Origin: an uncultured Lachnospiraceae bacterium | Lineage (GTDB): Bacteria > Bacillota > Clostridia > Lachnospirales > Lachnospiraceae | Assembly (NCBI GenBank): GCA_950097145.1 | Contig: CATNCF010000004.1 | Location: forward strand, 1 to 64,000 | DNA length: 64,000 bases | Reading direction: 5' to 3' | Shown here: positions 1 through 64,000 of the stretch, in pieces | Layout: every line of letters begins with the position of its first letter | How positions within the stretch are numbered: the stretch's first letter is position 1 | Notes under the pieces: model-generated | The model's database searches: none | What the model saw: the letters and a program-made list of their open reading frames with translations, nothing else | What the model was told of the DNA's origin: nothing | Made by a program: the position numbers and the translations under genes

Positions 1-111
1 CAGGAGGTATTTTTTGCCACTTTCGTGAAAAAGAGCGAAAGTATAATAAAATCATCTGCCCTTATGAGAGCCTTAAAATACCTTGTTCAGCAAAAGGAGC
101 GCTATTTATAA
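1..111 (+). CDS. C-terminal end of a gene cut by the window edge
   Basis: Frame 1 is open from the first base to a TAA at 109-111, giving 36 residues that begin QEVFFATFVKKSESIIKSSA and end in a basic tail. The composition is compatible with a genuine C-terminus, but the family cannot be recognised from this piece. The open frame is short enough to have arisen by chance. Confidence 0.4.
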   Translation, partial: QEVFFATFVKKSESIIKSSALMRALKYLVQQKERYL

Positions 112-144
112 TAGTTGTAAACTGGTGGATAAATAAAGTATAAT
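83..144 (+). promoter_or_regulatory. Two possible tandem sigma-A promoters
   Basis: TTGTTC (83-88) is followed after 18 bases by TATAAT (107-112). TTGTAA (115-120) is followed after 18 bases by a second TATAAT (139-144). Both point toward the gene that starts at 193. The -10 boxes are perfect, while the -35 boxes and the 18-base spacers are slightly off consensus. Confidence 0.5.
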
Positions 145-192
145 AATATCAGGCAGTCATCACCAAAAATTAAAACCTGTGGAGGTTACTAT

Positions 193-516
193 ATGAAATA
201 TTTACCAATATTAGATGAACTGTTTTCATCTAACAGTATATTCATTCTACTTCTATCATTGGCAATCACCTTAATTTTAAGTATGAAACTGAAAGACGCC
301 AGAAAATATCTAATTGGAATCGTTGCAAGTTTTGTTGTCTACGCTGTATGTGAAGCTCTTTCTAATATTAGAATAAACAATTTAATTGAAATTACTGTTC
401 TTTTCGCAGGAACAATTGCGATGGGCAGCTTTGCGGGTTTCTTGATTGGCCTGGTAATTTCCAAAATCAGAAAACAGCAAATAGCCCACGGGAATCAAAT
501 ACCCCGCTGCAAGTAA
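193..516 (+). CDS. Small hypothetical membrane protein
   Basis: A 107-residue protein with a good ribosome binding site (GGAGG about 8 bases before the ATG). It has a hydrophobic stretch at about residues 15-31, a second at 40-56 and a third at 66-90, separated by short basic loops (KLKDARK, SKIRKQQ), so it is probably a three-helix inner-membrane protein. I recognise no family. The last 10 or so residues (HGNQIPRCK) are encoded by the left arm and loop of a hairpin repeat (496-527), so the natural C-terminus may have been altered by that repeat. It is preceded by two promoter-like sequences and is probably monocistronic. Confidence 0.6.
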   Translation: MKYLPILDELFSSNSIFILLLSLAITLILSMKLKDARKYLIGIVASFVVYAVCEALSNIRINNLIEITVLFAGTIAMGSFAGFLIGLVISKIRKQQIAHGNQIPRCK

Positions 517-605
517 TGGGGTATTTGACCCTCGCGGCATTCGTCAAATATCCATGTAAACATGGCTATTTTCCTAAGTGCCCTGCGGGTACATTGCTCG
601 CGGGA
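496..605. repeat. Cluster of short hairpins between two genes, possible interspersed repeat
   Basis: A perfect 10-base inverted repeat, CAAATACCCC (496-505) and GGGGTATTTG (518-527), surrounds the stop codon of the 107-residue gene. It is followed by CCATG-TAAA-CATGG (552-565) and by GC-rich pieces (CCCTGCGGG, CTCGCGGG) up to about 605. Neither hairpin has a proper T-tract, so it does not look like a simple terminator. It may be a dispersed palindromic element. No cobalamin riboswitch motif is visible before cbiK. Confidence 0.4.
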
Positions 606-633
606 ATAAAACAACATAGAAAGGACTTCCACC

Positions 634-1419
634 ATGAAACAGAAAAAAGGTATTCTGCTGGTGAGCTTCGGCACCAGTTATTTAGAGAGCAAGCAAAAAA
701 CTATCGATCAGATTTATGCCGAAGTCATAGAAACATTTCCAGAATATCAGGTATATCAGGCATGGACCAGTAAAATGATCCTCTCCCTTTTAAAATCCCG
801 GGATAACCTCTATATTCCTTCCGTAGAAGAAGCCATGGCTGAAATTACCGCCGATCACATAGACAAGCTCATTGTTCAGCCCACACACTTCATAAACGGG
901 CTGGAACATGAGGCCATGACGCGCACGATTTTAGAACATGCACAGCCGCATCTTCAGGTCCGGTTTGGTTCTCCCCTGCTGACCTCCACAGAAGATCACA
1001 GGGATGTCTTAAACTGCCTGTTGTCAGAATATTCTATGTTATCCCAGGAAGAAACCCTTATACTTATGGGACATGGTACCAGCCACCATGCCAATTCTGT
1101 CTATGCCGCCTTGGACTATATGCTGAAAGAGATGGAACATCCTAACGTTTTTATGGGCACTGTGGAAGCCTACCCTGATTTAAATACGCTGATTCGCCAG
1201 GTAAAAAAAACCTCTGCAAAACGGGTACATCTCTGCCCTTTTATGCTGGTAGCCGGCGACCATGCCAACAATGATATGGCTGGAGAACAAGAAGGCTCCT
1301 GGAAATCCCTTTTTGAAGCGGCAGGATATGAAGTGGTTTGTCACCTCAAAGGCTTGGGAGAATATAAAAGCATTCGGAATATTTATCTTGAACATTTAAA
1401 AAAAGCTGTGGCAGATTAA
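634..1419 (+). CDS. cbiK: Sirohydrochlorin cobaltochelatase (CbiK family)
   Basis: This 261-residue protein has the usual length for CbiK, the ATP-independent chelatase that inserts Co2+ into sirohydrochlorin in anaerobic cobalamin synthesis. It starts KKGILLVSFGTSYLES, the typical N-terminal strand. The two metal/catalytic histidine regions are visible: LMGHGTSHHAN at about residues 147-157 and CPFMLVAGDHANNDMAG at about 201-217. AAAGGA lies 10 or so bases before the ATG. No other cobalamin genes are in view, so the gene stands alone here. The related heme-pathway enzyme (coproporphyrin ferrochelatase) is a less likely alternative because of the HANNDMAG motif. The terminator hairpin begins inside its last codons. 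Confidence 0.9.
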   Translation: MKQKKGILLVSFGTSYLESKQKTIDQIYAEVIETFPEYQVYQAWTSKMILSLLKSRDNLYIPSVEEAMAEITADHIDKLIVQPTHFINGLEHEAMTRTILEHAQPHLQVRFGSPLLTSTEDHRDVLNCLLSEYSMLSQEETLILMGHGTSHHANSVYAALDYMLKEMEHPNVFMGTVEAYPDLNTLIRQVKKTSAKRVHLCPFMLVAGDHANNDMAGEQEGSWKSLFEAAGYEVVCHLKGLGEYKSIRNIYLEHLKKAVAD

Positions 1420-1434
1420 TCTGCCGCAGCTTTT
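1400..1434. terminator. Bidirectional terminator between cbiK and glgB
   Basis: A long stem (AAAAGCTGTGGCAGA against TCTGCCGCAGCTTTTT, loop TTAA) spans the cbiK stop codon. It has A/T runs on both sides, so it can end both the rightward cbiK and the leftward glgB transcripts. Confidence 0.85.
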
Positions 1435-1441
1435 TCAGTTC

Positions 1442-3334
1442 CTAATACAGGAACACTGCCACCCCATATGCAGGGATTGGATATGCAAAAGAAAACGGAC
1501 GGTTGTCACATTCCTTCTTTGTTGCCTTATAAAGCAAGGGACGCTTCTTGCCTTCTCCGCCATATTTCTTATCGTCACTGTTAAAAATCAGTTTGTACTG
1601 TTTCTTCAGAGGTACGCCGACCCGGTAATCTTCCCACTCCATGGGCGTAAAATTACAGATAAATAACAGATTGTTCTTTCCATTCTTACTCTTGCGGACA
1701 AAGCTGAACACACTGTGATAATTGTCATCCGCATTGATCCATTCAAAACTATTCCAATCACTGTCAGCTTCATACATAGCCGGATATTTCCGATACAAAT
1801 GCAGCAAATCTTTGAAATATGTCTGCAATTGCAGGTGTTCTGGTTCCTGCAGGAGGAACCAATCCAGTTCCCGTTCCTCACTCCATTCCCGAAGCTGGCC
1901 AAACTCCTGTCCCATAAATAACAGTTTCTTGCCAGGATGGCCCATCATAAATCCATAAGCCGCTTTTAAATTGGAAAACTTATCTTTTCCAAGCCCCGGC
2001 ATTTTATTAATCATGGAACATTTCAAATGCACAACCTCATCATGAGAAAGTACTAAAATATACTGCTCACTGCTGTTATAACTCATAGCAAAGGTCATAC
2101 GGTTATGGTTATCCTTCCTGAAATAAGGATCTAATTTCATATAATCCAGGAAATCATGCATCCATCCCATGTTCCACTTATAGCTGAAATTCAGTCCGTC
2201 GTCTTCTACTGCTCCAGTAACCTTCGGCCATGCTGTTGATTCCTCTGCAATCATCATAGCGCCCGGATTCCTGCCCAAAATCAAAGTGTTAATATGTTTA
2301 AAGAATTCAATTGCCTCCAGGTTCTTGTTGCCGCCATAGATATTTGCAACCCACTGTCCATCCTGTTTTCCATAATCCAGATACAGCATAGAAGCCACCG
2401 CATCCACCCGCAGGCCGTCAATATGATAATGCTCAATCCACATCAATGCACTGCCAATCAGGAAATTCTTCACTTCGGTCTTGCCATAATCAAAAATTTT
2501 GGTTCCCCAATCCGGATGTTCTCCCTTCTTAGGATCTGCATATTCATACAAACAGCTTCCGTCAAACTCCGCAAGGCCGTGGGCATCCCTTGGGAAATGC
2601 GCTGGAACCCAGTCCAGAATGACTCCTATGTTATTCTTATGCATATAATCTACCAGGTACGCAAAGTCCTCCGGCGTGCCATATCTGGAAGTGGGGGCAT
2701 AATATCCAGTAACCTGATAGCCCCAGGAACCGTCAAAAGGATATTCTGAAATTCCCATTAATTCCACATGCGTGTAACCCATTTCCTTTACATACTCGGT
2801 AAGTCTCTCAGCAAGTTCCCGATACGTATAAAATCCCTCATCCTCTCTTCCGGGATGGCGCATCCAGGAGCCAGGATGCACTTCATAAATTGCCATGGGC
2901 TGGGTATGGATATCTTTACATGCCTGACGTTTTTCCATCCACTTGGCGTCAGTCCATTTAAAATCACTGATGTCCGCCACACGAGATGCCGTCCCCGGGC
3001 GGAGTTCTGCATAATTTGCATATGGATCTGCCTTATAAAGCTGTCTGCCGTCTGGTGTTTCAATATAAAATTTATATAAGTCACCCACAGCGGCTCCTGG
3101 CACAAACAGCTCGTAAATCCCCATAGGCTCAAGCCGTTCCATTTCATCAGCATCTTCTTTCCAGTCATTAAATTCTCCAATCACTGACACCTTTTGGGCA
3201 TTAGGCGCCCACACTGCAAAGTATACCCCTTCCTTGCCTTTTTCCTTGGTGGGATGCGCTCCTAATTTCTTATAAATGTCATAATGGGTCCCCTGACCCA
3301 GATAATACATATCCAAATCTGAAAAATGTTCCAT
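1442..3334 (-). CDS. glgB: 1,4-alpha-glucan branching enzyme GlgB
   Basis: A 630-residue GH13 branching enzyme that creates alpha-1,6 branches in glycogen. It has an N-terminal CBM48-like domain (YFAVWAPNAQKVSVIGEFNDW, about residues 38-58), then the catalytic barrel with DWVPAHFPRD, GLRVDAVASML (nucleophile Asp), EEST (acid/base Glu) and LSHDEVV, and an all-beta C-terminal domain. The ATG at 3334 is chosen because AGGAG lies 8 bases upstream; a TTG at 3364 would overlap the preceding gene and lacks a site. It is 19 bases downstream of the TPR/P-loop gene and likely cotranscribed with it. No other glg genes are in the window. Confidence 0.93.
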   Translation of the reverse strand: MEHFSDLDMYYLGQGTHYDIYKKLGAHPTKEKGKEGVYFAVWAPNAQKVSVIGEFNDWKEDADEMERLEPMGIYELFVPGAAVGDLYKFYIETPDGRQLYKADPYANYAELRPGTASRVADISDFKWTDAKWMEKRQACKDIHTQPMAIYEVHPGSWMRHPGREDEGFYTYRELAERLTEYVKEMGYTHVELMGISEYPFDGSWGYQVTGYYAPTSRYGTPEDFAYLVDYMHKNNIGVILDWVPAHFPRDAHGLAEFDGSCLYEYADPKKGEHPDWGTKIFDYGKTEVKNFLIGSALMWIEHYHIDGLRVDAVASMLYLDYGKQDGQWVANIYGGNKNLEAIEFFKHINTLILGRNPGAMMIAEESTAWPKVTGAVEDDGLNFSYKWNMGWMHDFLDYMKLDPYFRKDNHNRMTFAMSYNSSEQYILVLSHDEVVHLKCSMINKMPGLGKDKFSNLKAAYGFMMGHPGKKLLFMGQEFGQLREWSEERELDWFLLQEPEHLQLQTYFKDLLHLYRKYPAMYEADSDWNSFEWINADDNYHSVFSFVRKSKNGKNNLLFICNFTPMEWEDYRVGVPLKKQYKLIFNSDDKKYGGEGKKRPLLYKATKKECDNRPFSFAYPIPAYGVAVFLY

Positions 3335-3353
3335 ACCTTTCACTCCTGTTTCC

Positions 3354-6179
3354 TTAATCTTCAAAATCCTTTTCCCTTAGATAAAGATATCCTTCGGGAC
3401 TAAACTTCTTGCCTCCAAAAAACTTTTTCAAACCGCCGCGATCTGCCCTGTAGATTGCCTCGTCCATGATTTCCTTTACCTCGGTAAGCGTCGTTGCCTC
3501 ATCCAGTTTCTGGATGTTGCTGATACGGTTATAAAGTGCCAGTATCCCCATATCATCAATCTCACATTCATGTTCTAAAGCATATGCCTTTGCAAATTCC
3601 ACCAGTTCATCACTGGTAAATACCGGAATTTTGACCCGCTCTGTAAACTTACGGGCAAAATTTGCGTCTTGGCTTAAAACCTTATCAATCCCTTTTCTGG
3701 TATCTTCCATAATTACCAGAAGCCCGTCTGTATTCTGTTCCATCAAAAGAGCTAAGCCTGTTGCAGTCTGCTTTGAAATATCACCTGCTTTCTCTATAAT
3801 CAAATACCCGCCGGCTACTTTGCGGATTAACTGGGTCAAATCCTTTTGATTCAAAGACTCTCCCGTAATTTTTCCAACCTTTCCGCCTGGATGCCTGCCG
3901 CTTTTTTGTATCGCCTTGATAAAATCAGTTGCCAGCACTGTTTTACCACTGCCCCGCCCGCCAGTAATCAGAATATTTCCACTGGAAGAGGTATTGTCTT
4001 TTCCTTTTCTGTGCAGGGCGCCTTCCAGCACCTGGCAGAGCTGCTGCTCCATACCGGTAATGGGGACAAAATAAGAAAAAATTTCCTTCTGTTCCTGGGT
4101 TAATTTACGAATATGCTTCTCAGGCTCCTCAATCTGAATTTTCGGAACGCTGACTTTCTCCTCCCGGGATTCCCGGGCCGCCTGAAATACGGAACGCAGA
4201 TAATTTCCGGCATCCTTTTCTTCCTCTTCGTCCGGCTTTTCAGCTTCCTGCTCAATCAATTCCTCCAAAGAAGCCTCCGGCTGTGGCACATTCTTTGGTT
4301 CCTCAAGAAGATGTTTTCTTTCCTGCTCCTCTTCCTTTACAGGTCTGTCCATTCTTCCTGTACCTTTTTGTTTCATCTTCTCCAGATATTCTTTGGGAAT
4401 AGGCTCTCCCAAAATTCTGGCGGCTTCTTCCCAGCTTGAAATCTCATCAGAAGATGACTTCGGCTGTCTGACAGTTCCTGGAGACTGCAGTTCTTGCTGT
4501 ACCAAAAGTTCCTCGGAATCCTGGATTCCCTCTGGCATCTTTGCTTTGCCGGATACAGGCTCCTCCTCTGTTCTCTGCACTTCTTCCGGGAGCGGAAGTT
4601 CCTCTGGCATCGGGATTTCTGCAGGGAACGAAATATTTTCTGGCATTTGTGCTTCTTCTGGGAACGGAATAGCTTCTGGGGACTGCAGTTCTTCCGGTAT
4701 TGCAGCATACTCCGGATTCTGTGGTTCCCCCGGCGTCTGCATTCCTTCCGGCATCCCATCATAATCCAGATTCTTCACATTTTGAAGGTTCTGGCCTTCT
4801 TCTGGTTTATAGGATTCCACGGCCATCTGAGCAGCTTCCATCTCCTGCATTCCCTCTGAAACAGCCGTGTCTTTTTCCAAATCTGGCCGCTGTTTCGCTT
4901 CCTCTTCCAATTCTTCTAATGGAAGATTATGAAGATAACGTTCTGCAAGAAGTTCCTGAGGGGTAATCCCAGCCTCCAGCTTGGGAATAATCTCATTTAA
5001 ACGTGTCAGAAGTTCCTGTGCCTCCTGCAGGGCGCGGGCTTTTGCAGACACCAGCCTTCTCTCCTGGGCTGTTGCCATAGCAGCCTCCGCAGCCTGCCTG
5101 GTTCTCTCCCATTCTGCCAGTACATCATCAATATCCATCTGTCCATTTACCTGGGATTCCCAGACATTCCCGCCCTGCACGGTCATACGCACCTGGCCGT
5201 CCCAGTCTTCTGCCAGAAGTTCTTCGAAATCATTCTTCAGAGAATCGTCGATCTCTTCCTCTGTCTCAATATATCCAAACTGCTCTTCCTCTGCAGCAGC
5301 CTCTTCTTCCTCCGGCGGCACCTGCAGATAGGGAATCTCCTCCACCATTTTCTTGATATTATCCATGGTGTCGCTTACAATCTCTTTGGTATTGGCATCC
5401 ATAATCTGCTGCATACTCTTAGCAATTTCTGCCTGCAGATTCGATGTGTTAAACCGTGCGCTGCCGGAAGCAATATCTGGTATCTTCACAGTTTCCTGGA
5501 TGATTTCCCCGGATTCCAGCAGATCCGTCGGACGTACCTCTACAATTCCATCCCTAAATTGTTTAAACTGCCGGTATTTGTCTTCCTGTTCCCGGCTTAA
5601 AGGCTGATAGAGCATCTTAAGTTCCAGAGCCTTTTCCACATATTTCCCATCGCCAATCCAAAGTACCAGCTCGTCACAGACTTCCACACACCGCTCCCCG
5701 TTTCCGGCACGGTGGTAAAGATAGGCAAGTTCAAAAGCCCACTCCTCAATATACTCCCGATCTTTAAACTCCTCCAGAATATCAATAAGTTCCTGCAGAT
5801 CTGCCCCGCTCAGCTTGGCAATCTGATACCGCAGTATATATTTCTGATTATCGTAGGGCGCAACCTCAAGAAATTCTTCATAATATTCTTTTGCTTCATC
5901 CAGATTTCCCATTTTCAAAGCAACCAGGGTCAGACGGTACAGTATATTTCTCCCCACTGCCGCACGGTCATATGCCATTAGCAGAATCTCATGGCTGTCA
6001 TCATATCGTTTTACTCTGTCATAAATTTCTCCCACCATGCACAGCGTCGCTGAACTCTTTACTTTCCTCCAGTTAACAGAATCTGCAATCTCTGCCGCTC
6101 TTTCATAGTCTTTCTCTTCCACCAGATTCTTTAACTGTTCCAGTTTTAGCTTATATTCGTATCTATCCAACTGTTTCAC
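3354..6179 (-). CDS. Large TPR-like / disordered / P-loop AAA-type protein
   Basis: About 940 residues in three parts. Residues 1-200 are helical TPR-like repeats (AAEIADSVNWRKVKSSATLC, EAKEYYEEFLEVAPYD). Residues about 220-680 are acidic and low-complexity, with a Pro-Glu stretch built from repeats such as MPEELPLPEEVQ. Residues about 730-930 are a P-loop ATPase with ITGGRGSGKTVLATDF (Walker A) and GYLIIEKAGDISKQT (Walker B-like), matching AAA proteins related to stage V sporulation protein K, though I cannot assign it firmly. The GTG at 6179 sits inside a GAGGTG sequence; the TTG at 6170, 8 bases after GAGG, may be the true start. It lies directly upstream of glgB, so a link to glycogen is suggested only by context. 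Confidence 0.8.
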   Translation of the reverse strand: MKQLDRYEYKLKLEQLKNLVEEKDYERAAEIADSVNWRKVKSSATLCMVGEIYDRVKRYDDSHEILLMAYDRAAVGRNILYRLTLVALKMGNLDEAKEYYEEFLEVAPYDNQKYILRYQIAKLSGADLQELIDILEEFKDREYIEEWAFELAYLYHRAGNGERCVEVCDELVLWIGDGKYVEKALELKMLYQPLSREQEDKYRQFKQFRDGIVEVRPTDLLESGEIIQETVKIPDIASGSARFNTSNLQAEIAKSMQQIMDANTKEIVSDTMDNIKKMVEEIPYLQVPPEEEEAAAEEEQFGYIETEEEIDDSLKNDFEELLAEDWDGQVRMTVQGGNVWESQVNGQMDIDDVLAEWERTRQAAEAAMATAQERRLVSAKARALQEAQELLTRLNEIIPKLEAGITPQELLAERYLHNLPLEELEEEAKQRPDLEKDTAVSEGMQEMEAAQMAVESYKPEEGQNLQNVKNLDYDGMPEGMQTPGEPQNPEYAAIPEELQSPEAIPFPEEAQMPENISFPAEIPMPEELPLPEEVQRTEEEPVSGKAKMPEGIQDSEELLVQQELQSPGTVRQPKSSSDEISSWEEAARILGEPIPKEYLEKMKQKGTGRMDRPVKEEEQERKHLLEEPKNVPQPEASLEELIEQEAEKPDEEEEKDAGNYLRSVFQAARESREEKVSVPKIQIEEPEKHIRKLTQEQKEIFSYFVPITGMEQQLCQVLEGALHRKGKDNTSSSGNILITGGRGSGKTVLATDFIKAIQKSGRHPGGKVGKITGESLNQKDLTQLIRKVAGGYLIIEKAGDISKQTATGLALLMEQNTDGLLVIMEDTRKGIDKVLSQDANFARKFTERVKIPVFTSDELVEFAKAYALEHECEIDDMGILALYNRISNIQKLDEATTLTEVKEIMDEAIYRADRGGLKKFFGGKKFSPEGYLYLREKDFED

Positions 6180-6268
6180 CTCAGAATTATGTTAAAAGGT
6201 ATATTTCCCCTGATTATCGTCCATATAATCCATAGTTTAACATATTCTCCCTGTAGATGTCAAAAAAT

Positions 6269-7633
6269 CTATTTCTTCTTTCTGTTTTTTTTCAAGTTTT
6301 TCGGCAAATCCCAATTTTTTTTCTTCTTTGCGGCCTGCTTTGGTCTATCCTTTTCCTCCTGGTAATCCACCAGTTTGTTGCTCTCAATATCCAGCTTCTC
6401 TGTCTTGATATAATCTCCGCTGTCCAAAGGCAGACGTTTCTTTTGAATCGTATAATTCAAGATCCTGCGCAAAATATAGAAAATCACTGCAAAAAGCGGA
6501 ACTCCGATGATCATGCCGGGGATCCCAAATATTCCTCCTCCCACAAGAATAGCAAATACCACCCAAAAAGAAGACAAGCCTGTGGAGTCTCCTAAAATCT
6601 TAGGTCCAATTATATTTCCGTCAACCTGCTGCAGCACCAGAATAAAAATCACAAAATAGAATCCCTGGATTGGATTTGCCAGCATAATCAGAATCGTGCT
6701 TGGCACTGCTCCCAGATACGGTCCAAAAAAAGGAATTACATTTGTCACTCCCACAATCACACTAACCAGTACAGAATAGGGCATTTTCATAAAATACAGG
6801 CAGATAAAGCATAAAATTCCAATAATAAGAGAATCCAGGATTTTTCCAGAAATAAACCCGCCAAAAATTTCATTGCTTTTATGGACGGTATGAATAATAG
6901 CGTTGGCTTTTTTCCCAGAAAACAGGGCATATACTACTTTCTTGCTCTGTCCAATAAAAATTTCTTTGCTCATCAGTACATAAATAGAAATAATAATTCC
7001 GATGACTACATTAAACAGAATTTTGACCACTCCTATCACTCCTGTGGTTACTCCGGCCACAATGTTCTTGGTCTGAGGCAGAAATTCTGTCTGGGCCCAG
7101 TTTTCAAAAAATTCTGTGCCCTTGGTAAGCCCGATTTCCAGATAACCAGACAGTTCACTGTCATTGTCCACATAATCACTGATCCAGTCCATAAAACTGT
7201 TTACCTGTTTTGGCAGCGTGTCAATCATGCCATTAATGCTTTTATACAATTCAGGGACCACCATCTGCAGCAATATTCCAATCACCAATGCCAAAAACAA
7301 CAGCGCCCCTGCCACACTGATTCCTCTGACCACCTTTTGTGCCTGTTCCGGATTTTTCATTTTCTGCTTTGCATAAGGCAGCAGGCAGCGCTCTTCAAAA
7401 TTCACCACTGGATTTACCAAATACGCAAGAATAAGCCCGATGGTAATGGGCTGCAGAATTACCATGATCTTATCCAGAGTTTTGGCAAATCCATGATAAC
7501 GGTATATCAGGAAAAAGAAAGCAATGGAACCTATAATTACCAGAAACGAAATCAATCCGACAGCCAGATAAGGCCTGATATTCCAGTCTGCTTTTTCTTC
7601 TGTCTGTTTTCTCTCTTGTTCTTCCACAATCAC
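6269..7633 (-). CDS. AI-2E family transporter (putative permease)
   Basis: A 454-residue polytopic protein of the AI-2E/TqsA-YdiK family. Helices are visible at about residues 21-45, 62-80, 108-135, a central cluster from about 195 on, and 225-380 (VVKILFNVVIGIIISIYVLM, ILCFICLYFMKMPYSVLVSV). It contains the family's GVTNVIPFFGPYLGAVPS and LQQVDGNIIGPKILGDSTGLSSFWVVFAIL segments. The C-terminal tail is strongly basic (AAKKKKNWDLPKNLKKNRKKK). The start is a GTG with GGAGG 5 bases before it. Family members export peptides, quorum signals or ions; the substrate here is unknown. It is apparently transcribed alone, or with the hydratase upstream. Confidence 0.88.
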   Translation of the reverse strand: MIVEEQERKQTEEKADWNIRPYLAVGLISFLVIIGSIAFFFLIYRYHGFAKTLDKIMVILQPITIGLILAYLVNPVVNFEERCLLPYAKQKMKNPEQAQKVVRGISVAGALLFLALVIGILLQMVVPELYKSINGMIDTLPKQVNSFMDWISDYVDNDSELSGYLEIGLTKGTEFFENWAQTEFLPQTKNIVAGVTTGVIGVVKILFNVVIGIIISIYVLMSKEIFIGQSKKVVYALFSGKKANAIIHTVHKSNEIFGGFISGKILDSLIIGILCFICLYFMKMPYSVLVSVIVGVTNVIPFFGPYLGAVPSTILIMLANPIQGFYFVIFILVLQQVDGNIIGPKILGDSTGLSSFWVVFAILVGGGIFGIPGMIIGVPLFAVIFYILRRILNYTIQKKRLPLDSGDYIKTEKLDIESNKLVDYQEEKDRPKQAAKKKKNWDLPKNLKKNRKKK

Positions 7634-7740
7634 TGCAACCTCCTATTACTGATTCAGGGTATCACAGACTGTGCGGTGCACAATCTGCAATACCCTGCTG
7701 CATAGTGTATCGGCGAAATATCAGCAATACCGTACACTTG

Positions 7741-10047
7741 TCAACCCTTATAATAATTAATCAGGCAGCCTTTCAATATAATTGTGCGCTCATCTTCTGT
7801 CAGTTCTCCCATTCCAAGGGTAAACGCCTCCAGCGCTCCATCCTTTACCACGTAAGCATTAATCTCTGTCCTGCATTCTTCCACCGTTTTGCGGATATCT
7901 GGAACAAAAATATAATCTCCATTTGCAAAAGGAAGTTCACCTTCTGGAATCAGGAACGGCAGCATTCCCCAGTTAATCAGATTCGAACGGTAACGCTTTG
8001 TTGCATACTCGTTAGCTATATTCGCCCAGCCCCCAAGCACCTTCTGGCAGGAAGCCGCCTGTTCTCTCGCAGAACCATCCCCAGGTTTCACCGCAAAAAT
8101 TGTACTTCCGAATCCTAAATGACTGGTTTCACGGTTCTCGCCAAAAGCCTTTTCTGGAAATGCCTGGTTGATTGCCGCCATCACTGGCTTTAACTCTTCC
8201 ACGGCATCCAGCGGGCAGTTTCCTTCCTCCACGGCCTTCTGTGCTTTCTGAATCTCCTTAGCGCGTCCCACATAAGCCGGATCTTTCCGGGACAATGTAA
8301 ATTCTGCAAGCCCCAGCGGATTGGAGCGGTAAGAAGAAGTCTCCCCGGAAGGAATCAGCTCATCCGTAGTGGTAACCGGATCATGAATCTCAGAAACAAC
8401 CTTTAACACCATGTGTTCCGGCAGAGCGCTCATAGCAGGCCAGTCCTTGATATTAGGCCCAAACTTGATTTCCTGGGAAGGATCTGCCTTGCCTTTGCTG
8501 TCAAATACCCGGTTTGCATAGATCCTGCTGTCAAAGTGGTATTTCGGATTGGTGTAATACACATCCATGTCGGTGGCAGGCGTCAGATATCCCTTATTTG
8601 CAGCAGTAGCAGCAATGGAACGCGCATCCATCAGTGCAACAGAGGCAATCTGCCCGTTCTGCAGCTTGCTGCCCTCACGGTTGGGGAAGTTTCTGGTAGA
8701 ATGGCGTATGGAAAATCCATTGTTGCCAGGGGTATCCCCTGCTCCAAAGCATGGACCGCAGAACGCCGTCTTTAATATGGCCCCAGTCTCCATCAGCGTC
8801 TCTGCCGCGCCCGTTTTCATCAATTCCATATAAATTGGCATACTGGCAGGATAAATGCTTAACGTAAATTCATCAGAACCAATGCTTGCGCCCTCCATAA
8901 TGTCTGCCGCCGCAGAAATATTTTCAAATCCGCCGCCTGCACATCCGGCGATGATTCCCTGATCTACATAGAGTCTGCCGTCTCTCACCTTATCCTTCAG
9001 AGTAAAATCTACTGCCTCGTCCAGGCTGACTTTTGCTTTTTTCTCACAGTCGTCCAGAATATCCATAAGATTTGCATTTAATTCCTCAATAGTATAGGTA
9101 TTACTGGGATGGAACGGCATGGCAATCATAGGCTTAATCTTGTTTAAATTTATTTCAATCATTCCGTCATAATATGCTGTCTGGCCAGGATTTAATTCTT
9201 CGTAATCTCCTCTTCTTCCATGAATCTTGTAAAATTCACGGATGGTTTCGTCTGTTCTCCAGATAGAAGACAGACAGGTGGTTTCTGTGGTCATAACATC
9301 AATCCCGATTCTGAAATCTGCACTGAGACTGGATACCCCAGGTCCCACAAATTCCATAACTTTATTATTCACATAGCCATTGGCAAACACTGCTCCAATA
9401 ATAGCAAGGGCCACGTCCTGGGGTCCTACCCCTTTTTCTGGTTTTCCAGTGAGATAGACGCCCACCACCTTCGGCATATTGATATCGTATGTTTTTCCAA
9501 GAAGCTGCTTCACCAGCTCCGGTCCTCCCTCCCCCATTGCCATAGTGCCCAGCGCGCCATAACGGGTATGGGAATCGGAACCCAGAATCATTTTTCCGCT
9601 GCCTGCCAGCATTTCTCTTGCATATTGATGGATTACTGCCTGATGAGGCGGGACATAGACGCCGCCATATCTCTTGGCGCAGCTTAATCCAAACATATGA
9701 TCATCTTCATTGATGGTTCCCCCTACGGCACACAGAGAATTGTGGCAGTTAGTAAGCACATATGGAACAGGAAATTTCTCCAGCCCTGATGCCCTTGCTG
9801 TCTGGATAATACCCACAAACGTAATATCGTGAGATGTCAGCTTGTCAAATTTAATTTTCAGTTTCTCCATATTTCCAGAGGTGTTGTGTTCTGAAAGAAT
9901 CCCATAGGCAATCGTATTACGCTTTGCCTCATCTTTGCTGACTGCCGAGCCAGTCTCCGCCTGAATGGCTGCCTCCGCCTGTCCATCATCTGGGATCAAG
10001 GTTTGTCCATTTATCAAATACACACCACTGTCATGTAATTTTATCAT
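7741..10047 (-). CDS. Aconitase-family hydratase (aconitate hydratase)
   Basis: A 768-residue protein of the aconitase superfamily, which interconverts citrate and isocitrate (or a related hydroxy-acid pair) with a [4Fe-4S] cluster. The cluster cysteines are visible in VLTNCHNS and [16 protein letters not shown], together with [22 protein letters not shown]. The C-terminal swivel domain contains [21 protein letters not shown], in which [11 protein letters not shown] is the substrate-binding loop region. The ATG at 10047 is chosen because AGGAGGA lies 6 bases upstream and the protein then starts with [14 protein letters not shown]; an upstream extension to 10161 would run into a hairpin repeat. 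Standalone hydratases of this type are common in Lachnospiraceae, and the exact substrate is not certain. Confidence 0.88.
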
Positions 10048-10076
10048 AATCTGTCCTCCTGATTTAGTGATATAGA

Positions 10077-10185
10077 TAAGGGGCTGCCGCATTAAGAAAT
10101 AACAAGACATAGTTTCGTTCAAAAGGTTTACATTGCAGAACAATGCAAACAACATGCACAAAAATCTTAGCGCGACAGCCCCTTA
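10077..10185. repeat. 109-base palindromic, MITE-like element
   Basis: The ends are imperfect inverted repeats of about 20 bases: TAAGGGGCTGCCGCATTAAGA at the left and the reverse complement of TAAGGGGCTGTCGCGCTAAG at the right. A second nested inverted repeat, GTTTACATTG (10126-10135) and CAATGCAAAC (10141-10150), sits in the middle, so the whole element can fold into a two-tier hairpin. It contains no ORF. It lies just upstream of the hydratase gene and could act as a terminator or a small non-autonomous insertion. Confidence 0.6.
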
Positions 10186-10260
10186 CTTTTCCTTATTCAA
10201 ATATTATAGTGTTCCAGCAAGGGAAATGCAAGAGCTAAAATGTGAAACTGCCTCCAAGTT

Positions 10261-12963
10261 TCATCCTTCCGAATTCTCCGTCTGTTTCGGCTCCTGTTTA
10301 AATCCAATCATAACTTTAAACAAATCTCCATCCAGATAAATCTGGAACGTGCCTCCCATCAAATTCATGAGATTTTTTGCAATAGACAGACCAAGTCCGC
10401 TTCCTTCTGTACTTCGGGAGATATCCCCCCGGATAAATCGCTCTGTCAGCTCATCTGCATCAATATTCAGAGGACTCTCCGAGATATTTTTAATAGAAAA
10501 TAATACCTGTCCTCCGTCAGCATACATATCTACATAAACCCTTGTATGTTCCATAGCATATTTTGCCACATTATTATAAATATTTTCCAGCACCCGCCAA
10601 ATCCGCCTGCCGTCGGCAAGAATCACAACAGATTCTTTGGGAAGATTGGAAATAACATGTAATCCCCGTTCTTCAAATCTCTCTGCAAACTCTCCTTCGG
10701 TCTGATGCACCAGCTCCACCAAATTAATCCGTTCCATTTCCAGCTTAATATTTCCGGAACTGATTCTGGATGCCTCCACCAGATCCTCTGCAAGCTGTTT
10801 CAGCCTCTGAGACTTCGTATCTAATACGGCGATATAACTGCGTGCACGCTCATTTTCAAGCTTCTCCCGTTTCAGCAAATCTACATAATTGATAATAGAA
10901 GTCAGGGGCGTTTTGATATCATGGGATACATTGGTAATCAAGTCTGCCTGGAGGCGTTCATTTTTCATGCTGTCATCCACCGCATGATACAGCCCCTCCC
11001 CAATATCATTCACCGCATGTGCAAGCCTGCGGTTATCACCTTTTAACTCTTCTTCCGCAATCTTATATTCCAGATCTCCGCTGGCAATCTTACCAATCCC
11101 ATCCAGTACCTTGTTGCGCTGAGCTCCTTCCCGGATAATCAGAACCGCTTCTATGCCGCAGAGTATACTGAACATTGCCACTCCTGCAATAAATGCTTCT
11201 GGGTCATAATACATGGAAATCATTGGAAGAATCACCACGCAGGCCAGAAGATGAAGCCCAAACCACATCACCATTTTTGTAAGTGATTTCCGGCTGGTAA
11301 ATAACAGTCCAATTCCATGGAAAAACCAGTTTAAAATACTCCCGGACCATAACACTCCCGCACGGATCCGCCTCACGAAGCTTAAATAGAATATCTGCAT
11401 ATATGCCATTGCCGCAAAAGTGACTCCTCCTACAATTACCATCAAGCTGGTATACCCTCCTGCATCGGAGTTGGAAAGCAGGCTGCCTGTTCCCCAGATA
11501 ATCACAAATATTCCTGCCATTACGGTCAAAAACAAAATCTCAGTGGGAATCCGATCAAGAATATTTAAATGCACCTGTCCGGAATCATCCCGTTTTCCTG
11601 CTGCAATACTCAGATATATGACACAAATAAGCCATAGCAAAATGCTGAGCACCGCTCCCCACAGGCAGATACGGATCCACGGATACATCTGATTATATTC
11701 CTGCTTTGCTTCCTGGAACTGGTCTGTATAAGGGAAATCTGTATTAACCCCCACAAACAATACGCTTCCTTTTTTCCCGTATACTGGTTCAATATGGCGG
11801 TAAAAATATTCCTCCATACCCATAATATTTGTTTCCAGATGAATGTCGCTCTCCTGATAAAACATGTATTTTCCAAGCTTCTTTCCATAAGTTGGAAGAT
11901 CGGTAATCTTGATATTCGCGTAAATGTTACCTTCTTTGCCTCCGTTTACCCAATAACATACGTTACTTTGCCCGGAAGGATGATGGTAGTTATTTAAACA
12001 TTTTCGATACTGGGTAAGTTCATCGCCAATCTGCTTTAACGTAAAATCCAGTGCATGAAAGGAATTCTGCATATGTTCCAGGGAATCTTTCCCATTAATA
12101 AACTTTTCCCAGATTCCAACTCCCCCCTTGGGAAGGTAATCCTCATCCGGAAATTCATATGCAGCAGACATACTAAGAAAGGATGTGCTGTTCATACTGG
12201 TCAACAGCCATGTGAGTTCTGTTTCTGTCAGTTCATAAAGCTGCCCCTGGATCACTTTATCAATAATACCCTGATGATCTTCCACATCTTTCGGGATTTC
12301 TTGGATGACTGTTTCTGTTGTACACTCATCCTCATAAGAATCTGACAAATCAGACACTTCCTGTTCCTGAGAACTCTCCTCTGAAGTACTGTAGAAACCT
12401 CCATAGTAATGTTCCACCTGCTCAATAACATTGTCCCGCAGTTCCGGAGCCATTTCTTTCAGGCTGGTAATAGGTTTTTCCTCGCCATAGATACTTTCAC
12501 CATTTTTAAATATTGTCGTTCTCTGCTGAATGCCGCTGTCCACCTCATATTCCAGCATAAATTCAAAAGAAGAGGTGGTGTAAGATCTGGACCACTCTGC
12601 CAGATCTCCCAGCTTATATATTTCCGCATTTTTCGTCCTTTTTTTATCTGCATTGCCTGAAATTTCCTGCCGCTCATAGTAATGCCAAATATCCACTTCC
12701 TTCTCAGGATCATAGCTTCCGTCTGTCTCGAACTTTCTGCGCAGCTTTACAAATTCCAGTAATTCCTGTACCGTCATCTCAAACTGATCTGTAAAAAAAC
12801 TGGATGACTCAAAGGGAGTATTTCTTTTATCACTAAAATTCAGTATATTTTTCTGAAACAGCACTACCAAAATCATGAGACAGATTACAAAAATTACAGC
12901 AAGAATCTGGCTTGCCGCCGCCGCCGCTGCCTTCAATCCAATGGAATACCGCCATTTTTTCAC
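10261..12963 (-). CDS. Membrane sensor histidine kinase
   Basis: A 900-residue kinase. One N-terminal helix (about residues 12-33) is followed by a large extracytoplasmic region to about residue 430, then about six more helices (430-620), then a dimerisation/phosphoacceptor segment NVSHDIKTPLTSIINYVDLL with His near residue 680. The ATPase domain shows NIYNNVAKYAM (N box) and GSGLGLSIAKNLMNLMGG (G2 box). The many helices after the sensor domain are more than usual for a VanS-type kinase. The gene is 13 bases downstream of its response regulator and surely cotranscribed. The GTG start has GGCGG upstream. The ligand is unknown. Confidence 0.9.
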   Translation of the reverse strand: MKKWRYSIGLKAAAAAASQILAVIFVICLMILVVLFQKNILNFSDKRNTPFESSSFFTDQFEMTVQELLEFVKLRRKFETDGSYDPEKEVDIWHYYERQEISGNADKKRTKNAEIYKLGDLAEWSRSYTTSSFEFMLEYEVDSGIQQRTTIFKNGESIYGEEKPITSLKEMAPELRDNVIEQVEHYYGGFYSTSEESSQEQEVSDLSDSYEDECTTETVIQEIPKDVEDHQGIIDKVIQGQLYELTETELTWLLTSMNSTSFLSMSAAYEFPDEDYLPKGGVGIWEKFINGKDSLEHMQNSFHALDFTLKQIGDELTQYRKCLNNYHHPSGQSNVCYWVNGGKEGNIYANIKITDLPTYGKKLGKYMFYQESDIHLETNIMGMEEYFYRHIEPVYGKKGSVLFVGVNTDFPYTDQFQEAKQEYNQMYPWIRICLWGAVLSILLWLICVIYLSIAAGKRDDSGQVHLNILDRIPTEILFLTVMAGIFVIIWGTGSLLSNSDAGGYTSLMVIVGGVTFAAMAYMQIFYLSFVRRIRAGVLWSGSILNWFFHGIGLLFTSRKSLTKMVMWFGLHLLACVVILPMISMYYDPEAFIAGVAMFSILCGIEAVLIIREGAQRNKVLDGIGKIASGDLEYKIAEEELKGDNRRLAHAVNDIGEGLYHAVDDSMKNERLQADLITNVSHDIKTPLTSIINYVDLLKREKLENERARSYIAVLDTKSQRLKQLAEDLVEASRISSGNIKLEMERINLVELVHQTEGEFAERFEERGLHVISNLPKESVVILADGRRIWRVLENIYNNVAKYAMEHTRVYVDMYADGGQVLFSIKNISESPLNIDADELTERFIRGDISRSTEGSGLGLSIAKNLMNLMGGTFQIYLDGDLFKVMIGFKQEPKQTENSEG

Positions 12964-12976
12964 TTTATCACCGCCT

Positions 12977-13675
12977 TTATTTTGCTGATTTCTCTATTTT
13001 GTAGCCCACCCCCCAGACCACCTTAAGATATCTTGGCTCCTTGGGATTTATCTCAATTTTTTCCCGGATATGGCGGATATGTACGGCAACCGTATTATCC
13101 GCGCCGATGGCATCTTCATTCCAGATACTCTCATAAATCTGATTGATGGAAAATACCTTTCCCTGGTTTTTTACCAGAAGCAGGAGAATATTGTATTCAA
13201 TAGGCGTAAGCTTCACCAGTTCATCGTCCACAGTTACTTCCTTCAGATCATCGTTGATCACCAGGCCTCCCACCTGATAAATTCGTTTACTGCTCTCTGC
13301 CACATTTCCAAGCTGAGTATAACGTCTGAGCTGGGATTTTACTCTGGCCACCAATTCCAAAGGATTAAAAGGCTTTGTCACATAATCATCCGCGCCAATG
13401 TTGAGTCCCAAAATTTTATCTGCATCTTCTGATTTTGCTGATAAAATAATAATTGGAATACTGCTGTCTTCACGGATTTTTAAAGTGGCCCGGATTCCGT
13501 CCATTTTAGGCATCATCACATCAATAATCAGAAGATGCACCTCCTGCTCTTTTAGAATCTGCAGGGCCTGCTCTCCATCATATGCCTTTAGAATATTATA
13601 ACCCTCCTGCTGCAGATATATCTCTATGGCGTCTACAATTTCTCTGTCATCATCACAAACCAAAATACTTTTCAT
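12977..13675 (-). CDS. OmpR/PhoB-family response regulator
   Basis: A 232-residue two-component regulator. The N-terminal receiver shows ILVCDDDRE (acidic pocket), LLIIDVMMPKMDG (phospho-Asp near residue 51), ILSAKSE and GADDYVTKPFN (conserved Lys). The C-terminal winged helix has LTPIEYNILLLL and NTVAVHIRHIREKIE, ending in VWGVGYK. The ATG at 13675 is preferred over the GTG at 13684 because AGAGG lies 8 bases before it, and the GTG would be part of the ribosome binding site. It heads the operon with the sensor kinase at 10261-12963, and is divergent from the dehydrogenase at 13904. Confidence 0.93.
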   Translation of the reverse strand: MKSILVCDDDREIVDAIEIYLQQEGYNILKAYDGEQALQILKEQEVHLLIIDVMMPKMDGIRATLKIREDSSIPIIILSAKSEDADKILGLNIGADDYVTKPFNPLELVARVKSQLRRYTQLGNVAESSKRIYQVGGLVINDDLKEVTVDDELVKLTPIEYNILLLLVKNQGKVFSINQIYESIWNEDAIGADNTVAVHIRHIREKIEINPKEPRYLKVVWGVGYKIEKSAK

Positions 13676-13903
13676 GATTTTCACCTCTCTTTTTTTAGGG
13701 ACCTGTCCGCCCTCTTATTTGCTATTATACATGAAATCAGGAAGTCTGCAAAAGCCATTTTCGCATATATTCTGCATTATTTATAATCTGATTATATCAG
13801 CTTCTTCTTAATTAACAGCATGGTATTTTATTAAGATTTTTTAAATATGGCGTCATACTTTCCCTCATCTTAGGGCATACTGAGAAAAAAAGGAGACGTT
13901 CAT

Positions 13904-14878
13904 ATGAAAATTGCATTTTACACTACTAAACCTTATGACCGAATCTGGTTTGAACCAATGGCTGAAAAATACCAGATGGAAATTCTTTTTCTGGAGGCTT
14001 CCTGCCGGCCCAATACCCTGAATCTTGCCGCAGGCTGTGACGCCATCTGTATCTTTATCAACGATCAGATCACAGCCCCCATGATTGACCGCCTCTGTGA
14101 AATGAAAGTGAAAGCAATCCTGCTCCGGTCTGCGGGATTTAATCATGTGGATATTGAGGCGGCCCGGGGAAAAATCCATGTGCTCCGTGTACCCAGCTAT
14201 TCTCCGGAGGCAGTTGCCGAATACGCTGCCGCAATGCTTCTGACTGTAAATCGCTTCACCCACCGTGCATATACCCGGACACGGGATTTCAATATGAGCA
14301 TTAATGGATTGATGGGCACGGATCTGCATGAAAAAACAGCCGGAATCATCGGGACAGGAAAAATCGGCCAGTCCATGATCCGCATCTTGAAAGGCTTCGA
14401 TATGAAAGTTTATGCCTTTGACCTTTATCCAGATAAAAATCTTGACGTAGAATATGTCGATTTGCCAGATCTGTTTGCGAAATCCCATGTAATTTCCCTC
14501 CACTGTCCTCTGACCAAAGACACCTATCACATTATTGACAAAAATGCCATCTTACAGATGCAGCGGGGCGTCTATCTTATTAATACCTCCAGAGGCGCAC
14601 TGATCGACACAAACGCACTGATTGACGGGCTGCTTGAGAAAAAAATTGCCGGGGTTGGCCTGGATGTCTATGAGGAGGAAAGCGGAGTATTTTACGAAGA
14701 CCTCTCCGATGAAATTATCCAGGATAACACCCTGGCAAGGCTTATGACCTTTCCTAATGTACTGGTTACCTCCCATATGGGATTTTTCACTTCTGAAGCA
14801 ATGCAGGCGATTGCAGTTGAGACTATGGAAAATGCCTCTGCATTAGAAAAGGGCCAGGGACTGGCAAATGAGGTATAA
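13904..14878 (+). CDS. ldhA: D-lactate dehydrogenase-type 2-hydroxyacid dehydrogenase
   Basis: A 324-residue NAD-dependent D-2-hydroxyacid dehydrogenase, probably reducing pyruvate to D-lactate. Visible are LLRSAGFNHVDIEAA, the Rossmann motif GIIGTGKIGQSMIRIL (about residues 147-162), the catalytic-Arg strand INTSRGALIDT (about 228-238), VGLDVYEEE with the catalytic Glu, and the catalytic His in VTSHMGFFTSEAM (about 289-301), a form typical of LdhA. AAAGGAGA lies about 8 bases before the ATG. A stem-loop covers the last codons. A hydroxyisocaproate or other branched 2-hydroxyacid dehydrogenase remains possible. Confidence 0.88.
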   Translation: MKIAFYTTKPYDRIWFEPMAEKYQMEILFLEASCRPNTLNLAAGCDAICIFINDQITAPMIDRLCEMKVKAILLRSAGFNHVDIEAARGKIHVLRVPSYSPEAVAEYAAAMLLTVNRFTHRAYTRTRDFNMSINGLMGTDLHEKTAGIIGTGKIGQSMIRILKGFDMKVYAFDLYPDKNLDVEYVDLPDLFAKSHVISLHCPLTKDTYHIIDKNAILQMQRGVYLINTSRGALIDTNALIDGLLEKKIAGVGLDVYEEESGVFYEDLSDEIIQDNTLARLMTFPNVLVTSHMGFFTSEAMQAIAVETMENASALEKGQGLANEV

Positions 14879-14895
14879 CTCCATTTGCCAGTCCC
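14857..14895. terminator. Hairpin between two convergent genes
   Basis: A perfect 14-base inverted repeat (GGGACTGGCAAATG against CATTTGCCAGTCCC, loop 11) overlaps the last codons and stop of the dehydrogenase. It lies between two convergent genes, and the leftward direction continues into a CCCTTTTC tract. It is most likely a shared terminator. Confidence 0.7.
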
Positions 14896-14923
14896 CGCCC
14901 CTGTATGTTCTTCTGACAGAGCT

Positions 14924-15994
14924 TTATTGATGTCCTGACTTTCTTCCAAATAAAAATTTCCGTTCCTTCTTCCCTGAAGCAGGCGCCTCTTCCGTCTGGG
15001 CGCCTTCTTTCCATTTAAAGTACTCGGCATCCAAATCCACATGTATTTCCGGCTGTTCTGCCAAACGCGCTTCCTCATACATTTCCTCTGCATTCTCTAA
15101 AATTCCCTGAGAAATGTCATTCAGTCCCTGGGACGTTTCAAGCCCGGAAAAACCGGGTTCCGACTCCCATGACGAACTTCCAATCCCCGAAAATGCATCT
15201 TTCAGTCCTTGGGACGCATCTTCTGTCTCCTGGGACATATCTTCAATATTTAACGTCTGCTCCCGGTTTCTTGCCGCCCTGCGGCGCAGGCTTTCAGCAA
15301 ATTCCCTGCCTGTTACCCGTGCCAGACTCTCTTCTTCTTCTTTCCGTGGATTAATCTCCGGCTGCGTCAGTCCATAACTTTTCCCAGTACGCTCAAAGTA
15401 TGCCTGATTTACCTGAATCTCCGGCTGAACCGCCGAATAAGATTTTCCTTCATTCTGTATGCGTTTTTCTTTCCGTTCTTTAACCTCTTCTAAACGCTCC
15501 CGTTCCAGCTTTTTATTGATTTCCTCAATGATCTTTATGTATTTCTGGGTATCTGCAAAATCCTGAAGCTGCCCTGTCAGTTCCAATTGATTATGGCGCA
15601 CCCGTTCCCGTTCCTCCTCCATCTCTGTATTTACTTTGCGGAAGATTTTCTGGACAGACTCATTGGCATCCTCCATGATATGGCAGATTCGGTTAATCGC
15701 GTCGTCTGTGTACATAATAGACGCCGCATAGATATCGTCTGCATGGCTGTTTGCTTTCTGGATAATTTCTTCTCCCTGCTTCTCGCAGCGCCTCTTTGCA
15801 AGCTCATGTTTCTGTCTGGTCACCTCATACTGGTCCATAACCTCATAGACAGCCAAATTTAATTGTTCCAGCAGCCCAAACACCTGGGCTTTCTCCACGA
15901 TGATCCAATTTCCTTCCTGGTCATACGGCTTGCTCCCTGAAAACAGAAGGTGGATATTTTTTAAAATATGTTCTACTTTATCCTGTACGCTCAT
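14924..15994 (-). CDS. Hypothetical coiled-coil protein
   Basis: A 356-residue soluble protein. The N-terminal 60 residues look globular (KNIHLLFSGSKPYDQEGNWI). About 75-185 is a long charged coiled coil (AKRRCEKQGEEIIQKANSHA, NTEMEEERERVRHNQ), and the rest is low-complexity, with S/Q/E-rich repeats (EDASQGLKDAFSGIG, LETSQGLNDISQGI) and a short basic end (KKERKFLFGRKSGHQ). It resembles the DivIVA/ATPase-like coiled-coil proteins of Clostridia in general form only. A weak AGAGGAA lies 11 bases before the ATG. No operon partners. Confidence 0.65.
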   Translation of the reverse strand: MSVQDKVEHILKNIHLLFSGSKPYDQEGNWIIVEKAQVFGLLEQLNLAVYEVMDQYEVTRQKHELAKRRCEKQGEEIIQKANSHADDIYAASIMYTDDAINRICHIMEDANESVQKIFRKVNTEMEEERERVRHNQLELTGQLQDFADTQKYIKIIEEINKKLERERLEEVKERKEKRIQNEGKSYSAVQPEIQVNQAYFERTGKSYGLTQPEINPRKEEEESLARVTGREFAESLRRRAARNREQTLNIEDMSQETEDASQGLKDAFSGIGSSSWESEPGFSGLETSQGLNDISQGILENAEEMYEEARLAEQPEIHVDLDAEYFKWKEGAQTEEAPASGKKERKFLFGRKSGHQ

Positions 15995-16191
15995 GGTTTT
16001 TCATTCCTCTGGTCTGTTTCTCTCTCTATTATCTTATGCCAAAGTATGTATTATAAATCTAAGATTTTTCTAAAAGGCTTCTTACTATTATATCCAATGG
16101 GCGCTGACATGGCAAGAGCCAAATATCCGCGGAACTGCAGGCAGCCGTACTGTCAGCTCTGAACGAAAACTTCCAGAACCATATGTACTAT

Positions 16192-17367
16192 TTATGTCCT
16201 CAAAGGAATCACAGAAATATCTACTTCAATATCCCGCATCCAATATTTTGTCTTCACATATTCTTCAATGCTGCATTTCATCAGCTCCGCATCCTTACTG
16301 GGACCCACAATGACCCGTCTGATGGGAAGATGTCCGTCACACCAGATTTTGAAATCGCGAATAGGAGGCGTCTGCTGCCACATCATTAACCGCAGTTTCA
16401 CACACACCTTTTCTTGAAATTTTCCATTTGAAATCACAATCTCGTTTTTATCCATTGGATATTTTATTTCATCTTTGACTAACGTAATATCTATCCTCTC
16501 CGATTTTAAATCTTGTTTCAGTTTTTCTAAAAGACGCGTCCAGTCCTCATTTGCATAGTACACCTTAATTGTCTCTTCTTCTGCTTGGAGCTGATTGCCA
16601 AATTTTACTCTTATATTTGGTTTTTTGATCCCGTCCACATCCAAATATACATATTTTTGATGCAATAAGTGCTGCTGGGTTTCCGGAACTAGCTGTTTCA
16701 TGTCAAATATCAAACGGTACTCTTTTTCTTCATAAAATTTGTTATTCTTAATATAAGGTATCATTCCCACAGCATACTGCTGCCTGCTGTCTTCCGGCGC
16801 CGTCATAATTTTTTGCATCCGGCCTTTGAGTTTCTGATTACTTCTGCCCGTATTTCCAATATAGATGACAGAATATGGAGATACAATAGCTCCTACAAAA
16901 ATTTCATCATCTGACATCAAATCCTTGGATAAATACTTATTTTCTTCCTTATTATTCATAACTGTGTAACAGTAATAAGAAGAAAATCCATCCTTGAAAC
17001 CATATAATCCTTTGGAAAAATCAAATTCCAGGGACACGCCTTCCTTTGCGTATCCTCTCCACTGGCTGAGCAAATCTCCCTGTTTGCAGAAGCATACCAT
17101 GAAGGGCAGTGCATCTGTTTCTTTCGGCTGTATTCCAACACTTTTCATGGCTTGCGCTATTTTATTCGTGCCAATCATATTTTCTTCACAGTCATTGGAA
17201 AACATAATATGCCTTGCCAGTAAAGTTTCACTCTCCATGATCAGCCAAAATACCTCTCTCGACGTATAGTGGAACAGCGATTTATCGGGCAACTGAAAAA
17301 TTCCAAGCTGTTCAAGTTCATCATTGGCCATTTTCTGCGCATTTTCTGAATATGTCCATTTATTCAT
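16192..17367 (-). CDS. DUF2971 domain protein
   Basis: A 391-residue protein with the hallmarks of DUF2971: LFHYTSREVFWLIMESETLLARH (about residues 32-54), MFSNDCEEN, and SQWRGYAKEGVSLEFDF (about 105-121). A downstream segment (EEKEYRLIFDM) matches the family's EREWRL-like motif. DUF2971 proteins are of unknown activity and are often found near defence genes. The ATG at 17367 was preferred (GGGGA 7 bases upstream) over a start at 17433, which would overlap the previous gene. It is 19 bases after the receiver-like gene and is the last gene of the three-gene operon that starts at 23805. Confidence 0.85.
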   Translation of the reverse strand: MNKWTYSENAQKMANDELEQLGIFQLPDKSLFHYTSREVFWLIMESETLLARHIMFSNDCEENMIGTNKIAQAMKSVGIQPKETDALPFMVCFCKQGDLLSQWRGYAKEGVSLEFDFSKGLYGFKDGFSSYYCYTVMNNKEENKYLSKDLMSDDEIFVGAIVSPYSVIYIGNTGRSNQKLKGRMQKIMTAPEDSRQQYAVGMIPYIKNNKFYEEKEYRLIFDMKQLVPETQQHLLHQKYVYLDVDGIKKPNIRVKFGNQLQAEEETIKVYYANEDWTRLLEKLKQDLKSERIDITLVKDEIKYPMDKNEIVISNGKFQEKVCVKLRLMMWQQTPPIRDFKIWCDGHLPIRRVIVGPSKDAELMKCSIEEYVKTKYWMRDIEVDISVIPLRT

Positions 17368-17386
17368 ACACAATCCCCTATGTTTT

Positions 17387-17893
17387 TTATTCAAAGTATT
17401 GTTTATAGTATAAGAACAATTTGTCAATTTCACTTTCTAATTTATATCTCAACAATGCATTTTTTGCAATAAACTGGTTGGATAAATCTATCCCCATTAT
17501 GACATCACTGCGCGTTGCAAAAGTTGCCGTCCCAGTTATCATGTAAATTGGAATTCTATCACAAAATTTAAAGTAAATTTTCTTGGCCAAATCCGCTTGA
17601 GGATAATAACTGGACAATGTATTTTCAATATCTTCTTTTGTGAGAAGGACATCTAAAAGCAGCCCGATCTGCTCCTCATGATCGTCATTTAAAAATTTTT
17701 CTATCTGCTTCATTACACCTGACTCATAATATTTATGCCCATTCTCCCCATCCTCAATGGTACCCTCTAATGCTTCAAAATGAAACGTATATTTACTGTC
17801 ATTTTTTTGTTCTGCCCTCTCATTTAGCCGCGCAACAATCTCTTTCGCTTCTTTCTGGCAGTCTTCAATCAGCAAAATTTTAAGATTCCTCAT
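17387..17893 (-). CDS. Receiver-like regulatory protein
   Basis: A 168-residue protein related to response-regulator receivers. It opens with LKILLIEDCQKEAKEIVARL (strand 1 and the acidic pair). IGLLLDVLLTKEDIE supplies a candidate phospho-Asp (about residue 82). IPIYMITGTATFATR gives the Thr of strand 4, and NQFIAKNALL gives the conserved Lys near residue 151. An insert of about 25 residues lies between strands 1 and 3 compared with classic receivers. No output domain follows. The ATG overlaps the stop of the 1971-residue gene in an ATGA, so the two are translationally coupled. Confidence 0.78.
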   Translation of the reverse strand: MRNLKILLIEDCQKEAKEIVARLNERAEQKNDSKYTFHFEALEGTIEDGENGHKYYESGVMKQIEKFLNDDHEEQIGLLLDVLLTKEDIENTLSSYYPQADLAKKIYFKFCDRIPIYMITGTATFATRSDVIMGIDLSNQFIAKNALLRYKLESEIDKLFLYYKQYFE

Positions 17894-20800
17894 TTCCCAC
17901 CCTTCCTTTCTATGATTGGCAGTTTCACTACATAATACCATTCTCTGTTTCCATTTTTCTCCTCACTCCTAATTGCAAACAACTCATTGTAATGCACATT
18001 TTGATACCAGCTCTGGCAGGTATCAAAAATAACAGCCTGTGAAATTCCTTCCCCGCTCCTGTAAGCCTCCGGCATAACTTCTTTTTCGATTTTTTCTTTC
18101 ATTTTCTCATTTACACAATTTTCAATACACAGATTATTATCTTTCAAAGAGATTGTAATAATTTTATATCCTTCTTCCGTACTTACGCCATGCTTTTTCG
18201 CATTCTGAAAAACCGCCAGAAACAGTGTCCGCAGCATATCCGGATCTGGTATTTTATCTGGCTGCTCTGTGCCTTTTCTTAATTTCTGTTCCATCAGTTC
18301 TTCCTGATTTTTAAATTCGATTTTCAAATTCCATATTGTACAAGCGGCTTCAAAACATTCTTTTTCTCCTTCCCAAAACTGCATAAGATTCATATCACTT
18401 AATGACATTAAATATTTTCCTTTATCTCCTAAAACCTGTGAATTCATATATCCAATCATACTATTAACTATAAGGTCAAAGTACTTTTTATAAAAACATT
18501 TCTCTTGTTCTTCTTTTTCCTGATACGTCTGGCTGCATATCCATTCCACCAATTCCTGAAATTGTTTTACCAAAAATTCAATTTCCGTATGTCCCACTGC
18601 CCTGGATTTAAGCATCTGCTGTTTATAGAACAGACTGTCCGTCCAGTTTTGCAGTAAAGTACTTCCAGATAAGTTCAAAATCTTCCAGATTTTATTCCGA
18701 AAAATCAAAATATTCTTTAATGCGTGTAATATCTCCTTTTCTTCTGTTGTATTAAAAGGAAACAGCATATATATAATTGGAATATCATCTCTCCCGCCGC
18801 TAATTCCATCATAAAACTTCAGTAATATCCACTTCTGTTTATTCTGCCAATTACAAATTGTATATGTATCCCCCTCAAAGCTGTCATTCTTCTTCATAAA
18901 TTCAAGGACATACTGCTCTTTATTTTCCATTCTCCGTATTTCAGCGCTTTCACCCAGCTCCAAGGCAATGTATTTGTCCGCCTGTCCCTTTTTTGTTTTA
19001 TAGGGAACGATAATTTCCCCATCAATAGCCCCGCTGGCCGCCTTCAAATATCCCAGCATTTCTGTAAATTTATTTTTCAGTTCTTCTAAGCTTTCCTTTT
19101 CTTCTCTAAACTCCATGCCCGGAGTTTTCCATTCTTGAAAAATTTTTTGATATAATAATTGGAATTTCACCATACCCTCAAGCTTTTTCACGTCGCTGGC
19201 CGAAGAAAATTCTATAATTTTCCCTCCGTCGTCCACTTTTACCATCTTATGAAAGGAAAGATATTGTATGAAATTATCAAAATAATAATTTTCATTCAGC
19301 ATCTCTTTTAAATTATCTTCTGTACATTCCATACCATTTGCAAAACAGTCTGCGAGATATTCAATCCCATAATCCGCCAGTTTTGTATTTTCCAGATAAG
19401 CTTTTCTTTTAAACGCTGTAAAACTGTCTTTACCAGCCAAAGATACAATTTCTTTTTCTGCAAAATTATCCTGATATTCTTCATCATATAACAGGAGATA
19501 TTCCAGAAACAGCCCTTTTGCAAAATCATTACTCTGGCCAACAAGCTGTTTCACCCTGTTCAGATAATTATCTACAAAAGCTTTGCGTTCCCTCTCATCT
19601 CCAATATGATTCATGCAATACTCCATAATCCGGTTCATACTGCGCTTTCTTATGATATAGTTTGACTCTAATTCTGCAAGTCTATTCAATAACATTGTTA
19701 TAATTTTTGTTCTATTGGCTGTATTATTCCATAACTGTTCCAAAATACAATATAAGTTTTCCTGGCCCACAGGTTCAGCATCCTGTATTAAGATATTCAG
19801 CATAATCAGCATGAGTTCAAAAACTGCCTCTTTTTCTTCTTTGCGAAAAGTCAGAAACGGACGCCCTAAAACTTTTAACATTGCCACCAATTCTTCAAAA
19901 TTCTCTTCTGAATCCACAGGGAATAAATGATCCACAATTTCCTGTCCCAACACCATTTTATCCACAGAACCGCATAAAACATCCATGAGATTCTTTGCCT
20001 TATGTGACGCAATCATATATTGTTTTGCCCTGGCCTGGCGCTTTACAGAGTTCTTTTCTTTTTTCCATTCCAGCCTCTCAATTGATTTGCACTCAATTTT
20101 CCTGCTTTTTTGTTTCCAATAACCATAAACTTCATTTAAGGAGGCCTGTTCCGCCAATTTGTTCCACTCATTATATTTTTTACATAAAACACAGGCGTCT
20201 GAATTAACTCTCATAGAAGAAATATTCAAATTAAAATAAGCCATAAAATATTTTGTATCTTCTATATAATTTTTTATGGAAGACTTAGACATTCTATTTA
20301 ACAGCAGAACGATACTTTTAAATATGTTAATTGTAACTTTCCTCGTGGTTTTCACATCAATCAAAGAACGAATCAGACTTCTCATGCGCAAAAAGGTATG
20401 ACCTGAAATGATGGTATCGTCCACATAGTGAAAGTTGATGACAGATTCCTCATCATCCAGGCATAAATTATCATATAATTGCTGGACAGAACTATATTTT
20501 GTTTTAACATTCATTCGAAATTCTTTTTCAGCAGCAAAATGAAGAACAAGCGCCGCATTACGAAACAGATACCCGTTTACTTCTTCCACAAATGCGGTAT
20601 TGCTAAAATGAAGGGGCGCAACAATAATATCATAAACTTTACGCTCTTCCTTAGGAAATAAACTCTTCTGCCCTTCAAGCCATATCTGGACATTCTTCCT
20701 TATATCTGGAAAATCCCATAATTTTTCCGTAGAAAAATAGTAATTAAAATGATTTCCATTGCGCTCTACATGATCGTACACCAAGAACTTTGACAACTCT

Positions 20801-23800
20801 TGTAATCGTTCCGTTTCTTCATCCAAACCATTGTAAACCTGCCGTTTGAGTCTGTCTCCCTGCTTTTTTATTCCGATTGCCTGCATAGGAACAACTGACT
20901 CCTTATTGGTTTCTACTAATGGAAGTTCTTCTGTATATGTTTCTTCTGGAAAACATGCCTTACATTTCAATGGATGAGCCCATTCTGCTTTTACTTCTAC
21001 ATAAAACTTCATTCTGCTTTTATCTATCTTAGATATAATGGTGTTCTCTTCCGTTCTGCTCTTTTCCCAATACGGATTTTCATCAAGATCAGAAATTAAT
21101 ATAAATCCATAATTCAGTACTTTATAAAGCTGAAAGTCTTCATAAGCAGAATATTTTTCTGTTTTTAATGCTTCTCTTATGGTTTTCACCAAAAATCCAG
21201 AAGTCTTAATATGGGTTGTCATTGTGGAATTAATGGGGACAATTATAACAAACTGATGATCCTTATATCTTGCAAAAGAACCAAGCCCTCTGAATTTGCC
21301 TACTGATTTCTGCTCATAAATCAAATATTCCGTGTGAATATCCATCTGTTCAAACATATTGCATAATTCACTCAATAACATCTCAGAATAATTTTCGTAC
21401 CCCACCAGCGTAAACGGTTTATTCAGATCAAGGTCGTTATTATTATTCAGCTCATTAAAGAGCCAATATGCAAAACGTGAGGTATAATAGTTATTATGGA
21501 ATAATAACTCTGCTTCATAAAAGGACCGCACATGGATTTTAGACCCGACCCTGACGTGCAGTTTTTCTAATTTACAGCCAAATTTTTCTGACTGGACATC
21601 CTGATTCAACACATTTAAAAGGCTTCGTTCAAACAGAGTTTGTTCCACACTTCCATATTTTATCATGTCAAAGGGTACGATGCTCACAACTTCATTTGGG
21701 GCTGTTCCCATCTTATGGTTTTTAAGCATTTTCTTAAGAATCTTGAGACAGTCAGGATGAATGCAGCGGGCAAAAGCAAGCTTTTCCGTACTGCCAATTG
21801 CTTCACCCAAATTCACGCCTGAAATCAAAAATTCTTCCCCTTCCTTCTGGCCGCTCATGAACACCTGGGTGCCTTTCATCAATTGATTAACACCCTGTTT
21901 GTCATAAAATAATGCCATCATTCTGGTTATTTCGATAAAATGAGACTGTGAACATTCCGTTATCATGATATAGCAGTTCTGATCCCGCGGCTTCTGCGCA
22001 ATATAGAGCATAACAGCCTTACAAAACATTTCTATCATGGTAAGCGCTATCTTTTCCGCTGAAAAATGAAGAATCAGATTTTCACCTGTGTTTTGCATGA
22101 TGCTTTCTTTTAATTTCACTGCCAGTTTTTGGATCGTTCTTTCTTTTATCTCTTGATAGTGAAGCTCTTGATTTTCGCCACGTACTTCTTGAAACATAGC
22201 CGTACAGTAATTTGACGTAAAATCAATCGTCTCACAAACGCTATATTTTCTCAAGAGACAGTTTGTATAATTAATATTGACATTCAAAGAAATATTCTGC
22301 ATTTCTTTTTTTGCTCTAAAGGGCATAAGGATATCATACTGGGTTCCAGGTATTCCAGCAGACCGAGATGCGGCTCTATCATTCTTGATGGAACTATAGA
22401 ACTCCCGGTCCTGCTGAATCAGATAGTCCCTCTGGCTCCGTACTCGAAAATACCCCTCATAGCAAGAAACCAGTGATTCAAAAATCTGCAGTCCATAATG
22501 GTGCACTATATTTTCAGAGATTCCATTATATTCATGCCAAAAACTTGAATTCTCAAAAAAATCTGAAACTTTTAAATTTGAGGCTTGTCCTAAAATCTGT
22601 TGATAAATCCCTTTTTCCTCTTGGTTTGCACATTCCATTCTCACTTGAAAACTGTGAAAAAACTGATTCGGTATTGTGCAGTGCGAAAAATCAACAACTT
22701 TTATTTCCATATAGTTGACAGAAATCCCTGCTCCCGTTCGTTCCTCCATATAATTATGATACTGTGTTTTAAGATAAGCTCCGCTTCGTCCTTCACTATC
22801 ATTATGGACACGAAAGCAAAAATATCCTCTTCGGTTTTCTGAATGATACACATTTTCAAGAATCTGAAGCAATCCATCTGCCATATCTCTTGCATCAAAT
22901 ATCTCTTGTTCTATTTGTTCCATAGAATCTGTATCTTCATTCTTCAAAAAATAATCTGAAATGCAAAAAATATACATTGCAAGCAATGGCATATCTTTCA
23001 CAAGTTCAAACAATTCTTTTGACTTCCAGATTTCATATCTCTTTTGGACAAAACCTATGTTTTCATTTTCTTTGGTGCAAAAACATTCTGAAAAAATATT
23101 CATCAGTCTTACATCTGAGTCCTTAGAATTCACAATAACTTCTTTTGGATATCTTTTCTTTAACGCCATTGGACATATATGGGGTAAAAAGTAGTCCTTC
23201 GTATATTCATATCCACTAGCTCCAATTGATATTCTCCGATATAACTTTAGTAAAAATGATTGTACTGACTGGTGCCAATATTCCGCTGTCTTTTCATCTT
23301 CTCCAATATAAAAAATAGGTGAAAAACGCCGGATAATCCGCATTTTATTAAAATTCACTTTATGGTAACGCTGATGTTCCAGGGCATAACATTCTCCTAT
23401 CTTTTCCGTAAATTCAAGATTAGATAACAAATCCTTGATATTTGCAGTAATTTTCCGCTGATTGTCAGCCCTGACACATAAGATGCTTTTTCCATTTAAT
23501 TTATCATTTGCCAAACAATAATAAATTAAATTTACCATTTCATTTTCATTCGAGCAGTCCACAAAGAACACACACTTTATCATATCTCCCTGAACAAATT
23601 TCGGTGGTTCTTCCCTAAAGCTTTTCCGTGTTTTTCTTATAATCTCTTCAAATGACAATTCCTGTTCCGAAGAAAAGTAGGTAACCTTATTCAGAAACTC
23701 CATATGGCTATTTATTGCTCCATTGAAAAACCCGTCCACTGCCTGCAGGCAGTTTGCATATTCCTCCTGCTTGTTTAAGATATCAAATATCATTGTCCAA

Positions 23801-23805
23801 TACAT
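17890..23805 (-). CDS. 1971-residue protein with PRTase-like motifs and C-terminal histidine-kinase-type ATPase
   Basis: A very large cytoplasmic protein with no signal peptide or transmembrane segment that I can see. About residues 845-865 contain FVIIVPINSTMTTHIK, and about 1115-1135 contain VINFHYVDDTIISGHTFLRM. Both resemble the PRPP-binding loop of type I phosphoribosyltransferases (hydrophobic strand, DD, T/S-G-x-T). The second is preceded by IIVAPLHFSNTAFVEEVNG and followed by a CVLCKK pair near 1210; another KCKACF pair is near 945. The C-terminus (about 1855-1960) looks like a GHKL/HATPase: LFLAVFQNAKKHGVS (N box), ITISLKDNNLCIENC and YRSGEGISQAVI (G box). I recognise no family for the N-terminal 800 residues. 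The ATG at 23805 has AGGGGG 7 bases upstream. Confidence 0.75.
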   Translation of the reverse strand: MYWTMIFDILNKQEEYANCLQAVDGFFNGAINSHMEFLNKVTYFSSEQELSFEEIIRKTRKSFREEPPKFVQGDMIKCVFFVDCSNENEMVNLIYYCLANDKLNGKSILCVRADNQRKITANIKDLLSNLEFTEKIGECYALEHQRYHKVNFNKMRIIRRFSPIFYIGEDEKTAEYWHQSVQSFLLKLYRRISIGASGYEYTKDYFLPHICPMALKKRYPKEVIVNSKDSDVRLMNIFSECFCTKENENIGFVQKRYEIWKSKELFELVKDMPLLAMYIFCISDYFLKNEDTDSMEQIEQEIFDARDMADGLLQILENVYHSENRRGYFCFRVHNDSEGRSGAYLKTQYHNYMEERTGAGISVNYMEIKVVDFSHCTIPNQFFHSFQVRMECANQEEKGIYQQILGQASNLKVSDFFENSSFWHEYNGISENIVHHYGLQIFESLVSCYEGYFRVRSQRDYLIQQDREFYSSIKNDRAASRSAGIPGTQYDILMPFRAKKEMQNISLNVNINYTNCLLRKYSVCETIDFTSNYCTAMFQEVRGENQELHYQEIKERTIQKLAVKLKESIMQNTGENLILHFSAEKIALTMIEMFCKAVMLYIAQKPRDQNCYIMITECSQSHFIEITRMMALFYDKQGVNQLMKGTQVFMSGQKEGEEFLISGVNLGEAIGSTEKLAFARCIHPDCLKILKKMLKNHKMGTAPNEVVSIVPFDMIKYGSVEQTLFERSLLNVLNQDVQSEKFGCKLEKLHVRVGSKIHVRSFYEAELLFHNNYYTSRFAYWLFNELNNNNDLDLNKPFTLVGYENYSEMLLSELCNMFEQMDIHTEYLIYEQKSVGKFRGLGSFARYKDHQFVIIVPINSTMTTHIKTSGFLVKTIREALKTEKYSAYEDFQLYKVLNYGFILISDLDENPYWEKSRTEENTIISKIDKSRMKFYVEVKAEWAHPLKCKACFPEETYTEELPLVETNKESVVPMQAIGIKKQGDRLKRQVYNGLDEETERLQELSKFLVYDHVERNGNHFNYYFSTEKLWDFPDIRKNVQIWLEGQKSLFPKEERKVYDIIVAPLHFSNTAFVEEVNGYLFRNAALVLHFAAEKEFRMNVKTKYSSVQQLYDNLCLDDEESVINFHYVDDTIISGHTFLRMRSLIRSLIDVKTTRKVTINIFKSIVLLLNRMSKSSIKNYIEDTKYFMAYFNLNISSMRVNSDACVLCKKYNEWNKLAEQASLNEVYGYWKQKSRKIECKSIERLEWKKEKNSVKRQARAKQYMIASHKAKNLMDVLCGSVDKMVLGQEIVDHLFPVDSEENFEELVAMLKVLGRPFLTFRKEEKEAVFELMLIMLNILIQDAEPVGQENLYCILEQLWNNTANRTKIITMLLNRLAELESNYIIRKRSMNRIMEYCMNHIGDERERKAFVDNYLNRVKQLVGQSNDFAKGLFLEYLLLYDEEYQDNFAEKEIVSLAGKDSFTAFKRKAYLENTKLADYGIEYLADCFANGMECTEDNLKEMLNENYYFDNFIQYLSFHKMVKVDDGGKIIEFSSASDVKKLEGMVKFQLLYQKIFQEWKTPGMEFREEKESLEELKNKFTEMLGYLKAASGAIDGEIIVPYKTKKGQADKYIALELGESAEIRRMENKEQYVLEFMKKNDSFEGDTYTICNWQNKQKWILLKFYDGISGGRDDIPIIYMLFPFNTTEEKEILHALKNILIFRNKIWKILNLSGSTLLQNWTDSLFYKQQMLKSRAVGHTEIEFLVKQFQELVEWICSQTYQEKEEQEKCFYKKYFDLIVNSMIGYMNSQVLGDKGKYLMSLSDMNLMQFWEGEKECFEAACTIWNLKIEFKNQEELMEQKLRKGTEQPDKIPDPDMLRTLFLAVFQNAKKHGVSTEEGYKIITISLKDNNLCIENCVNEKMKEKIEKEVMPEAYRSGEGISQAVIFDTCQSWYQNVHYNELFAIRSEEKNGNREWYYVVKLPIIERKGGK

Positions 23806-23917
23806 TAATTTTCCCCCTATTATCCTTTTATACTCTGCAAATATGCTATATCCCAGCATTAGGCTGTCCTATTTTATGTATATAATTCTTCAGCTTTTTA
23901 TCCGATAGTTCATTAAT

Positions 23918-23946
23918 ATTTTACCATGCAGAAAAATAATTCACAA
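23918..23946 (-). promoter_or_regulatory. Promoter of the PRTase/receiver/DUF2971 operon
   Basis: On the minus strand, TTGTGA and TAAAAT are spaced by 17 bases and followed by an A/T-rich leader of about 105 bases before the ATG at 23805. No operator symmetry is obvious. Confidence 0.55.
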
Positions 23947-23980
23947 GTAAAAGGAACTATAAAATTGTTTATGAACAAAG

Positions 23981-24015
23981 TGGGTGTCAAAAGCGCCATG
24001 CGCCCTCAACACCCA
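23981..24015 (-). terminator. Hairpin separating the GTPase pair from the downstream operon
   Basis: TGGGTGT and ACACCCA arms enclose a nested GCGC-CAT-GCGC hairpin. It lies just after the stop of the 251-residue gene. There is no strong T-tract, so termination strength is uncertain. Confidence 0.5.
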
Positions 24016-24029
24016 AAATATATACATTC

Positions 24030-24785
24030 TTATTGAAAAAGCTGTTCGCTGGAAAAGAAATTGTCCGCCTCTTTTGAAATATTCACCAAAAGTTTCCGGC
24101 GTTCCTTCTTTTCAGCATCTTCCTCTTCTTTCAGAATATCCCTGGCTTTCAGCCCTTTATAAACCATAAACCACAGTCCCCAGTATTCTTTACCTGAAAT
24201 CTGCATGAAATTACGCAGCTCTTCATTCATCTGGTCATAATATCCCACCAGATACTGCTCGTCCCCAGTATCGTTCTTCACTTCCTGGATGAACATATCA
24301 AGCATGTTTTGCAGTTCTATTTTCAGCCTTCCTTTATCCTCTGAGAAAATAGTATCTTTCATTTCCTCAGAGAATGAATATTCAGCCTTCGTGCCGGTCC
24401 CAGTATTACCTAATTGGTTTACCAGCGCTTCCATTTCATCATCTGCAGACAAGATTCCAGATTCAAAGGCTTTTGTTTCTTCTCCGTGTTCTGCAGAATG
24501 CTCTTTATAAGGCTCGTCTGTCAGGCTTTTTTCCGCATGATGGTAAAATAATGCTTTCGTCAGCCCATTCATTTCATCCAGGCGGAACCTGTCCAGAGAA
24601 TCAAAGTATTCTTTTAGCTCTTCAAAATGACTGCTGCGGCCAAACAATTCCTCTCCCATTCTTCGAAAGAAATCATCATCCTGTACTTTCAGATGCATGA
24701 TACAGTCTCCCATTTTGTCCAGATCAATGGGTACGCACTTGACAAACAGTTCTGCTGTTTTCTCCTTATAACCTTTTTCTATCAT
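24030..24785 (-). CDS. Hypothetical partner of the dynamin-like GTPase
   Basis: A 251-residue, mostly helical, acidic soluble protein (MEALVNQLGNTGTGTKAEYS, KEYWGLWFMVYKGLKARDIL). I recognise no family. Its start overlaps the 3' end of the GTPase gene by 20 bases, so the two products are translated together and probably act together. The ribosome binding site is weak (AGAAGAG), in keeping with translational coupling. A hairpin follows its stop. Confidence 0.65.
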   Translation of the reverse strand: MIEKGYKEKTAELFVKCVPIDLDKMGDCIMHLKVQDDDFFRRMGEELFGRSSHFEELKEYFDSLDRFRLDEMNGLTKALFYHHAEKSLTDEPYKEHSAEHGEETKAFESGILSADDEMEALVNQLGNTGTGTKAEYSFSEEMKDTIFSEDKGRLKIELQNMLDMFIQEVKNDTGDEQYLVGYYDQMNEELRNFMQISGKEYWGLWFMVYKGLKARDILKEEEDAEKKERRKLLVNISKEADNFFSSEQLFQ

Positions 24786-26415
24786 TCTGCTCTTCTGAGG
24801 GAAAAGTCGCTATCCTTCTCACCGCTTTTTTCAGGGACTCTATGGATATCTGCCTTGCCTTTGCAATCCCAGAGGCATATTTGCAGGAATCTTCCACAAT
24901 CTTTTCCAATTCTATTCCTTTTTTCAGTTCCCTGACCATATCAATCCGCTGCTGCAGAAATGATTTACCTTGCTTTTCCCTGCTTTTTGACATGATGGCA
25001 GAGCTATAATTTTTCAACTCTGCCAGACGATTCAGCATATGATTCTCCACCATGGAATACAGGTAATCGTCTGACTGCTGCTGCGACAGATTCACTCTCA
25101 CAGTTCCAAGCTTCTGTTTCAGCCTGCTTCTCTGTATCTTTGCCTGTTCAAGGAGGCTGTCAGATTCTTTCTCAAGATGATCATCTATAGACTGCAGATG
25201 CCGCGCCATCTGGTCCAAAAATCCCTCCAGCATGGATTTTACTTCCTCATGGCTGCTCACATCAATCACTTTCCGGTATGAAATTCCTTCTTCTTTTTTA
25301 AATATATCATAAGCGCTGCTTTCCAATACTTTAAGATAATCTTCCGAACAGTTCCGTGGAATATCCTTCAAATGGTTCTGCAGGAATACCATCCAGTACC
25401 GGGCGTCTGATTCCTGGTGCTCCAGGAAAATTTCATTCAGTGTTTCGAAGAGGTGTTTGTCTTCCTCGTCCGGTCCTGACTCTGGATATCTGATGCGGTA
25501 TGGGCAGATAAATATTACGCCGTCGCTTTCATTTCTGGCGGCGTCCTGTACCTGTTTTATGGTATCTGCAGAGGGATCTCCGATTCCCACGGTATCCACC
25601 AGACGAATCCTCCCATCCACTCCCTGGATATTGGTTTTAATAACAGCATTTTTGACTGCAATATACCAGCAGTGATTCTGCTTAGACACAAACAGCTTGA
25701 TATCTTCCGATTTTGAAAGCATATACTGCAATTTTCCGCTTCCCATTTCCAGAAGCTCCAGATCTTCCAACCCCTGTCTCCCTGCTCCCAGTTCTGAGAT
25801 TCCAAGATAAGGCTCCCATTCCTTTCTGCTCTGTTCCTCCGTATAGGCTTCCATCAAACGCCCTATCTCTTTTATGCATGTCTTCACATCATCTTTTTTC
25901 CCTACCTCCAGATCGGGATAGTTTTTTTCCAGCTCTCCCGCCAGGTTTTTCAGATGTTCCAGGCTCTGCCTGATTTGCCCCGCAGTTAAATCTGGAACTT
26001 CCTGGGCATAAATCTGTTCCTTTGGAAAAATTTTCTGGAGCTTTTTTACCCTGTATTTCAACTCACTGTTGATATCCTGCCTTACCTCTTCCGCCGTCTT
26101 GAAGGTAAAATACGCCTTGGTATCGTTTCCTTCCATATTCTCAATGACAGAACGTACGCCTGTGCACGATGTGCCCGGCAGTGAGGGAATACAGTCGTCT
26201 CCCTTGCCCGTAGCAGACTGAAGGAACTGGCTCTTTCCCGATCCCACCTTTCCAATCACAACCAGATCAATGGTAGGCCTTCGGAACCGGGTCTGTAATC
26301 TCTCCAGAGAATCCATTACGCACTGGCAGGTTTCCCGGCTTTCTTCTGCTAATTTTTTTGCTTCCTGAAGATTTCTCGCCGTCTGTTTACCAAAAAGATT
26401 TTCTTGTTCTTCCAA
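24766..26415 (-). CDS. Dynamin-like / P-loop GTPase
   Basis: A 549-residue protein. The G1 loop is VIGKVGSGKSQFLQSATGKG (about residues 54-73), a switch-I-type Thr is in GTSCTGVRS, and G3 is RLVDTVGIGDPS (about 270-282). The N-terminal helix and a long C-terminal coiled coil (about 390-520: DDHLEKESDSLLEQAKIQRS) match the build of bacterial dynamin-like proteins, although the G4 NKxD is not clear. No membrane helix is evident. The only start in reach is TTG at 26415, with an in-frame TAA 18 bases upstream and no Shine-Dalgarno sequence. Bacterial dynamin-like pairs have roles in membrane repair and, in some cases, phage defence. Confidence 0.75.
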   Translation of the reverse strand: MEEQENLFGKQTARNLQEAKKLAEESRETCQCVMDSLERLQTRFRRPTIDLVVIGKVGSGKSQFLQSATGKGDDCIPSLPGTSCTGVRSVIENMEGNDTKAYFTFKTAEEVRQDINSELKYRVKKLQKIFPKEQIYAQEVPDLTAGQIRQSLEHLKNLAGELEKNYPDLEVGKKDDVKTCIKEIGRLMEAYTEEQSRKEWEPYLGISELGAGRQGLEDLELLEMGSGKLQYMLSKSEDIKLFVSKQNHCWYIAVKNAVIKTNIQGVDGRIRLVDTVGIGDPSADTIKQVQDAARNESDGVIFICPYRIRYPESGPDEEDKHLFETLNEIFLEHQESDARYWMVFLQNHLKDIPRNCSEDYLKVLESSAYDIFKKEEGISYRKVIDVSSHEEVKSMLEGFLDQMARHLQSIDDHLEKESDSLLEQAKIQRSRLKQKLGTVRVNLSQQQSDDYLYSMVENHMLNRLAELKNYSSAIMSKSREKQGKSFLQQRIDMVRELKKGIELEKIVEDSCKYASGIAKARQISIESLKKAVRRIATFPSEEQNDRKRL

Positions 26416-26530
26416 GGTTAATGGTTCAATTTACTTGTATACTTCTAAAAAACGTTCCATCTCCCCGTTCCATTTTGATGTTTTACTTTTCTGCTGCTGC
26501 CTATTCTCTGCCTTTTCCGTCCGTTTTATA

Positions 26531-26559
26531 ATAATTTCATCGGACACGAATGAAATTAT
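26531..26559. promoter_or_regulatory. Operator-like inverted repeat
   Basis: ATAATTTCAT and ATGAAATTAT form perfect 10-base arms with a 9-base spacer, just upstream of a strong ribosome binding site (AGGAGAG) and a truncated ORF. This resembles a repressor operator of a small, now decayed, regulatory or toxin-antitoxin gene. Confidence 0.45.
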
Positions 26560-26585
26560 AAATTAAAAATACAGGAGAGTAAAAT

Positions 26586-26615
26586 ATGGGTAAAAACATC
26601 GAAGATATTTTGTAA
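26586..26615 (+). pseudogene. 9-residue ORF remnant with a strong ribosome binding site
   Basis: AGGAGAG is followed 7 bases later by ATG and the short frame MGKNIEDIL, then TAA. The frame looks like the first residues of a longer gene whose remainder has been lost. Confidence 0.3.
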
Positions 26616-26786
26616 GTATGTGCTAGTACAGTTTCATATAAGAAATATTATAATATATGAAAACTTCAGATTCAAGGAAAGAAATTTTGCCTCCCCAAAA
26701 ATGAATATACCGTTAATTCTTCGTGCAAAATATTGTATTTTACGTGCCGATAACGAATACTGTAATTATCAGCAGGAGATGGTTAT

Positions 26787-27063
26787 ATGGCTGGCTCTAC
26801 TACAAACATCAGCATCCGCATGGATTCAGACCTGAAAACACAGGCTGACAGACTGTTTGGGGAACTCGTCATGAACCTGACAACAGCATTCAGTATTTTT
26901 GTCCGCCAATCCCTCCGTGAGGGGCGGATTCCCTTTGACATCTCTCAACCAGCCAGGCAGCGAAACAGTTGCCGCCATGCTGGAAGCAGAAAGGATTGCG
27001 AAAGATCCAGCAGTAAAAAGGTATACTGATCTGGACGAACTGTTCGCAGACCTGAAAGCATGA
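26787..27063 (+). pseudogene. dinJ: DinJ/RelB-family antitoxin, frameshifted
   Basis: The N-terminal part reads TNISIRMDSDLKTQADRLFG and RQSLREGRIPFDIS, a typical ribbon-helix-helix DinJ/RelB antitoxin. After IPFDIS the frame is lost, but the next frame continues as LNQPGSETVAAMLEAERIAK and DLDELFADLKA with a stop at 27061-27063. The break lies in a TCTC tract, consistent with loss of one CT pair. AGCAGGAGA precedes the ATG. The protein as read in its first frame would end with an unrelated tail (80 residues), so the antitoxin is very probably non-functional. Confidence 0.75.
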
Positions 27064-27200
27064 GAAACGCAAAATATACCGTCAAGCACACCACACAGTT
27101 CAAGAAAGATTACAAGCTTACTATGAGGCGTGGGCAATTTCTGATAGCTGGTTATCATCCTTCTTTTTGGTTCTGCTATAACCATTGCGGGAAACACTGA
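27060..27200 (+). pseudogene. yafQ: YafQ-family toxin, truncated N-terminal fragment
   Basis: The start codon overlaps the antitoxin stop (ATGA), as in intact dinJ-yafQ pairs. The first 25 residues, MRNAKYTVKHTTQFKKDYKL then TMRRG, match the start of a YafQ/RelE mRNase. The rest of the roughly 90-residue toxin, including the catalytic histidines, is missing. The frame continues with unrelated residues to TGA at 27198-27200. Confidence 0.7.
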
Positions 27201-27223
27201 AAAAAAGAAATATCTAGACTTAC

Positions 27224-27406
27224 AAATTGCTAAAAGATTACCATGTCAGCCGGGAAATGCTGGATAATTTGAAACAGTACCGAAGCATTACCATGACAAC
27301 GCTGAATGAGCTCTGTAATATGCCAGACTGTGATGTAACGGATATGATCAAATATACAAAAGATTCAAACTCTCTACGCATAACATTACATAAAAATTCA
27401 GGGTAA
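27224..27406 (+). pseudogene. Cro/C1-type HTH regulator remnant
   Basis: An open frame with no start codon near its beginning reads KLLKDYHVSREMLDNLKQYR then SITMTTLNELCNMPDCDVTD and ends in TAA. This matches the C-terminal two thirds of small XRE-type regulators (the pattern of SxxTLxxLCxxLxCDxxDIM). The N-terminus and promoter are missing. Together with the DinJ/YafQ fragments it marks a decayed accessory patch. Confidence 0.5.
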
Positions 27407-27442
27407 TTGCTCTGGATTGAACAATTACCCCAACTATCCTCC

Positions 27443-28177
27443 CTACAGACGGATATCAATGGGTGTATAAACTTCTGGCTGTACGTCTTCTTCTGGAGAT
27501 TCTGGAACTTTTGTCTCCTGCTCCTCCTTTGCTTTATCCGGCTCTTCTCGTTCTTCTGTATTCTCTGTCTTGCCAGTTTCCTTAGACGCCTGTTCCATGC
27601 TCTTATTCGCCTCTGCCAAATCAGATATCTGGGAAGCCGCCGCCTTCTCTGCTTTCACCTGCACATCTGCCAGCTCCTCCTGTTTCTGCTCCACATTGCC
27701 GCCTCTGGCTGCATCCAGCTTAATTTCTACCTCCAGCACCCCTGCTCTTCCATTCATTTCTGACGCCACACTGCCTTGCACCTTCGCCTGGCTCATTGCT
27801 GAATCCGCTGTCATCATAGCTTTCATATTTGCCTGGGAAAGACCTGCACTTTTTGTACCATTTGTTCCACCCTTTAAGGTCTCTGGCTTTCTGTTTCCTC
27901 CCAGCATATCGTCCATGGAAGCGCCTTTCTCCTGCTGCTTTTCTTTTCTCTGCTCCATCTGATGCTGGCGGAGCTGACTGTTCAAATCTGTGATCTCCTT
28001 CTGTATCTCCTGACGCTTTTTCATCTTCTCTTCCACACTCATTTCTTCATTGGAAGATAATTCCTGGAGCTGCTTTTGCTTCTGCGAAATCTGATTCTGG
28101 AGGTTTTTACTCTCCTGATCCATTGCCTGCATACCGCCAATTGGACTCATCTGTCCGCCGATTCCACTAATTCTCAT
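27443..28177 (-). CDS. FlxA-like coiled-coil protein
   Basis: A 244-residue hydrophilic protein. It begins with MRISGIGGQMSPIGG, followed by a coiled coil (about residues 18-85, NLQNQISQKQKQLQELSSNE) of the FlxA-like type (PF14282), then Ala/Gln-rich helices and an acidic Glu/Pro-rich tail ending in TPIDIRL. The ATG at 28177 has AGGAGG 8 bases upstream. FlxA is named from a flagellar-regulated gene in E. coli, but there are no flagellar genes here and the function is unknown. It stands alone, divergent from the bPH2 operon. Confidence 0.7.
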   Translation of the reverse strand: MRISGIGGQMSPIGGMQAMDQESKNLQNQISQKQKQLQELSSNEEMSVEEKMKKRQEIQKEITDLNSQLRQHQMEQRKEKQQEKGASMDDMLGGNRKPETLKGGTNGTKSAGLSQANMKAMMTADSAMSQAKVQGSVASEMNGRAGVLEVEIKLDAARGGNVEQKQEELADVQVKAEKAAASQISDLAEANKSMEQASKETGKTENTEEREEPDKAKEEQETKVPESPEEDVQPEVYTPIDIRL

Positions 28178-28399
28178 TTTCAAATCCTCCTTTTCCTGTT
28201 TCAATACAATGATTGTCTATCAGTTCTATCGGTCGCCAAAACTTACAGAATTAGAAAAAATACATGGAAGGACTTTTTTTCGTTGTAAAACGTTTCTTAC
28301 CACAGCCTTACATTAGCTTACAATTCCCTGTCTTTCCTTTCATCCTTACAATAAATATGATACGATAACTAAAATGTGTTTTTAGAAAGGACTGCTCTT

Positions 28400-28885
28400 A
28401 TGAAATTTGAAAAATTAAACAAAAACGCTTTGAAATGCATGTATACTGCAGCCGGTCTGGGCGTTCTGGTTTCCATGGCTGGATTCACCTTTATTATGTT
28501 GTATTTTTCTCTGTTTTCTAATGTGCTGGCAGTTGGCATTTATACCTTCCTGATGATTCTGCTGGCAATCAACGGAATTATTTCCCCGCCGCTGCGCTGC
28601 AAACGGTACCGCTACGCCATTGACGATGAATGCATTGATATCCGGGAAGGCTGGTTATGGATAGAAGAGCATGTGGTTCCATTAAACCGTCTTCACCAGA
28701 TTTCTATGAACCAGGGACCTATTGACCGTATCTATGGGCTGACCAAGGTTGTTGTCACCACTGCCGGAGGTGAAGTGACCATCCGCTTTCTGGAATACAG
28801 CAAGGCACAGCAGATCGCAGATAGATTAAAAGTAAAAATAAACGAACTTGCCCTTGTAACACAGAATGGAGGCCGCCATGAATAA
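28400..28885 (+). CDS. bPH2 (YdbS-like) membrane protein
   Basis: A 161-residue protein with two N-terminal membrane helices (about residues 15-36 and 40-58), then a pleckstrin-homology-like bPH2 domain (RYRYAIDDECIDIREGWLWI, VVPLNRLHQISMNQGPIDRI, GLTKVVVTTAGGEVTIRFL). The ATG at 28400 (AAAGGA 9 bases before) is favoured over an earlier TTG/ATG at 28376. Overlaps the next gene by 8 bases. YdbS/YdbT pairs in Bacillus contribute to resistance to some antimicrobial peptides. Confidence 0.85.
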   Translation: MKFEKLNKNALKCMYTAAGLGVLVSMAGFTFIMLYFSLFSNVLAVGIYTFLMILLAINGIISPPLRCKRYRYAIDDECIDIREGWLWIEEHVVPLNRLHQISMNQGPIDRIYGLTKVVVTTAGGEVTIRFLEYSKAQQIADRLKVKINELALVTQNGGRHE

Positions 28886-30368
28886 ACAGCCTTTCCACTG
28901 CCATCCCTCCATCATTTTAGAAAAAGCCGGCGGCTTCCTCGTTGCCTGGCTGCTGATTCTGCTTTCTCAGGCAGATGAAATCCTGCCAGCTCTCATCTAT
29001 GGAACATTTGATGCAGCCACCCTGAAAACGGCCCTTTTCTTTTTGATTTTTATGCTGACGCTTCCAGTACTCATTGCGGGATATCAATTTCTGGTATGGA
29101 AAAAAACCTGGATTTCTTTGGATGAAAATACATTAATCATTGAGCGGAATACTTTGATGCATAGAAAAAATACCTACAGTATTCCCCATATTGCCAATAT
29201 TAATACAGAACAGAACCTTTTTGAACTTGTCCTTCATACCTGCCGGGTAAAAATTGACCTGGAAAATGCCACAGATGCAGAATCCACAGATATTTCCATT
29301 ATACTTTCCTGCAGGAAAGCCCAGGAATTAAAAAACCTGATTCTTTCCCTCCGGGAAAATAGTTCCTGCCAGACATGGACAGAAAGCAGTTCAAAGGCCG
29401 GCAGTTCCGTCCCCTGCGCATCCTTCCCGGAAATTTTAAGACATTGTATCTGCAGCCTTTCCGGTGGATTCCTGATAATCATTATCGTAGTTCTGGCCGT
29501 GAGTATTTTTTTGCTTTTTGACGGAGACATATATCTGGGCGAATTGTTATGGGAAGACAAAAATGCAGACTTCTCTATGAAAGTACTTGCCATAGGGTTT
29601 ATCGTCATAAGTTACGGCTGGCAGATTGTGCGAAAGCTTCTCGCCTTTTATCATTTTACTGTATTCCGGCTGGAGCATGACCTAAGTATCCGCTATGGTT
29701 TTTTCCGAAAACAGGATTACACCATTCCTGTAAAAAATATTCAGGCCGTACGTGTAGTCCAGGCTCCTATTGCCCGGCTCCTTGGCCTTTATGAGGCGCA
29801 GTTAGTCTGTATTGGCATTGGCGACAGCAGCGAGGAACTGGCACAGCTAACCCTGTGCTGCAAAAAATCTATCCTTTATCAACAGATGTCAGAGATTCTC
29901 CCGGAATTTTCCACAGTTACCATGGAACATATGCACAAACCTGTACGGAAAACACGGATTATTTATTGTGCTTCCCTGATCTTCCAGTTGATATGTTTCT
30001 GCCTGCTTCCTGGGTGCCTGCTGGCATGCTATGCAGAAAGCATAGGCCCGTTCCTTCCTGGAATCTTTTGTGCCGCTCTGTTTCTTATTCTGCATCAATT
30101 GCTGAGATTCCATTGCCAGGGTTTTTATCTGGGAAATACTATGGCGCTGTTTTCCAACGGCAGTCTTACAAAGACTATCATGTTCCTTCCATTCCAGAAT
30201 ATCCAGCACCTGTGCTTAAAGCAAGACCCCCTCTCCCGCCTGTTCCATCTGCAGCGCGGTTCTGTCTATATCCTTGCTTCTATGCTCTCCCGGGAGATTT
30301 CCTTTCCCTATCTGGAGGCAGAAGAAGTGGAACGGCTAAAAAAGAACATGATGCCCTGGAAAAACTGA
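28878..30368 (+). CDS. YdbT-like protein with multiple bPH2 domains
   Basis: A 496-residue membrane protein: helix pairs at about residues 15-70, 195-225, 240-265 and 365-405, each followed by a bPH2 domain (KKTWISLDENTLIIERNTLM; FYHFTVFRLEHDLSIRYGFF then NIQAVRVVQAPIARLLGLYE; GFYLGNTMALFSNGSLTKTI). The start at 28878 has GGAGG 5 bases upstream and overlaps the YdbS-like gene, which is the usual ydbST arrangement, so the two proteins likely form a complex. A terminator hairpin overlaps the end. Confidence 0.85.
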   Translation: MNKQPFHCHPSIILEKAGGFLVAWLLILLSQADEILPALIYGTFDAATLKTALFFLIFMLTLPVLIAGYQFLVWKKTWISLDENTLIIERNTLMHRKNTYSIPHIANINTEQNLFELVLHTCRVKIDLENATDAESTDISIILSCRKAQELKNLILSLRENSSCQTWTESSSKAGSSVPCASFPEILRHCICSLSGGFLIIIIVVLAVSIFLLFDGDIYLGELLWEDKNADFSMKVLAIGFIVISYGWQIVRKLLAFYHFTVFRLEHDLSIRYGFFRKQDYTIPVKNIQAVRVVQAPIARLLGLYEAQLVCIGIGDSSEELAQLTLCCKKSILYQQMSEILPEFSTVTMEHMHKPVRKTRIIYCASLIFQLICFCLLPGCLLACYAESIGPFLPGIFCAALFLILHQLLRFHCQGFYLGNTMALFSNGSLTKTIMFLPFQNIQHLCLKQDPLSRLFHLQRGSVYILASMLSREISFPYLEAEEVERLKKNMMPWKN

Positions 30369-30381
30369 CATCATGTTCTTT
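30341..30381. terminator. Terminator at the end of the ydbST-like operon
   Basis: A perfect 13-base inverted repeat (AAAGAACATGATG and CATCATGTTCTTT, loop 15) begins in the last codons of the YdbT-like gene and ends in a short T-tract. It lies between convergent genes and may serve both. Confidence 0.75.
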
Positions 30382-30447
30382 CATACAAAATATATGCTGA
30401 TACAAAGAAATTTAAGTTACTGATGCATTCACTTAATATTCATTGTA

Positions 30448-31866
30448 CTAAAAGCGGAAATCCCGCTGTCCGTTATGGATATTGGCAAGATAATCAACTA
30501 CTTTTTCCTTTACCTTAGGATTGGTGATAACATCCAGTTCTTTCTCAATCAGTTTATCTCCCACCGCTCTGGTTTCTTCTGATGCATAATCCTCCAGATA
30601 CTCTTTCAGGGTCATCAGGGCATTGGGATGACAGCAGTTTACAATCTGCCCGCTTTTTAACAATGTCATAAAACGGTCTCCGGTTCTGCCCTCCCGGTAA
30701 CAAGCCGTACAAAAACTGGGAACATAATCCATTTCCATCAGCCATCTCACCACCTCATCTAAGGTACGGTTATCGCTTACGTCAAACTGTGCAGAATTTT
30801 CTTCCTCCGGCTCCGGCTGCGCATAACCGCCCACACTGGTTCTGGAAGCGCCGCTGATCTGTGAAATTCCAAGATGAAGCACTTTTTCCCGGCATGACTG
30901 GCTTTCTCTGGTAGAAACAATCATTCCTGTGTAAGGTACTGCAATCCTGATACAGGCCACAATCTTAGCAAAAGTTTCATCTGAAATCCCATTATCAAAC
31001 ACATCGGGATCAATATCATCGGCACGGCGCAGGCGGGGAACGCTGATGGTGTGAGGCCCTACTCCCTTATATGTCTCTAAATGTTCCGCGTGCATCAAGA
31101 TCCCTGTAAAATCATATTGATAATTATTCAGTCCAAACAATACGCCCAGCCCCACATCATCAATACCACCGTCCATGGCGCGGTCCATGGCTTCTGTATG
31201 ATAAGCATAATCATGTTTCGGACCTGTGGGATGCAGCTTCTCATAAGATTCTTTGTTATAAGTCTCCTGAAACAGAATATAGGTACCGATTCCCGCTTCT
31301 TTTAATTTTCGGTAATTTTCCACAGTAGTGGCGGCAATATTCACATTGACACGGCGGATCGCTCCATTTTTATGTTTAATGCCATATATGGTTTTGATAC
31401 ACTCCAAAATATATTCAATGGGATTATTTACCGGATCTTCTCCTGCCTCTAAGGCCAGGCGTTTATGGCCCATATCCTGAAGGGCTGTAACTTCTCTTAT
31501 AATCTCTTCCTGGGTCAGTTTTTTTCTGGCAATATGCTTATTTTTCAGATGATACGGACAATATTCACATCCATTGATGCAGTAATTCGACAGATAAAGC
31601 GGCGCAAACATTACAATACGGTTTCCATAGAAATCCTTTTTGATCTGTTCTGCAAGGGCATAGATTTCCTGATTTTTATCCTCCAGTTCACAGTCTAACA
31701 GCACTGCCGCCTCGCGGTGCGGCAATCCTTTTCGTTCTCTTGCCTTTGCCAGAATTTTGTCAATAAGCTCCCTGTCATTCTTATGTTCCCGGGCATACTC
31801 CAGTGAAGCCAAAATCTCCTCATGGCTGATAAACTCTTCTGCTTTTGGTGACATTACGTTGTACAT
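30448..31866 (-). CDS. hydG: [FeFe]-hydrogenase maturase HydG
   Basis: A 472-residue radical SAM tyrosine lyase that makes the Fe-CO/CN synthon for the H-cluster. The radical SAM motif is CINGCEYC (CX3CX2C, about residues 97-104). The C-terminal cluster motif FCTACYREGRTGDRFM continues to IVNCCHPNA, giving the CX2CX22C that binds the second Fe-S cluster with the dangler iron. This motif separates it from ThiH. AGGAGGAG lies just before the ATG. The gene overlaps hydE by 13 bases, so they are cotranscribed; hydF is not in this window. Confidence 0.93.
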   Translation of the reverse strand: MYNVMSPKAEEFISHEEILASLEYAREHKNDRELIDKILAKARERKGLPHREAAVLLDCELEDKNQEIYALAEQIKKDFYGNRIVMFAPLYLSNYCINGCEYCPYHLKNKHIARKKLTQEEIIREVTALQDMGHKRLALEAGEDPVNNPIEYILECIKTIYGIKHKNGAIRRVNVNIAATTVENYRKLKEAGIGTYILFQETYNKESYEKLHPTGPKHDYAYHTEAMDRAMDGGIDDVGLGVLFGLNNYQYDFTGILMHAEHLETYKGVGPHTISVPRLRRADDIDPDVFDNGISDETFAKIVACIRIAVPYTGMIVSTRESQSCREKVLHLGISQISGASRTSVGGYAQPEPEEENSAQFDVSDNRTLDEVVRWLMEMDYVPSFCTACYREGRTGDRFMTLLKSGQIVNCCHPNALMTLKEYLEDYASEETRAVGDKLIEKELDVITNPKVKEKVVDYLANIHNGQRDFRF

Positions 31867-32930
31867 AATTCTCCTCCTTTATCTCTGCGGGAATAATCTC
31901 CGCGATCAACAACCAGTTGATATCCAATTTTCTCCATTCTCCGATTCAGACAGTTCCTGCACTCTGCTGCCTCATCTCCCGTACAGATTTTATTGTCATA
32001 AAGTTCATATTTTTTCCGCACGGAAGTTGGGGAAAGATTTGGCATAACTACGTTTGCCCCTGCCTGAACGCCTTTTTCTCTGCCCAAGGGATCAATGGTT
32101 CCCAGAGCCGTTGTGGCAGGAAGCAGAAGATCCGGCAGCATCACCCGCAGCAGACCAATCATGAATAAAGTCAATTCCACGGTTCCTCCGGCTTCCTGGG
32201 CAAAGGGCGTGTCATGATGGGGCACAAAGGGCCCAATCCCAACCATCTGCGGTTCCAGTTCCCGGATAAACAACATATCTTCCGCCAGATGTTCCGGGGT
32301 CTGCCCAGGACTTCCCACCATAAACCCTGTACCAGTCTGATACCCGATTTCTTTTAAATTCCATAGACATTCCTTGCGGCGGTCTGCTGACAGCTTAGCC
32401 GGATGGAGGTCACGGTAATGCTTTTCATTCGCCGTCTCATGCCTCAGGAGATATCGGTCCGCCCCTGCGCGGAACAATCCTTCATAGCTCTCTTTGGACC
32501 GTTCTCCCAGAGACAGAGTAACTGCGCAGTCGTTATAGCTGCTTTTCACCACACGGATTATGTTCTCCAGTTTCTCTTGGGTAAACCATCCGTCTTCGCC
32601 TCCCTGAAGCACAAAAGTCCGAAATCCCAGTTCATACCCGTTCTGGCAGCATTCCAAAATCTGTTCCTGTGCCAGACGGTAACGTTCTGCATTTTTATTA
32701 CTTTTTCGGATTCCACAATAATAACAGTCATTTTTGCAATAATTGGTAAATTCTATCAATCCCCTGGTGTATATCCGGTTTCCAAAGTATTTGTGCTGCC
32801 AGTATCTGGCTTTCTCAAAAAGATATTCTGCAATTTCCTGGTTCCTGCCCTGAATCAGAGCCGTCCATTCTTCTTTTGCAAGCCTGGAAGTTTCCTCCAG
32901 TTTATCAATCAACTGTTTTGGTTTTTCCAT
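31854..32930 (-). CDS. hydE: [FeFe]-hydrogenase maturase HydE
   Basis: A 358-residue radical SAM protein with FTNYCKNDCYYCGIRKSN (CX3CX2C, about residues 56-66), FVLQGGEDGWFTQEKL, GFMVGSPGQTPEHLAEDM and a C-terminal CRNCLNRR. HydE acts with HydG and HydF in building the diiron subcluster of [FeFe]-hydrogenase. The ATG at 32930 has GGAGG closely upstream; the alternative TTG at 32957 has none. The gene is the first of the hydEG operon and sits behind a roughly 165-base structured leader ending in a terminator. PylB-like methylornithine synthase is related but less likely given the hydG partner. Confidence 0.9.
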   Translation of the reverse strand: MEKPKQLIDKLEETSRLAKEEWTALIQGRNQEIAEYLFEKARYWQHKYFGNRIYTRGLIEFTNYCKNDCYYCGIRKSNKNAERYRLAQEQILECCQNGYELGFRTFVLQGGEDGWFTQEKLENIIRVVKSSYNDCAVTLSLGERSKESYEGLFRAGADRYLLRHETANEKHYRDLHPAKLSADRRKECLWNLKEIGYQTGTGFMVGSPGQTPEHLAEDMLFIRELEPQMVGIGPFVPHHDTPFAQEAGGTVELTLFMIGLLRVMLPDLLLPATTALGTIDPLGREKGVQAGANVVMPNLSPTSVRKKYELYDNKICTGDEAAECRNCLNRRMEKIGYQLVVDRGDYSRRDKGGELCTT

Positions 32931-32986
32931 AAATCCTCCATAGAGTTTTATCGTCAAATACCCCTTGGCTCATTGTCCACGGGAAT

Positions 32987-33014
32987 AAAAAACCTGTACC
33001 AAAGGGTACAGGTT
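32987..33014 (-). terminator. Intrinsic terminator in the hydE leader
   Basis: On the minus strand AACCTGTACC pairs with GGTACAGGTT (loop CTTT), followed by six T. It lies 57 bases before the hydE start and after the leader promoter, so it can act as an attenuator. Confidence 0.8.
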
Positions 33015-33150
33015 CAGCTAAAAAGCATATCTTAAGGATATACTTTTTCATATCGTTCTATGCTGCTCCGTTCCCTTCAGGAGAACCTTGTGGTCTGGTC
33101 TGCATTTGATTATTTCAGGTTTGCCGTCAGAATTTCTTCCTGCTTACCTG
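33015..33150 (-). ncRNA. Structured leader RNA of hydEG (unidentified riboswitch or attenuator candidate)
   Basis: From the predicted start near 33150 the leader contains a hairpin GTTCTC/GGGAAC (33070-33086) and a long stem AAAAAGTATATC/GATATGCTTTTT (33020-33048, loop 5), then the terminator. The very first bases (ACAGGT) are complementary to the left arm of the terminator (ACCTGT), so an antiterminator pairing is possible. I do not recognise the class: no SAM, THF, TPP, cobalamin, Moco, NiCo, ZTP, guanidine or T-box consensus is visible. Confidence 0.5.
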
Positions 33151-33156
33151 TCATAT

Positions 33157-33185
33157 ATCGTAGCATAATTTTTTTCACAATTCAA
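33157..33185 (-). promoter_or_regulatory. Promoter of the hydEG leader
   Basis: TTGAAT and TACGAT, with a 17-base spacer, lie between the sigma factor stop and the leader. Predicted start of transcription near 33150. Confidence 0.6.
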
Positions 33186-33204
33186 GAAAAAACCGTTATA
33201 TTAC

Positions 33205-33768
33205 TTACATGAAACTATAAGGGTCCACAACACCACAGCTCTCTAACATTTTATGCATCTTCCGTTTTGCCCTCATAGAAATATGACGGATATTATCTTG
33301 TGTCTCACCTAAAATTTCTGCAATTTCCGCATTACTTTTATCATGGTAATATTGCAGAAGCAGTACTTCCTGATAAGAAGTTTTCATGTCTCTGATCAAT
33401 TTCATCACCAATTCTTTTTTTTCCATTCTTTCCATGCGCTCATCCAGTTTTTCCATGGTACTTTCCAAAATACTTTCCAATTCTTCTTTTTTTTCAAATT
33501 CTTTCTTCTTCTTTTTTAAAAGATTATAACATTTGTGCTTTAGGATAGTGAGAATAAAGTTCCAATTCTTCTTGGGCGGATTTTCTATCATCCCCATGAG
33601 ATGTTCTGTCAGTGTTAAAAACGTCTCATGAACCATATCTTCCGCGTCTGATTCATTCTTTACGATTTTTAAAGCCATATAATACATTTGGTTTCTATGT
33701 TCACGATAGAGTTTTTGGAAGAACTCTCTTTCCTGCTCTGTATCCAGCAGCAGCAGATATTGATACAT
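33205..33768 (-). CDS. Sigma-70 family (ECF-type) RNA polymerase sigma factor
   Basis: A 187-residue sigma factor. Region 2 is EFFQKLYREHRNQMYYMALKIVKNESDAEDMVHETFLTL (shown as a description of about residues 15-52), with the DAEDMVHETF core. Region 4 is SYQEVLLLQYYHDKSNAEIA then ILGETQDNIRHISMRAKRKM (about 130-175). A highly charged Lys/Glu linker lies between them. No anti-sigma gene is adjacent. The ATG at 33768 (GAGG 9 bases upstream) is chosen over a TTG at 33783. The ribosome binding site directly abuts the T-tract of an upstream terminator hairpin, which suggests attenuation. Confidence 0.88.
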   Translation of the reverse strand: MYQYLLLLDTEQEREFFQKLYREHRNQMYYMALKIVKNESDAEDMVHETFLTLTEHLMGMIENPPKKNWNFILTILKHKCYNLLKKKKKEFEKKEELESILESTMEKLDERMERMEKKELVMKLIRDMKTSYQEVLLLQYYHDKSNAEIAEILGETQDNIRHISMRAKRKMHKMLESCGVVDPYSFM

Positions 33769-33781
33769 TTTCGTATTCCTC

Positions 33782-33846
33782 AAAAAAGCAAGGTGTAAAG
33801 TTTCAAGCCATATCCTCCGCAGGAACTAGAAATCTTTTACACCTTG
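33782..33846 (-). terminator. Terminator hairpin directly before the sigma factor ribosome binding site
   Basis: Long arms CAAGGTGTAAAAGATTTC and GAAACTTTACACCTTG (minus strand, imperfect near the loop) are followed by GCTTTTTT, and then immediately by the GAGG of the sigma gene. The sequence lies between a consensus promoter (33875-33903) and the gene. Confidence 0.75.
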
Positions 33847-33874
33847 TCTATCTTTCGTAAAATATTTAAAATAT

Positions 33875-33903
33875 ATTATAACACCGGCCTTTAAAAACTG
33901 CAA
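33875..33903 (-). promoter_or_regulatory. Near-consensus promoter for the sigma factor
   Basis: TTGCAG and a perfect TATAAT are spaced by 17 bases on the minus strand. Transcription would start near 33867 and run through the terminator hairpin into the sigma gene. Confidence 0.7.
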
Positions 33904-33917
33904 GTGCCTAAAATTTA

Positions 33918-35342
33918 TTAATTTACCTTCACTTTCGTCACAAACGTCTTCTTCAAGCCGCTTTTTAAAGTTACTTTTACAGTCACTTTCGTATCTCCCT
34001 TTTTCTTTCCCTGGATCGTACCAGAGGACTTTGCGCTGGCAATCTTAGGATTCTTCACTTTGTAAGATACGCCTTTAATATAGTTTTTACTGGTTCCGTC
34101 CGTACACTTCACAGCCAGATTTTTCTTCTTCCCTGTTTTTACAGAGACAGATTTTTTTACAGAAAGATTTTCAGGAAGAGGCTGTTTCTTCATATTGATG
34201 GTAATAGGTTTGGTATAACCGCTGTTTCGCCTGCTTCCTCCTAAACCTTTATCATACGCATTCATACGCAGCTTATATGTGGCTGTTGGAGAAAGATTTT
34301 TTATCACAAACTTTGCTTTTTTAGACGCTTTTACTGTCTTTATTTTCTGATATGTTCCATTCCCCTTTTTCAGATATATTTCATAATTACAGGATGAGGC
34401 AGGTTTCTTCCAGGTTAACGTAATTGCCTTTTGCCCTGTTTTATAAGCTTTTACAGAAACTGGCTGTGGCGCTTCCGGAACTTCCACATAATCCGATGGA
34501 AGGTCTGCTGGTTTTAACATAGCCTAGAGGATGTTAACGGAACGTATTCCCCATTCCCCTGCAGCGCTTCCATATAGCCCGCTCTCGCCGTTTACTTTGT
34601 AATCAGATACTGGGGATATTTTAAAATAAATATCATCATAAAGCATCATATCCCAATCATAATCAATAATTTCACCCGTTCGTTTATTCTCTATTTTGTC
34701 GTGCAGGTATATGTTTTCATATGGAATTGAGATATTCACGATACTTTTCTTAAATACTGTGCCCGTACTATTTGGAACAGAGATTGTTCCAAGATCTGTC
34801 CCAAGAGTATTAAAATCATTCCATGTCTTCTTCTGATCGATACTATAGGATATTTTATAATCCCTGGGTCCGTCCTCCGACGCCCCCATCTCTAACTCAA
34901 GGCCAGACATGGCGCCTACAAGATCCTCCACCCTTATCACGATACTGGACTCTTCTTTCCAGGGATGTTCCTGGTCTGCTTTCAATACGGCAATATATTC
35001 TGATTCTCCCTGCTGGTTCTGATAAGGGTTTTCTGAATAATACATGCTGCTCTCTGTTTTTCCGTCCAAACTGGCAGATACTGATACAGAAACATTGCTT
35101 ATTGCATCCAGGTACTCTTCAAAGTTTGAAATATTGCGGTCTGCCGTTCCGACGCTTAGCTGGCTGACTTTTTTTCCAGGCTCACTGCCAGTCAATTCCA
35201 GGACGGTGTGATTCCCCATCCAATCTTCCTCCATATCTTGGTCCACAGCATAGACTGCCTGCGGGTGCGACTTGAAGTCGCATAGATAATTGTTTAACAA
35301 CGAAATATTGATTAAACCCGCTATTCCGTTAGCGGTAGCCTA
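33918..35342 (-). pseudogene. Main part of a secreted Ig-like/FN3 protein gene interrupted by a group II intron
   Basis: Reading from 35342 the frame stays open for about 475 codons except for amber codons at the intron junction (35340-35342) and at 34524-34526. The first segment (258 residues from 35300) is a beta-rich domain (VDQDMEEDWMGNHTVLELTG, SKDDWNDFNTLG-like strands). After the second amber come an FN3-like domain (ITLTWKKPASSCNYEIYLKK) and a bacterial Ig-like domain (KGVSYKVKNPKIASAKSSGT). The N-terminus with its signal peptide is at 37639-37692, beyond the intron. The intron is antisense to this gene, so splicing cannot restore it. Confidence 0.75.
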
Positions 35343-35882
35343 GTGCCACCTGCATCAGAAGTAATGACGGTGTTGGGAAGCTGGCATGACAAAGTAGCCC
35401 TCCACGTAAGTGGTAAAGCCGAAGCCGTGAGGCAGAAGCGAATCTGCGAGCATCAATGCGGTTAGGGAGCAAGGCTTGAGTAGTATGGCTAACATACGTG
35501 AACTGTTAATTAAACATCGTAAAGTCCAAAGAGCCAAAGATGCTGACAGGCTCCAGCCCAAAATGGGAAGCGGTCAGTTAATCCTCTCCATGGTAGGATT
35601 ACACGGATAGAAGCACCGCCGGTGGATGAGACAGAGCCTAACCTACTCGTTGTTATCTATGTGAAACAAGGTAAGCCTGTATTTCTCCTGTTTCTTTACA
35701 GGAAAGTTTTCCGTAAGGAAAACCGATAGGAGTGCAGGTATGGGATTGTAGAAAAAGCGAATGCCATTCTGTAATGGAATGGATAGGGGTTCAAGATTTG
35801 CCCTAACCCGAAAGGGTGCAGACTTCTACGGTAGGTAATTCTTTACAAGAAACTTATAGAACTTTTGAAAGGAGCAAAGCAA

Positions 35883-37520
35883 ATGAACGTTAATCAAACA
35901 ACATGTGCGGCTGCTGACCATGAGTTTGCATGGAAATCCATTGACTGGAAGAAATGTGAAGCACAGGTTAAAAAGCTACAAGAACGTATTGTAAAGGCTA
36001 GAAAAGAAGGCAGACACGGCAAAGTACAGGCTTTGCAGTGGACGCTGACACATTCTTTTGCGGCGAAAGCGATTGCTGTAAAAAGAGTGACAACTAACGA
36101 AGGTAAGAAAACATCTGGAGTAGACGGAGTTTTATGGTCTACAGACAAAGCAAAGTATGAAGCTGTTCTGGATTTAAAGAGGAACGGCTATAAGCCACAG
36201 CCATTACGCAGGGTATTTATTAAGAAAGCGAATGGAAAGTTGCGTCCATTAGGGATACCAACAATGAAAGATAGAGCAATGCAGGCGTTATATTTGATGG
36301 CACTTGAACCGCTTGCAGAAATGACAGCGGATGCACATTCTTATGGATTCAGAAAAGAAAGATGCTGTCAGGATGCAATTCAGCAATGCCATACGGTTCT
36401 ATCACATGGATATTCTCCGCAATGGATTTTAGAAGGAGATATTAAAGGGTGTTTTGACCATATCAGCCACGAATGGCTGCTTGCAAATATCCCAACTGAC
36501 AAAAAGGTATTGAAGAAATGGTTGAAATGCGGAGTTATCTTCAAAGGGGAATTATATAGAACCGAAGAAGGTACGATGCAGGGTGGAATCATTTCACCAA
36601 CACTTGCAAACATGACATTGGACGGTATTCAGCCGATTCTTGCACAGAAATACAAACACATCTGCCGTAAAGGAAAGCATTATTCTCCTATGGTAAATCT
36701 GGTGCGTTATGCAGATGACTTCATCATCACAAGTGCAAAAAAAGAAGTTTTGGAAAGAGAAATTAAACCAATGCTGGTTGAATTTCTTGCGGAAAGAGGA
36801 CTGGAATTATCGGATGAAAAAACGGTTATCACACACATTGATGACGGATTTGATTTTCTTGGCTTTAACATCAGAAAGTTTAAAGGCGTTCTGCTGACAC
36901 AACCGTCAAAGAAATGTGTAAAGAAATTTTTAGATGGAATCCGCTATACGATAGACAGTAATAAATCTTGCAAGCAGGAAACATTGATAAGGCTCTTAAA
37001 TCCAAAGATTACAGGCTGGGCGAATTATTACAGGTGCGGAGCATCATCAAAGACATTCCAAAGAGTAGATGACCAGATATTCCGTAAATTGTGGCAGTGG
37101 GCGAAAAGACGACATCCGAAAAAGGGAAAACCTTGGGTTTTAAAGAAATATTTCCATCATTATAAGAACAGGAATTGGCGATTTTTAGTTGTCTTAAACA
37201 AAAACGGAAAAGAAGATATTTTTCCATTAAAGCTGGCACTTGAGACGAAAATTATGCGACATAAAAAGATTGTCAGTGAAGCCAATCCTTTTGATAGAGA
37301 ATGGAAGGAGTATTTTGAAGAACGGATGACGTATAAGATGTTAATATCCCTCAAGGGGAGAAAGTCTTTGCTTTATATGTGGAATAAGCAGGAGAGGAAA
37401 TGTCCGATATGTGGGCAAGAGATTACTGCTGAAACACAATGGAATGTACGAGAAAAGAAAGTAAGCGGTCAGACTGTCCGTTATCTTGTGCATGATAAAT
37501 GTTACAAACAAAATCGTTAG
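35883..37520 (+). CDS. ltrA: Group II intron reverse transcriptase/maturase with HNH endonuclease
   Basis: A 545-residue multifunctional protein. The reverse transcriptase has KKANGKLRPLGIPTMKDRAM (about residues 110-130), LEGDIKGCFDHISHEWLL, GTMQGGIISPTLANM and the catalytic LVRYADDFIIT (YADD, about 275). A maturase domain (X) follows (LLNPKITGWANYYRCGASSK), and a C-terminal HNH zinc-binding endonuclease shows RKCPICGQEI and LVHDKCYK. All key residues are present, so it is probably active. The ATG at 35883 has AAAGGAG 8 bases upstream. The stop is TAG. Confidence 0.95.
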   Translation: MNVNQTTCAAADHEFAWKSIDWKKCEAQVKKLQERIVKARKEGRHGKVQALQWTLTHSFAAKAIAVKRVTTNEGKKTSGVDGVLWSTDKAKYEAVLDLKRNGYKPQPLRRVFIKKANGKLRPLGIPTMKDRAMQALYLMALEPLAEMTADAHSYGFRKERCCQDAIQQCHTVLSHGYSPQWILEGDIKGCFDHISHEWLLANIPTDKKVLKKWLKCGVIFKGELYRTEEGTMQGGIISPTLANMTLDGIQPILAQKYKHICRKGKHYSPMVNLVRYADDFIITSAKKEVLEREIKPMLVEFLAERGLELSDEKTVITHIDDGFDFLGFNIRKFKGVLLTQPSKKCVKKFLDGIRYTIDSNKSCKQETLIRLLNPKITGWANYYRCGASSKTFQRVDDQIFRKLWQWAKRRHPKKGKPWVLKKYFHHYKNRNWRFLVVLNKNGKEDIFPLKLALETKIMRHKKIVSEANPFDREWKEYFEERMTYKMLISLKGRKSLLYMWNKQERKCPICGQEITAETQWNVREKKVSGQTVRYLVHDKCYKQNR

Positions 37521-37563
37521 TTGACTAGCCGGCATCTATATTGGTAGATGCTTTGAATTGCTT

Positions 37564-37597
37564 GAGCCGTGTGAGGGGAAACTCTCATGCACGGTTC
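37564..37597 (+). ncRNA. Group II intron domain V
   Basis: A 34-base hairpin beginning GAGCCGTGTG with a GAAA tetraloop and ending ACGGTTC. It carries the catalytic AGC triad and has exactly the expected length and shape of domain V. Confidence 0.9.
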
Positions 37598-37638
37598 TTA
37601 GAGGGAAAGGCGGTAGTAATACCGCTGACCTACTCGAC

Positions 37639-37692
37639 AATAAGCATTACCAACGTAAGCAGAATACTTAGTGCAGTTACCATTTTCTTCAT
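37639..37692 (-). pseudogene. Signal peptide exon of the interrupted Ig-like protein gene
   Basis: Eighteen codons, MKKMVTALSILLTLVMLI, after a strong AGGAGGAG ribosome binding site. This is the start of a signal peptide whose hydrophobic core would be continued by codons at 35342 and below. The group II intron separates the two pieces. Confidence 0.75.
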
Positions 37693-37759
37693 AAGACTCC
37701 TCCTTTGCTAATTCCTTATTGAAACTTTTTGTATTTCATTTTATTAGAGTCCTATTTTC

Positions 37760-39700
37760 TTAAGAATGTTGCATTTTTTTCCAGATTTTATAAATAATCA
37801 ACATAATAAAAAGCATGAAAACTATTATCAGCACGGCTGCAATGGAAAAAATTGTTCTTGCTGTCTGATTGGGGTTTTTCAAAAAAGCTACGATACTTCC
37901 GTCATTTTTGATGATTTTCCGATTATGCCTTGTATGATAATACTCTGGTATCCGGGATACACCGCCGGCCTTTTTAAAGGAATCCAGGTATTCTGCCACA
38001 CAGGCCCAGGCTTTCATCTCCCGGCCATTTTCATAAACCACATACTGTTCCAGTTCTTCCGTTGGAATTTCTCTTCCCTGGACATCTCTTGGCACCACAG
38101 AAAGAATCCCATAAGACTGCTTCTCCACTGCTCCCAGCATCTGCCCGGTATACAAATCCGCCACCACCCTGTAAAGCCTGTCATCCTCTATATTTTCTGT
38201 ATTTCCTTCCATATCCTGCATCTTAATATCTATAACCCGATTTAAAATCAGACGGCTGGGATTAATGGTATAAGTAAGTCCGCTTATATAAAGCTGAGCT
38301 GTGGTCATCATTGGCGAAATGGATGCGTCTATTTCCGCCATGGTTTTAATATCAGCTCCAGTCAGATATACGCTTACCAAAGGATATCCCGGAATACCGT
38401 CTGTTCCAATGCCAAGGGACAAAGACTGAAACGCGTCTGCTGCCGTAATGTTCCTGTCCCTGTGAAAGGTACCGCGAATACAACCGCTGGGGACAACTGC
38501 AATCCTTGCCGGGGTATTATCCCCGGTATCACTGCTATTTACAGTATACAAATAAGAGTCAGCAAGTAGATTTCCAAGAGGTTCTTCCTGCAAGACTTCG
38601 CCCAATCCATTAATTTTTGTAAATTCCCAGGGATTGTATACAAGTATCTGATCTCTGGTATATCCAAACTTTGACAGATATTCCTGATTAATGCTTTTTC
38701 CCAGTTCCTTGATCTTCTCCTCAACTGCAGAATCCTTGTCATAACGATCATCCAAAAGTGTAAGATGATAATCCTCCAATTCCCAGCGCCCATTTTTCTT
38801 TTGCTTCATCTTCATGGAACCAATTCGGGCGCCGTATTCTCCTGTCGAAACAATGGCCGTCTCTCCATATATGATAGGCTTCTCCAGAATACTGTGGGTA
38901 TGACCGCTGATAATCAGATCAAGCTCCGGCACCGCCTTTGCAAGAAGTTCATCCTCAGATTTCTTTTCCTCCTCCCAGGTACCACTGTGAGAAACACATA
39001 CAATCATGTCCGCCTGTTCCTGAGCCTGTATTGTCTCTACTGTTTCTTTTACTGCATCCACCGGATCACGGAATGACAAGGCGCAGGTGGGCGCACATTC
39101 CAGGGAATCTTTGCCAAACACGCCAATCACAGCAATTCTGAACCCGTTTTTTTCCACCATAACGTAGGGTTTTACCCCAAAGTCGGCAAAAGATTCCTTT
39201 AGTAAAGCCCCCTCCTTGGCATGTTCCCCTTCAAGAGTCTCCTCCCAGTCCAGATTACACACTGCCAATTTCGGCAGAGAATCGCCGCTGGCCTTTGCGG
39301 AAGCCAGCATATGTGCAAGCCCGCTGCTGCGGTAATCAAACTCGTGGTTTCCCAGGGTCGTGACATCTACGCCAAGCATCCCCAGCATCCGAATCTCTGC
39401 CGCCTGTGTTTCAAATACCGTCTGGTACAACGTCCCCATGGAAAAATCACCGCCGTCCAGAACAAGAAGTTCTTCCCTGGGTTCCGGCTGCTGTTTCAGA
39501 AAGGTTTCTATTCTTCCAAATCCCCCCACGCTTTGTTCCTCTCCATCTTCTTCTAAGTCAAAAGCTTCCAAATGTGAATGAAGATCGTGGGTAAAAACTA
39601 CTTTGATTTTTCTTTCTTCTGCCGATACATCCATCTGCACAAAAAACAGGCATAAAAAGCACAGCAGCAACGTATTCCAGATTCTATTTGCGGTTTTCAT
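37760..39700 (-). CDS. Secreted, membrane-anchored 5'-nucleotidase / cyclic phosphodiesterase family protein
   Basis: A 646-residue metallophosphatase of the UshA/CpdB/YfkN type. It has a signal peptide (residues 1-27, LLLCFLCLFFVQMDVSA) and the metal site motifs VVFTHDLHSHLE (about 33-44), VLDGGDFSMGT, LGNHEFDY (about 115-122), CVSHSGTWEE and IISGHTHSIL. The C-terminal 5'-nucleotidase domain starts near 340 (EEPLGNLLADSYLYTV). A final transmembrane helix (about 616-640, IAAVLIIVFMLFIMLIIYKI) with KKMQHS holds it at the cell surface. It likely hydrolyses extracellular nucleotides for scavenging. GAAGGGAAA precedes the ATG. It is 38 bases downstream of the DUF362 gene and may be cotranscribed with it. 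Confidence 0.9.
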   Translation of the reverse strand: MKTANRIWNTLLLCFLCLFFVQMDVSAEERKIKVVFTHDLHSHLEAFDLEEDGEEQSVGGFGRIETFLKQQPEPREELLVLDGGDFSMGTLYQTVFETQAAEIRMLGMLGVDVTTLGNHEFDYRSSGLAHMLASAKASGDSLPKLAVCNLDWEETLEGEHAKEGALLKESFADFGVKPYVMVEKNGFRIAVIGVFGKDSLECAPTCALSFRDPVDAVKETVETIQAQEQADMIVCVSHSGTWEEEKKSEDELLAKAVPELDLIISGHTHSILEKPIIYGETAIVSTGEYGARIGSMKMKQKKNGRWELEDYHLTLLDDRYDKDSAVEEKIKELGKSINQEYLSKFGYTRDQILVYNPWEFTKINGLGEVLQEEPLGNLLADSYLYTVNSSDTGDNTPARIAVVPSGCIRGTFHRDRNITAADAFQSLSLGIGTDGIPGYPLVSVYLTGADIKTMAEIDASISPMMTTAQLYISGLTYTINPSRLILNRVIDIKMQDMEGNTENIEDDRLYRVVADLYTGQMLGAVEKQSYGILSVVPRDVQGREIPTEELEQYVVYENGREMKAWACVAEYLDSFKKAGGVSRIPEYYHTRHNRKIIKNDGSIVAFLKNPNQTARTIFSIAAVLIIVFMLFIMLIIYKIWKKMQHS

Positions 39701-39738
39701 AGCTTTCCCTTCTATCTATTATCCTTGTGAATATTATG

Positions 39739-40854
39739 TTAAATCTCTACCAGCTCATAATTCTGGCTGCCAATTCCAATTTTCTCAGCGTGCTCCAGGC
39801 AGGACTTCCAGTTGGTATCTGGATGTACCATATGAAAATGATCATGGCCGCTCTTTGCAGCGTGTTCCCCATTTTCACACAGTACGCTTCCGGCAATCAC
39901 CGGCTGACGGTTACAAGCGTCAGCGCAGGCCATATCCAGCGCTACCGGATCAAAGGAAGCAAACATTCCCACATCTGGAATAATTGGAATATCATTTTCT
40001 GCGTGACAATCACAATTTGGGGACACATCACATACAAGAGAAATATGAAAATGCGGGCGGTCCTGCAGCACCGCCTTACTGTACTCTGCCATTTTATAAT
40101 TCAGCATATCCACAGATTCTCCAAAGGAAGGCTCTATGGCATCTTTGGGGCAAACGCCAATACAGCGTCCGCATCCCACACAGTTATCATGATTGATAAA
40201 CGCTTTTTTATCTGTAACGGCTGTCCCCTGGTGAGCACACACTTTGGTGCACATCCCGCAGCCAATACATTTCTCCTGATTTACATAAGGCTTTCCTTCA
40301 CTGTGCATCTCCATTTTTCCAGCCCTGGAACCGCAGCCCATGCCGATATTTTTCAATGCGCCTCCAAAGCCTGCCATCTCATGCCCTTTAAAATGATTCA
40401 GTGAGATAAACACATCTGCGTCCATCACTGCCCTGCCTATTTTAGCTTCTTTTACATATTCCCCGTTTACGGGCACCAGCTCTTCATCTGTCCCTTTGAG
40501 GCCGTCTGCAATGATCACATGACATCCTGTGGAAAATGGGGTAAATCCATTCTCATAAGCAGTATCCAGGTGATCCAGGGCGTTTTTCCTGCTTCCCACA
40601 TATAGCGTATTGCAGTCTGTCAGAAACGCTTTTCCACCCAGTTCTTTTACAATATCCACTACTACTTTTGCATAATTGGGGCGCAAAAACGCAAGATTTC
40701 CCAATTCTCCAAAATGAATTTTAATGGCTGCATACTTATCTGTAAAGTCTATGCCGCGGATTCCCGCAGTGAGTATCAGCCGTCTCAGCTTTGCCGGAAT
40801 GTTTTCCGTGTACGAGGTTTTGAACGTGGTAAAAAACACTTTTGATGTTCCCAT
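39739..40854 (-). CDS. DUF362 protein with a 2x[4Fe-4S] ferredoxin domain
   Basis: A 371-residue protein. The N-terminal and C-terminal DUF362 halves (IHFGELGNLAFLRPNYAKVV, SLNHFKGHEMAGFGGALKNI, DPVALDMACADACNRQ) surround a bacterial ferredoxin insert at about residues 188-240 with KCIGCGMCTKVCAHQG and NCVGCGRCIGVCPKDA, the ligands for two [4Fe-4S] clusters. The activity of DUF362 proteins is unknown; they are common in anaerobes. A strong AAGGAGGATAC precedes the ATG. Probably cytoplasmic. Confidence 0.9.
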   Translation of the reverse strand: MGTSKVFFTTFKTSYTENIPAKLRRLILTAGIRGIDFTDKYAAIKIHFGELGNLAFLRPNYAKVVVDIVKELGGKAFLTDCNTLYVGSRKNALDHLDTAYENGFTPFSTGCHVIIADGLKGTDEELVPVNGEYVKEAKIGRAVMDADVFISLNHFKGHEMAGFGGALKNIGMGCGSRAGKMEMHSEGKPYVNQEKCIGCGMCTKVCAHQGTAVTDKKAFINHDNCVGCGRCIGVCPKDAIEPSFGESVDMLNYKMAEYSKAVLQDRPHFHISLVCDVSPNCDCHAENDIPIIPDVGMFASFDPVALDMACADACNRQPVIAGSVLCENGEHAAKSGHDHFHMVHPDTNWKSCLEHAEKIGIGSQNYELVEI

Positions 40855-41169
40855 ATGTATCCTCCTTCTTTGCTAACGTTTCTTTTACCGTTTCTTCATA
40901 ATTTCTTTCGAATTCTTTATGCTTCTTTTAGAAATTGTCCACAGTTTGCACACATTTATGTCCTATACTTGATTTATCAAATGAAGTTGATGACATACAT
41001 AAATAAGCGCGCACCGTTATCAGCTTCGACTAACAACTAGTAACTTTATTTTTAAAGTTGTTTACATATAGAGCTGGCGGTGCCACCGCCCAAGATGTGG
41101 CACCCCATGAAACATTTCATAAATTTACTCCCCCAAAAGCGTTGCCGAAAGGCAGCGCTTTCCTTCCGT
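40855..41169. other. Intergenic region with three hairpins
   Basis: This 315-base gap holds no ORF that I support. It has an A/T-rich hairpin (ACTTT/AAAGT near 41041-41058), a short GC palindrome GGCGGT-GCC-ACCGCC (41074-41088), and AAAGCG-TTGCC-GAAA-GGCAG-CGCTTT (41138-41163), which sits right after the amidohydrolase stop and is its likely terminator on the minus strand. Confidence 0.5.
41138..41164 (-). terminator. Probable terminator of the amidohydrolase gene
   Basis: Stem AAAGCG..GCC with a GAAA-type loop on the plus strand; on the minus strand the hairpin ends CGCTTTTG. It begins only a few bases after the stop codon at 41170. Confidence 0.65.
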
Positions 41170-42348
41170 TTATGTCCTTTCCTGCCCCTGCCGGGAAAAG
41201 GTAATTCTGCCGTCAATGATAACATACTCAATTTTGGTATCTGATATGAGAGGATTCCAAGATGCAACGACAAAATCTGCATCTTTCCCCACTTCCAAAG
41301 ACCCCACACGATGTTCCACACCGATATGTTTCGCTGCATGGATGGTGATGGCTTTCAACGCTTCAAATTCATCCATGCCGGATTTCACCGCCAGTCCCGC
41401 ACAGAGGGGCAGATACTCCTGGGGAATCACCGGGGAATCTGTGATAATAGAAACCTGGCAGCCTGCCCGGGCAAGAACGCCGGGAGTAGCAAAGCTCTTA
41501 TTTTTTAATTCAAACTTGGTGGCATGGCCCAATGACGGGCCAACTGCCACGGGATACCCCTCCTTTGCCAAATCTTCTGCAATCAGGGAACCGTCTGTAC
41601 AGTGATCCAGGGCCAATTTCACACCAAATTCTCTGGCAATACGGATTGCCGTATAAATATCGTTCGCCTGATGAACATGGGCCTTTAAAGGCAGTTTTCC
41701 TTCTATTACGGGGATCAGCGCCTCCAGTTTAGGATCATAAGGAGGACGCTTCAAGATATCTTCCCCAGCCGCCTTCTTTCTTGCCATATAGTCCCTGGTC
41801 CGTTCCAGCATAATTCTAAGTTTTGAAGCTGTGCTCATCCTGGAATAATTATCTTTGTCCTTATAACAAATCTTTGGATTTTCACCAAAAGCACATTTCA
41901 TAGCCGCTCTCTCTTTTATCACCATATCGTCGATCCGTTTCCCCACGGTCTTATATACGGTAAAAGTTCCTCCCAGTACATTGGAACTGCCCGGCCCTGC
42001 CGCCACACAGGTAACGCCGCTCTCCATGGCAAGCCGAATGCTCTCATCCTGCGGATTCAATCCATCAATTGCTGACAATTGAGGAGTAATGGAATCTGTC
42101 ACTTCATTATAATCTGCACCCTCAAACCCGATTCCATATCCATCCAGCCCCAGATGGCAGTGCGCCTCTACAAATCCTGGATAGACCTGTAATTCTGCTG
42201 CATCCACAACCTGTGCCTGCTCTGTATTCCTCAGGGCTTTCGCAATCTCTATTATTTTTCCGTGTTTGACTAAAATGTCCGCACGGTACGGTTCGCTGTG
42301 GACTGCATCATGAATCAAACCCTGTTTTATGATCAACATTTCTTTCAT
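41170..42348 (-). CDS. Amidohydrolase family metal-dependent hydrolase
   Basis: A 392-residue TIM-barrel amidohydrolase of the imidazolonepropionase/adenine-deaminase-like group. Metal-binding motifs are VEAHCHLGLDGYG (HxH, about residues 60-72), LKAHVHQANDIYT (about 216-228), ALDHCTDGSL (about 241-250) and IITDSPVIP (catalytic Asp near 300). The C-terminal part (GSLEVGKDADFVVASWNPL) returns to the small beta domain typical of the superfamily. The substrate cannot be told from the sequence. GAAGGAAG precedes the ATG. It appears to be a single-gene unit. Confidence 0.88.
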   Translation of the reverse strand: MKEMLIIKQGLIHDAVHSEPYRADILVKHGKIIEIAKALRNTEQAQVVDAAELQVYPGFVEAHCHLGLDGYGIGFEGADYNEVTDSITPQLSAIDGLNPQDESIRLAMESGVTCVAAGPGSSNVLGGTFTVYKTVGKRIDDMVIKERAAMKCAFGENPKICYKDKDNYSRMSTASKLRIMLERTRDYMARKKAAGEDILKRPPYDPKLEALIPVIEGKLPLKAHVHQANDIYTAIRIAREFGVKLALDHCTDGSLIAEDLAKEGYPVAVGPSLGHATKFELKNKSFATPGVLARAGCQVSIITDSPVIPQEYLPLCAGLAVKSGMDEFEALKAITIHAAKHIGVEHRVGSLEVGKDADFVVASWNPLISDTKIEYVIIDGRITFSRQGQERT

Positions 42349-42521
42349 ACTGTACTTCCTTCTTTCATACGGATCTTCTTCCTATTTTTCCAAATTTCCC
42401 GAAAAAAATCCGTGAAAAGCATATTCAGAAATCTGTTGTTTCATGATCATAATTTACCTGATACTATTACGCCTCTTGATTACTGTATCTCATTATAACA
42501 TGCTGTTTTAAAAAAGAGAAT
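42349..42521. other. Intergenic stretch upstream of the amidohydrolase
   Basis: This A/T-rich stretch is expected to hold the amidohydrolase promoter on the minus strand. I see no clear -35/-10 pair and no ORF in it. Confidence 0.3.
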
Positions 42522-42558
42522 ACAAAAAGAACCGTATTATCTCTTTAAATAATACAGT
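42522..42558 (-). terminator. Terminator of the small peptide/RNA transcript
   Basis: On the minus strand ACTGTATTAT pairs with ATAATACGGT (8-base loop) and is followed by TCTTTTTG. Confidence 0.8.
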
Positions 42559-42586
42559 CCTCTCTGCAGACTTTCCAACCTCAGTC

Positions 42587-42655
42587 TTAATCAGACTGAT
42601 TGTGCAGTTTTATTTCTTTAAATACTCCCTTACGCAGTCCATGCTGCCTCATCAT
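42587..42655 (-). CDS. Possible second small ORF in the peptide transcript
   Basis: Twenty-two codons (MMRQHGLRKGVFKEIKLHNQ then SD). The upstream GAGAAAG is a poor ribosome binding site, so translation is doubtful. Listed because it lies inside the transcript delimited at 42522-42946. Confidence 0.15.
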   Translation of the reverse strand: MMRQHGLRKGVFKEIKLHNQSD

Positions 42656-42794
42656 GAATCTGGCACTTTCTCTTTTGTAAATTATATATTCTTTCGTATG
42701 TAAACCTTCTTTTGTAATTATGCTTATCTGTAATTAATTCGTCGCTTACAGATTCTTTCTCTTTGGTACTGTAATTATATACTGTGGTTTTATC

Positions 42795-42854
42795 CTACCA
42801 TCCAAAAAGTCTCTTCAGTAACTCCCACAATGTCTCGCCACTTTCATAAAACAT
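42795..42854 (-). CDS. 19-residue amphipathic peptide beside the agr-like pair
   Basis: The frame MFYESGETLWELLKRLFGW follows a very good ribosome binding site (GGAGGTGGGAAC directly before ATG) and ends in TAG. The second half forms an amphipathic helix ending in FGW, and it contains no Cys, so it is not an AgrD-type thiolactone precursor. It could be a linear signal peptide, a small membrane-active peptide or a leader. Its promoter and adjacent direct repeats suggest control by the neighbouring LytTR regulator. Confidence 0.55.
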   Translation of the reverse strand: MFYESGETLWELLKRLFGW

Positions 42855-42952
42855 GTTCCCACCTCCGCTTCCTGCTATTCGGTATCTGCAAAATCATCTG
42901 CCTGCAATATCGGAAAGTCTGGTAGCGCAGCAATCTTACAAGTCCTACTGCC

Positions 42953-42982
42953 ATTCTACTAACCTTTTGCCATACAATGCAA
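42953..42982 (-). promoter_or_regulatory. Promoter of the small peptide transcript
   Basis: TTGCAT and TAGAAT with an 18-base spacer on the minus strand; the predicted start is near 42946, about 90 bases before the peptide ATG. Confidence 0.5.
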
Positions 42983-42993
42983 GAATTCGGGAG

Positions 42994-43023
42994 TAAACGG
43001 TCGGATTTTGGAGAGAACGGTTA
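42994..43023 (-). promoter_or_regulatory. Direct repeats resembling LytTR-type binding sites
   Basis: ACCGTT occurs twice on the minus strand (43016-43021 and 42996-43001), spaced by 20 bases, each followed by a T/C-rich stretch (CTCTCC and TACTCCC). Paired ACNGTT-like boxes about two helix turns apart upstream of a -35 box are the usual arrangement for LytTR (AgrA) activators. They lie about 14 bases upstream of the peptide promoter. Confidence 0.55.
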
Positions 43024-43028
43024 ATTTT

Positions 43029-44339
43029 TTACCATTGTAAGATTATACATGCCAAAAAGACCCCTTCCTGTTTCTCAAAAAGCAATTCCCCATGATATTT
43101 CGCAACGGCTGATCTTACATTTGCAATTCCATATCCATGATTTTTAGTATCTTCTTTCATCGTAATATTACCTAACTTGTCCAGATCAATAGATTCTGAA
43201 ACAGGATTTGTAATCTCTATCACCAAATGATTCGAAAGCTGGCGTATTTCCAGACCAATATATCTCTGCTCACTTGGTAATTTTTCACATGCCTCTACAC
43301 TATTTGCCAGCAAGTTGGAAAATATAGTGCACAAATCAAAATCTCCGATTGGCAGATTGGGCGGCAGAAGTCCTGCTACTTTCCATTTTATCTGCAATTT
43401 TTCTGATCGAATCTGCATCTCCTGAAGTACTGCGTCCACAATCTCGTGATTCACTGATATCATTTTGCGGACCATTTTATCTGTATGATTTTGCATTGCG
43501 GATAAATATTCTTCTGCTTTATCATACTCCCTTTGTTCCAAATAATACCGCAGACTAAAAATATGCGCCTGCAGGTCATGATGCATCTTCCGGGTTTCCC
43601 TGGCATTCTCCTTTACCTCACGAACATATTCTCTGGTAATCTGCAGATACTCATCCTTTAATCTGCTTTCCGCCTGATACTTCTTACGCAGCATATCTAA
43701 TACCACAACACCTACGCCAAGTGCATAAAACATAGCGCTGACAATTATCATACATACTGAAATGCAGATAATCTGACCAATTTTGCCATAAATTGATGCA
43801 CTCATATCTTCTATATAGTACTGTACCAATGAAGCCGCCATACAGCAAACACTTCCCATAAGAAAATATTTTGTCTTAAGACGACTTAACATATTCTCAT
43901 ACCAAGAAATCTTCTTTAATCCATATACTAATATCACTGCCACTGCAACCGTAAGTACACCTCTCATAATACGATACAAAGGATATGATTCCAAAATTAC
44001 CATGGACCTTCCATAAACCCCAGAAAATACCAAATCAATACATAAATACGGCATATGGAGATACATAATACTACAGATATAAATTGCTAATCTTCGAAAT
44101 AATTTTCCACTGGTCCATAATAAAATAATTGCGGGATTCGAACATGACCTTACTATTAACATTACAAAATGGTCATAACCCAGGAGAATCTCCCCAAAAC
44201 ATGAAACCGCCAGAAGAATTCCTCCATATACAAAGTACCTTTTATTTTTTGACAATGGAACACAAAAAATACCGCATACCATTAACATATTCTGTAAAAT
44301 AGAAATAAGATCCAGCAATATACCCTCTACTCCGTTCAT
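43029..44339 (-). CDS. GHKL-type (AgrC-like) sensor histidine kinase
   Basis: A 436-residue kinase. About six membrane helices occupy residues 1-215 (LISILQNMLMVCGIFCVPLS, YFVYGGILLAVSCFGEILLG). A coiled coil includes ARETRKMHHDLQAHIFSLRY, whose HHD carries the phosphoacceptor His (about residue 257). The GHKL ATPase shows FSNLLANSVEAC (N box) and NHGYGIANVRSAVAKYHGEL (G box). Typical of peptide pheromone receptors of the agr/com type. The ATG follows the regulator's TAA directly. It does not have agrB/agrD genes beside it. Confidence 0.9.
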   Translation of the reverse strand: MNGVEGILLDLISILQNMLMVCGIFCVPLSKNKRYFVYGGILLAVSCFGEILLGYDHFVMLIVRSCSNPAIILLWTSGKLFRRLAIYICSIMYLHMPYLCIDLVFSGVYGRSMVILESYPLYRIMRGVLTVAVAVILVYGLKKISWYENMLSRLKTKYFLMGSVCCMAASLVQYYIEDMSASIYGKIGQIICISVCMIIVSAMFYALGVGVVVLDMLRKKYQAESRLKDEYLQITREYVREVKENARETRKMHHDLQAHIFSLRYYLEQREYDKAEEYLSAMQNHTDKMVRKMISVNHEIVDAVLQEMQIRSEKLQIKWKVAGLLPPNLPIGDFDLCTIFSNLLANSVEACEKLPSEQRYIGLEIRQLSNHLVIEITNPVSESIDLDKLGNITMKEDTKNHGYGIANVRSAVAKYHGELLFEKQEGVFLACIILQW

Positions 44340-45044
44340 TTACCTTGCCTTTCTGATAATATATTCCAGATAAGCATCGTTTAATTCTTTCCTTTTTCTC
44401 CTGCTTACAGGAATTTTCTGCCCATTATTCATATTGATTTGTTCATCTATTGTACTAATATTTCGGAAATTTACCAGATAACGTTTATGGCAGCGGAAGA
44501 AGAAATGATTTGTCAATTCATTCTCCCACTGCCCCAGACTTTTATCACAGAACTGTTTATTGTCAGTGGTAATTACACGGCTGTACTTATCCTCCGACAT
44601 AAAATATAAGATATCCTTAATCCTTATTACAAACTCCTGGTCTACTCCCTTGATCACCAGATAACTATAGAATTCATCTGTATCTTCAGCCATTCGGTTC
44701 AGATAGTTTATAAACTCTTCCCATTCTACGGGCTTGTTCAAAAACCCATACACATTTTTCCCAAACGCTTCCGGCATCTTCTCCATATGGTTCGTAACAA
44801 ACAATATCTTAACATCTCCATCATTTTTACCCAGCCAATCTTTTAACTGAATGCCAGTAATCCCTTCCATCTCTATATCCAAAATTAAAATATCTGTAGC
44901 TTCATTTTGTTTCATAAAGGCATTTCCCGACTCATATTCTTTGAGTTGGTACTCTATTTCATTCCCCGTAAAATACCGTTCCAACATGTTTCCAATGTCT
45001 TTTCTGCATATGGCTTCATCCTCGCAAATTCCAACTCTTATCAT
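44340..45044 (-). CDS. LytTR-family (AgrA-like) response regulator
   Basis: A 234-residue regulator. The receiver has VGICEDEAICRKDI, ILILDIEMEGITGIQL (phospho-Asp near residue 57), LFVTNHMEKM and VYGFLNKPVEW. The C-terminal LytTR DNA-binding domain shows YFMSEDKYSRVITTDNKQF, FFRCHKRYLVNFRNIST and IPVSRRKRKELNDAYLEYI. The ATG at 45044 (GAGGAG 9 bases upstream) is preferred over a start at 45077. It is the first gene of the pair and lies immediately upstream of the GHKL kinase. Confidence 0.92.
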   Translation of the reverse strand: MIRVGICEDEAICRKDIGNMLERYFTGNEIEYQLKEYESGNAFMKQNEATDILILDIEMEGITGIQLKDWLGKNDGDVKILFVTNHMEKMPEAFGKNVYGFLNKPVEWEEFINYLNRMAEDTDEFYSYLVIKGVDQEFVIRIKDILYFMSEDKYSRVITTDNKQFCDKSLGQWENELTNHFFFRCHKRYLVNFRNISTIDEQINMNNGQKIPVSRRKRKELNDAYLEYIIRKAR

Positions 45045-45201
45045 TTGTATACACTCCTCGTATGTACTTCTTCTCATTATATTTTACCGCTAATTTTCTG
45101 TCCATACGAATTTCCTAAATTTTCTAGTTTTAATTCACGATTAAGTATTACTCCGGCATTTTTTTAGAATGAAAACAACACCCCCCTGCAACACGATTGT
45201 T

Positions 45202-46110
45202 TCAGGAAATTTTTTCCTCTATTTTCTCCAGATAATGACGGATTTCTTCATCAGAAGGATAGCGTAAATCTGTAATCTCTCCCTGTTTTCCAGATAACCC
45301 CTTCAAATATTCTGCACATTGCTCATAAGCTTTCAGGCCTGTATAACATTTAAAATAATACCCGCACAGATAAGTATCATACGCACCCTCCGCCTTTAAC
45401 TCATCACAAATCAATAAAGCGGCATAATAATTCTCCTCTTCCAGCAGACGGTTCATAGATTCATATTTTTCAATATAGGCGTCACAGGTTTTCAGGCAGT
45501 TCTGGTACAAATCCAAAGAATCTGTAAGGGAATCCTGCGGAATTTCTTTTAATGCTAGATACAACTGGTTCTGGTTCTTTGTGATGTTCTGAACCCCAAA
45601 ATCATTTTTTAGCACATCTGTCAGCATTCTAACTGCATCATCATTCCTGCCCATTTGTACATATAACTCCGCATAGGTAATATATAGAAAATATCCCTGG
45701 GGGTATTTTACAAGAGCTTCTTTTAAAATCTCCTCCGCCTTATCATAATCCCCAGAATCCATTGCCGTTTCTGCCTGCCGTACCGGGGAATCTTCATAAT
45801 AAGCCTCCATTTCCTGATCCAGCGTAGATCTCTCTTCTTTCCCAAAGAGCAGACCCGCCAGCATCAATACGATGATCCACAATAAAAAAGCCGCGCATAT
45901 TCCCCATAAAATATAACCTAAGATCCGAAATGTTTTTTTCCTCTGTTTTTTCCTGTAAGAAATCCCCAATTTCACTAATACTTCATTTTTCAAAACAGGA
46001 TCCTGGAGTACATGTTTTTCCTGAATATCCCAAATCTCAGAAAGAGACGCCCGCTTCACAGCCTCATATTCCTGCTGCCGCCTTATAATCATTTTCATTT
46101 CTTTCTTCAT
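45202..46110 (-). CDS. Membrane-anchored TPR protein
   Basis: A 302-residue protein with a cytoplasmic N-terminus (about 1-55), one helix at about 58-85 (ILWGICAAFLLWIIVLMLAG), then TPR repeats (MDSGDYDKAEEILKEALVKY, GYFLYITYAELYVQMGRNDD, YYFKCYTGLKAYEQCAEYLK). The ATG at 46110 overlaps the stop of the kinase gene as ATGA and is therefore preferred over the ATG at 46134, which has no ribosome binding site. It is the last gene of the HTH/kinase/TPR operon, and may be a target or scaffold of that kinase. Confidence 0.8.
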   Translation of the reverse strand: MKKEMKMIIRRQQEYEAVKRASLSEIWDIQEKHVLQDPVLKNEVLVKLGISYRKKQRKKTFRILGYILWGICAAFLLWIIVLMLAGLLFGKEERSTLDQEMEAYYEDSPVRQAETAMDSGDYDKAEEILKEALVKYPQGYFLYITYAELYVQMGRNDDAVRMLTDVLKNDFGVQNITKNQNQLYLALKEIPQDSLTDSLDLYQNCLKTCDAYIEKYESMNRLLEEENYYAALLICDELKAEGAYDTYLCGYYFKCYTGLKAYEQCAEYLKGLSGKQGEITDLRYPSDEEIRHYLEKIEEKIS

Positions 46111-47321
46111 AGCCCCATTCCCAGCCCTGCGCATATTAACATGAACATAAATAAACTGAAACCTACAAGAAATTTCACAATATATTTCAGCGGAGGAAAG
46201 GCAGCTCTGTATTCCATGTATTTTTTTGACAAACGCCCCAAATGAAACACGTCAAACACAAGCATTATCTCCCCAAAACAGCAGATCAGAAAAAAGAGAG
46301 AAAGGAAAAGATTCTGTCTGTCAGTTACCGCCGCTATAATAAAGCACAGAAACAAATAAAGATAAACGCCACAGGAAACAGCCATTTTCCAATACCTCCG
46401 GCTCCGAAAACCCGGGATATAGGATAAGACAGGCGACTTTTTCCACCCATTCATACGTAACTGACGCATAATCTCCTTTTGCAGTCTGGCTGCAAAAGGA
46501 TAACGCATCGTATATCCCGCCGTACATCCTTCAATTATATGTAAAACTCCCTGGCTGATCTTTTTACCGCCGCCGTCTGACTCCTTTGGCGATTCTCCAG
46601 TAAGCATATAGTACAAGACGCAGCCAAGCCCATAAATATCCACCCGGTCGGAGGGAAAACGATAATCCAGAATCTCTGGCGCCGCAAAAGATTTTGTTCC
46701 TAAAACGGTGGTAACTCTATGGCCGCTGCCCTTCTGCTGTTTGGAAATGTCAAAATCAATCAGTTTCACAGACATCCTGCTGGAACCAGCGGGCAGAGGC
46801 TGAAAAAGACTGTCCCATTCATGAGCATTTGTAAGCAAAATATTCCCAGGGGCAATATCCCCATGTGTCAAATGTAACTTTTCGAGAGTTTTCATCCCTT
46901 CACAAAGCTGCCAGAGAAAAATCAGCGCATCCCTCTCCGTCAGACAGCCAAACTCTGAGATATATTCCTCCAAATTCAGGGAACGGTTTCCACATTCCAA
47001 ACATGCAGGAGCTTCCACAAATTCCTGAACAGAAATGTATTTGTTGTCTCTCTCTAATACACCATAAATCATTTCCAGATAAGGATTCCACACAGAACTT
47101 AGTTTCCGGTAATTATCTGCCTGGGTTTGAGACAATTCCTTGATAATTACACTTCCATTGGAATAAAAATTCATATATTCTTTCTTAATATTGGTTAAAT
47201 AGACGCTGCGGCTGCAGCCGTCCGCCTTTATTCCTGCTGAAATTTTATCGAATGATTCATGAAAATCAAAGTACTGCTCCAGTTCCCTTCCAAAAACATC
47301 TGTCAATTTTCCTTCTGTCAT
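46107..47321 (-). CDS. Membrane serine/threonine protein kinase-like protein
   Basis: A 404-residue Hanks-type kinase. The catalytic loop reads LTHGDIAPGNILLTN (HGD in place of HRD), the metal loop is LIDFDISKQQ (DFD in place of DFG) and the activation segment ends GTKSFAAPEIL, followed by DRVDIYGLGCVLYYMLTGES. The N-lobe Lys is probably in GSVIIKELSQ; a glycine-rich loop is not obvious. The last 95 residues contain three helices (YLYLFLCFIIAAVT, LFLSLFFLICCFGEIMLVFD, FLVGFSLFMFMLICAGLGMG). There are no PASTA repeats. It overlaps its upstream HTH gene (ATGA at 47318) and downstream TPR gene, giving tight translational coupling. Confidence 0.85.
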   Translation of the reverse strand: MTEGKLTDVFGRELEQYFDFHESFDKISAGIKADGCSRSVYLTNIKKEYMNFYSNGSVIIKELSQTQADNYRKLSSVWNPYLEMIYGVLERDNKYISVQEFVEAPACLECGNRSLNLEEYISEFGCLTERDALIFLWQLCEGMKTLEKLHLTHGDIAPGNILLTNAHEWDSLFQPLPAGSSRMSVKLIDFDISKQQKGSGHRVTTVLGTKSFAAPEILDYRFPSDRVDIYGLGCVLYYMLTGESPKESDGGGKKISQGVLHIIEGCTAGYTMRYPFAARLQKEIMRQLRMNGWKKSPVLSYIPGFRSRRYWKMAVSCGVYLYLFLCFIIAAVTDRQNLFLSLFFLICCFGEIMLVFDVFHLGRLSKKYMEYRAAFPPLKYIVKFLVGFSLFMFMLICAGLGMGL

Positions 47322-47782
47322 GGTTTACTTCCCCTTCCGGCATTTGGAAGGTGTTTCGCAGATTTTCCCTGGCTTATCAATGGGGCAATACCCTTCTCAC
47401 ATAAAACTTCTTCTATTTCATCTAAACTTTTTCCTTCCTGAATCCCCACTGCAATCTGATAATCCCGCTTATTCCTCACATAAAGCTCTGGCATCTCCAA
47501 ACGATGAAGAATGGTCTGGGTTTTCTCAAAATCATAGTGCAGATTGATACATACCGTAAGCAGCTTATCCCTGCCAAGCTTCTTGCCATTGTTAAAAAAA
47601 TCACTGAGATGAGAAGTGTGGATGCCGCACTCATTTGCAAATTTTGTCAGGCTGCCATACATTTCCTCAATGTCAAACCTTAACTGCCGCCGTGTCTCAG
47701 ATATTTGCAGAAAATCCACCTTGTTTTCATCACGGATTCCCTTTCTTATATCACTTAAAATTTCATCCGTCCGATTTCCCAT
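47318..47782 (-). CDS. Putative HTH regulator, first gene of the kinase operon
   Basis: A 154-residue protein. Residues about 40-95 (YGSLTKFANECGIHTSHLSD then FFNNGKKLGRDKLLTVCINL) look like a lambda-repressor-like HTH; the C-terminal part (RNKRDYQIAVGIQEGKSLDE) is helical and charged. I do not recognise a named family. AGGGGG lies 9 bases or so before the ATG. Its promoter and a long palindrome lie immediately upstream, suggesting autoregulation. Its stop overlaps the kinase start, so it may be phosphorylated or otherwise coupled to it. Confidence 0.65.
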   Translation of the reverse strand: MGNRTDEILSDIRKGIRDENKVDFLQISETRRQLRFDIEEMYGSLTKFANECGIHTSHLSDFFNNGKKLGRDKLLTVCINLHYDFEKTQTILHRLEMPELYVRNKRDYQIAVGIQEGKSLDEIEEVLCEKGIAPLISQGKSAKHLPNAGRGSKP

Positions 47783-47804
47783 AACCTTACCCCCTGTATT
47801 AGAG

Positions 47805-47923
47805 ATATTACTCTGGCGGTTAAATGCAGATGAATTTTACCGCCTGAGTAATATGATACTGATTCTGCCTGCGCAGTGCAAGCAAAATATCATTCACTGT
47901 CAGTTAATGATATTTAACAGTGA
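47805..47923 (-). promoter_or_regulatory. Promoter and palindromes upstream of the HTH/kinase/TPR operon
   Basis: The minus-strand promoter has TTGCAC (47876-47881), a 17-base spacer and TATCAT (47853-47858). A long imperfect inverted repeat (47805-47854) with arms ATATTACTCTGGCGGT and ACCGCCTGAGTAATAT covers the start of transcription. Two nested inverted repeats follow upstream: ATATCATT/AATGATAT (47887-47913) and TCACTGT/ACAGTGA (47894-47923). Confidence 0.55.
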
Positions 47924-47959
47924 CTATTCTATAATAAAGATAAGCTCTCTTGGGTTGGG

Positions 47960-48259
47960 TTAATGATCCATGCTTTCCAAAAATCTCAAAAGCGATTTCC
48001 TTTGCATGGAAGATAACTGATATATCTTGGAAATTAATGGATCCTTTGAAAAATCTATCTGGTTTTGGTCATCAAAAAATTCTTTCAGAGAAATATCCAG
48101 GGCAGCGCACAAAATGGACAAAATTTCTACTGTTGGATTTTTATTTCCCAGTTCCACATCCCTTAAATAGCTCTGGGAAATGCCTGCGAGAGTTGCCAGC
48201 CTGTTTACACTGTATCCTTTTAATTCTCTAAAATGTTTCACTCTTTTACCAATATCCAT
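47960..48259 (-). CDS. SinR-like XRE-family repressor
   Basis: A 99-residue protein. The HTH (about residues 4-60) reads GKRVKHFRELKGYSVNRLAT then LAGISQSYLRDVELGNKNPT with ILSILCAALDISLKEFFDD, a close SinR-type fold. The C-terminal 30 residues (ISKIYQLSSMQRKSLLRFLE) are a short helical hairpin like the SinR dimerisation/SinI-binding segment. AAAGGGG precedes the ATG. It is divergent from the secreted-protein gene at 48386, and a 10-base operator-like sequence is found upstream of both genes. Confidence 0.88.
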   Translation of the reverse strand: MDIGKRVKHFRELKGYSVNRLATLAGISQSYLRDVELGNKNPTVEILSILCAALDISLKEFFDDQNQIDFSKDPLISKIYQLSSMQRKSLLRFLESMDH

Positions 48260-48278
48260 AGAGACGCCCCTTTCCGCA

Positions 48279-48356
48279 TATAGAGATAGAATATCAAAGA
48301 AAATTAAAAAATATTACATTTATAAATATTGACACTTATCTCTATAGATGTAATAA
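48279..48356. promoter_or_regulatory. Promoter of the 48386 gene with symmetric operator pair
   Basis: TTGACA (48329-48334) and TAATAA (48351-48356) are spaced by 16 bases. TATCTCTATA (48337-48346) lies between them, and its exact reverse complement TATAGAGATA (48279-48288) lies just upstream of the SinR-like gene. A repressor bound there would block the rightward promoter and could autoregulate its own gene. Confidence 0.6.
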
Positions 48357-48385
48357 TGAAAGCAAACTATACAAGGAGGTACTTT

Positions 48386-50222
48386 ATGAAAAAAATCAAA
48401 CGAAGACAATTACTATTTCATATGGCATTGGCAGTAATTCTGGCATTGGCATTCATTCCACTATCATCTTTTTCTATAATAGCGGCGGATAATGGGAACA
48501 CAATAACAGAAGTTCCATACGGCTATACGGCCATTTATACAATTGAAGATTTATATGCTATTCGCAATAATTTGGGCGGAAACTATTTTTTAATGAATGA
48601 TATTGACATGTCAGAAGCAACGGCAACGGGCGGCGATTATGACTGTGGGACAGGCTGGAACCCCATCGGAACTACAGAAGAAGGATTTCACGGAACATTC
48701 GACGGCAATGGGCACAAGATTATTGGAATGCATATTTTTGGAGAATTTATCCCTGAAAACCAGTATGACGCAGGCGTACATCTTGGACTCTTTCGTGATA
48801 TTTATGGCGACGGTTCTGTGAAAAACCTTGGCATGACAGACTGCAGCATTAACGTTGCAGCAGCACAAAATATGAATATTGATATTGGATGCATTGCCGG
48901 AAGCGCTTATCCAGATACTGACGACACTTGTATACAAAACTGCTATACAGACGGAATGATCCAGGCGCAGGCAGATGAAGGAGGAATTTATGCAGGCGGC
49001 CTGCTGGGAAATGCATTCATCTATAGCGGCGGAGACAGAATCTATATCAGCGATAATTATAATATGTGTGATATTACATGCGGCGGAAAAAATGAAACAA
49101 AGCTATTTGCCGGAGGCATACTGGGAGCCGGGGAAGTCTATGCAAAATTAGAACGTTGTTACAATACCGGAAAAATCAGGAATGGCAGTACGGCAGGCGC
49201 TATCTGCGGACAGGGCGATGAATTTACGGAACTCCCTAATTGTTTCTATTTAAAAGGAACTGCAAATCAGGGCATAGCAGGGGTCTCAGATCGGCTGACA
49301 GCTTGCACCGCTTTAACGGATGCCCAGATGAAAAGCGACAAATCTTTCACAAAATATAATTTCACGGAAACATGGGAAATTGATCCCAACTGCAGTTACA
49401 AATATCCGCAGCTAAAAAATAACCGAATGGTAAAGATCCTGTCCATTAAGCTTCTATCTCCGCCTGAAAAAACTATTTATAATCAGGGAGAACGTTTAAA
49501 CGCAGACGGCGCGCTGCTGGAAATTGTTTATGAAGATGGTTTGAAACCTACTGTTCCAGTTACATTAAATATGCTAAGCAGTTATGATATGAACGTTATC
49601 GGAAATCAAAAAGTTATGATAAATTATGGGGGATGCAAAAGCTTCTTTTGATATTGAAGTCAAAGAAATTCCAGTAGAACAAATCAAGCTTCCGGAAAAG
49701 CTGACTCTTAACTGTTCAGAACAAAAGAAACTGGATCTTAAAATGATACCAGAAAATGCAACAAACAAATCTGTCTCATGGAGATCCAGCCATCCAAAAA
49801 CTGCCCGTATAGAGAGTGACGGCACCGTGAAAGCCATATCATCTGGAACAGCCGTGATAACAGCCGTTTCCGCAAACGGCCGGAAAGCATCCTGTACGGT
49901 AACTGTTTTAGATCCCAAAAAAATCATCAAAAAAACTCTTTCTACAAAGGCTAAAATTAAAAGTACGAAAAATATCAAAGGAAAACAATTAAAGCTGAAA
50001 TTAACTGGAGGCGGTCAATGCGACGGTTATAAAGTGCAGTACGGACTTAAAAAAAATTTTAAAGGGGCAAAAACTCTAAACATTAAATCTGGAACAGCCA
50101 ACATTAAAAAACTGAGATTGAAAAAAACTTACTATATCCGTGCAAGAGTATATAAAAAAATTTCAGGAAAAACTTATTACAGAACATGGAGTATCACAAA
50201 ATCAGTGAAAATAAAAAAGTAA
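48386..50222 (+). pseudogene. Secreted GLUG/Ig-like surface protein, frameshifted in a G tract
   Basis: The ATG at 48386 (AAGGAGG upstream) starts a signal peptide (about residues 1-35, LAVILALAFIPLSSFSIIAA). A beta-helix-like region resembles GLUG/M26 repeats (YFLMNDIDMSEA, FHGTFDGNGHKIIGMHIFG) and is followed by a BIG_3-type domain (TIYNQGERLNADGALLEIVY). At GGGGG (49628-49632) the frame shifts and the product ends at 49651 with GGCKSFF. With one G fewer the protein continues DAKASFDIEVKEIPVEQIKL, a Big2-like domain and a Lys-rich FN3-like end, to 50222 (about 611 residues). The upper part and the lower part are otherwise undamaged. Confidence 0.75.
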
Positions 50223-50282
50223 AGAAAGGAAGGCCATTCTCTGCAGAGATACGATAGGGAAGGTGCAAAGCGGGTAATACAT

Positions 50283-52076
50283 ATGAAAATAATTGGAAAA
50301 ATAGCGGCATGGATTGTCAGCGTTGTTCTCATTCTTACAGGGTTATTGCTATTAATAGATTCTGTGGTTACAGGATTGTTATGGATCGGGGCAGGAATCT
50401 TGGCGCTTCCGCCAGTCCGTAAGAAAATACCTGAGTTTAAATACAGAAAAGCGGCGCTTCCAGTATGTTGTATTTTTTTGCTGCTGGCAGGAATCGGTTT
50501 GATACCAGGAATAGACGAACCAGTGGAGGAAACAGCAAAAAACCAGACCGACTCTAAAGAATCTTCCAATGAGGAAAAAGAGCCGAAAAAAGAAGGAAAA
50601 GAACCGAAAAAAGAAGAGGTAAAAAAGTCTGATAATAAGAAGGAAACGGATAAGAAGAAAGAAGAGAACGATACTTCTCAGGAAGCAGATCTTTTAAAAT
50701 GGATTGCAGATACGCTTTATGGAGAACATACGGAAGGAGAAACCCTTGAGATTGCAGATTCTGACAAGGAAACATGGAGCAAAGTTTCTGAAGATGATTT
50801 CCTTGCCGCGTGGAAGAAAGCAGTTTTAAGTCAGCTTGACACCAGAAACGGGGAATATGGCCTGATAGAATCGGATCTGGAGCGGGCAGTAATTTTATAT
50901 CAATCCGTCCGGAAATCAACTGATCCAATCAGCAGCATACAGCAGAACCTGGACGCATTGTCACAGGCAATCCTTGCAAACACTGAAATAGAAAAGAAAT
51001 ACAGTTTTGATTTTATGAATGCATATGAATCCTATAAGACGGGAGATTTCTATATCAGCGGAATCATAGAGACTGCTTATGATGACAATGTGGCCGGAAA
51101 AATCCAGAAGGAAATTGACAGTTATAGTGAACAAGAGACTACAAATTGGCAAGCATATAATGTAGAATATATTCTGGATTCCCCTATACCTGGGGACAAT
51201 GACATGATTATCCAGGCAGACAGCACATTTAAATTTCCCAAATCCGGCGTCTATACCCTGGCATATTTCGACACAGGAGATACCACCAAAATAATCCGCG
51301 CAGGAGGTTTTGAAGAAGACGTCCCCCTGCTCTATCTCATAGAAGACGGCTCACAGTTTTCAGAAGACGCCAATACTTACGCCTATAATCAAACTACCTG
51401 TTCCGACAGTTTCCAGAACATCCGGCAGGAGCTTGGGGAAACTGCCAGTTCCAGGCAGCAGACTGAGGGCGGTGCAACATCCAGGGTAATGCTGGCTGAT
51501 TCTTACTCCCGCAGTATTGGACCAAAATGCAGCATGGCAATTTGGTCTACAGACGAGAAGGGCATATCCTTTTCCATATGCATTGGCAGTTCTGGATATA
51601 AGGCATATGTGGACATTCGAAACTGTACGGCTGAGTGGACAGGAGACAATACGGCTGTCTATACAGACACATACGGAGACAGAAATTACACTCTTACCTT
51701 TTCATTAGCTGAAGATCATCTTACCTTAAGTGAAAATGTTCCATTCGATGAAAATTTTTCACTTGCAGGAGACTATATCGCAGACAACACTGCAGAAGAC
51801 CATTGTGAATTTGTATTTCCGGAAGACAACGTTTTTCCCATCGAAGCTTCTGCATTGGAAGGAAAAACGGCTGCTGAGTGTAAAATTGCAAGAAATGAAA
51901 TTTATGCCAGACATGGCAGAAGATTTCATGATGAGCAGCTTCAGGGCTACTTTGACGTATGTTCCTGGTATGAAGGGACAATAAATCCTGAAGAATTTTC
52001 AGATGATGTATTGAGTGAGGTGGAAAAATCCAACTTACAGATGATTGCAGATTATGAGGCAAAAATGGGCTTTTAG
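50283..52076 (+). CDS. YARHG domain membrane protein
   Basis: A 597-residue protein. It has two or three N-terminal helices (about residues 5-30, 35-50, 60-78) and a charged Lys/Glu linker (about 90-135). A central region of unknown fold follows, and a C-terminal YARHG domain (about 540-590: AECKIARNEIYARHGRRFHD, CSWYEGTINPEEFSDDVLSE). YARHG is an extracellular module found in Firmicute surface proteins. The start has no strong ribosome binding site (GCGGG). The last 50 bases of the gene and the bases after its stop are repeated near 57983. The stop is TAG. Confidence 0.82.
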   Translation: MKIIGKIAAWIVSVVLILTGLLLLIDSVVTGLLWIGAGILALPPVRKKIPEFKYRKAALPVCCIFLLLAGIGLIPGIDEPVEETAKNQTDSKESSNEEKEPKKEGKEPKKEEVKKSDNKKETDKKKEENDTSQEADLLKWIADTLYGEHTEGETLEIADSDKETWSKVSEDDFLAAWKKAVLSQLDTRNGEYGLIESDLERAVILYQSVRKSTDPISSIQQNLDALSQAILANTEIEKKYSFDFMNAYESYKTGDFYISGIIETAYDDNVAGKIQKEIDSYSEQETTNWQAYNVEYILDSPIPGDNDMIIQADSTFKFPKSGVYTLAYFDTGDTTKIIRAGGFEEDVPLLYLIEDGSQFSEDANTYAYNQTTCSDSFQNIRQELGETASSRQQTEGGATSRVMLADSYSRSIGPKCSMAIWSTDEKGISFSICIGSSGYKAYVDIRNCTAEWTGDNTAVYTDTYGDRNYTLTFSLAEDHLTLSENVPFDENFSLAGDYIADNTAEDHCEFVFPEDNVFPIEASALEGKTAAECKIARNEIYARHGRRFHDEQLQGYFDVCSWYEGTINPEEFSDDVLSEVEKSNLQMIADYEAKMGF

Positions 52077-52095
52077 AAATGAGGATGGATCATTA
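52043..52095 (+). repeat. Left copy of a direct repeat flanking 5.9 kb
   Basis: The 3' end of the YARHG gene and following bases (TTGCAGATTAT, AGGCAAAAAT, GGCTTTT, AATGAGGATG) recur at 57983-58035 with about 85 percent identity by eye. Confidence 0.65.
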
Positions 52096-52103
52096 GAGTT
52101 CTG

Positions 52104-52141
52104 AAAGGGGACTGTCGGTTCATACCGATTTTTCCCCTTTC
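52104..52141 (+). terminator. Terminator after the YARHG gene
   Basis: AAAGGGGA pairs with TTCCCCTTT around a nested CGGT-TCAT-ACCG hairpin, just after the stop codon. It probably serves the rightward gene and possibly also the leftward giant repeat gene. Confidence 0.7.
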
Positions 52142-52190
52142 CTCCCTTGCCCCCGGAAGGGGCGCCCGCCCTTTTCCAGGAGCAGGCATT

Positions 52191-55100
52191 CTATTTTACT
52201 TTTACTGTAATGGTTTTATAAACCCCGTTCTGAGCATAAACGTATACCTTACAGGTTCCTTTCTTCTTCCCCTTAATTACCCCCTTCTTCGTCACGGTTG
52301 CCACCTTCTTATTGGATGACTCATAGCAGATAATGCGGTGTTTACGCAGGCGTTTCTTTGGCTTTATGTTGCTTGCCTTAATGCGGAAGGTTTTGCCTTT
52401 CTTGACTGTGACTTTCTTCTTGTTCACCTTTACGCCCTTAGGATTGCCGTACTTACTGCCTGCCGTATGCAAATGTACTCTCTTTGACACGGCAATCGTT
52501 ACCTTCTTGCCGCCAATCTTTTTGTAAGCACGAACCGTGAATTTATAAGACTTTCCTTTTTTCGCCTTTTTGTAAGTAAAAGACGAGCTATTCTTCTTCA
52601 CGGTCTTTATCAGTTTCGGCTTCTGGTTGCATGGGCTGCCATAGACCATATAGCCGTCCGCGCCCTTTACCTTTTTCCACTTTAGGGTCACACTCTTCGT
52701 TTTCACCTTCACTGCCTTCAGCAGCAGCTTGGAGAACGTAGAGCCCTTGGTGTCCGCTTCCGTTTTAGATGCCGTGAGCTGCTTGTCCGTAACCAGCAGG
52801 GTCTCCACCTCCACGCCCAGTTCTTCCGCCACCTTCTGGATCTGCTTCGCGGTTTCCTTGCTAACTCCCAGCTTATCCGCTATGTTGTCGATCTGCTGCT
52901 GATTCTGGGATGGTTTTTCGTTTAGCTTGGCATACTTTGCCTCAGCGTCCGTCAGCTTCTTTAGGATGTCCTTAGGGAACAGCTTCTTCTGGTTCTCCGT
53001 GAGCATGCTGTAAGCAGCGCGCGCATCCTTGATTTTCTTCCCACACTGGTCGGTGTTTACTACCGTCCCGATGGCATTGATCTTATTCATCACGTTCTGC
53101 ACGGCAGACTCATCTTCGGCGCTGACCTGCCTGCGGTATTCTCTTTCTGCATCTTCCAGCTTCTTCCGGGAAGCTTCTGGCACCATGTCCTTCTGCATCC
53201 CAGTCAGTCCGTCATATGCCTTCCGGGCTTCCTCAATTTTTTTCTTGGTATCCCAGTCTACAGTCACAGGCGTAGGAATCTGATCGATCTTCTCCTTCAC
53301 TGCATTTGCTGCTGCCTGGTTCTTCCCTCCGGCCGCATCATCATAAGTCTTTTCCGCATCTGTAAGCTTCTTCTTGTCCTCCGGCGTGATGTACTTTTTC
53401 TGCACTTCTGTGAGTCCATCGTAGGTCTTGCGGGCTTCCTCTATCTGCTCCTTCTTGCCTGAAACATTCTCTGGGGTTACTTCGCCGATGGCGTCAATTT
53501 TTTTCTTCACCTCTTCGGCTGCCTGCTTATCTGTTTCTTCCTGCTTCTTATATTCTTCTTCTGCATCTTCCAGTTTCTTCTTAGATGCTTCTGGTACCAT
53601 ATCCTTCTGCGTTGTTGTTAGATCCTCATACGACTTCTTCGCATCTTCCAGCCTCTGTTTCGTTTCCTCATCTGTGGTTATCTGGCTCGGAATTTGGTCT
53701 ATCTTCTCTTTCACCGTATCTGCCGCTTCCTGATTTTTTCCTCCGGTCGCATCATCATAAGTCTTTTCCGCATCTGTAAGCTTCTTCTTATCCTCCGGCA
53801 TAATGTACTTTTTCTGTACCTCTGTGAGAGCATCGTAGGCCTTGCGGGCTTCCTCTATCTGCTCCTTCTTGCCTGAAACGTTTTCTAAGGTTACTTCGCC
53901 GATAGCGTCAATTTTTTTCTTCACCTCTTCGGCTGCCTGCTTATCTGTTTCTTCCTGCTTCTTATATTCTTCTTCTGCATCTTCCAGTTTCTTCTTGGAT
54001 GCTTCTGGTACCATATCCTTCTGCGTTGTTGTTAAATCCTCATACGCCTTCTTCGCATCTTCTAACTTCTGCTTCGTTTCCTCATCTGTGGTTATCTGGC
54101 TCGGAATTTGGTCTATCTTCTCTTTCACCGCATCTGCCGCTTCCTGATTTTTTCCTCCGGTCGCATCATCATAAGCCTTTTCCGCATCTGTAAGCTTCTT
54201 CTTATCCTCCGGCGTGATAAGTTTCTTCTGTTCTTCTGTCAGCCTGTCGTACGCCTCACGCGCTTCTTCGATCTTCTTCCCTGTTTCCTGGTCTGACGTC
54301 ACCGGGCTTGGAATCTGATCAATCTTTTCTTTCACTGCGTCCACCACTTCCTGGTTGTTCCCTCCGGTGGCGTCATCATAGACTTTCTCTGCATCTGTAA
54401 GCTTTTTCTGTTCTTCCGGCGTGATCAGTTTCTTCTGTTCTTCCGTCAGTCTGTCATACCACTCGCGCGCTTCTTTGATCAGTTCTTTCTTGCTGACTAC
54501 TGTCTCTGGCGTCACGCTGCCGATTGCCTCAATCTTCTTTCTGACTTCATCAGCCGCCAACTTGTTATAATCCTCCACGGCTTCCTCAAGCTTCTTGATG
54601 TTCTCCTCCGGCAGCATATCTTTCTGCATCCCAGTCAGATTCTCATACGATTCTTTCGCATCCTCGATCTTTTTTCCAGTCTCCTGGTCTAACGTCACCG
54701 GGCTCGGTATCTGATCGATCTTCTCCTTCACTGCGTCCGCAGCTGCCTGGTTTTTTCCTCCGGCTGCATTATCATACATTTTCTCTGCATCCGTCAGCTT
54801 CTTTTTCTCCTCTGAAGTGATAAGATCTTTCTGTCCGTCTGTCAGCTTATCATAAGTGTCCCGGGCAGCCTCAATGAGTTCTTTTTTCTCGAGTGCGTTC
54901 TCAAGCGTTATCTCGCCGATGGCTTCTATCTTCTTCCTGACTTCATCAGCCGCCAGTTTGTTATAGTCCTCCACGGCTTCCTCAAGCTTCTTGACGCTCT
55001 CCTCCGGCAGCATATCCTTCTGCATCCCAGTCAGATTCTCATACGATTCCTTCGCGTCCTCGATCTTCTTCCCGGTCTCCTCATCTGACGTCACCGGGCT

Positions 55101-57482
55101 CGGGATCTGATCAATCTTCTCTTTCACTGCGTCCGCAGCTTCCTGGTTCTTTCCTCCGGTTGCGTTATCATACATTTTCTCTGCATCCGTCAGTTTTTTC
55201 TTTTCTTCCGGCGTGATCAGTTTCTTCTGTTCTTCCGTCAGTCTGTCGTACCACTCGCGCGCTTCTTCGATCAGTTCTTTCTTGCTGGCTGCTGTCTCCG
55301 GCGTCACTTCTCCGATGGCTTCTATCTTCTTCCTGACTTCATCAGCCGCCAGCTTGTTATAGTCCTCCACGGCTTCTTCAAGCTTCTTGATGCTCTTCTC
55401 AGGCAGCATATCCTTCTGCATCCCAGTCAGATTCTCATACGATTCCTTCGCATCCTCGATCTTCTTCCCGATCTCCTGGTCTGACGTCACTGGGCTCGGA
55501 ATCTGATCGATCTTCTCCTTCACTGCGTCCGCAGCTTCCTGGTTCTTTCCTCCGGTTGCGTTATCATACATTTTCTCTGCATCTGTCAGTTTTTTCTTAT
55601 CCTCCGGTGTAATTAATTTTTTCTGTTCCTCCGTAAGACTGTCGTACGCTTCGCGGGCTGACTCAATTTGCTCCTTTTTGCCAGATGCGTTCCCCGCCGT
55701 CACCTCTCCTATTGCCTCAATCTGATTTTTTACCTCTTGTGCCACCATCCAGTTGTCATATTTTTTCTTGGCATCCTCAAGATCCTGCTTCAATTCTGCC
55801 GAAACCTTGGCTTTTTCTTCTTCCTCTAAATCATTATAAGCTTTCTGTGCAGCCTCCACCTTTTGCGCCCATTCCTGGGTGTATTCCGTTTCGGATGCGA
55901 TTGCCGTAATTTTGTTTTCTACATCTTCTATAGCTGTCGGGCCAGCGCCCTCCATATAGCCGCAGACGCTGCATACCTGAGTCCCAACGCTGTCGCTTTC
56001 AAATGTATGCGCCTCTGCCTGAGACTTGTTCTTTCCACATATGCACTGATGCCAATGGGTATCCTTATCATATTTCCAGACCGATTCCTCCAAAGCACAG
56101 CCGGTCGCCTCCTTGTAAGGCGGCTGAGCAATTTCCGTCTTGTCGTTATCTTCGGCAAATAATTTGCCACAGCCATTCTCACCCTCGCACTGCCAGTATT
56201 CCCCTGTGCCAGACTCCGTACAGGTCGCTGTGGATTCATGCTTGATCCTTGTATGCGTATGCACATACGCGTTATCACTATCGCCAATGGCGACATATTT
56301 ATAATTATTCAAAGAGGTGCTTTTGTCCCAATCATTGGCTGAATCCGCGCTCTCTCCTACGACTACTTTTTGTGTCTTTGTGGTTATATTTCCACTGTAT
56401 GCTGCAATGCCTCCAAGAAATTCGCCGCCCTGCACTGTAAGGGCTCCCTGTCCAGTACTGCTCATCAGGGCATATTGGCTTCCCTCATACTTACCTCCGC
56501 GAACATCAATCGTGCCATAGTTGACCCTGGCCGCAATTTTACCCTTGAACACACCTCCGGCAATTATAATCTTACTTCTTGTATTGCCTGGATCCCTTCC
56601 TGAACAAACTGCGCCTACTTGCTCTCCGGTAAAGGTTCCGCCGTAGATTTCTGTAGTTCCGGCATATCTACTCTCATTCCCCTGCGTATAAACTGCATAT
56701 TCATTTGCCGATGCTGTTACTGTTCCGCCAGTTATATTCAAATTGCCGAACCAATTCCAGACAACTCCCAGGTTCTCATTATTAACGGTATTCCCTTCAA
56801 TGCGTCCGCCCTCTATGTTGACTTCCGCGGTAATTGGCATGGAAGAACCCCCATCATCCGTCTGATATAGGGAGATAATCCCGCTCTCACACTTATTTCC
56901 CGTAATGAATGCGCCTTCCTTAATATTCAAAACACCTTTGTCACAGACTGCGATGACGCCTTTATGTCCTGGCACTGCATTTGACGTGGTACCTGAATAA
57001 AAGTTTTGAATCGTCGTCCCCTCTCCGAATTCCACCGTCCCTCTAAACAGTAATGCAGAGTATCTAAAGTAGTTCTCATCTCCATTAAGTGTCACATTTT
57101 CAAATACAGCACTGGCTCCTTCTGCCACCTCAAGGGCATTATCGCTCCCCGTCGATGCCCACTTAAGGACTCCGCCTCCAGTAAACTTCACATGCCCGGA
57201 AATAGTAATCTCCCCTGTTACCGTTACGTTCCCAGTTACAGTAATCACTACTGGATCTGATTCTGTCCCGCCGGAAATCGTCCTGTATGATATCGTACTT
57301 CCTTCCTCCCATGTCTCGTTATCATTTGTCCGCGCTGCAGCAGAAAAATTCCCCTGTGAACCGATGTCCTCCTGCGCAAAAACCCAGCCTGGGACGCCCC
57401 CCTGCGCCATTCCCACAGCCAACGCTGCTGATAGTGCCACTGCCGTTATCTTCTGCAATATTCTTCTATTCTGTCTTCTCAC
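52191..57482 (-). CDS. Giant secreted tandem-repeat surface protein
   Basis: A 1763-residue protein. The GTG start (AGGAGG 9 bases upstream) leads a signal peptide (about residues 1-38, ALSAALAVGMAQGGVPGWVF). Residues about 60-400 look like a right-handed beta-helix (NITGGTVTASANEYAVYTQG). Residues about 410-510 hold Cys/His-rich clostridial repeats (CTESGTGEYWQCEG, DTHWHQCICG). About 15 helical units of 65-70 residues (about 520-1520), alternately of the type VRKKIEAIGEVT and VKEKIDQIPSPV, follow. A fibronectin-like domain (VTLKWKKVKGADGYMVYGSP) and a Big2-like domain (YESSNKKVATVTKKGVIKGK) close it. No LPXTG is evident. Probably a stalk-like adhesin. Confidence 0.85.
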   Translation of the reverse strand: MRRQNRRILQKITAVALSAALAVGMAQGGVPGWVFAQEDIGSQGNFSAAARTNDNETWEEGSTISYRTISGGTESDPVVITVTGNVTVTGEITISGHVKFTGGGVLKWASTGSDNALEVAEGASAVFENVTLNGDENYFRYSALLFRGTVEFGEGTTIQNFYSGTTSNAVPGHKGVIAVCDKGVLNIKEGAFITGNKCESGIISLYQTDDGGSSMPITAEVNIEGGRIEGNTVNNENLGVVWNWFGNLNITGGTVTASANEYAVYTQGNESRYAGTTEIYGGTFTGEQVGAVCSGRDPGNTRSKIIIAGGVFKGKIAARVNYGTIDVRGGKYEGSQYALMSSTGQGALTVQGGEFLGGIAAYSGNITTKTQKVVVGESADSANDWDKSTSLNNYKYVAIGDSDNAYVHTHTRIKHESTATCTESGTGEYWQCEGENGCGKLFAEDNDKTEIAQPPYKEATGCALEESVWKYDKDTHWHQCICGKNKSQAEAHTFESDSVGTQVCSVCGYMEGAGPTAIEDVENKITAIASETEYTQEWAQKVEAAQKAYNDLEEEEKAKVSAELKQDLEDAKKKYDNWMVAQEVKNQIEAIGEVTAGNASGKKEQIESAREAYDSLTEEQKKLITPEDKKKLTDAEKMYDNATGGKNQEAADAVKEKIDQIPSPVTSDQEIGKKIEDAKESYENLTGMQKDMLPEKSIKKLEEAVEDYNKLAADEVRKKIEAIGEVTPETAASKKELIEEAREWYDRLTEEQKKLITPEEKKKLTDAEKMYDNATGGKNQEAADAVKEKIDQIPSPVTSDEETGKKIEDAKESYENLTGMQKDMLPEESVKKLEEAVEDYNKLAADEVRKKIEAIGEITLENALEKKELIEAARDTYDKLTDGQKDLITSEEKKKLTDAEKMYDNAAGGKNQAAADAVKEKIDQIPSPVTLDQETGKKIEDAKESYENLTGMQKDMLPEENIKKLEEAVEDYNKLAADEVRKKIEAIGSVTPETVVSKKELIKEAREWYDRLTEEQKKLITPEEQKKLTDAEKVYDDATGGNNQEVVDAVKEKIDQIPSPVTSDQETGKKIEEAREAYDRLTEEQKKLITPEDKKKLTDAEKAYDDATGGKNQEAADAVKEKIDQIPSQITTDEETKQKLEDAKKAYEDLTTTQKDMVPEASKKKLEDAEEEYKKQEETDKQAAEEVKKKIDAIGEVTLENVSGKKEQIEEARKAYDALTEVQKKYIMPEDKKKLTDAEKTYDDATGGKNQEAADTVKEKIDQIPSQITTDEETKQRLEDAKKSYEDLTTTQKDMVPEASKKKLEDAEEEYKKQEETDKQAAEEVKKKIDAIGEVTPENVSGKKEQIEEARKTYDGLTEVQKKYITPEDKKKLTDAEKTYDDAAGGKNQAAANAVKEKIDQIPTPVTVDWDTKKKIEEARKAYDGLTGMQKDMVPEASRKKLEDAEREYRRQVSAEDESAVQNVMNKINAIGTVVNTDQCGKKIKDARAAYSMLTENQKKLFPKDILKKLTDAEAKYAKLNEKPSQNQQQIDNIADKLGVSKETAKQIQKVAEELGVEVETLLVTDKQLTASKTEADTKGSTFSKLLLKAVKVKTKSVTLKWKKVKGADGYMVYGSPCNQKPKLIKTVKKNSSSFTYKKAKKGKSYKFTVRAYKKIGGKKVTIAVSKRVHLHTAGSKYGNPKGVKVNKKKVTVKKGKTFRIKASNIKPKKRLRKHRIICYESSNKKVATVTKKGVIKGKKKGTCKVYVYAQNGVYKTITVKVK
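52925..55938 (-). repeat. Tandem coding repeats within the giant protein gene
   Basis: About 15 units of roughly 200 bases alternate between two types: A (EAIGEVTPE then LITPEEKKKLTDAEK) and B (DQIPSPVTSD then MLPEESVKKLEEA). One unit, the ninth (about 54140-54350), begins as B and ends as A, breaking the order. The highly similar units will favour recombination and assembly error. Confidence 0.8.
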
Positions 57483-57565
57483 AATAATATTCCTCCTCTT
57501 CCATGCTAAATTTTTATTATTATATCACGAATAAATCTGTAAATATGTTCTTGGGATAATCTGTA

Positions 57566-57817
57566 TTGATTTTGGGATCAATTGTAAATTTGGAAGGAAA
57601 AGAGCGTAAACCGATAGACAAAGCATATTATATTTGCCAGACTTATAACCATTTAGGGAAAAATGCCTGTACAAACCAAAAAATTGAAGCGAGGGATTTG
57701 TACAACCTTGTGTTTGTAGATATACAGGAAATTGCGGCTATGGCATTAAAAGACAAAGAAGCGTTTGTGAGGACGCAGGAAGTAAAAATTGTTTATAATT
57801 TTGTCGGGAAACTGTAA
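57566..57817 (+). pseudogene. C-terminal fragment of a large serine recombinase
   Basis: An 83-residue frame. DKAYYICQTYNHLGKNACTN then QKIEARDLYNLVFVDIQEIA matches the zinc-ribbon and C-terminal part of large serine recombinases (CxxY..GKxxCTxH-like), ending with the usual KIVYNFVGKL. The catalytic N-terminal 300 or more residues are missing, so it cannot work. It marks a lost mobile element or a scar of one. Confidence 0.7.
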
Positions 57818-57905
57818 GTAGGATGATCGAAAGTTTCAAGTTGTTGGGCAGACCTCTTACAGACGAAGAAGCAGAAAAATTTAGGATAAGATAATAAAAA
57901 CATCA

Positions 57906-57943
57906 ACAAAAAAGCATTTGGATTGTTGCGTTCCAAATGCTTT
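57906..57943. terminator. Bidirectional terminator after the recombinase remnant
   Basis: AAAAAGCATTTGGA and TCCAAATGCTTTTT form long arms around a 7-8-base loop, with A/T runs on both outer sides. Confidence 0.8.
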
Positions 57944-57982
57944 TTCATACTAATAAATTTTTTTGAATTGATTATGAAATAA

Positions 57983-58035
57983 AATTGCAGATTATAAGGC
58001 AAAAATAGGCTTTTCGTAATGAGGATGCTTCATTG
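57983..58035 (+). repeat. Right copy of a direct repeat (relic of a YARHG gene end)
   Basis: A near copy of 52043-52095, with differences such as A for G in the ATTAT(A/G)AGG part and CGT for AGA before AATGAGG. In this copy the YARHG frame is not open. It ends next to the InlB-repeat gene's stop. Confidence 0.65.
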
Positions 58036-58038
58036 GCT

Positions 58039-61000
58039 TTATTTTTCATACACTTCACGCCAATCCGCCGACGTGCTCCGCCCCATACTGTGATAGTACG
58101 CCAGCACCAAAAAGATCAGTCCAAGGGCAAGCATTCTTTTTATCCTTCCTCCCTCTTTCGCCCAATTTACCAGGCGCAGAACCAGTTCTTCCTTCTTCTC
58201 TTTTGTCATCCCGTGCTCTTTAAAGTACAGAAGCAAATAGGAAAAGCCCGCTATCATGGAGGCGGTGGCATACAGTTCCACATGGCTTCCCTCCCCGGTC
58301 TTTGGTTCCGTGCCCAGCGGTTCTGTGCCTTTGCCGGGGATTTCCACGGTTATCCTCCGGCTGCTTTTGTTCCCGGCATTGTCTTTTGCCTTTATCGTAA
58401 GGGCATGGCTTCCCGCGCCGGACAGCTCCACAGTAAAATGATAATTTTCCACTATCCCCTTCTGGAATCTTTTCTCTTCCACAGAGTTTTCCTTCTGGCT
58501 GTCCACTTGATAAGTAATCTGGGCAATTCCCCCGCTGATTTCCTCTCCAGCGCTGTCCTTTACTTCCACTCTTACCACTGCGGTTCCGACTCTCTGTTCC
58601 TCCTCTTTTTCCGTAAATGCAATTTTGGGGGCATTATCTTCCACAATCACGCCCTTTCCATCCGCTGACAGCGCCTTTTCCGCCGACAGGTTGCCCGCGC
58701 GGTCACTGCTGGTCATTACAATAGTACCTTTAAAGTCCGCGTCAATGGTAAATTCTGCCTGGGTTCTTCCCTTCCGGGTCCTGACTGCCGCCTTCTTTTT
58801 TATAATCCGTCCTGTTCTTCCTCTGGCTGTTCCGATGGGCAGCCCTATGGTTCCGTATGCCTGCACGCCCAGACTGCCGAACTTGACATTCCCTTCCTTG
58901 TCGGGTATCAAGCGGTATTCCGCCCGGTGCACGCCACTTCCTTCTTCTGTAATAGGAACGGTGATTTTCAAGCTGTCTTTTTTGATGATCCAGTGAAACA
59001 GATCCTTATGCCCTTTCCCGTATTCTGCTTCCCCAAGCTCAGGCGGAATATCATCCTCCCAGCCTGCATACAAAACCACATTCCGGCTGGCTGTGTTATC
59101 CTCCACGGGACGGGTAAAATCCCACAGGCTTCCTGCGCTCCCCTTCTGGTCCAGCCGCCAGCCCGTAAAGCTGTAGCCCCTGCGCTTTGGCGCTTCCACC
59201 GCCTGCAGCAGCCCTCCATAACGCACGCTCTGGGGATCCGGTTCCATCCCTTCCCCGCCGTTTAAATCAAAATCCACATAATATGTGTCCCGGTCATAGA
59301 AGAAACGCAGGATCAAACTTCCGTCTGCTTTCACCGTCCCGGAGGCTCGCCGCAGCCTGTGGGACATATTTTCCGCAAATCCCGGATACTCCTTAGGCTG
59401 TGCTTCCACGGCGGTATCTATCACATCGGAAAACTCTTCCGTCTCTTCCCGAACATAACTGTCTCCTTCCAGCTCCTGGAGGTAATGCTCGACCCGGTAG
59501 GGAAGAACCTGAGGCTCCCAGAACGCATAGAGAACCATGTCCTCTTCAAATTTCTGCACACTGCCCGCCGCGTACATGTCCCCGCTTCCGTCCGGCTCTG
59601 TGTTCCAGCCAAGGAAGCTATAGCCTTCCCGCTCTGGTGCAGGCAGTAAGTTGAATTCCGCTGGAGCATATGAGATTCCCCCGTTATGTACATTGGCCCG
59701 GCACACTCCGGTTTCTCCGTCTCCTCCCCCGTCATAGGATAGAATGACGTCTTTTTCATATATGCCGCAGTATTCTTTGTCCCGCTCCAGGGTGATTTCA
59801 TTCCCGACAGCGGCCTGTACTTCATAGTCAGAGCTGCCACCGCTCCATCCAGCTTTTCGGAACCCTTCCAGATCCTGAAGCTCCGGCGCCTGCACATTCC
59901 CTGTGACAGCTTCCCCAGTGATGGATACCGACCTCACATCTGCACGCCCCTCACTGCCGGAATAGAATGTGGCTGACAAAGTCTTTTGGAACATGGCATA
60001 CAGCACAGTATTTTCCCCGGTCTGAAACATGTCTCCTTCCTGATACATGTCACCACTTCCGTCCGGCTCCGTATTCCAGCCTGCAAAGGCAGAGCCTGGA
60101 CGTACAGGTCCCGGCGCAATGGTGAACTCTGCGGGAGCATACAGAATATCATCCTCCTGCACGCTGGCAAAAGCCTGCATCACTTCCTGCCCTGGCCCTT
60201 GTCCAGCTCCTCTGGCATCATAGGTTAAGGTAATGTCTCTACAGTAGATGCCGTAATAAACGGTATCTTCTGACAGGACCGTTTCCTCCCCGGCCTTTCG
60301 TTCCCCGGCAAAGCTGAGACGCACCTCATCCCAGCCCACAGGCGTATAACCTGCCAGTTCTTTCAGCTCCGGCGTTGTAATTCTGCCGCCTTCTTCCCCC
60401 GCTTTCACATCCACAGACCTTGTTTCCCTGCTCCTGTTGTTCCCGGAATAAAAATCTGCTTTCAGAGTCTTTTGGAACATAGCATACAGTACTGTGTCTT
60501 CCTGAGCCTGGTATGCAGACCCTGGCTGGTACATGTCGCCACTTCCATCCGGGCTGGTATTCCAGCCTTGAAAATCCCAGTTCGGATGCTCTGGAGCATC
60601 TGCAATGGTAAACTCTGCCGGAGCATACGTTACATCTTCTTCCAGAACCTTTGCATAGGCGGGTCTCCTATCGGCTTCCGGCCCCTGTTCTGCCCCTCCC
60701 AGATCATAGGTTAAAGTAATGTCTTTCTGATAAACGCCGTAATAAGCTTTGTCTTTCGCCAGGGTGATTTCGTCTCCTGCCTTTAGTTCCCCGGCATAGC
60801 CTTCTGATACCGCATCCCAGCCCACCGGGACATATCCTTTCAACTCCTGAAGCTCTGGTACTTTGACTGTTCCGTTTTCTTCCCCTTCTTCCAGAGCTAT
60901 GGTTTTTGTCTCTTTCTGGCCTGCGTTGCCGGAATAAAAGCTGGCTGTTAATTCCTTCTGGAACACGGCATACAAAACCATATCTTCCTGCTTCCCTCCC

Positions 61001-61794
61001 GGCATCACTGCCACTGAGATTTCAGGCAGTTCCACCCCTTCCGCCAGGGTATATCCCAATGGAAGCACCGGAGTAAAGGTATAAATTCCCTTTTTCTCTT
61101 TGTCATACTCCGGCTGGCTTTTCCAGGTAATGCCCTCAATTGTAATGGTTTCCGTCTGATTCTCTTCCTGCACCGGTTCTTCTTCTGGCGGTAACGGTTC
61201 TGGCTCTTCTGGAGAAGATTCCGTGTTTTCCCCTGGGGGTTCTGTTCCCGACGTATCTCCTGGAGCCTCCGGGTCTGGCTCTCCCGGAGCAGCTTCCGTA
61301 CCGTCTGCTGGAAGTTCTTCCCCAGACTCATCCATTGGAGGTTCTGGCCCTTCAGATTCTCCCGATGGTTCCTGCCCTCCTGATTCCTCCAAATTTTCCA
61401 ATTCTTCTGACTCTGGTGATGCCTCCTCCTCTGCCTTCTCCAGCTCTGGAACCTGCGCCGGCTCCGCAGCCTTTACCTCCAGAATCCCTCTCCGCAGCCC
61501 GTGAAAAGTATCTTCCTGCGGCGGACGGCAGACTGCCGTCAATGTTTCTGGCAGCTCCAGTTCCTCGATCTCTGTCCCAATTGAAACCGTCTGCAGTCTT
61601 ACTTCCTGAGAAATTGCTGGAAACACCACGATTTCCTTTCTCTCTGCAGCCCAAGCCAGACCGCCATAATTTTTCATTGGCAGTGACACCAGCAATAAAC
61701 AGATGCAGAGCAGCCCAGCAATCAAACGCTGCCCTATGGGATGTTTCCGGTATTTTCTGCTGTTCTTTCCATGAATGCCTTTTGTCTTCTTCAT
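58039..61794 (-). CDS. Large secreted protein with InlB B-type (Flg_new) repeats
   Basis: A 1251-residue protein. It has a signal peptide (about residues 1-50, LIAGLLCICLLLVSLPM) and an acidic/Pro-rich linker (about 120-215). Three tandem modules of about 160 residues (DFYSGNNRSRETRSVDV then GWNTSPDGSGDMYQPGSAYQ then TVLYAMFQKTL) and another InlB-type repeat (VDFDLNGGEGMEPDPQSVRY) follow. Bacterial Ig-like domains (about 890-1160) come next, and it ends with two hydrophobic helices (YATASMIAGFSYLLLYF, MLALGLIFLVLAYY). AAGGAG is 12 bases before the ATG. It lies downstream of the ATP synthase operon, separated by a hairpin. Flg_new repeats are linked to host-surface adhesion. Confidence 0.85.
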   Translation of the reverse strand: MKKTKGIHGKNSRKYRKHPIGQRLIAGLLCICLLLVSLPMKNYGGLAWAAERKEIVVFPAISQEVRLQTVSIGTEIEELELPETLTAVCRPPQEDTFHGLRRGILEVKAAEPAQVPELEKAEEEASPESEELENLEESGGQEPSGESEGPEPPMDESGEELPADGTEAAPGEPDPEAPGDTSGTEPPGENTESSPEEPEPLPPEEEPVQEENQTETITIEGITWKSQPEYDKEKKGIYTFTPVLPLGYTLAEGVELPEISVAVMPGGKQEDMVLYAVFQKELTASFYSGNAGQKETKTIALEEGEENGTVKVPELQELKGYVPVGWDAVSEGYAGELKAGDEITLAKDKAYYGVYQKDITLTYDLGGAEQGPEADRRPAYAKVLEEDVTYAPAEFTIADAPEHPNWDFQGWNTSPDGSGDMYQPGSAYQAQEDTVLYAMFQKTLKADFYSGNNRSRETRSVDVKAGEEGGRITTPELKELAGYTPVGWDEVRLSFAGERKAGEETVLSEDTVYYGIYCRDITLTYDARGAGQGPGQEVMQAFASVQEDDILYAPAEFTIAPGPVRPGSAFAGWNTEPDGSGDMYQEGDMFQTGENTVLYAMFQKTLSATFYSGSEGRADVRSVSITGEAVTGNVQAPELQDLEGFRKAGWSGGSSDYEVQAAVGNEITLERDKEYCGIYEKDVILSYDGGGDGETGVCRANVHNGGISYAPAEFNLLPAPEREGYSFLGWNTEPDGSGDMYAAGSVQKFEEDMVLYAFWEPQVLPYRVEHYLQELEGDSYVREETEEFSDVIDTAVEAQPKEYPGFAENMSHRLRRASGTVKADGSLILRFFYDRDTYYVDFDLNGGEGMEPDPQSVRYGGLLQAVEAPKRRGYSFTGWRLDQKGSAGSLWDFTRPVEDNTASRNVVLYAGWEDDIPPELGEAEYGKGHKDLFHWIIKKDSLKITVPITEEGSGVHRAEYRLIPDKEGNVKFGSLGVQAYGTIGLPIGTARGRTGRIIKKKAAVRTRKGRTQAEFTIDADFKGTIVMTSSDRAGNLSAEKALSADGKGVIVEDNAPKIAFTEKEEEQRVGTAVVRVEVKDSAGEEISGGIAQITYQVDSQKENSVEEKRFQKGIVENYHFTVELSGAGSHALTIKAKDNAGNKSSRRITVEIPGKGTEPLGTEPKTGEGSHVELYATASMIAGFSYLLLYFKEHGMTKEKKEELVLRLVNWAKEGGRIKRMLALGLIFLVLAYYHSMGRSTSADWREVYEK

Positions 61795-61889
61795 TTCACA
61801 ACCACACTCCTTGTGTTAAAACCTACGTCCTGTAGTTTACTCCCCCGTCCCGATTTTGTGCAGCAAATCATAATTTACTGACATATTTA

Positions 61890-61972
61890 TAAATCAATGA
61901 TTTATGGTAAAATATTTCAACTAAATCACAATATGGATAGAGAGAAATATCAAAACGACATTTCTCTCTATT
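61890..61972. terminator. Palindrome and strong hairpin between the ATP synthase operon and the InlB gene
   Basis: A strong hairpin, ATAGAGAGAAAT and ATTTCTCTCTAT (61935-61972, 11-base loop), lies about 45 bases beyond the atpC stop and probably ends the ATP synthase transcript. A separate short palindrome ATAAATCA-A-TGATTTAT (61890-61906) lies nearer the InlB-repeat gene and may be part of its promoter control. Confidence 0.6.
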
Positions 61973-62017
61973 TCATAATCCTTGATTATCCTTTTAAATT
62001 GAAATCTCTATATTTTC

Positions 62018-62413
62018 CTACTTTACATGCAGACGAACTAAGGCTTTTTTCAAAGCCATCTCCGCACGGGCCACATCTATTTGTGCACTATGGCTGCGCA
62101 AACGCTCCTCTGCACGGGCTTTCGCTGCTTCTGCACGGCCCACATCAATTTCATCCGGCCATTCCGCAATTTCTGCAAGAAAAGTTACCTTCTCTCCAAG
62201 AATCTGCACGAACCCCGCGTGAACTGCGGCTTCCTTCTTCCCACCTGGTTCTGTAATGGTCACAATGCCAGGCGCCAGTACAGTGGTCAATGGAATATGG
62301 TGCTTATAGACACCCATCTCTCCATCCACGGAAGTAAACTCCACCATGGAAGCTTCCCCTTCATAAAAAATCCTGTCGGGCGTAATAATCTGCAACTGAA
62401 AATTTTCTGCCAT
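62018..62413 (-). CDS. atpC: F-type ATP synthase epsilon subunit
   Basis: A 131-residue epsilon subunit of the F1 central stalk. It opens with FQLQIITPDRIFYEGEASMV and has the GEMGVYKHHIPLTTVLAPGI loop (about residues 30-50); the C-terminal helical hairpin reads EIDVGRAEAAKARAEERLRS. Length is normal. GGGGGTGG lies 5 bases before the ATG. It is the last gene of the atp operon and starts 11 bases after atpD, as is usual. Confidence 0.96.
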   Translation of the reverse strand: MAENFQLQIITPDRIFYEGEASMVEFTSVDGEMGVYKHHIPLTTVLAPGIVTITEPGGKKEAAVHAGFVQILGEKVTFLAEIAEWPDEIDVGRAEAAKARAEERLRSHSAQIDVARAEMALKKALVRLHVK

Positions 62414-62424
62414 GTATCCACCCC

Positions 62425-63843
<1,419 letters not shown>

Positions 63844-63951
63844 TTATAAACAGAAGAATCATAGGACTCTTCTGTACGGCTGCTCTGCCGCACAAATGTC
63901 TTTTCTCCGGGAGCAGCCTGATAACAGGCGGTGTTCTAAAATGCCAGGCAT

Positions 63952-64000
63952 TTAAGATATCGCCTCCGCGCCAGCAATAATTTCCGTAAGCTCCTGTGTA
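63952..64000 (-). CDS. atpG: C-terminal end of ATP synthase gamma subunit
   Basis: The last 16 codons before the window edge read TQELTEIIAGAEAIS followed by TAA. The ITQELTEIIAGAEA end is the conserved C-terminal helix of the gamma subunit, and the gene lies at its usual place just upstream of atpD. The spacer of 135 bases to atpD is longer than average. Confidence 0.85.
   Translation of the reverse strand, partial: TQELTEIIAGAEAIS

Follow-up and report, generated by a model that had tools for sequence, protein, structure and literature searches.

A conserved three-gene operon of a giant PRTase-like/HATPase protein, a receiver-like protein and a DUF2971 protein: a possible defensive relay in Lachnospiraceae and scattered other bacteria

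Introduction

Among the systems described so far, Detocs, with DtcA as kinase and DtcB as receiver, is the one most similar to the operon reported here. According to the passages of PMC11249213 available to us, Detocs consists of three genes and possesses an ATP-degrading effector. According to passages of PMC7824862, phosphoribosyltransferases (PRTases) are found in conflict-type operons as well. The PRTases of the Ter system are predicted to make nucleotide signals. In the accessible parts of PMC13092281, on DefensePredictor, a figure legend mentions HATPase and REC domains and the text lists a purine phosphorylase. Our guess is that this entry is a Detocs-like system, and it may be an earlier sighting of the present operon.

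The operon was detected in a stretch of 64,000 nucleotides (the window) from an uncultured Lachnospiraceae bacterium (GCA_950097145.1, contig CATNCF010000004.1). It shares with Detocs the number of genes, a kinase-like protein, a stand-alone receiver-like protein and a probable effector without DNA-binding output. In contrast to Detocs, the sensor carries a pair of PRTase-like domains, two CxxC motifs and an additional HATPase at its N-terminus, and the probable effector is a DUF2971 protein, whereas the best-described Detocs effector is an ATP-degrading enzyme of nucleoside phosphorylase type. Because the effector differs, the operon was not filed as a member of Detocs; the likeness to DtcA and DtcB is drawn from their described roles. 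Unlike the Ter-system PRTases, those of the operon form a fusion with ATPases, which is coupled to a receiver, and no Ter genes were noticed by eye. No description of the three genes as an operon was found in the literature searched, which takes in few subscription papers, nor in the passages seen of PMC7159879, PMC10952713, PMC7824862 and PMC11249213. In the parts of the BREX paper PMC12839542 that were available, the terms "receiver", "phosphoribosyl" and "GHKL" are absent.

Results and discussion

All three ORFs of the operon are intact and lie on the minus strand (Table 1). The likely start of the giant is the ATG at 23805, which has AGGGGGA in front of it and gives 1971 aa; the first ATG of the ORF 17890-23859 would give 1989 aa. 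The stop of the giant and the start of the receiver gene share the ATGA at 17893-17890. Between the receiver stop and the ATG of the DUF2971 gene lies a gap of 19 bases. The ORF coordinates thus bear out the gene arrangement of the original prediction, which had been made from the letters of the window. It had also proposed a single promoter. A promoter-like site is present, but matches of this kind are not enriched over shuffled sequence (33 observed, 30.2 expected). A terminator-like hairpin (24015-23981) lies between the operon and a GTPase gene pair upstream.

Table 1 Features of the operon in the window
Feature	Position	Strand	Remarks
DUF2971 protein, 391 aa, probable effector	16192..17367	-	ORF 16192-17433; start ATG at 17367
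Receiver-like stand-alone protein, 168 aa	17387..17893	-	ORF 17387-17941; start ATG at 17893
Candidate phospho-Asp of receiver	17651-17653	-	Invariant in 16/16 rows of alignment A18; also in L105
Giant sensor protein, 1971 aa (probable start)	17890..23805	-	ORF open from 23859
C-terminal His-containing helical stretch and HATPase	17893..18741	-	QNAKKHG ... GEGISQAV ... VVKLPI
Invariant His (KSRAVGH), candidate phospho-accepting residue	18589..18591	-	18/18 rows and L105
Second CxxC pair (C1205, C1208)	20182..20193	-	Invariant in 13/13 rows of alignment A4
PRTase2	20275..20802	-	beta-alpha-beta-loop-beta-PRPP loop YVDDTIISGHT-alpha
First CxxC pair (C948, C951)	20953..20964	-	Invariant in 13/13 rows of alignment A4
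PRTase1, orotate-PRTase/PurR-like fold	21139..21603	-	Loop VPINSTMTT where acidic PRPP motif expected
N-terminal HATPase (Bergerat-type)	22288..22941	-	N-box LLQILENxxHS, D-box VVDF, G-box HHYGLQIF, last strand GTQYDILMP
Promoter-like site	23946-23918	-	TTGTGA-17-TAAAAT; upstream of giant; not better than chance

With one sequence as query, the first search of genome_contigs gave no match, and the first whole-genome search, covering 295 genomes of the order, gave a single distant copy in addition to the window. With the giant's core aligned in two rows (A3), 11 loci were identified in genome_contigs and, among 398 genomes of the phylum, two with a copy, G363 and that of the window. With a 13-row core alignment (A11), copies were found in seven of 299 genomes of the family (window included), in two of 391 of the class, in two of 167 of the order of G363, in three of 295 of the order, among them a doubtful match of 35 residues, and in two of 29 of the genus, one of these a fragment with a stop. 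This fragment (L100, G1343:C2:159711-160187) is perhaps a decayed remnant of the giant and was not counted as a locus. The match in G244 (35 residues, one stop) was dropped, as was a second match in the window's own genome (L004, E 1.9e-4), which sits among ordinary transport genes. No copy of the giant was detected in the phages, plasmids and viral contigs searched.

After removal of repeated finds, 20 loci with the giant's core were obtained: the window, L006-L016, L019, L089-L094 and L105. The entries L017, L018, L080-L088, L095-L097, L099 and L101-L104 are parts of counted loci or the same loci found again, and L003, L005 and L016, which belong to a single contig, count as one. The named hosts are Roseburia, other Lachnospiraceae, Clostridiales, Oscillospiraceae, Ruminococcus and Defluviitaleaceae assemblies and one Anaerolineaceae, which we take to be Bacillota and one Chloroflexota. 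L089-L094 are not duplicates, since their giants are at most 40% identical to any other giant (L105 stood outside this comparison).

The giant, the receiver-like protein and the DUF2971 protein follow each other on the same strand in 17 of the 18 loci with readable downstream DNA (the window, L006-L009, L011-L015, L019, L089-L091, L093, L094 and L105), a Detocs-type layout of predicted kinase, stand-alone receiver and effector. The contigs of L010 and L016 end after the giant and after the receiver gene, respectively. As the same gene order occurs in 16 further loci, the operon is not a chance arrangement, and the co-occurrence in other genomes, proposed as a check on the original prediction, was found. 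In eight loci, measured with the longest ORFs, the intergenic gaps range from -62 to +41 bases. Some giants are split: the C-terminal cassette is a separate gene in L012 and L013, the N-terminal module in L015 and L019. The identities of the three proteins co-vary over 15 of the 17 triads, L011 and L105 being left out (r 0.93, 0.95 and 0.91; 0 of 5000 permutations), and also after thinning to 10 loci (r 0.62, 0.67 and 0.56; 5, 2 and 9 of 5000 permutations). The three genes form a conserved but rare unit in scattered bacteria.

From N- to C-terminus the giant comprises a HATPase, PRTase1, PRTase2 between two CxxC pairs, a helical region, and the His with a second HATPase. Neither giant nor receiver matched Pfam, PADLOC or NCBIfam significantly (best E 0.11, 0.014 and 0.077), single-sequence searches of the giant against these and the PDB gave nothing significant, and profile searches of the PDB with four domain alignments gave chance-level matches only (best E 0.11). 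The HATPase, receiver and PRTase assignments are all below family thresholds for single sequences.

The N-terminal HATPase, absent from the original prediction, was added in the present analysis. All 11 rows of alignment A7 keep its N, H, D and G residues, and hhalign against kinases of the same genome gave a probability of 85.5 (E 5.7e-6; control 0.3). Outside A7 the N-box is present in L019 and L089-L092 and has Tyr instead of His in L015; a pattern search did not find it in L093 and L094.

PRTase1 is an orotate-PRTase/PurR-like domain without catalytic acids: in contrast to PurR and orotate PRTase (type I), it is embedded in a signalling giant, and the acidic PRPP-binding motif occurs in none of 13 rows. 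In PRTase2 the first D and the G of the PRPP loop are invariant in all 13 rows and the second D is kept in 11, and the predicted strand and helix order around the loop fits that of Table 1. The acidic pattern recurs in L089, L090, L093 and, with the second D replaced, in L092; it was not found in L091 and L094 by pattern search. Profile comparison with seven PRTases of the same genome was not significant for either domain (0.6 for PRTase1; 3.5, motif level only, for PRTase2). The type I PRTase fold was assigned to the giant. The first CxxC pair is probably a metal site.

The histidine-kinase-type ATPase predicted at the end of the giant was recovered in profile-profile comparison. Against HATPases of the same genome, hhalign gave a probability of 92.2 (E 6e-7, 56 columns, covering the N-box half only; control 0.11), while single sequences stayed below Pfam thresholds. 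A conserved candidate phospho-His lies ahead of this HATPase. It is the sole column of the cassette alignment invariant in all 18 rows (19/19 with L105); the next best conserved columns are an Asn in 17 and an Arg in 16. The N-box Asn is kept in 12 of 18 rows.

The receiver-like protein contains the motifs IED ... LLLD ... MITGT ... FIAK. Its Asp is present in 17 of 18 proteins; the receiver of L011 has no Asp and was for this reason left out of the receiver alignments, being counted as the single miss. The Pfam receiver model did not match these proteins, and the profile match to receivers reached a probability of 7.3, at the motif only. Since BLAST gave no significant match between the receivers of the window and of L005, the family assignment was based on position and residues.

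The DUF2971 protein is the only one of the three window proteins recognised by Pfam: read from its shorter start, it matches PF11185 at 7.7e-6 with 27.6 bits, the cut-off being 22. The proteins of L089 and L091 also exceed this cut-off, as does the second piece in L011, and those of L090, L093 and L105 stay below it; the third protein of L094 had no DUF2971 match in Pfam. The reading in L011, an Anaerolineaceae assembly, is split over two overlapping frames (8463-10132), by sequencing error or decay. The protein is the probable effector. An ADP-ribosyltransferase-like fold is weakly indicated: in the DarT/Tpt1 fold comparison rows of tautomerase type come next, less than 1 Z unit behind, profile comparison with DarT was not significant and not above control, and in contrast to the DarT/Tpt1 fold the motif His of the DUF2971 proteins is not invariant (10/17).

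A different output was detected in L092 (1129-8031). Residues 16-1858 of this giant match positions 57 to 1760 of the 2044 in the giant profile (9e-152), and from residue 1870 on a calcineurin-like phosphoesterase (1.4e-13) replaces the His and HATPase cassette. The cassette profile did not match L092 at E 10; it matched the separate gene of L012, L015 and L105, of which L012 and L015 were already in its own alignment and L105 was not. The two ORFs after the L092 giant have no Pfam match and are unlike receiver or DUF2971. His cassette, receiver and DUF2971 are thus absent together, as expected of one output arm. The best reading of this single example is that the three form one swappable output cassette. 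The natural swap suggests separate sensor and output parts, so that they could be tested separately.

Some copies of the unit stand beside known defence genes. In L019 (1-18001) the triad is divergent to BrxA (2.6e-63), BrxB (6.2e-57), BrxC (E 0) and a partial PglX (2e-126), with an AbiH-type gene just over its cut-off (3.3e-7) on the other side. L010 is preceded by HEC-02A (4.1e-121) and HEC-02B (8.4e-50). Further neighbours are a type II methyltransferase (9.2e-71) and a gene with a weaker likeness to restriction enzymes (2.1e-10) in L094, a TIR protein in L009 (3e-11), a 605-aa protein just upstream of the triad in L089 (4561-6378) with a mad3 match over part of its length (4.5e-29), and a weak LmuA match in L014 (2.6e-9). 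PADLOC was run on 18 neighbour proteins picked by eye from L009, L010, L012-L014, L019, L089, L090 and L094, so that no rate is implied; three had no PADLOC match at E 0.001 and several had weak ones only. The window's own two scanned neighbours had no PADLOC match. By eye, recombinase- or transposase-like genes lie beside L012, L092, L093, L094 and L105, and surface-polysaccharide genes (sugar-nucleotide, glycosyltransferase) beside L006-L008, L010, L014, L091 and L092. Such polysaccharide regions may be insertion hot spots for the unit.

With a probability of about one half, the three genes encode an alarm relay inside the cell, which would most likely be an anti-phage two-component system of the abortive-infection type. 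The giant would be a soluble sensor kinase, in which the N-terminal ATPase and the two PRTase-like domains may read a nucleotide or PRPP change caused by infection or stress. Phosphate from ATP would be passed to the invariant His of the C-terminal cassette and on to the Asp of the receiver, a transfer suggested by the conserved His-Asp pair and the tight gene coupling. The phosphorylated receiver would bind or release the DUF2971 protein, which, possibly as an ADP-ribosyltransferase-like enzyme, would harm a host or phage target. By analogy, the best reading is a relay that would work like Detocs with another sensor and effector. If so, defensive two-component signalling would be widened from the known three-gene type to a PRTase-fold sensor type, DUF2971, mentioned once and in a single paper of the literature searched, would gain a testable role, and nucleotide or PRPP disturbance would be a candidate trigger of immunity. 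Only tentatively do we propose a new class of immune relay, in which a pair of PRTase folds, one of them catalytically dead, would be the nucleotide or PRPP alarm for interchangeable outputs, His-Asp/DUF2971 or a fused calcineurin-like phosphoesterase.

The course of the phosphate could differ from this relay. Spo0B and ChpT have a kinase-like fold, have lost ATP binding and serve as phosphotransferases. The C-terminal cassette could likewise be a phosphotransferase and not a kinase, the N-terminal HATPase phosphorylating its His and the receiver Asp then acting on DUF2971. The N-terminal residues, kept throughout A7, favour this, as does a C-terminal Asn kept in 12 of 18 rows beside a His kept in all. 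But the N-terminal N-box was not found in L093 and L094 and is altered in L015, the best scores of the C-terminal domain are still those against kinase HATPases, and we know of no precedent in which a His of this kind is phosphorylated by an N-terminal HATPase so far away; we regard this course, whose odds overlap those of the relay proposed above, as rather unlikely. It is improbable that both HATPases are mechanical GHKL ATPases (Hsp90/MutL-like) which close on a ligand without phosphotransfer, the receiver being a docking platform and its Asp purely structural. The weak receiver profile match, the degenerate C-terminal N-box and the L011 receiver without Asp would agree with this, but His in 19/19 and Asp in 17/18 are hard to explain without phosphotransfer, and in L092 the cassette is missing together with both small genes.

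The relay could also be regulatory and not defensive; it would then tune, for instance, the metabolism of nucleotides or of the cell surface, and the DUF2971 protein would be an ordinary enzyme under its control. Surface-polysaccharide flanks in 7 of 20 loci and the window neighbours without PADLOC match point this way. We consider it unlikely, given the patchy presence (7/299 genomes), the fragment with a stop in a congener and the placement against BREX and HEC-02; the exchange of the output for a phosphoesterase also fits conflict systems better than such a role.

Upstream of the operon, the window contains at 24030-26415 a GTPase gene (MMR_HSR1, 7.6e-5) overlapped by that of a small partner, neither matched by PADLOC; by eye, this pair was not seen beside other triads. 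A short ORF at 26787-27029 resembles, by eye, an antitoxin of RelB/DinJ type and is possibly the remnant of a toxin-antitoxin pair.
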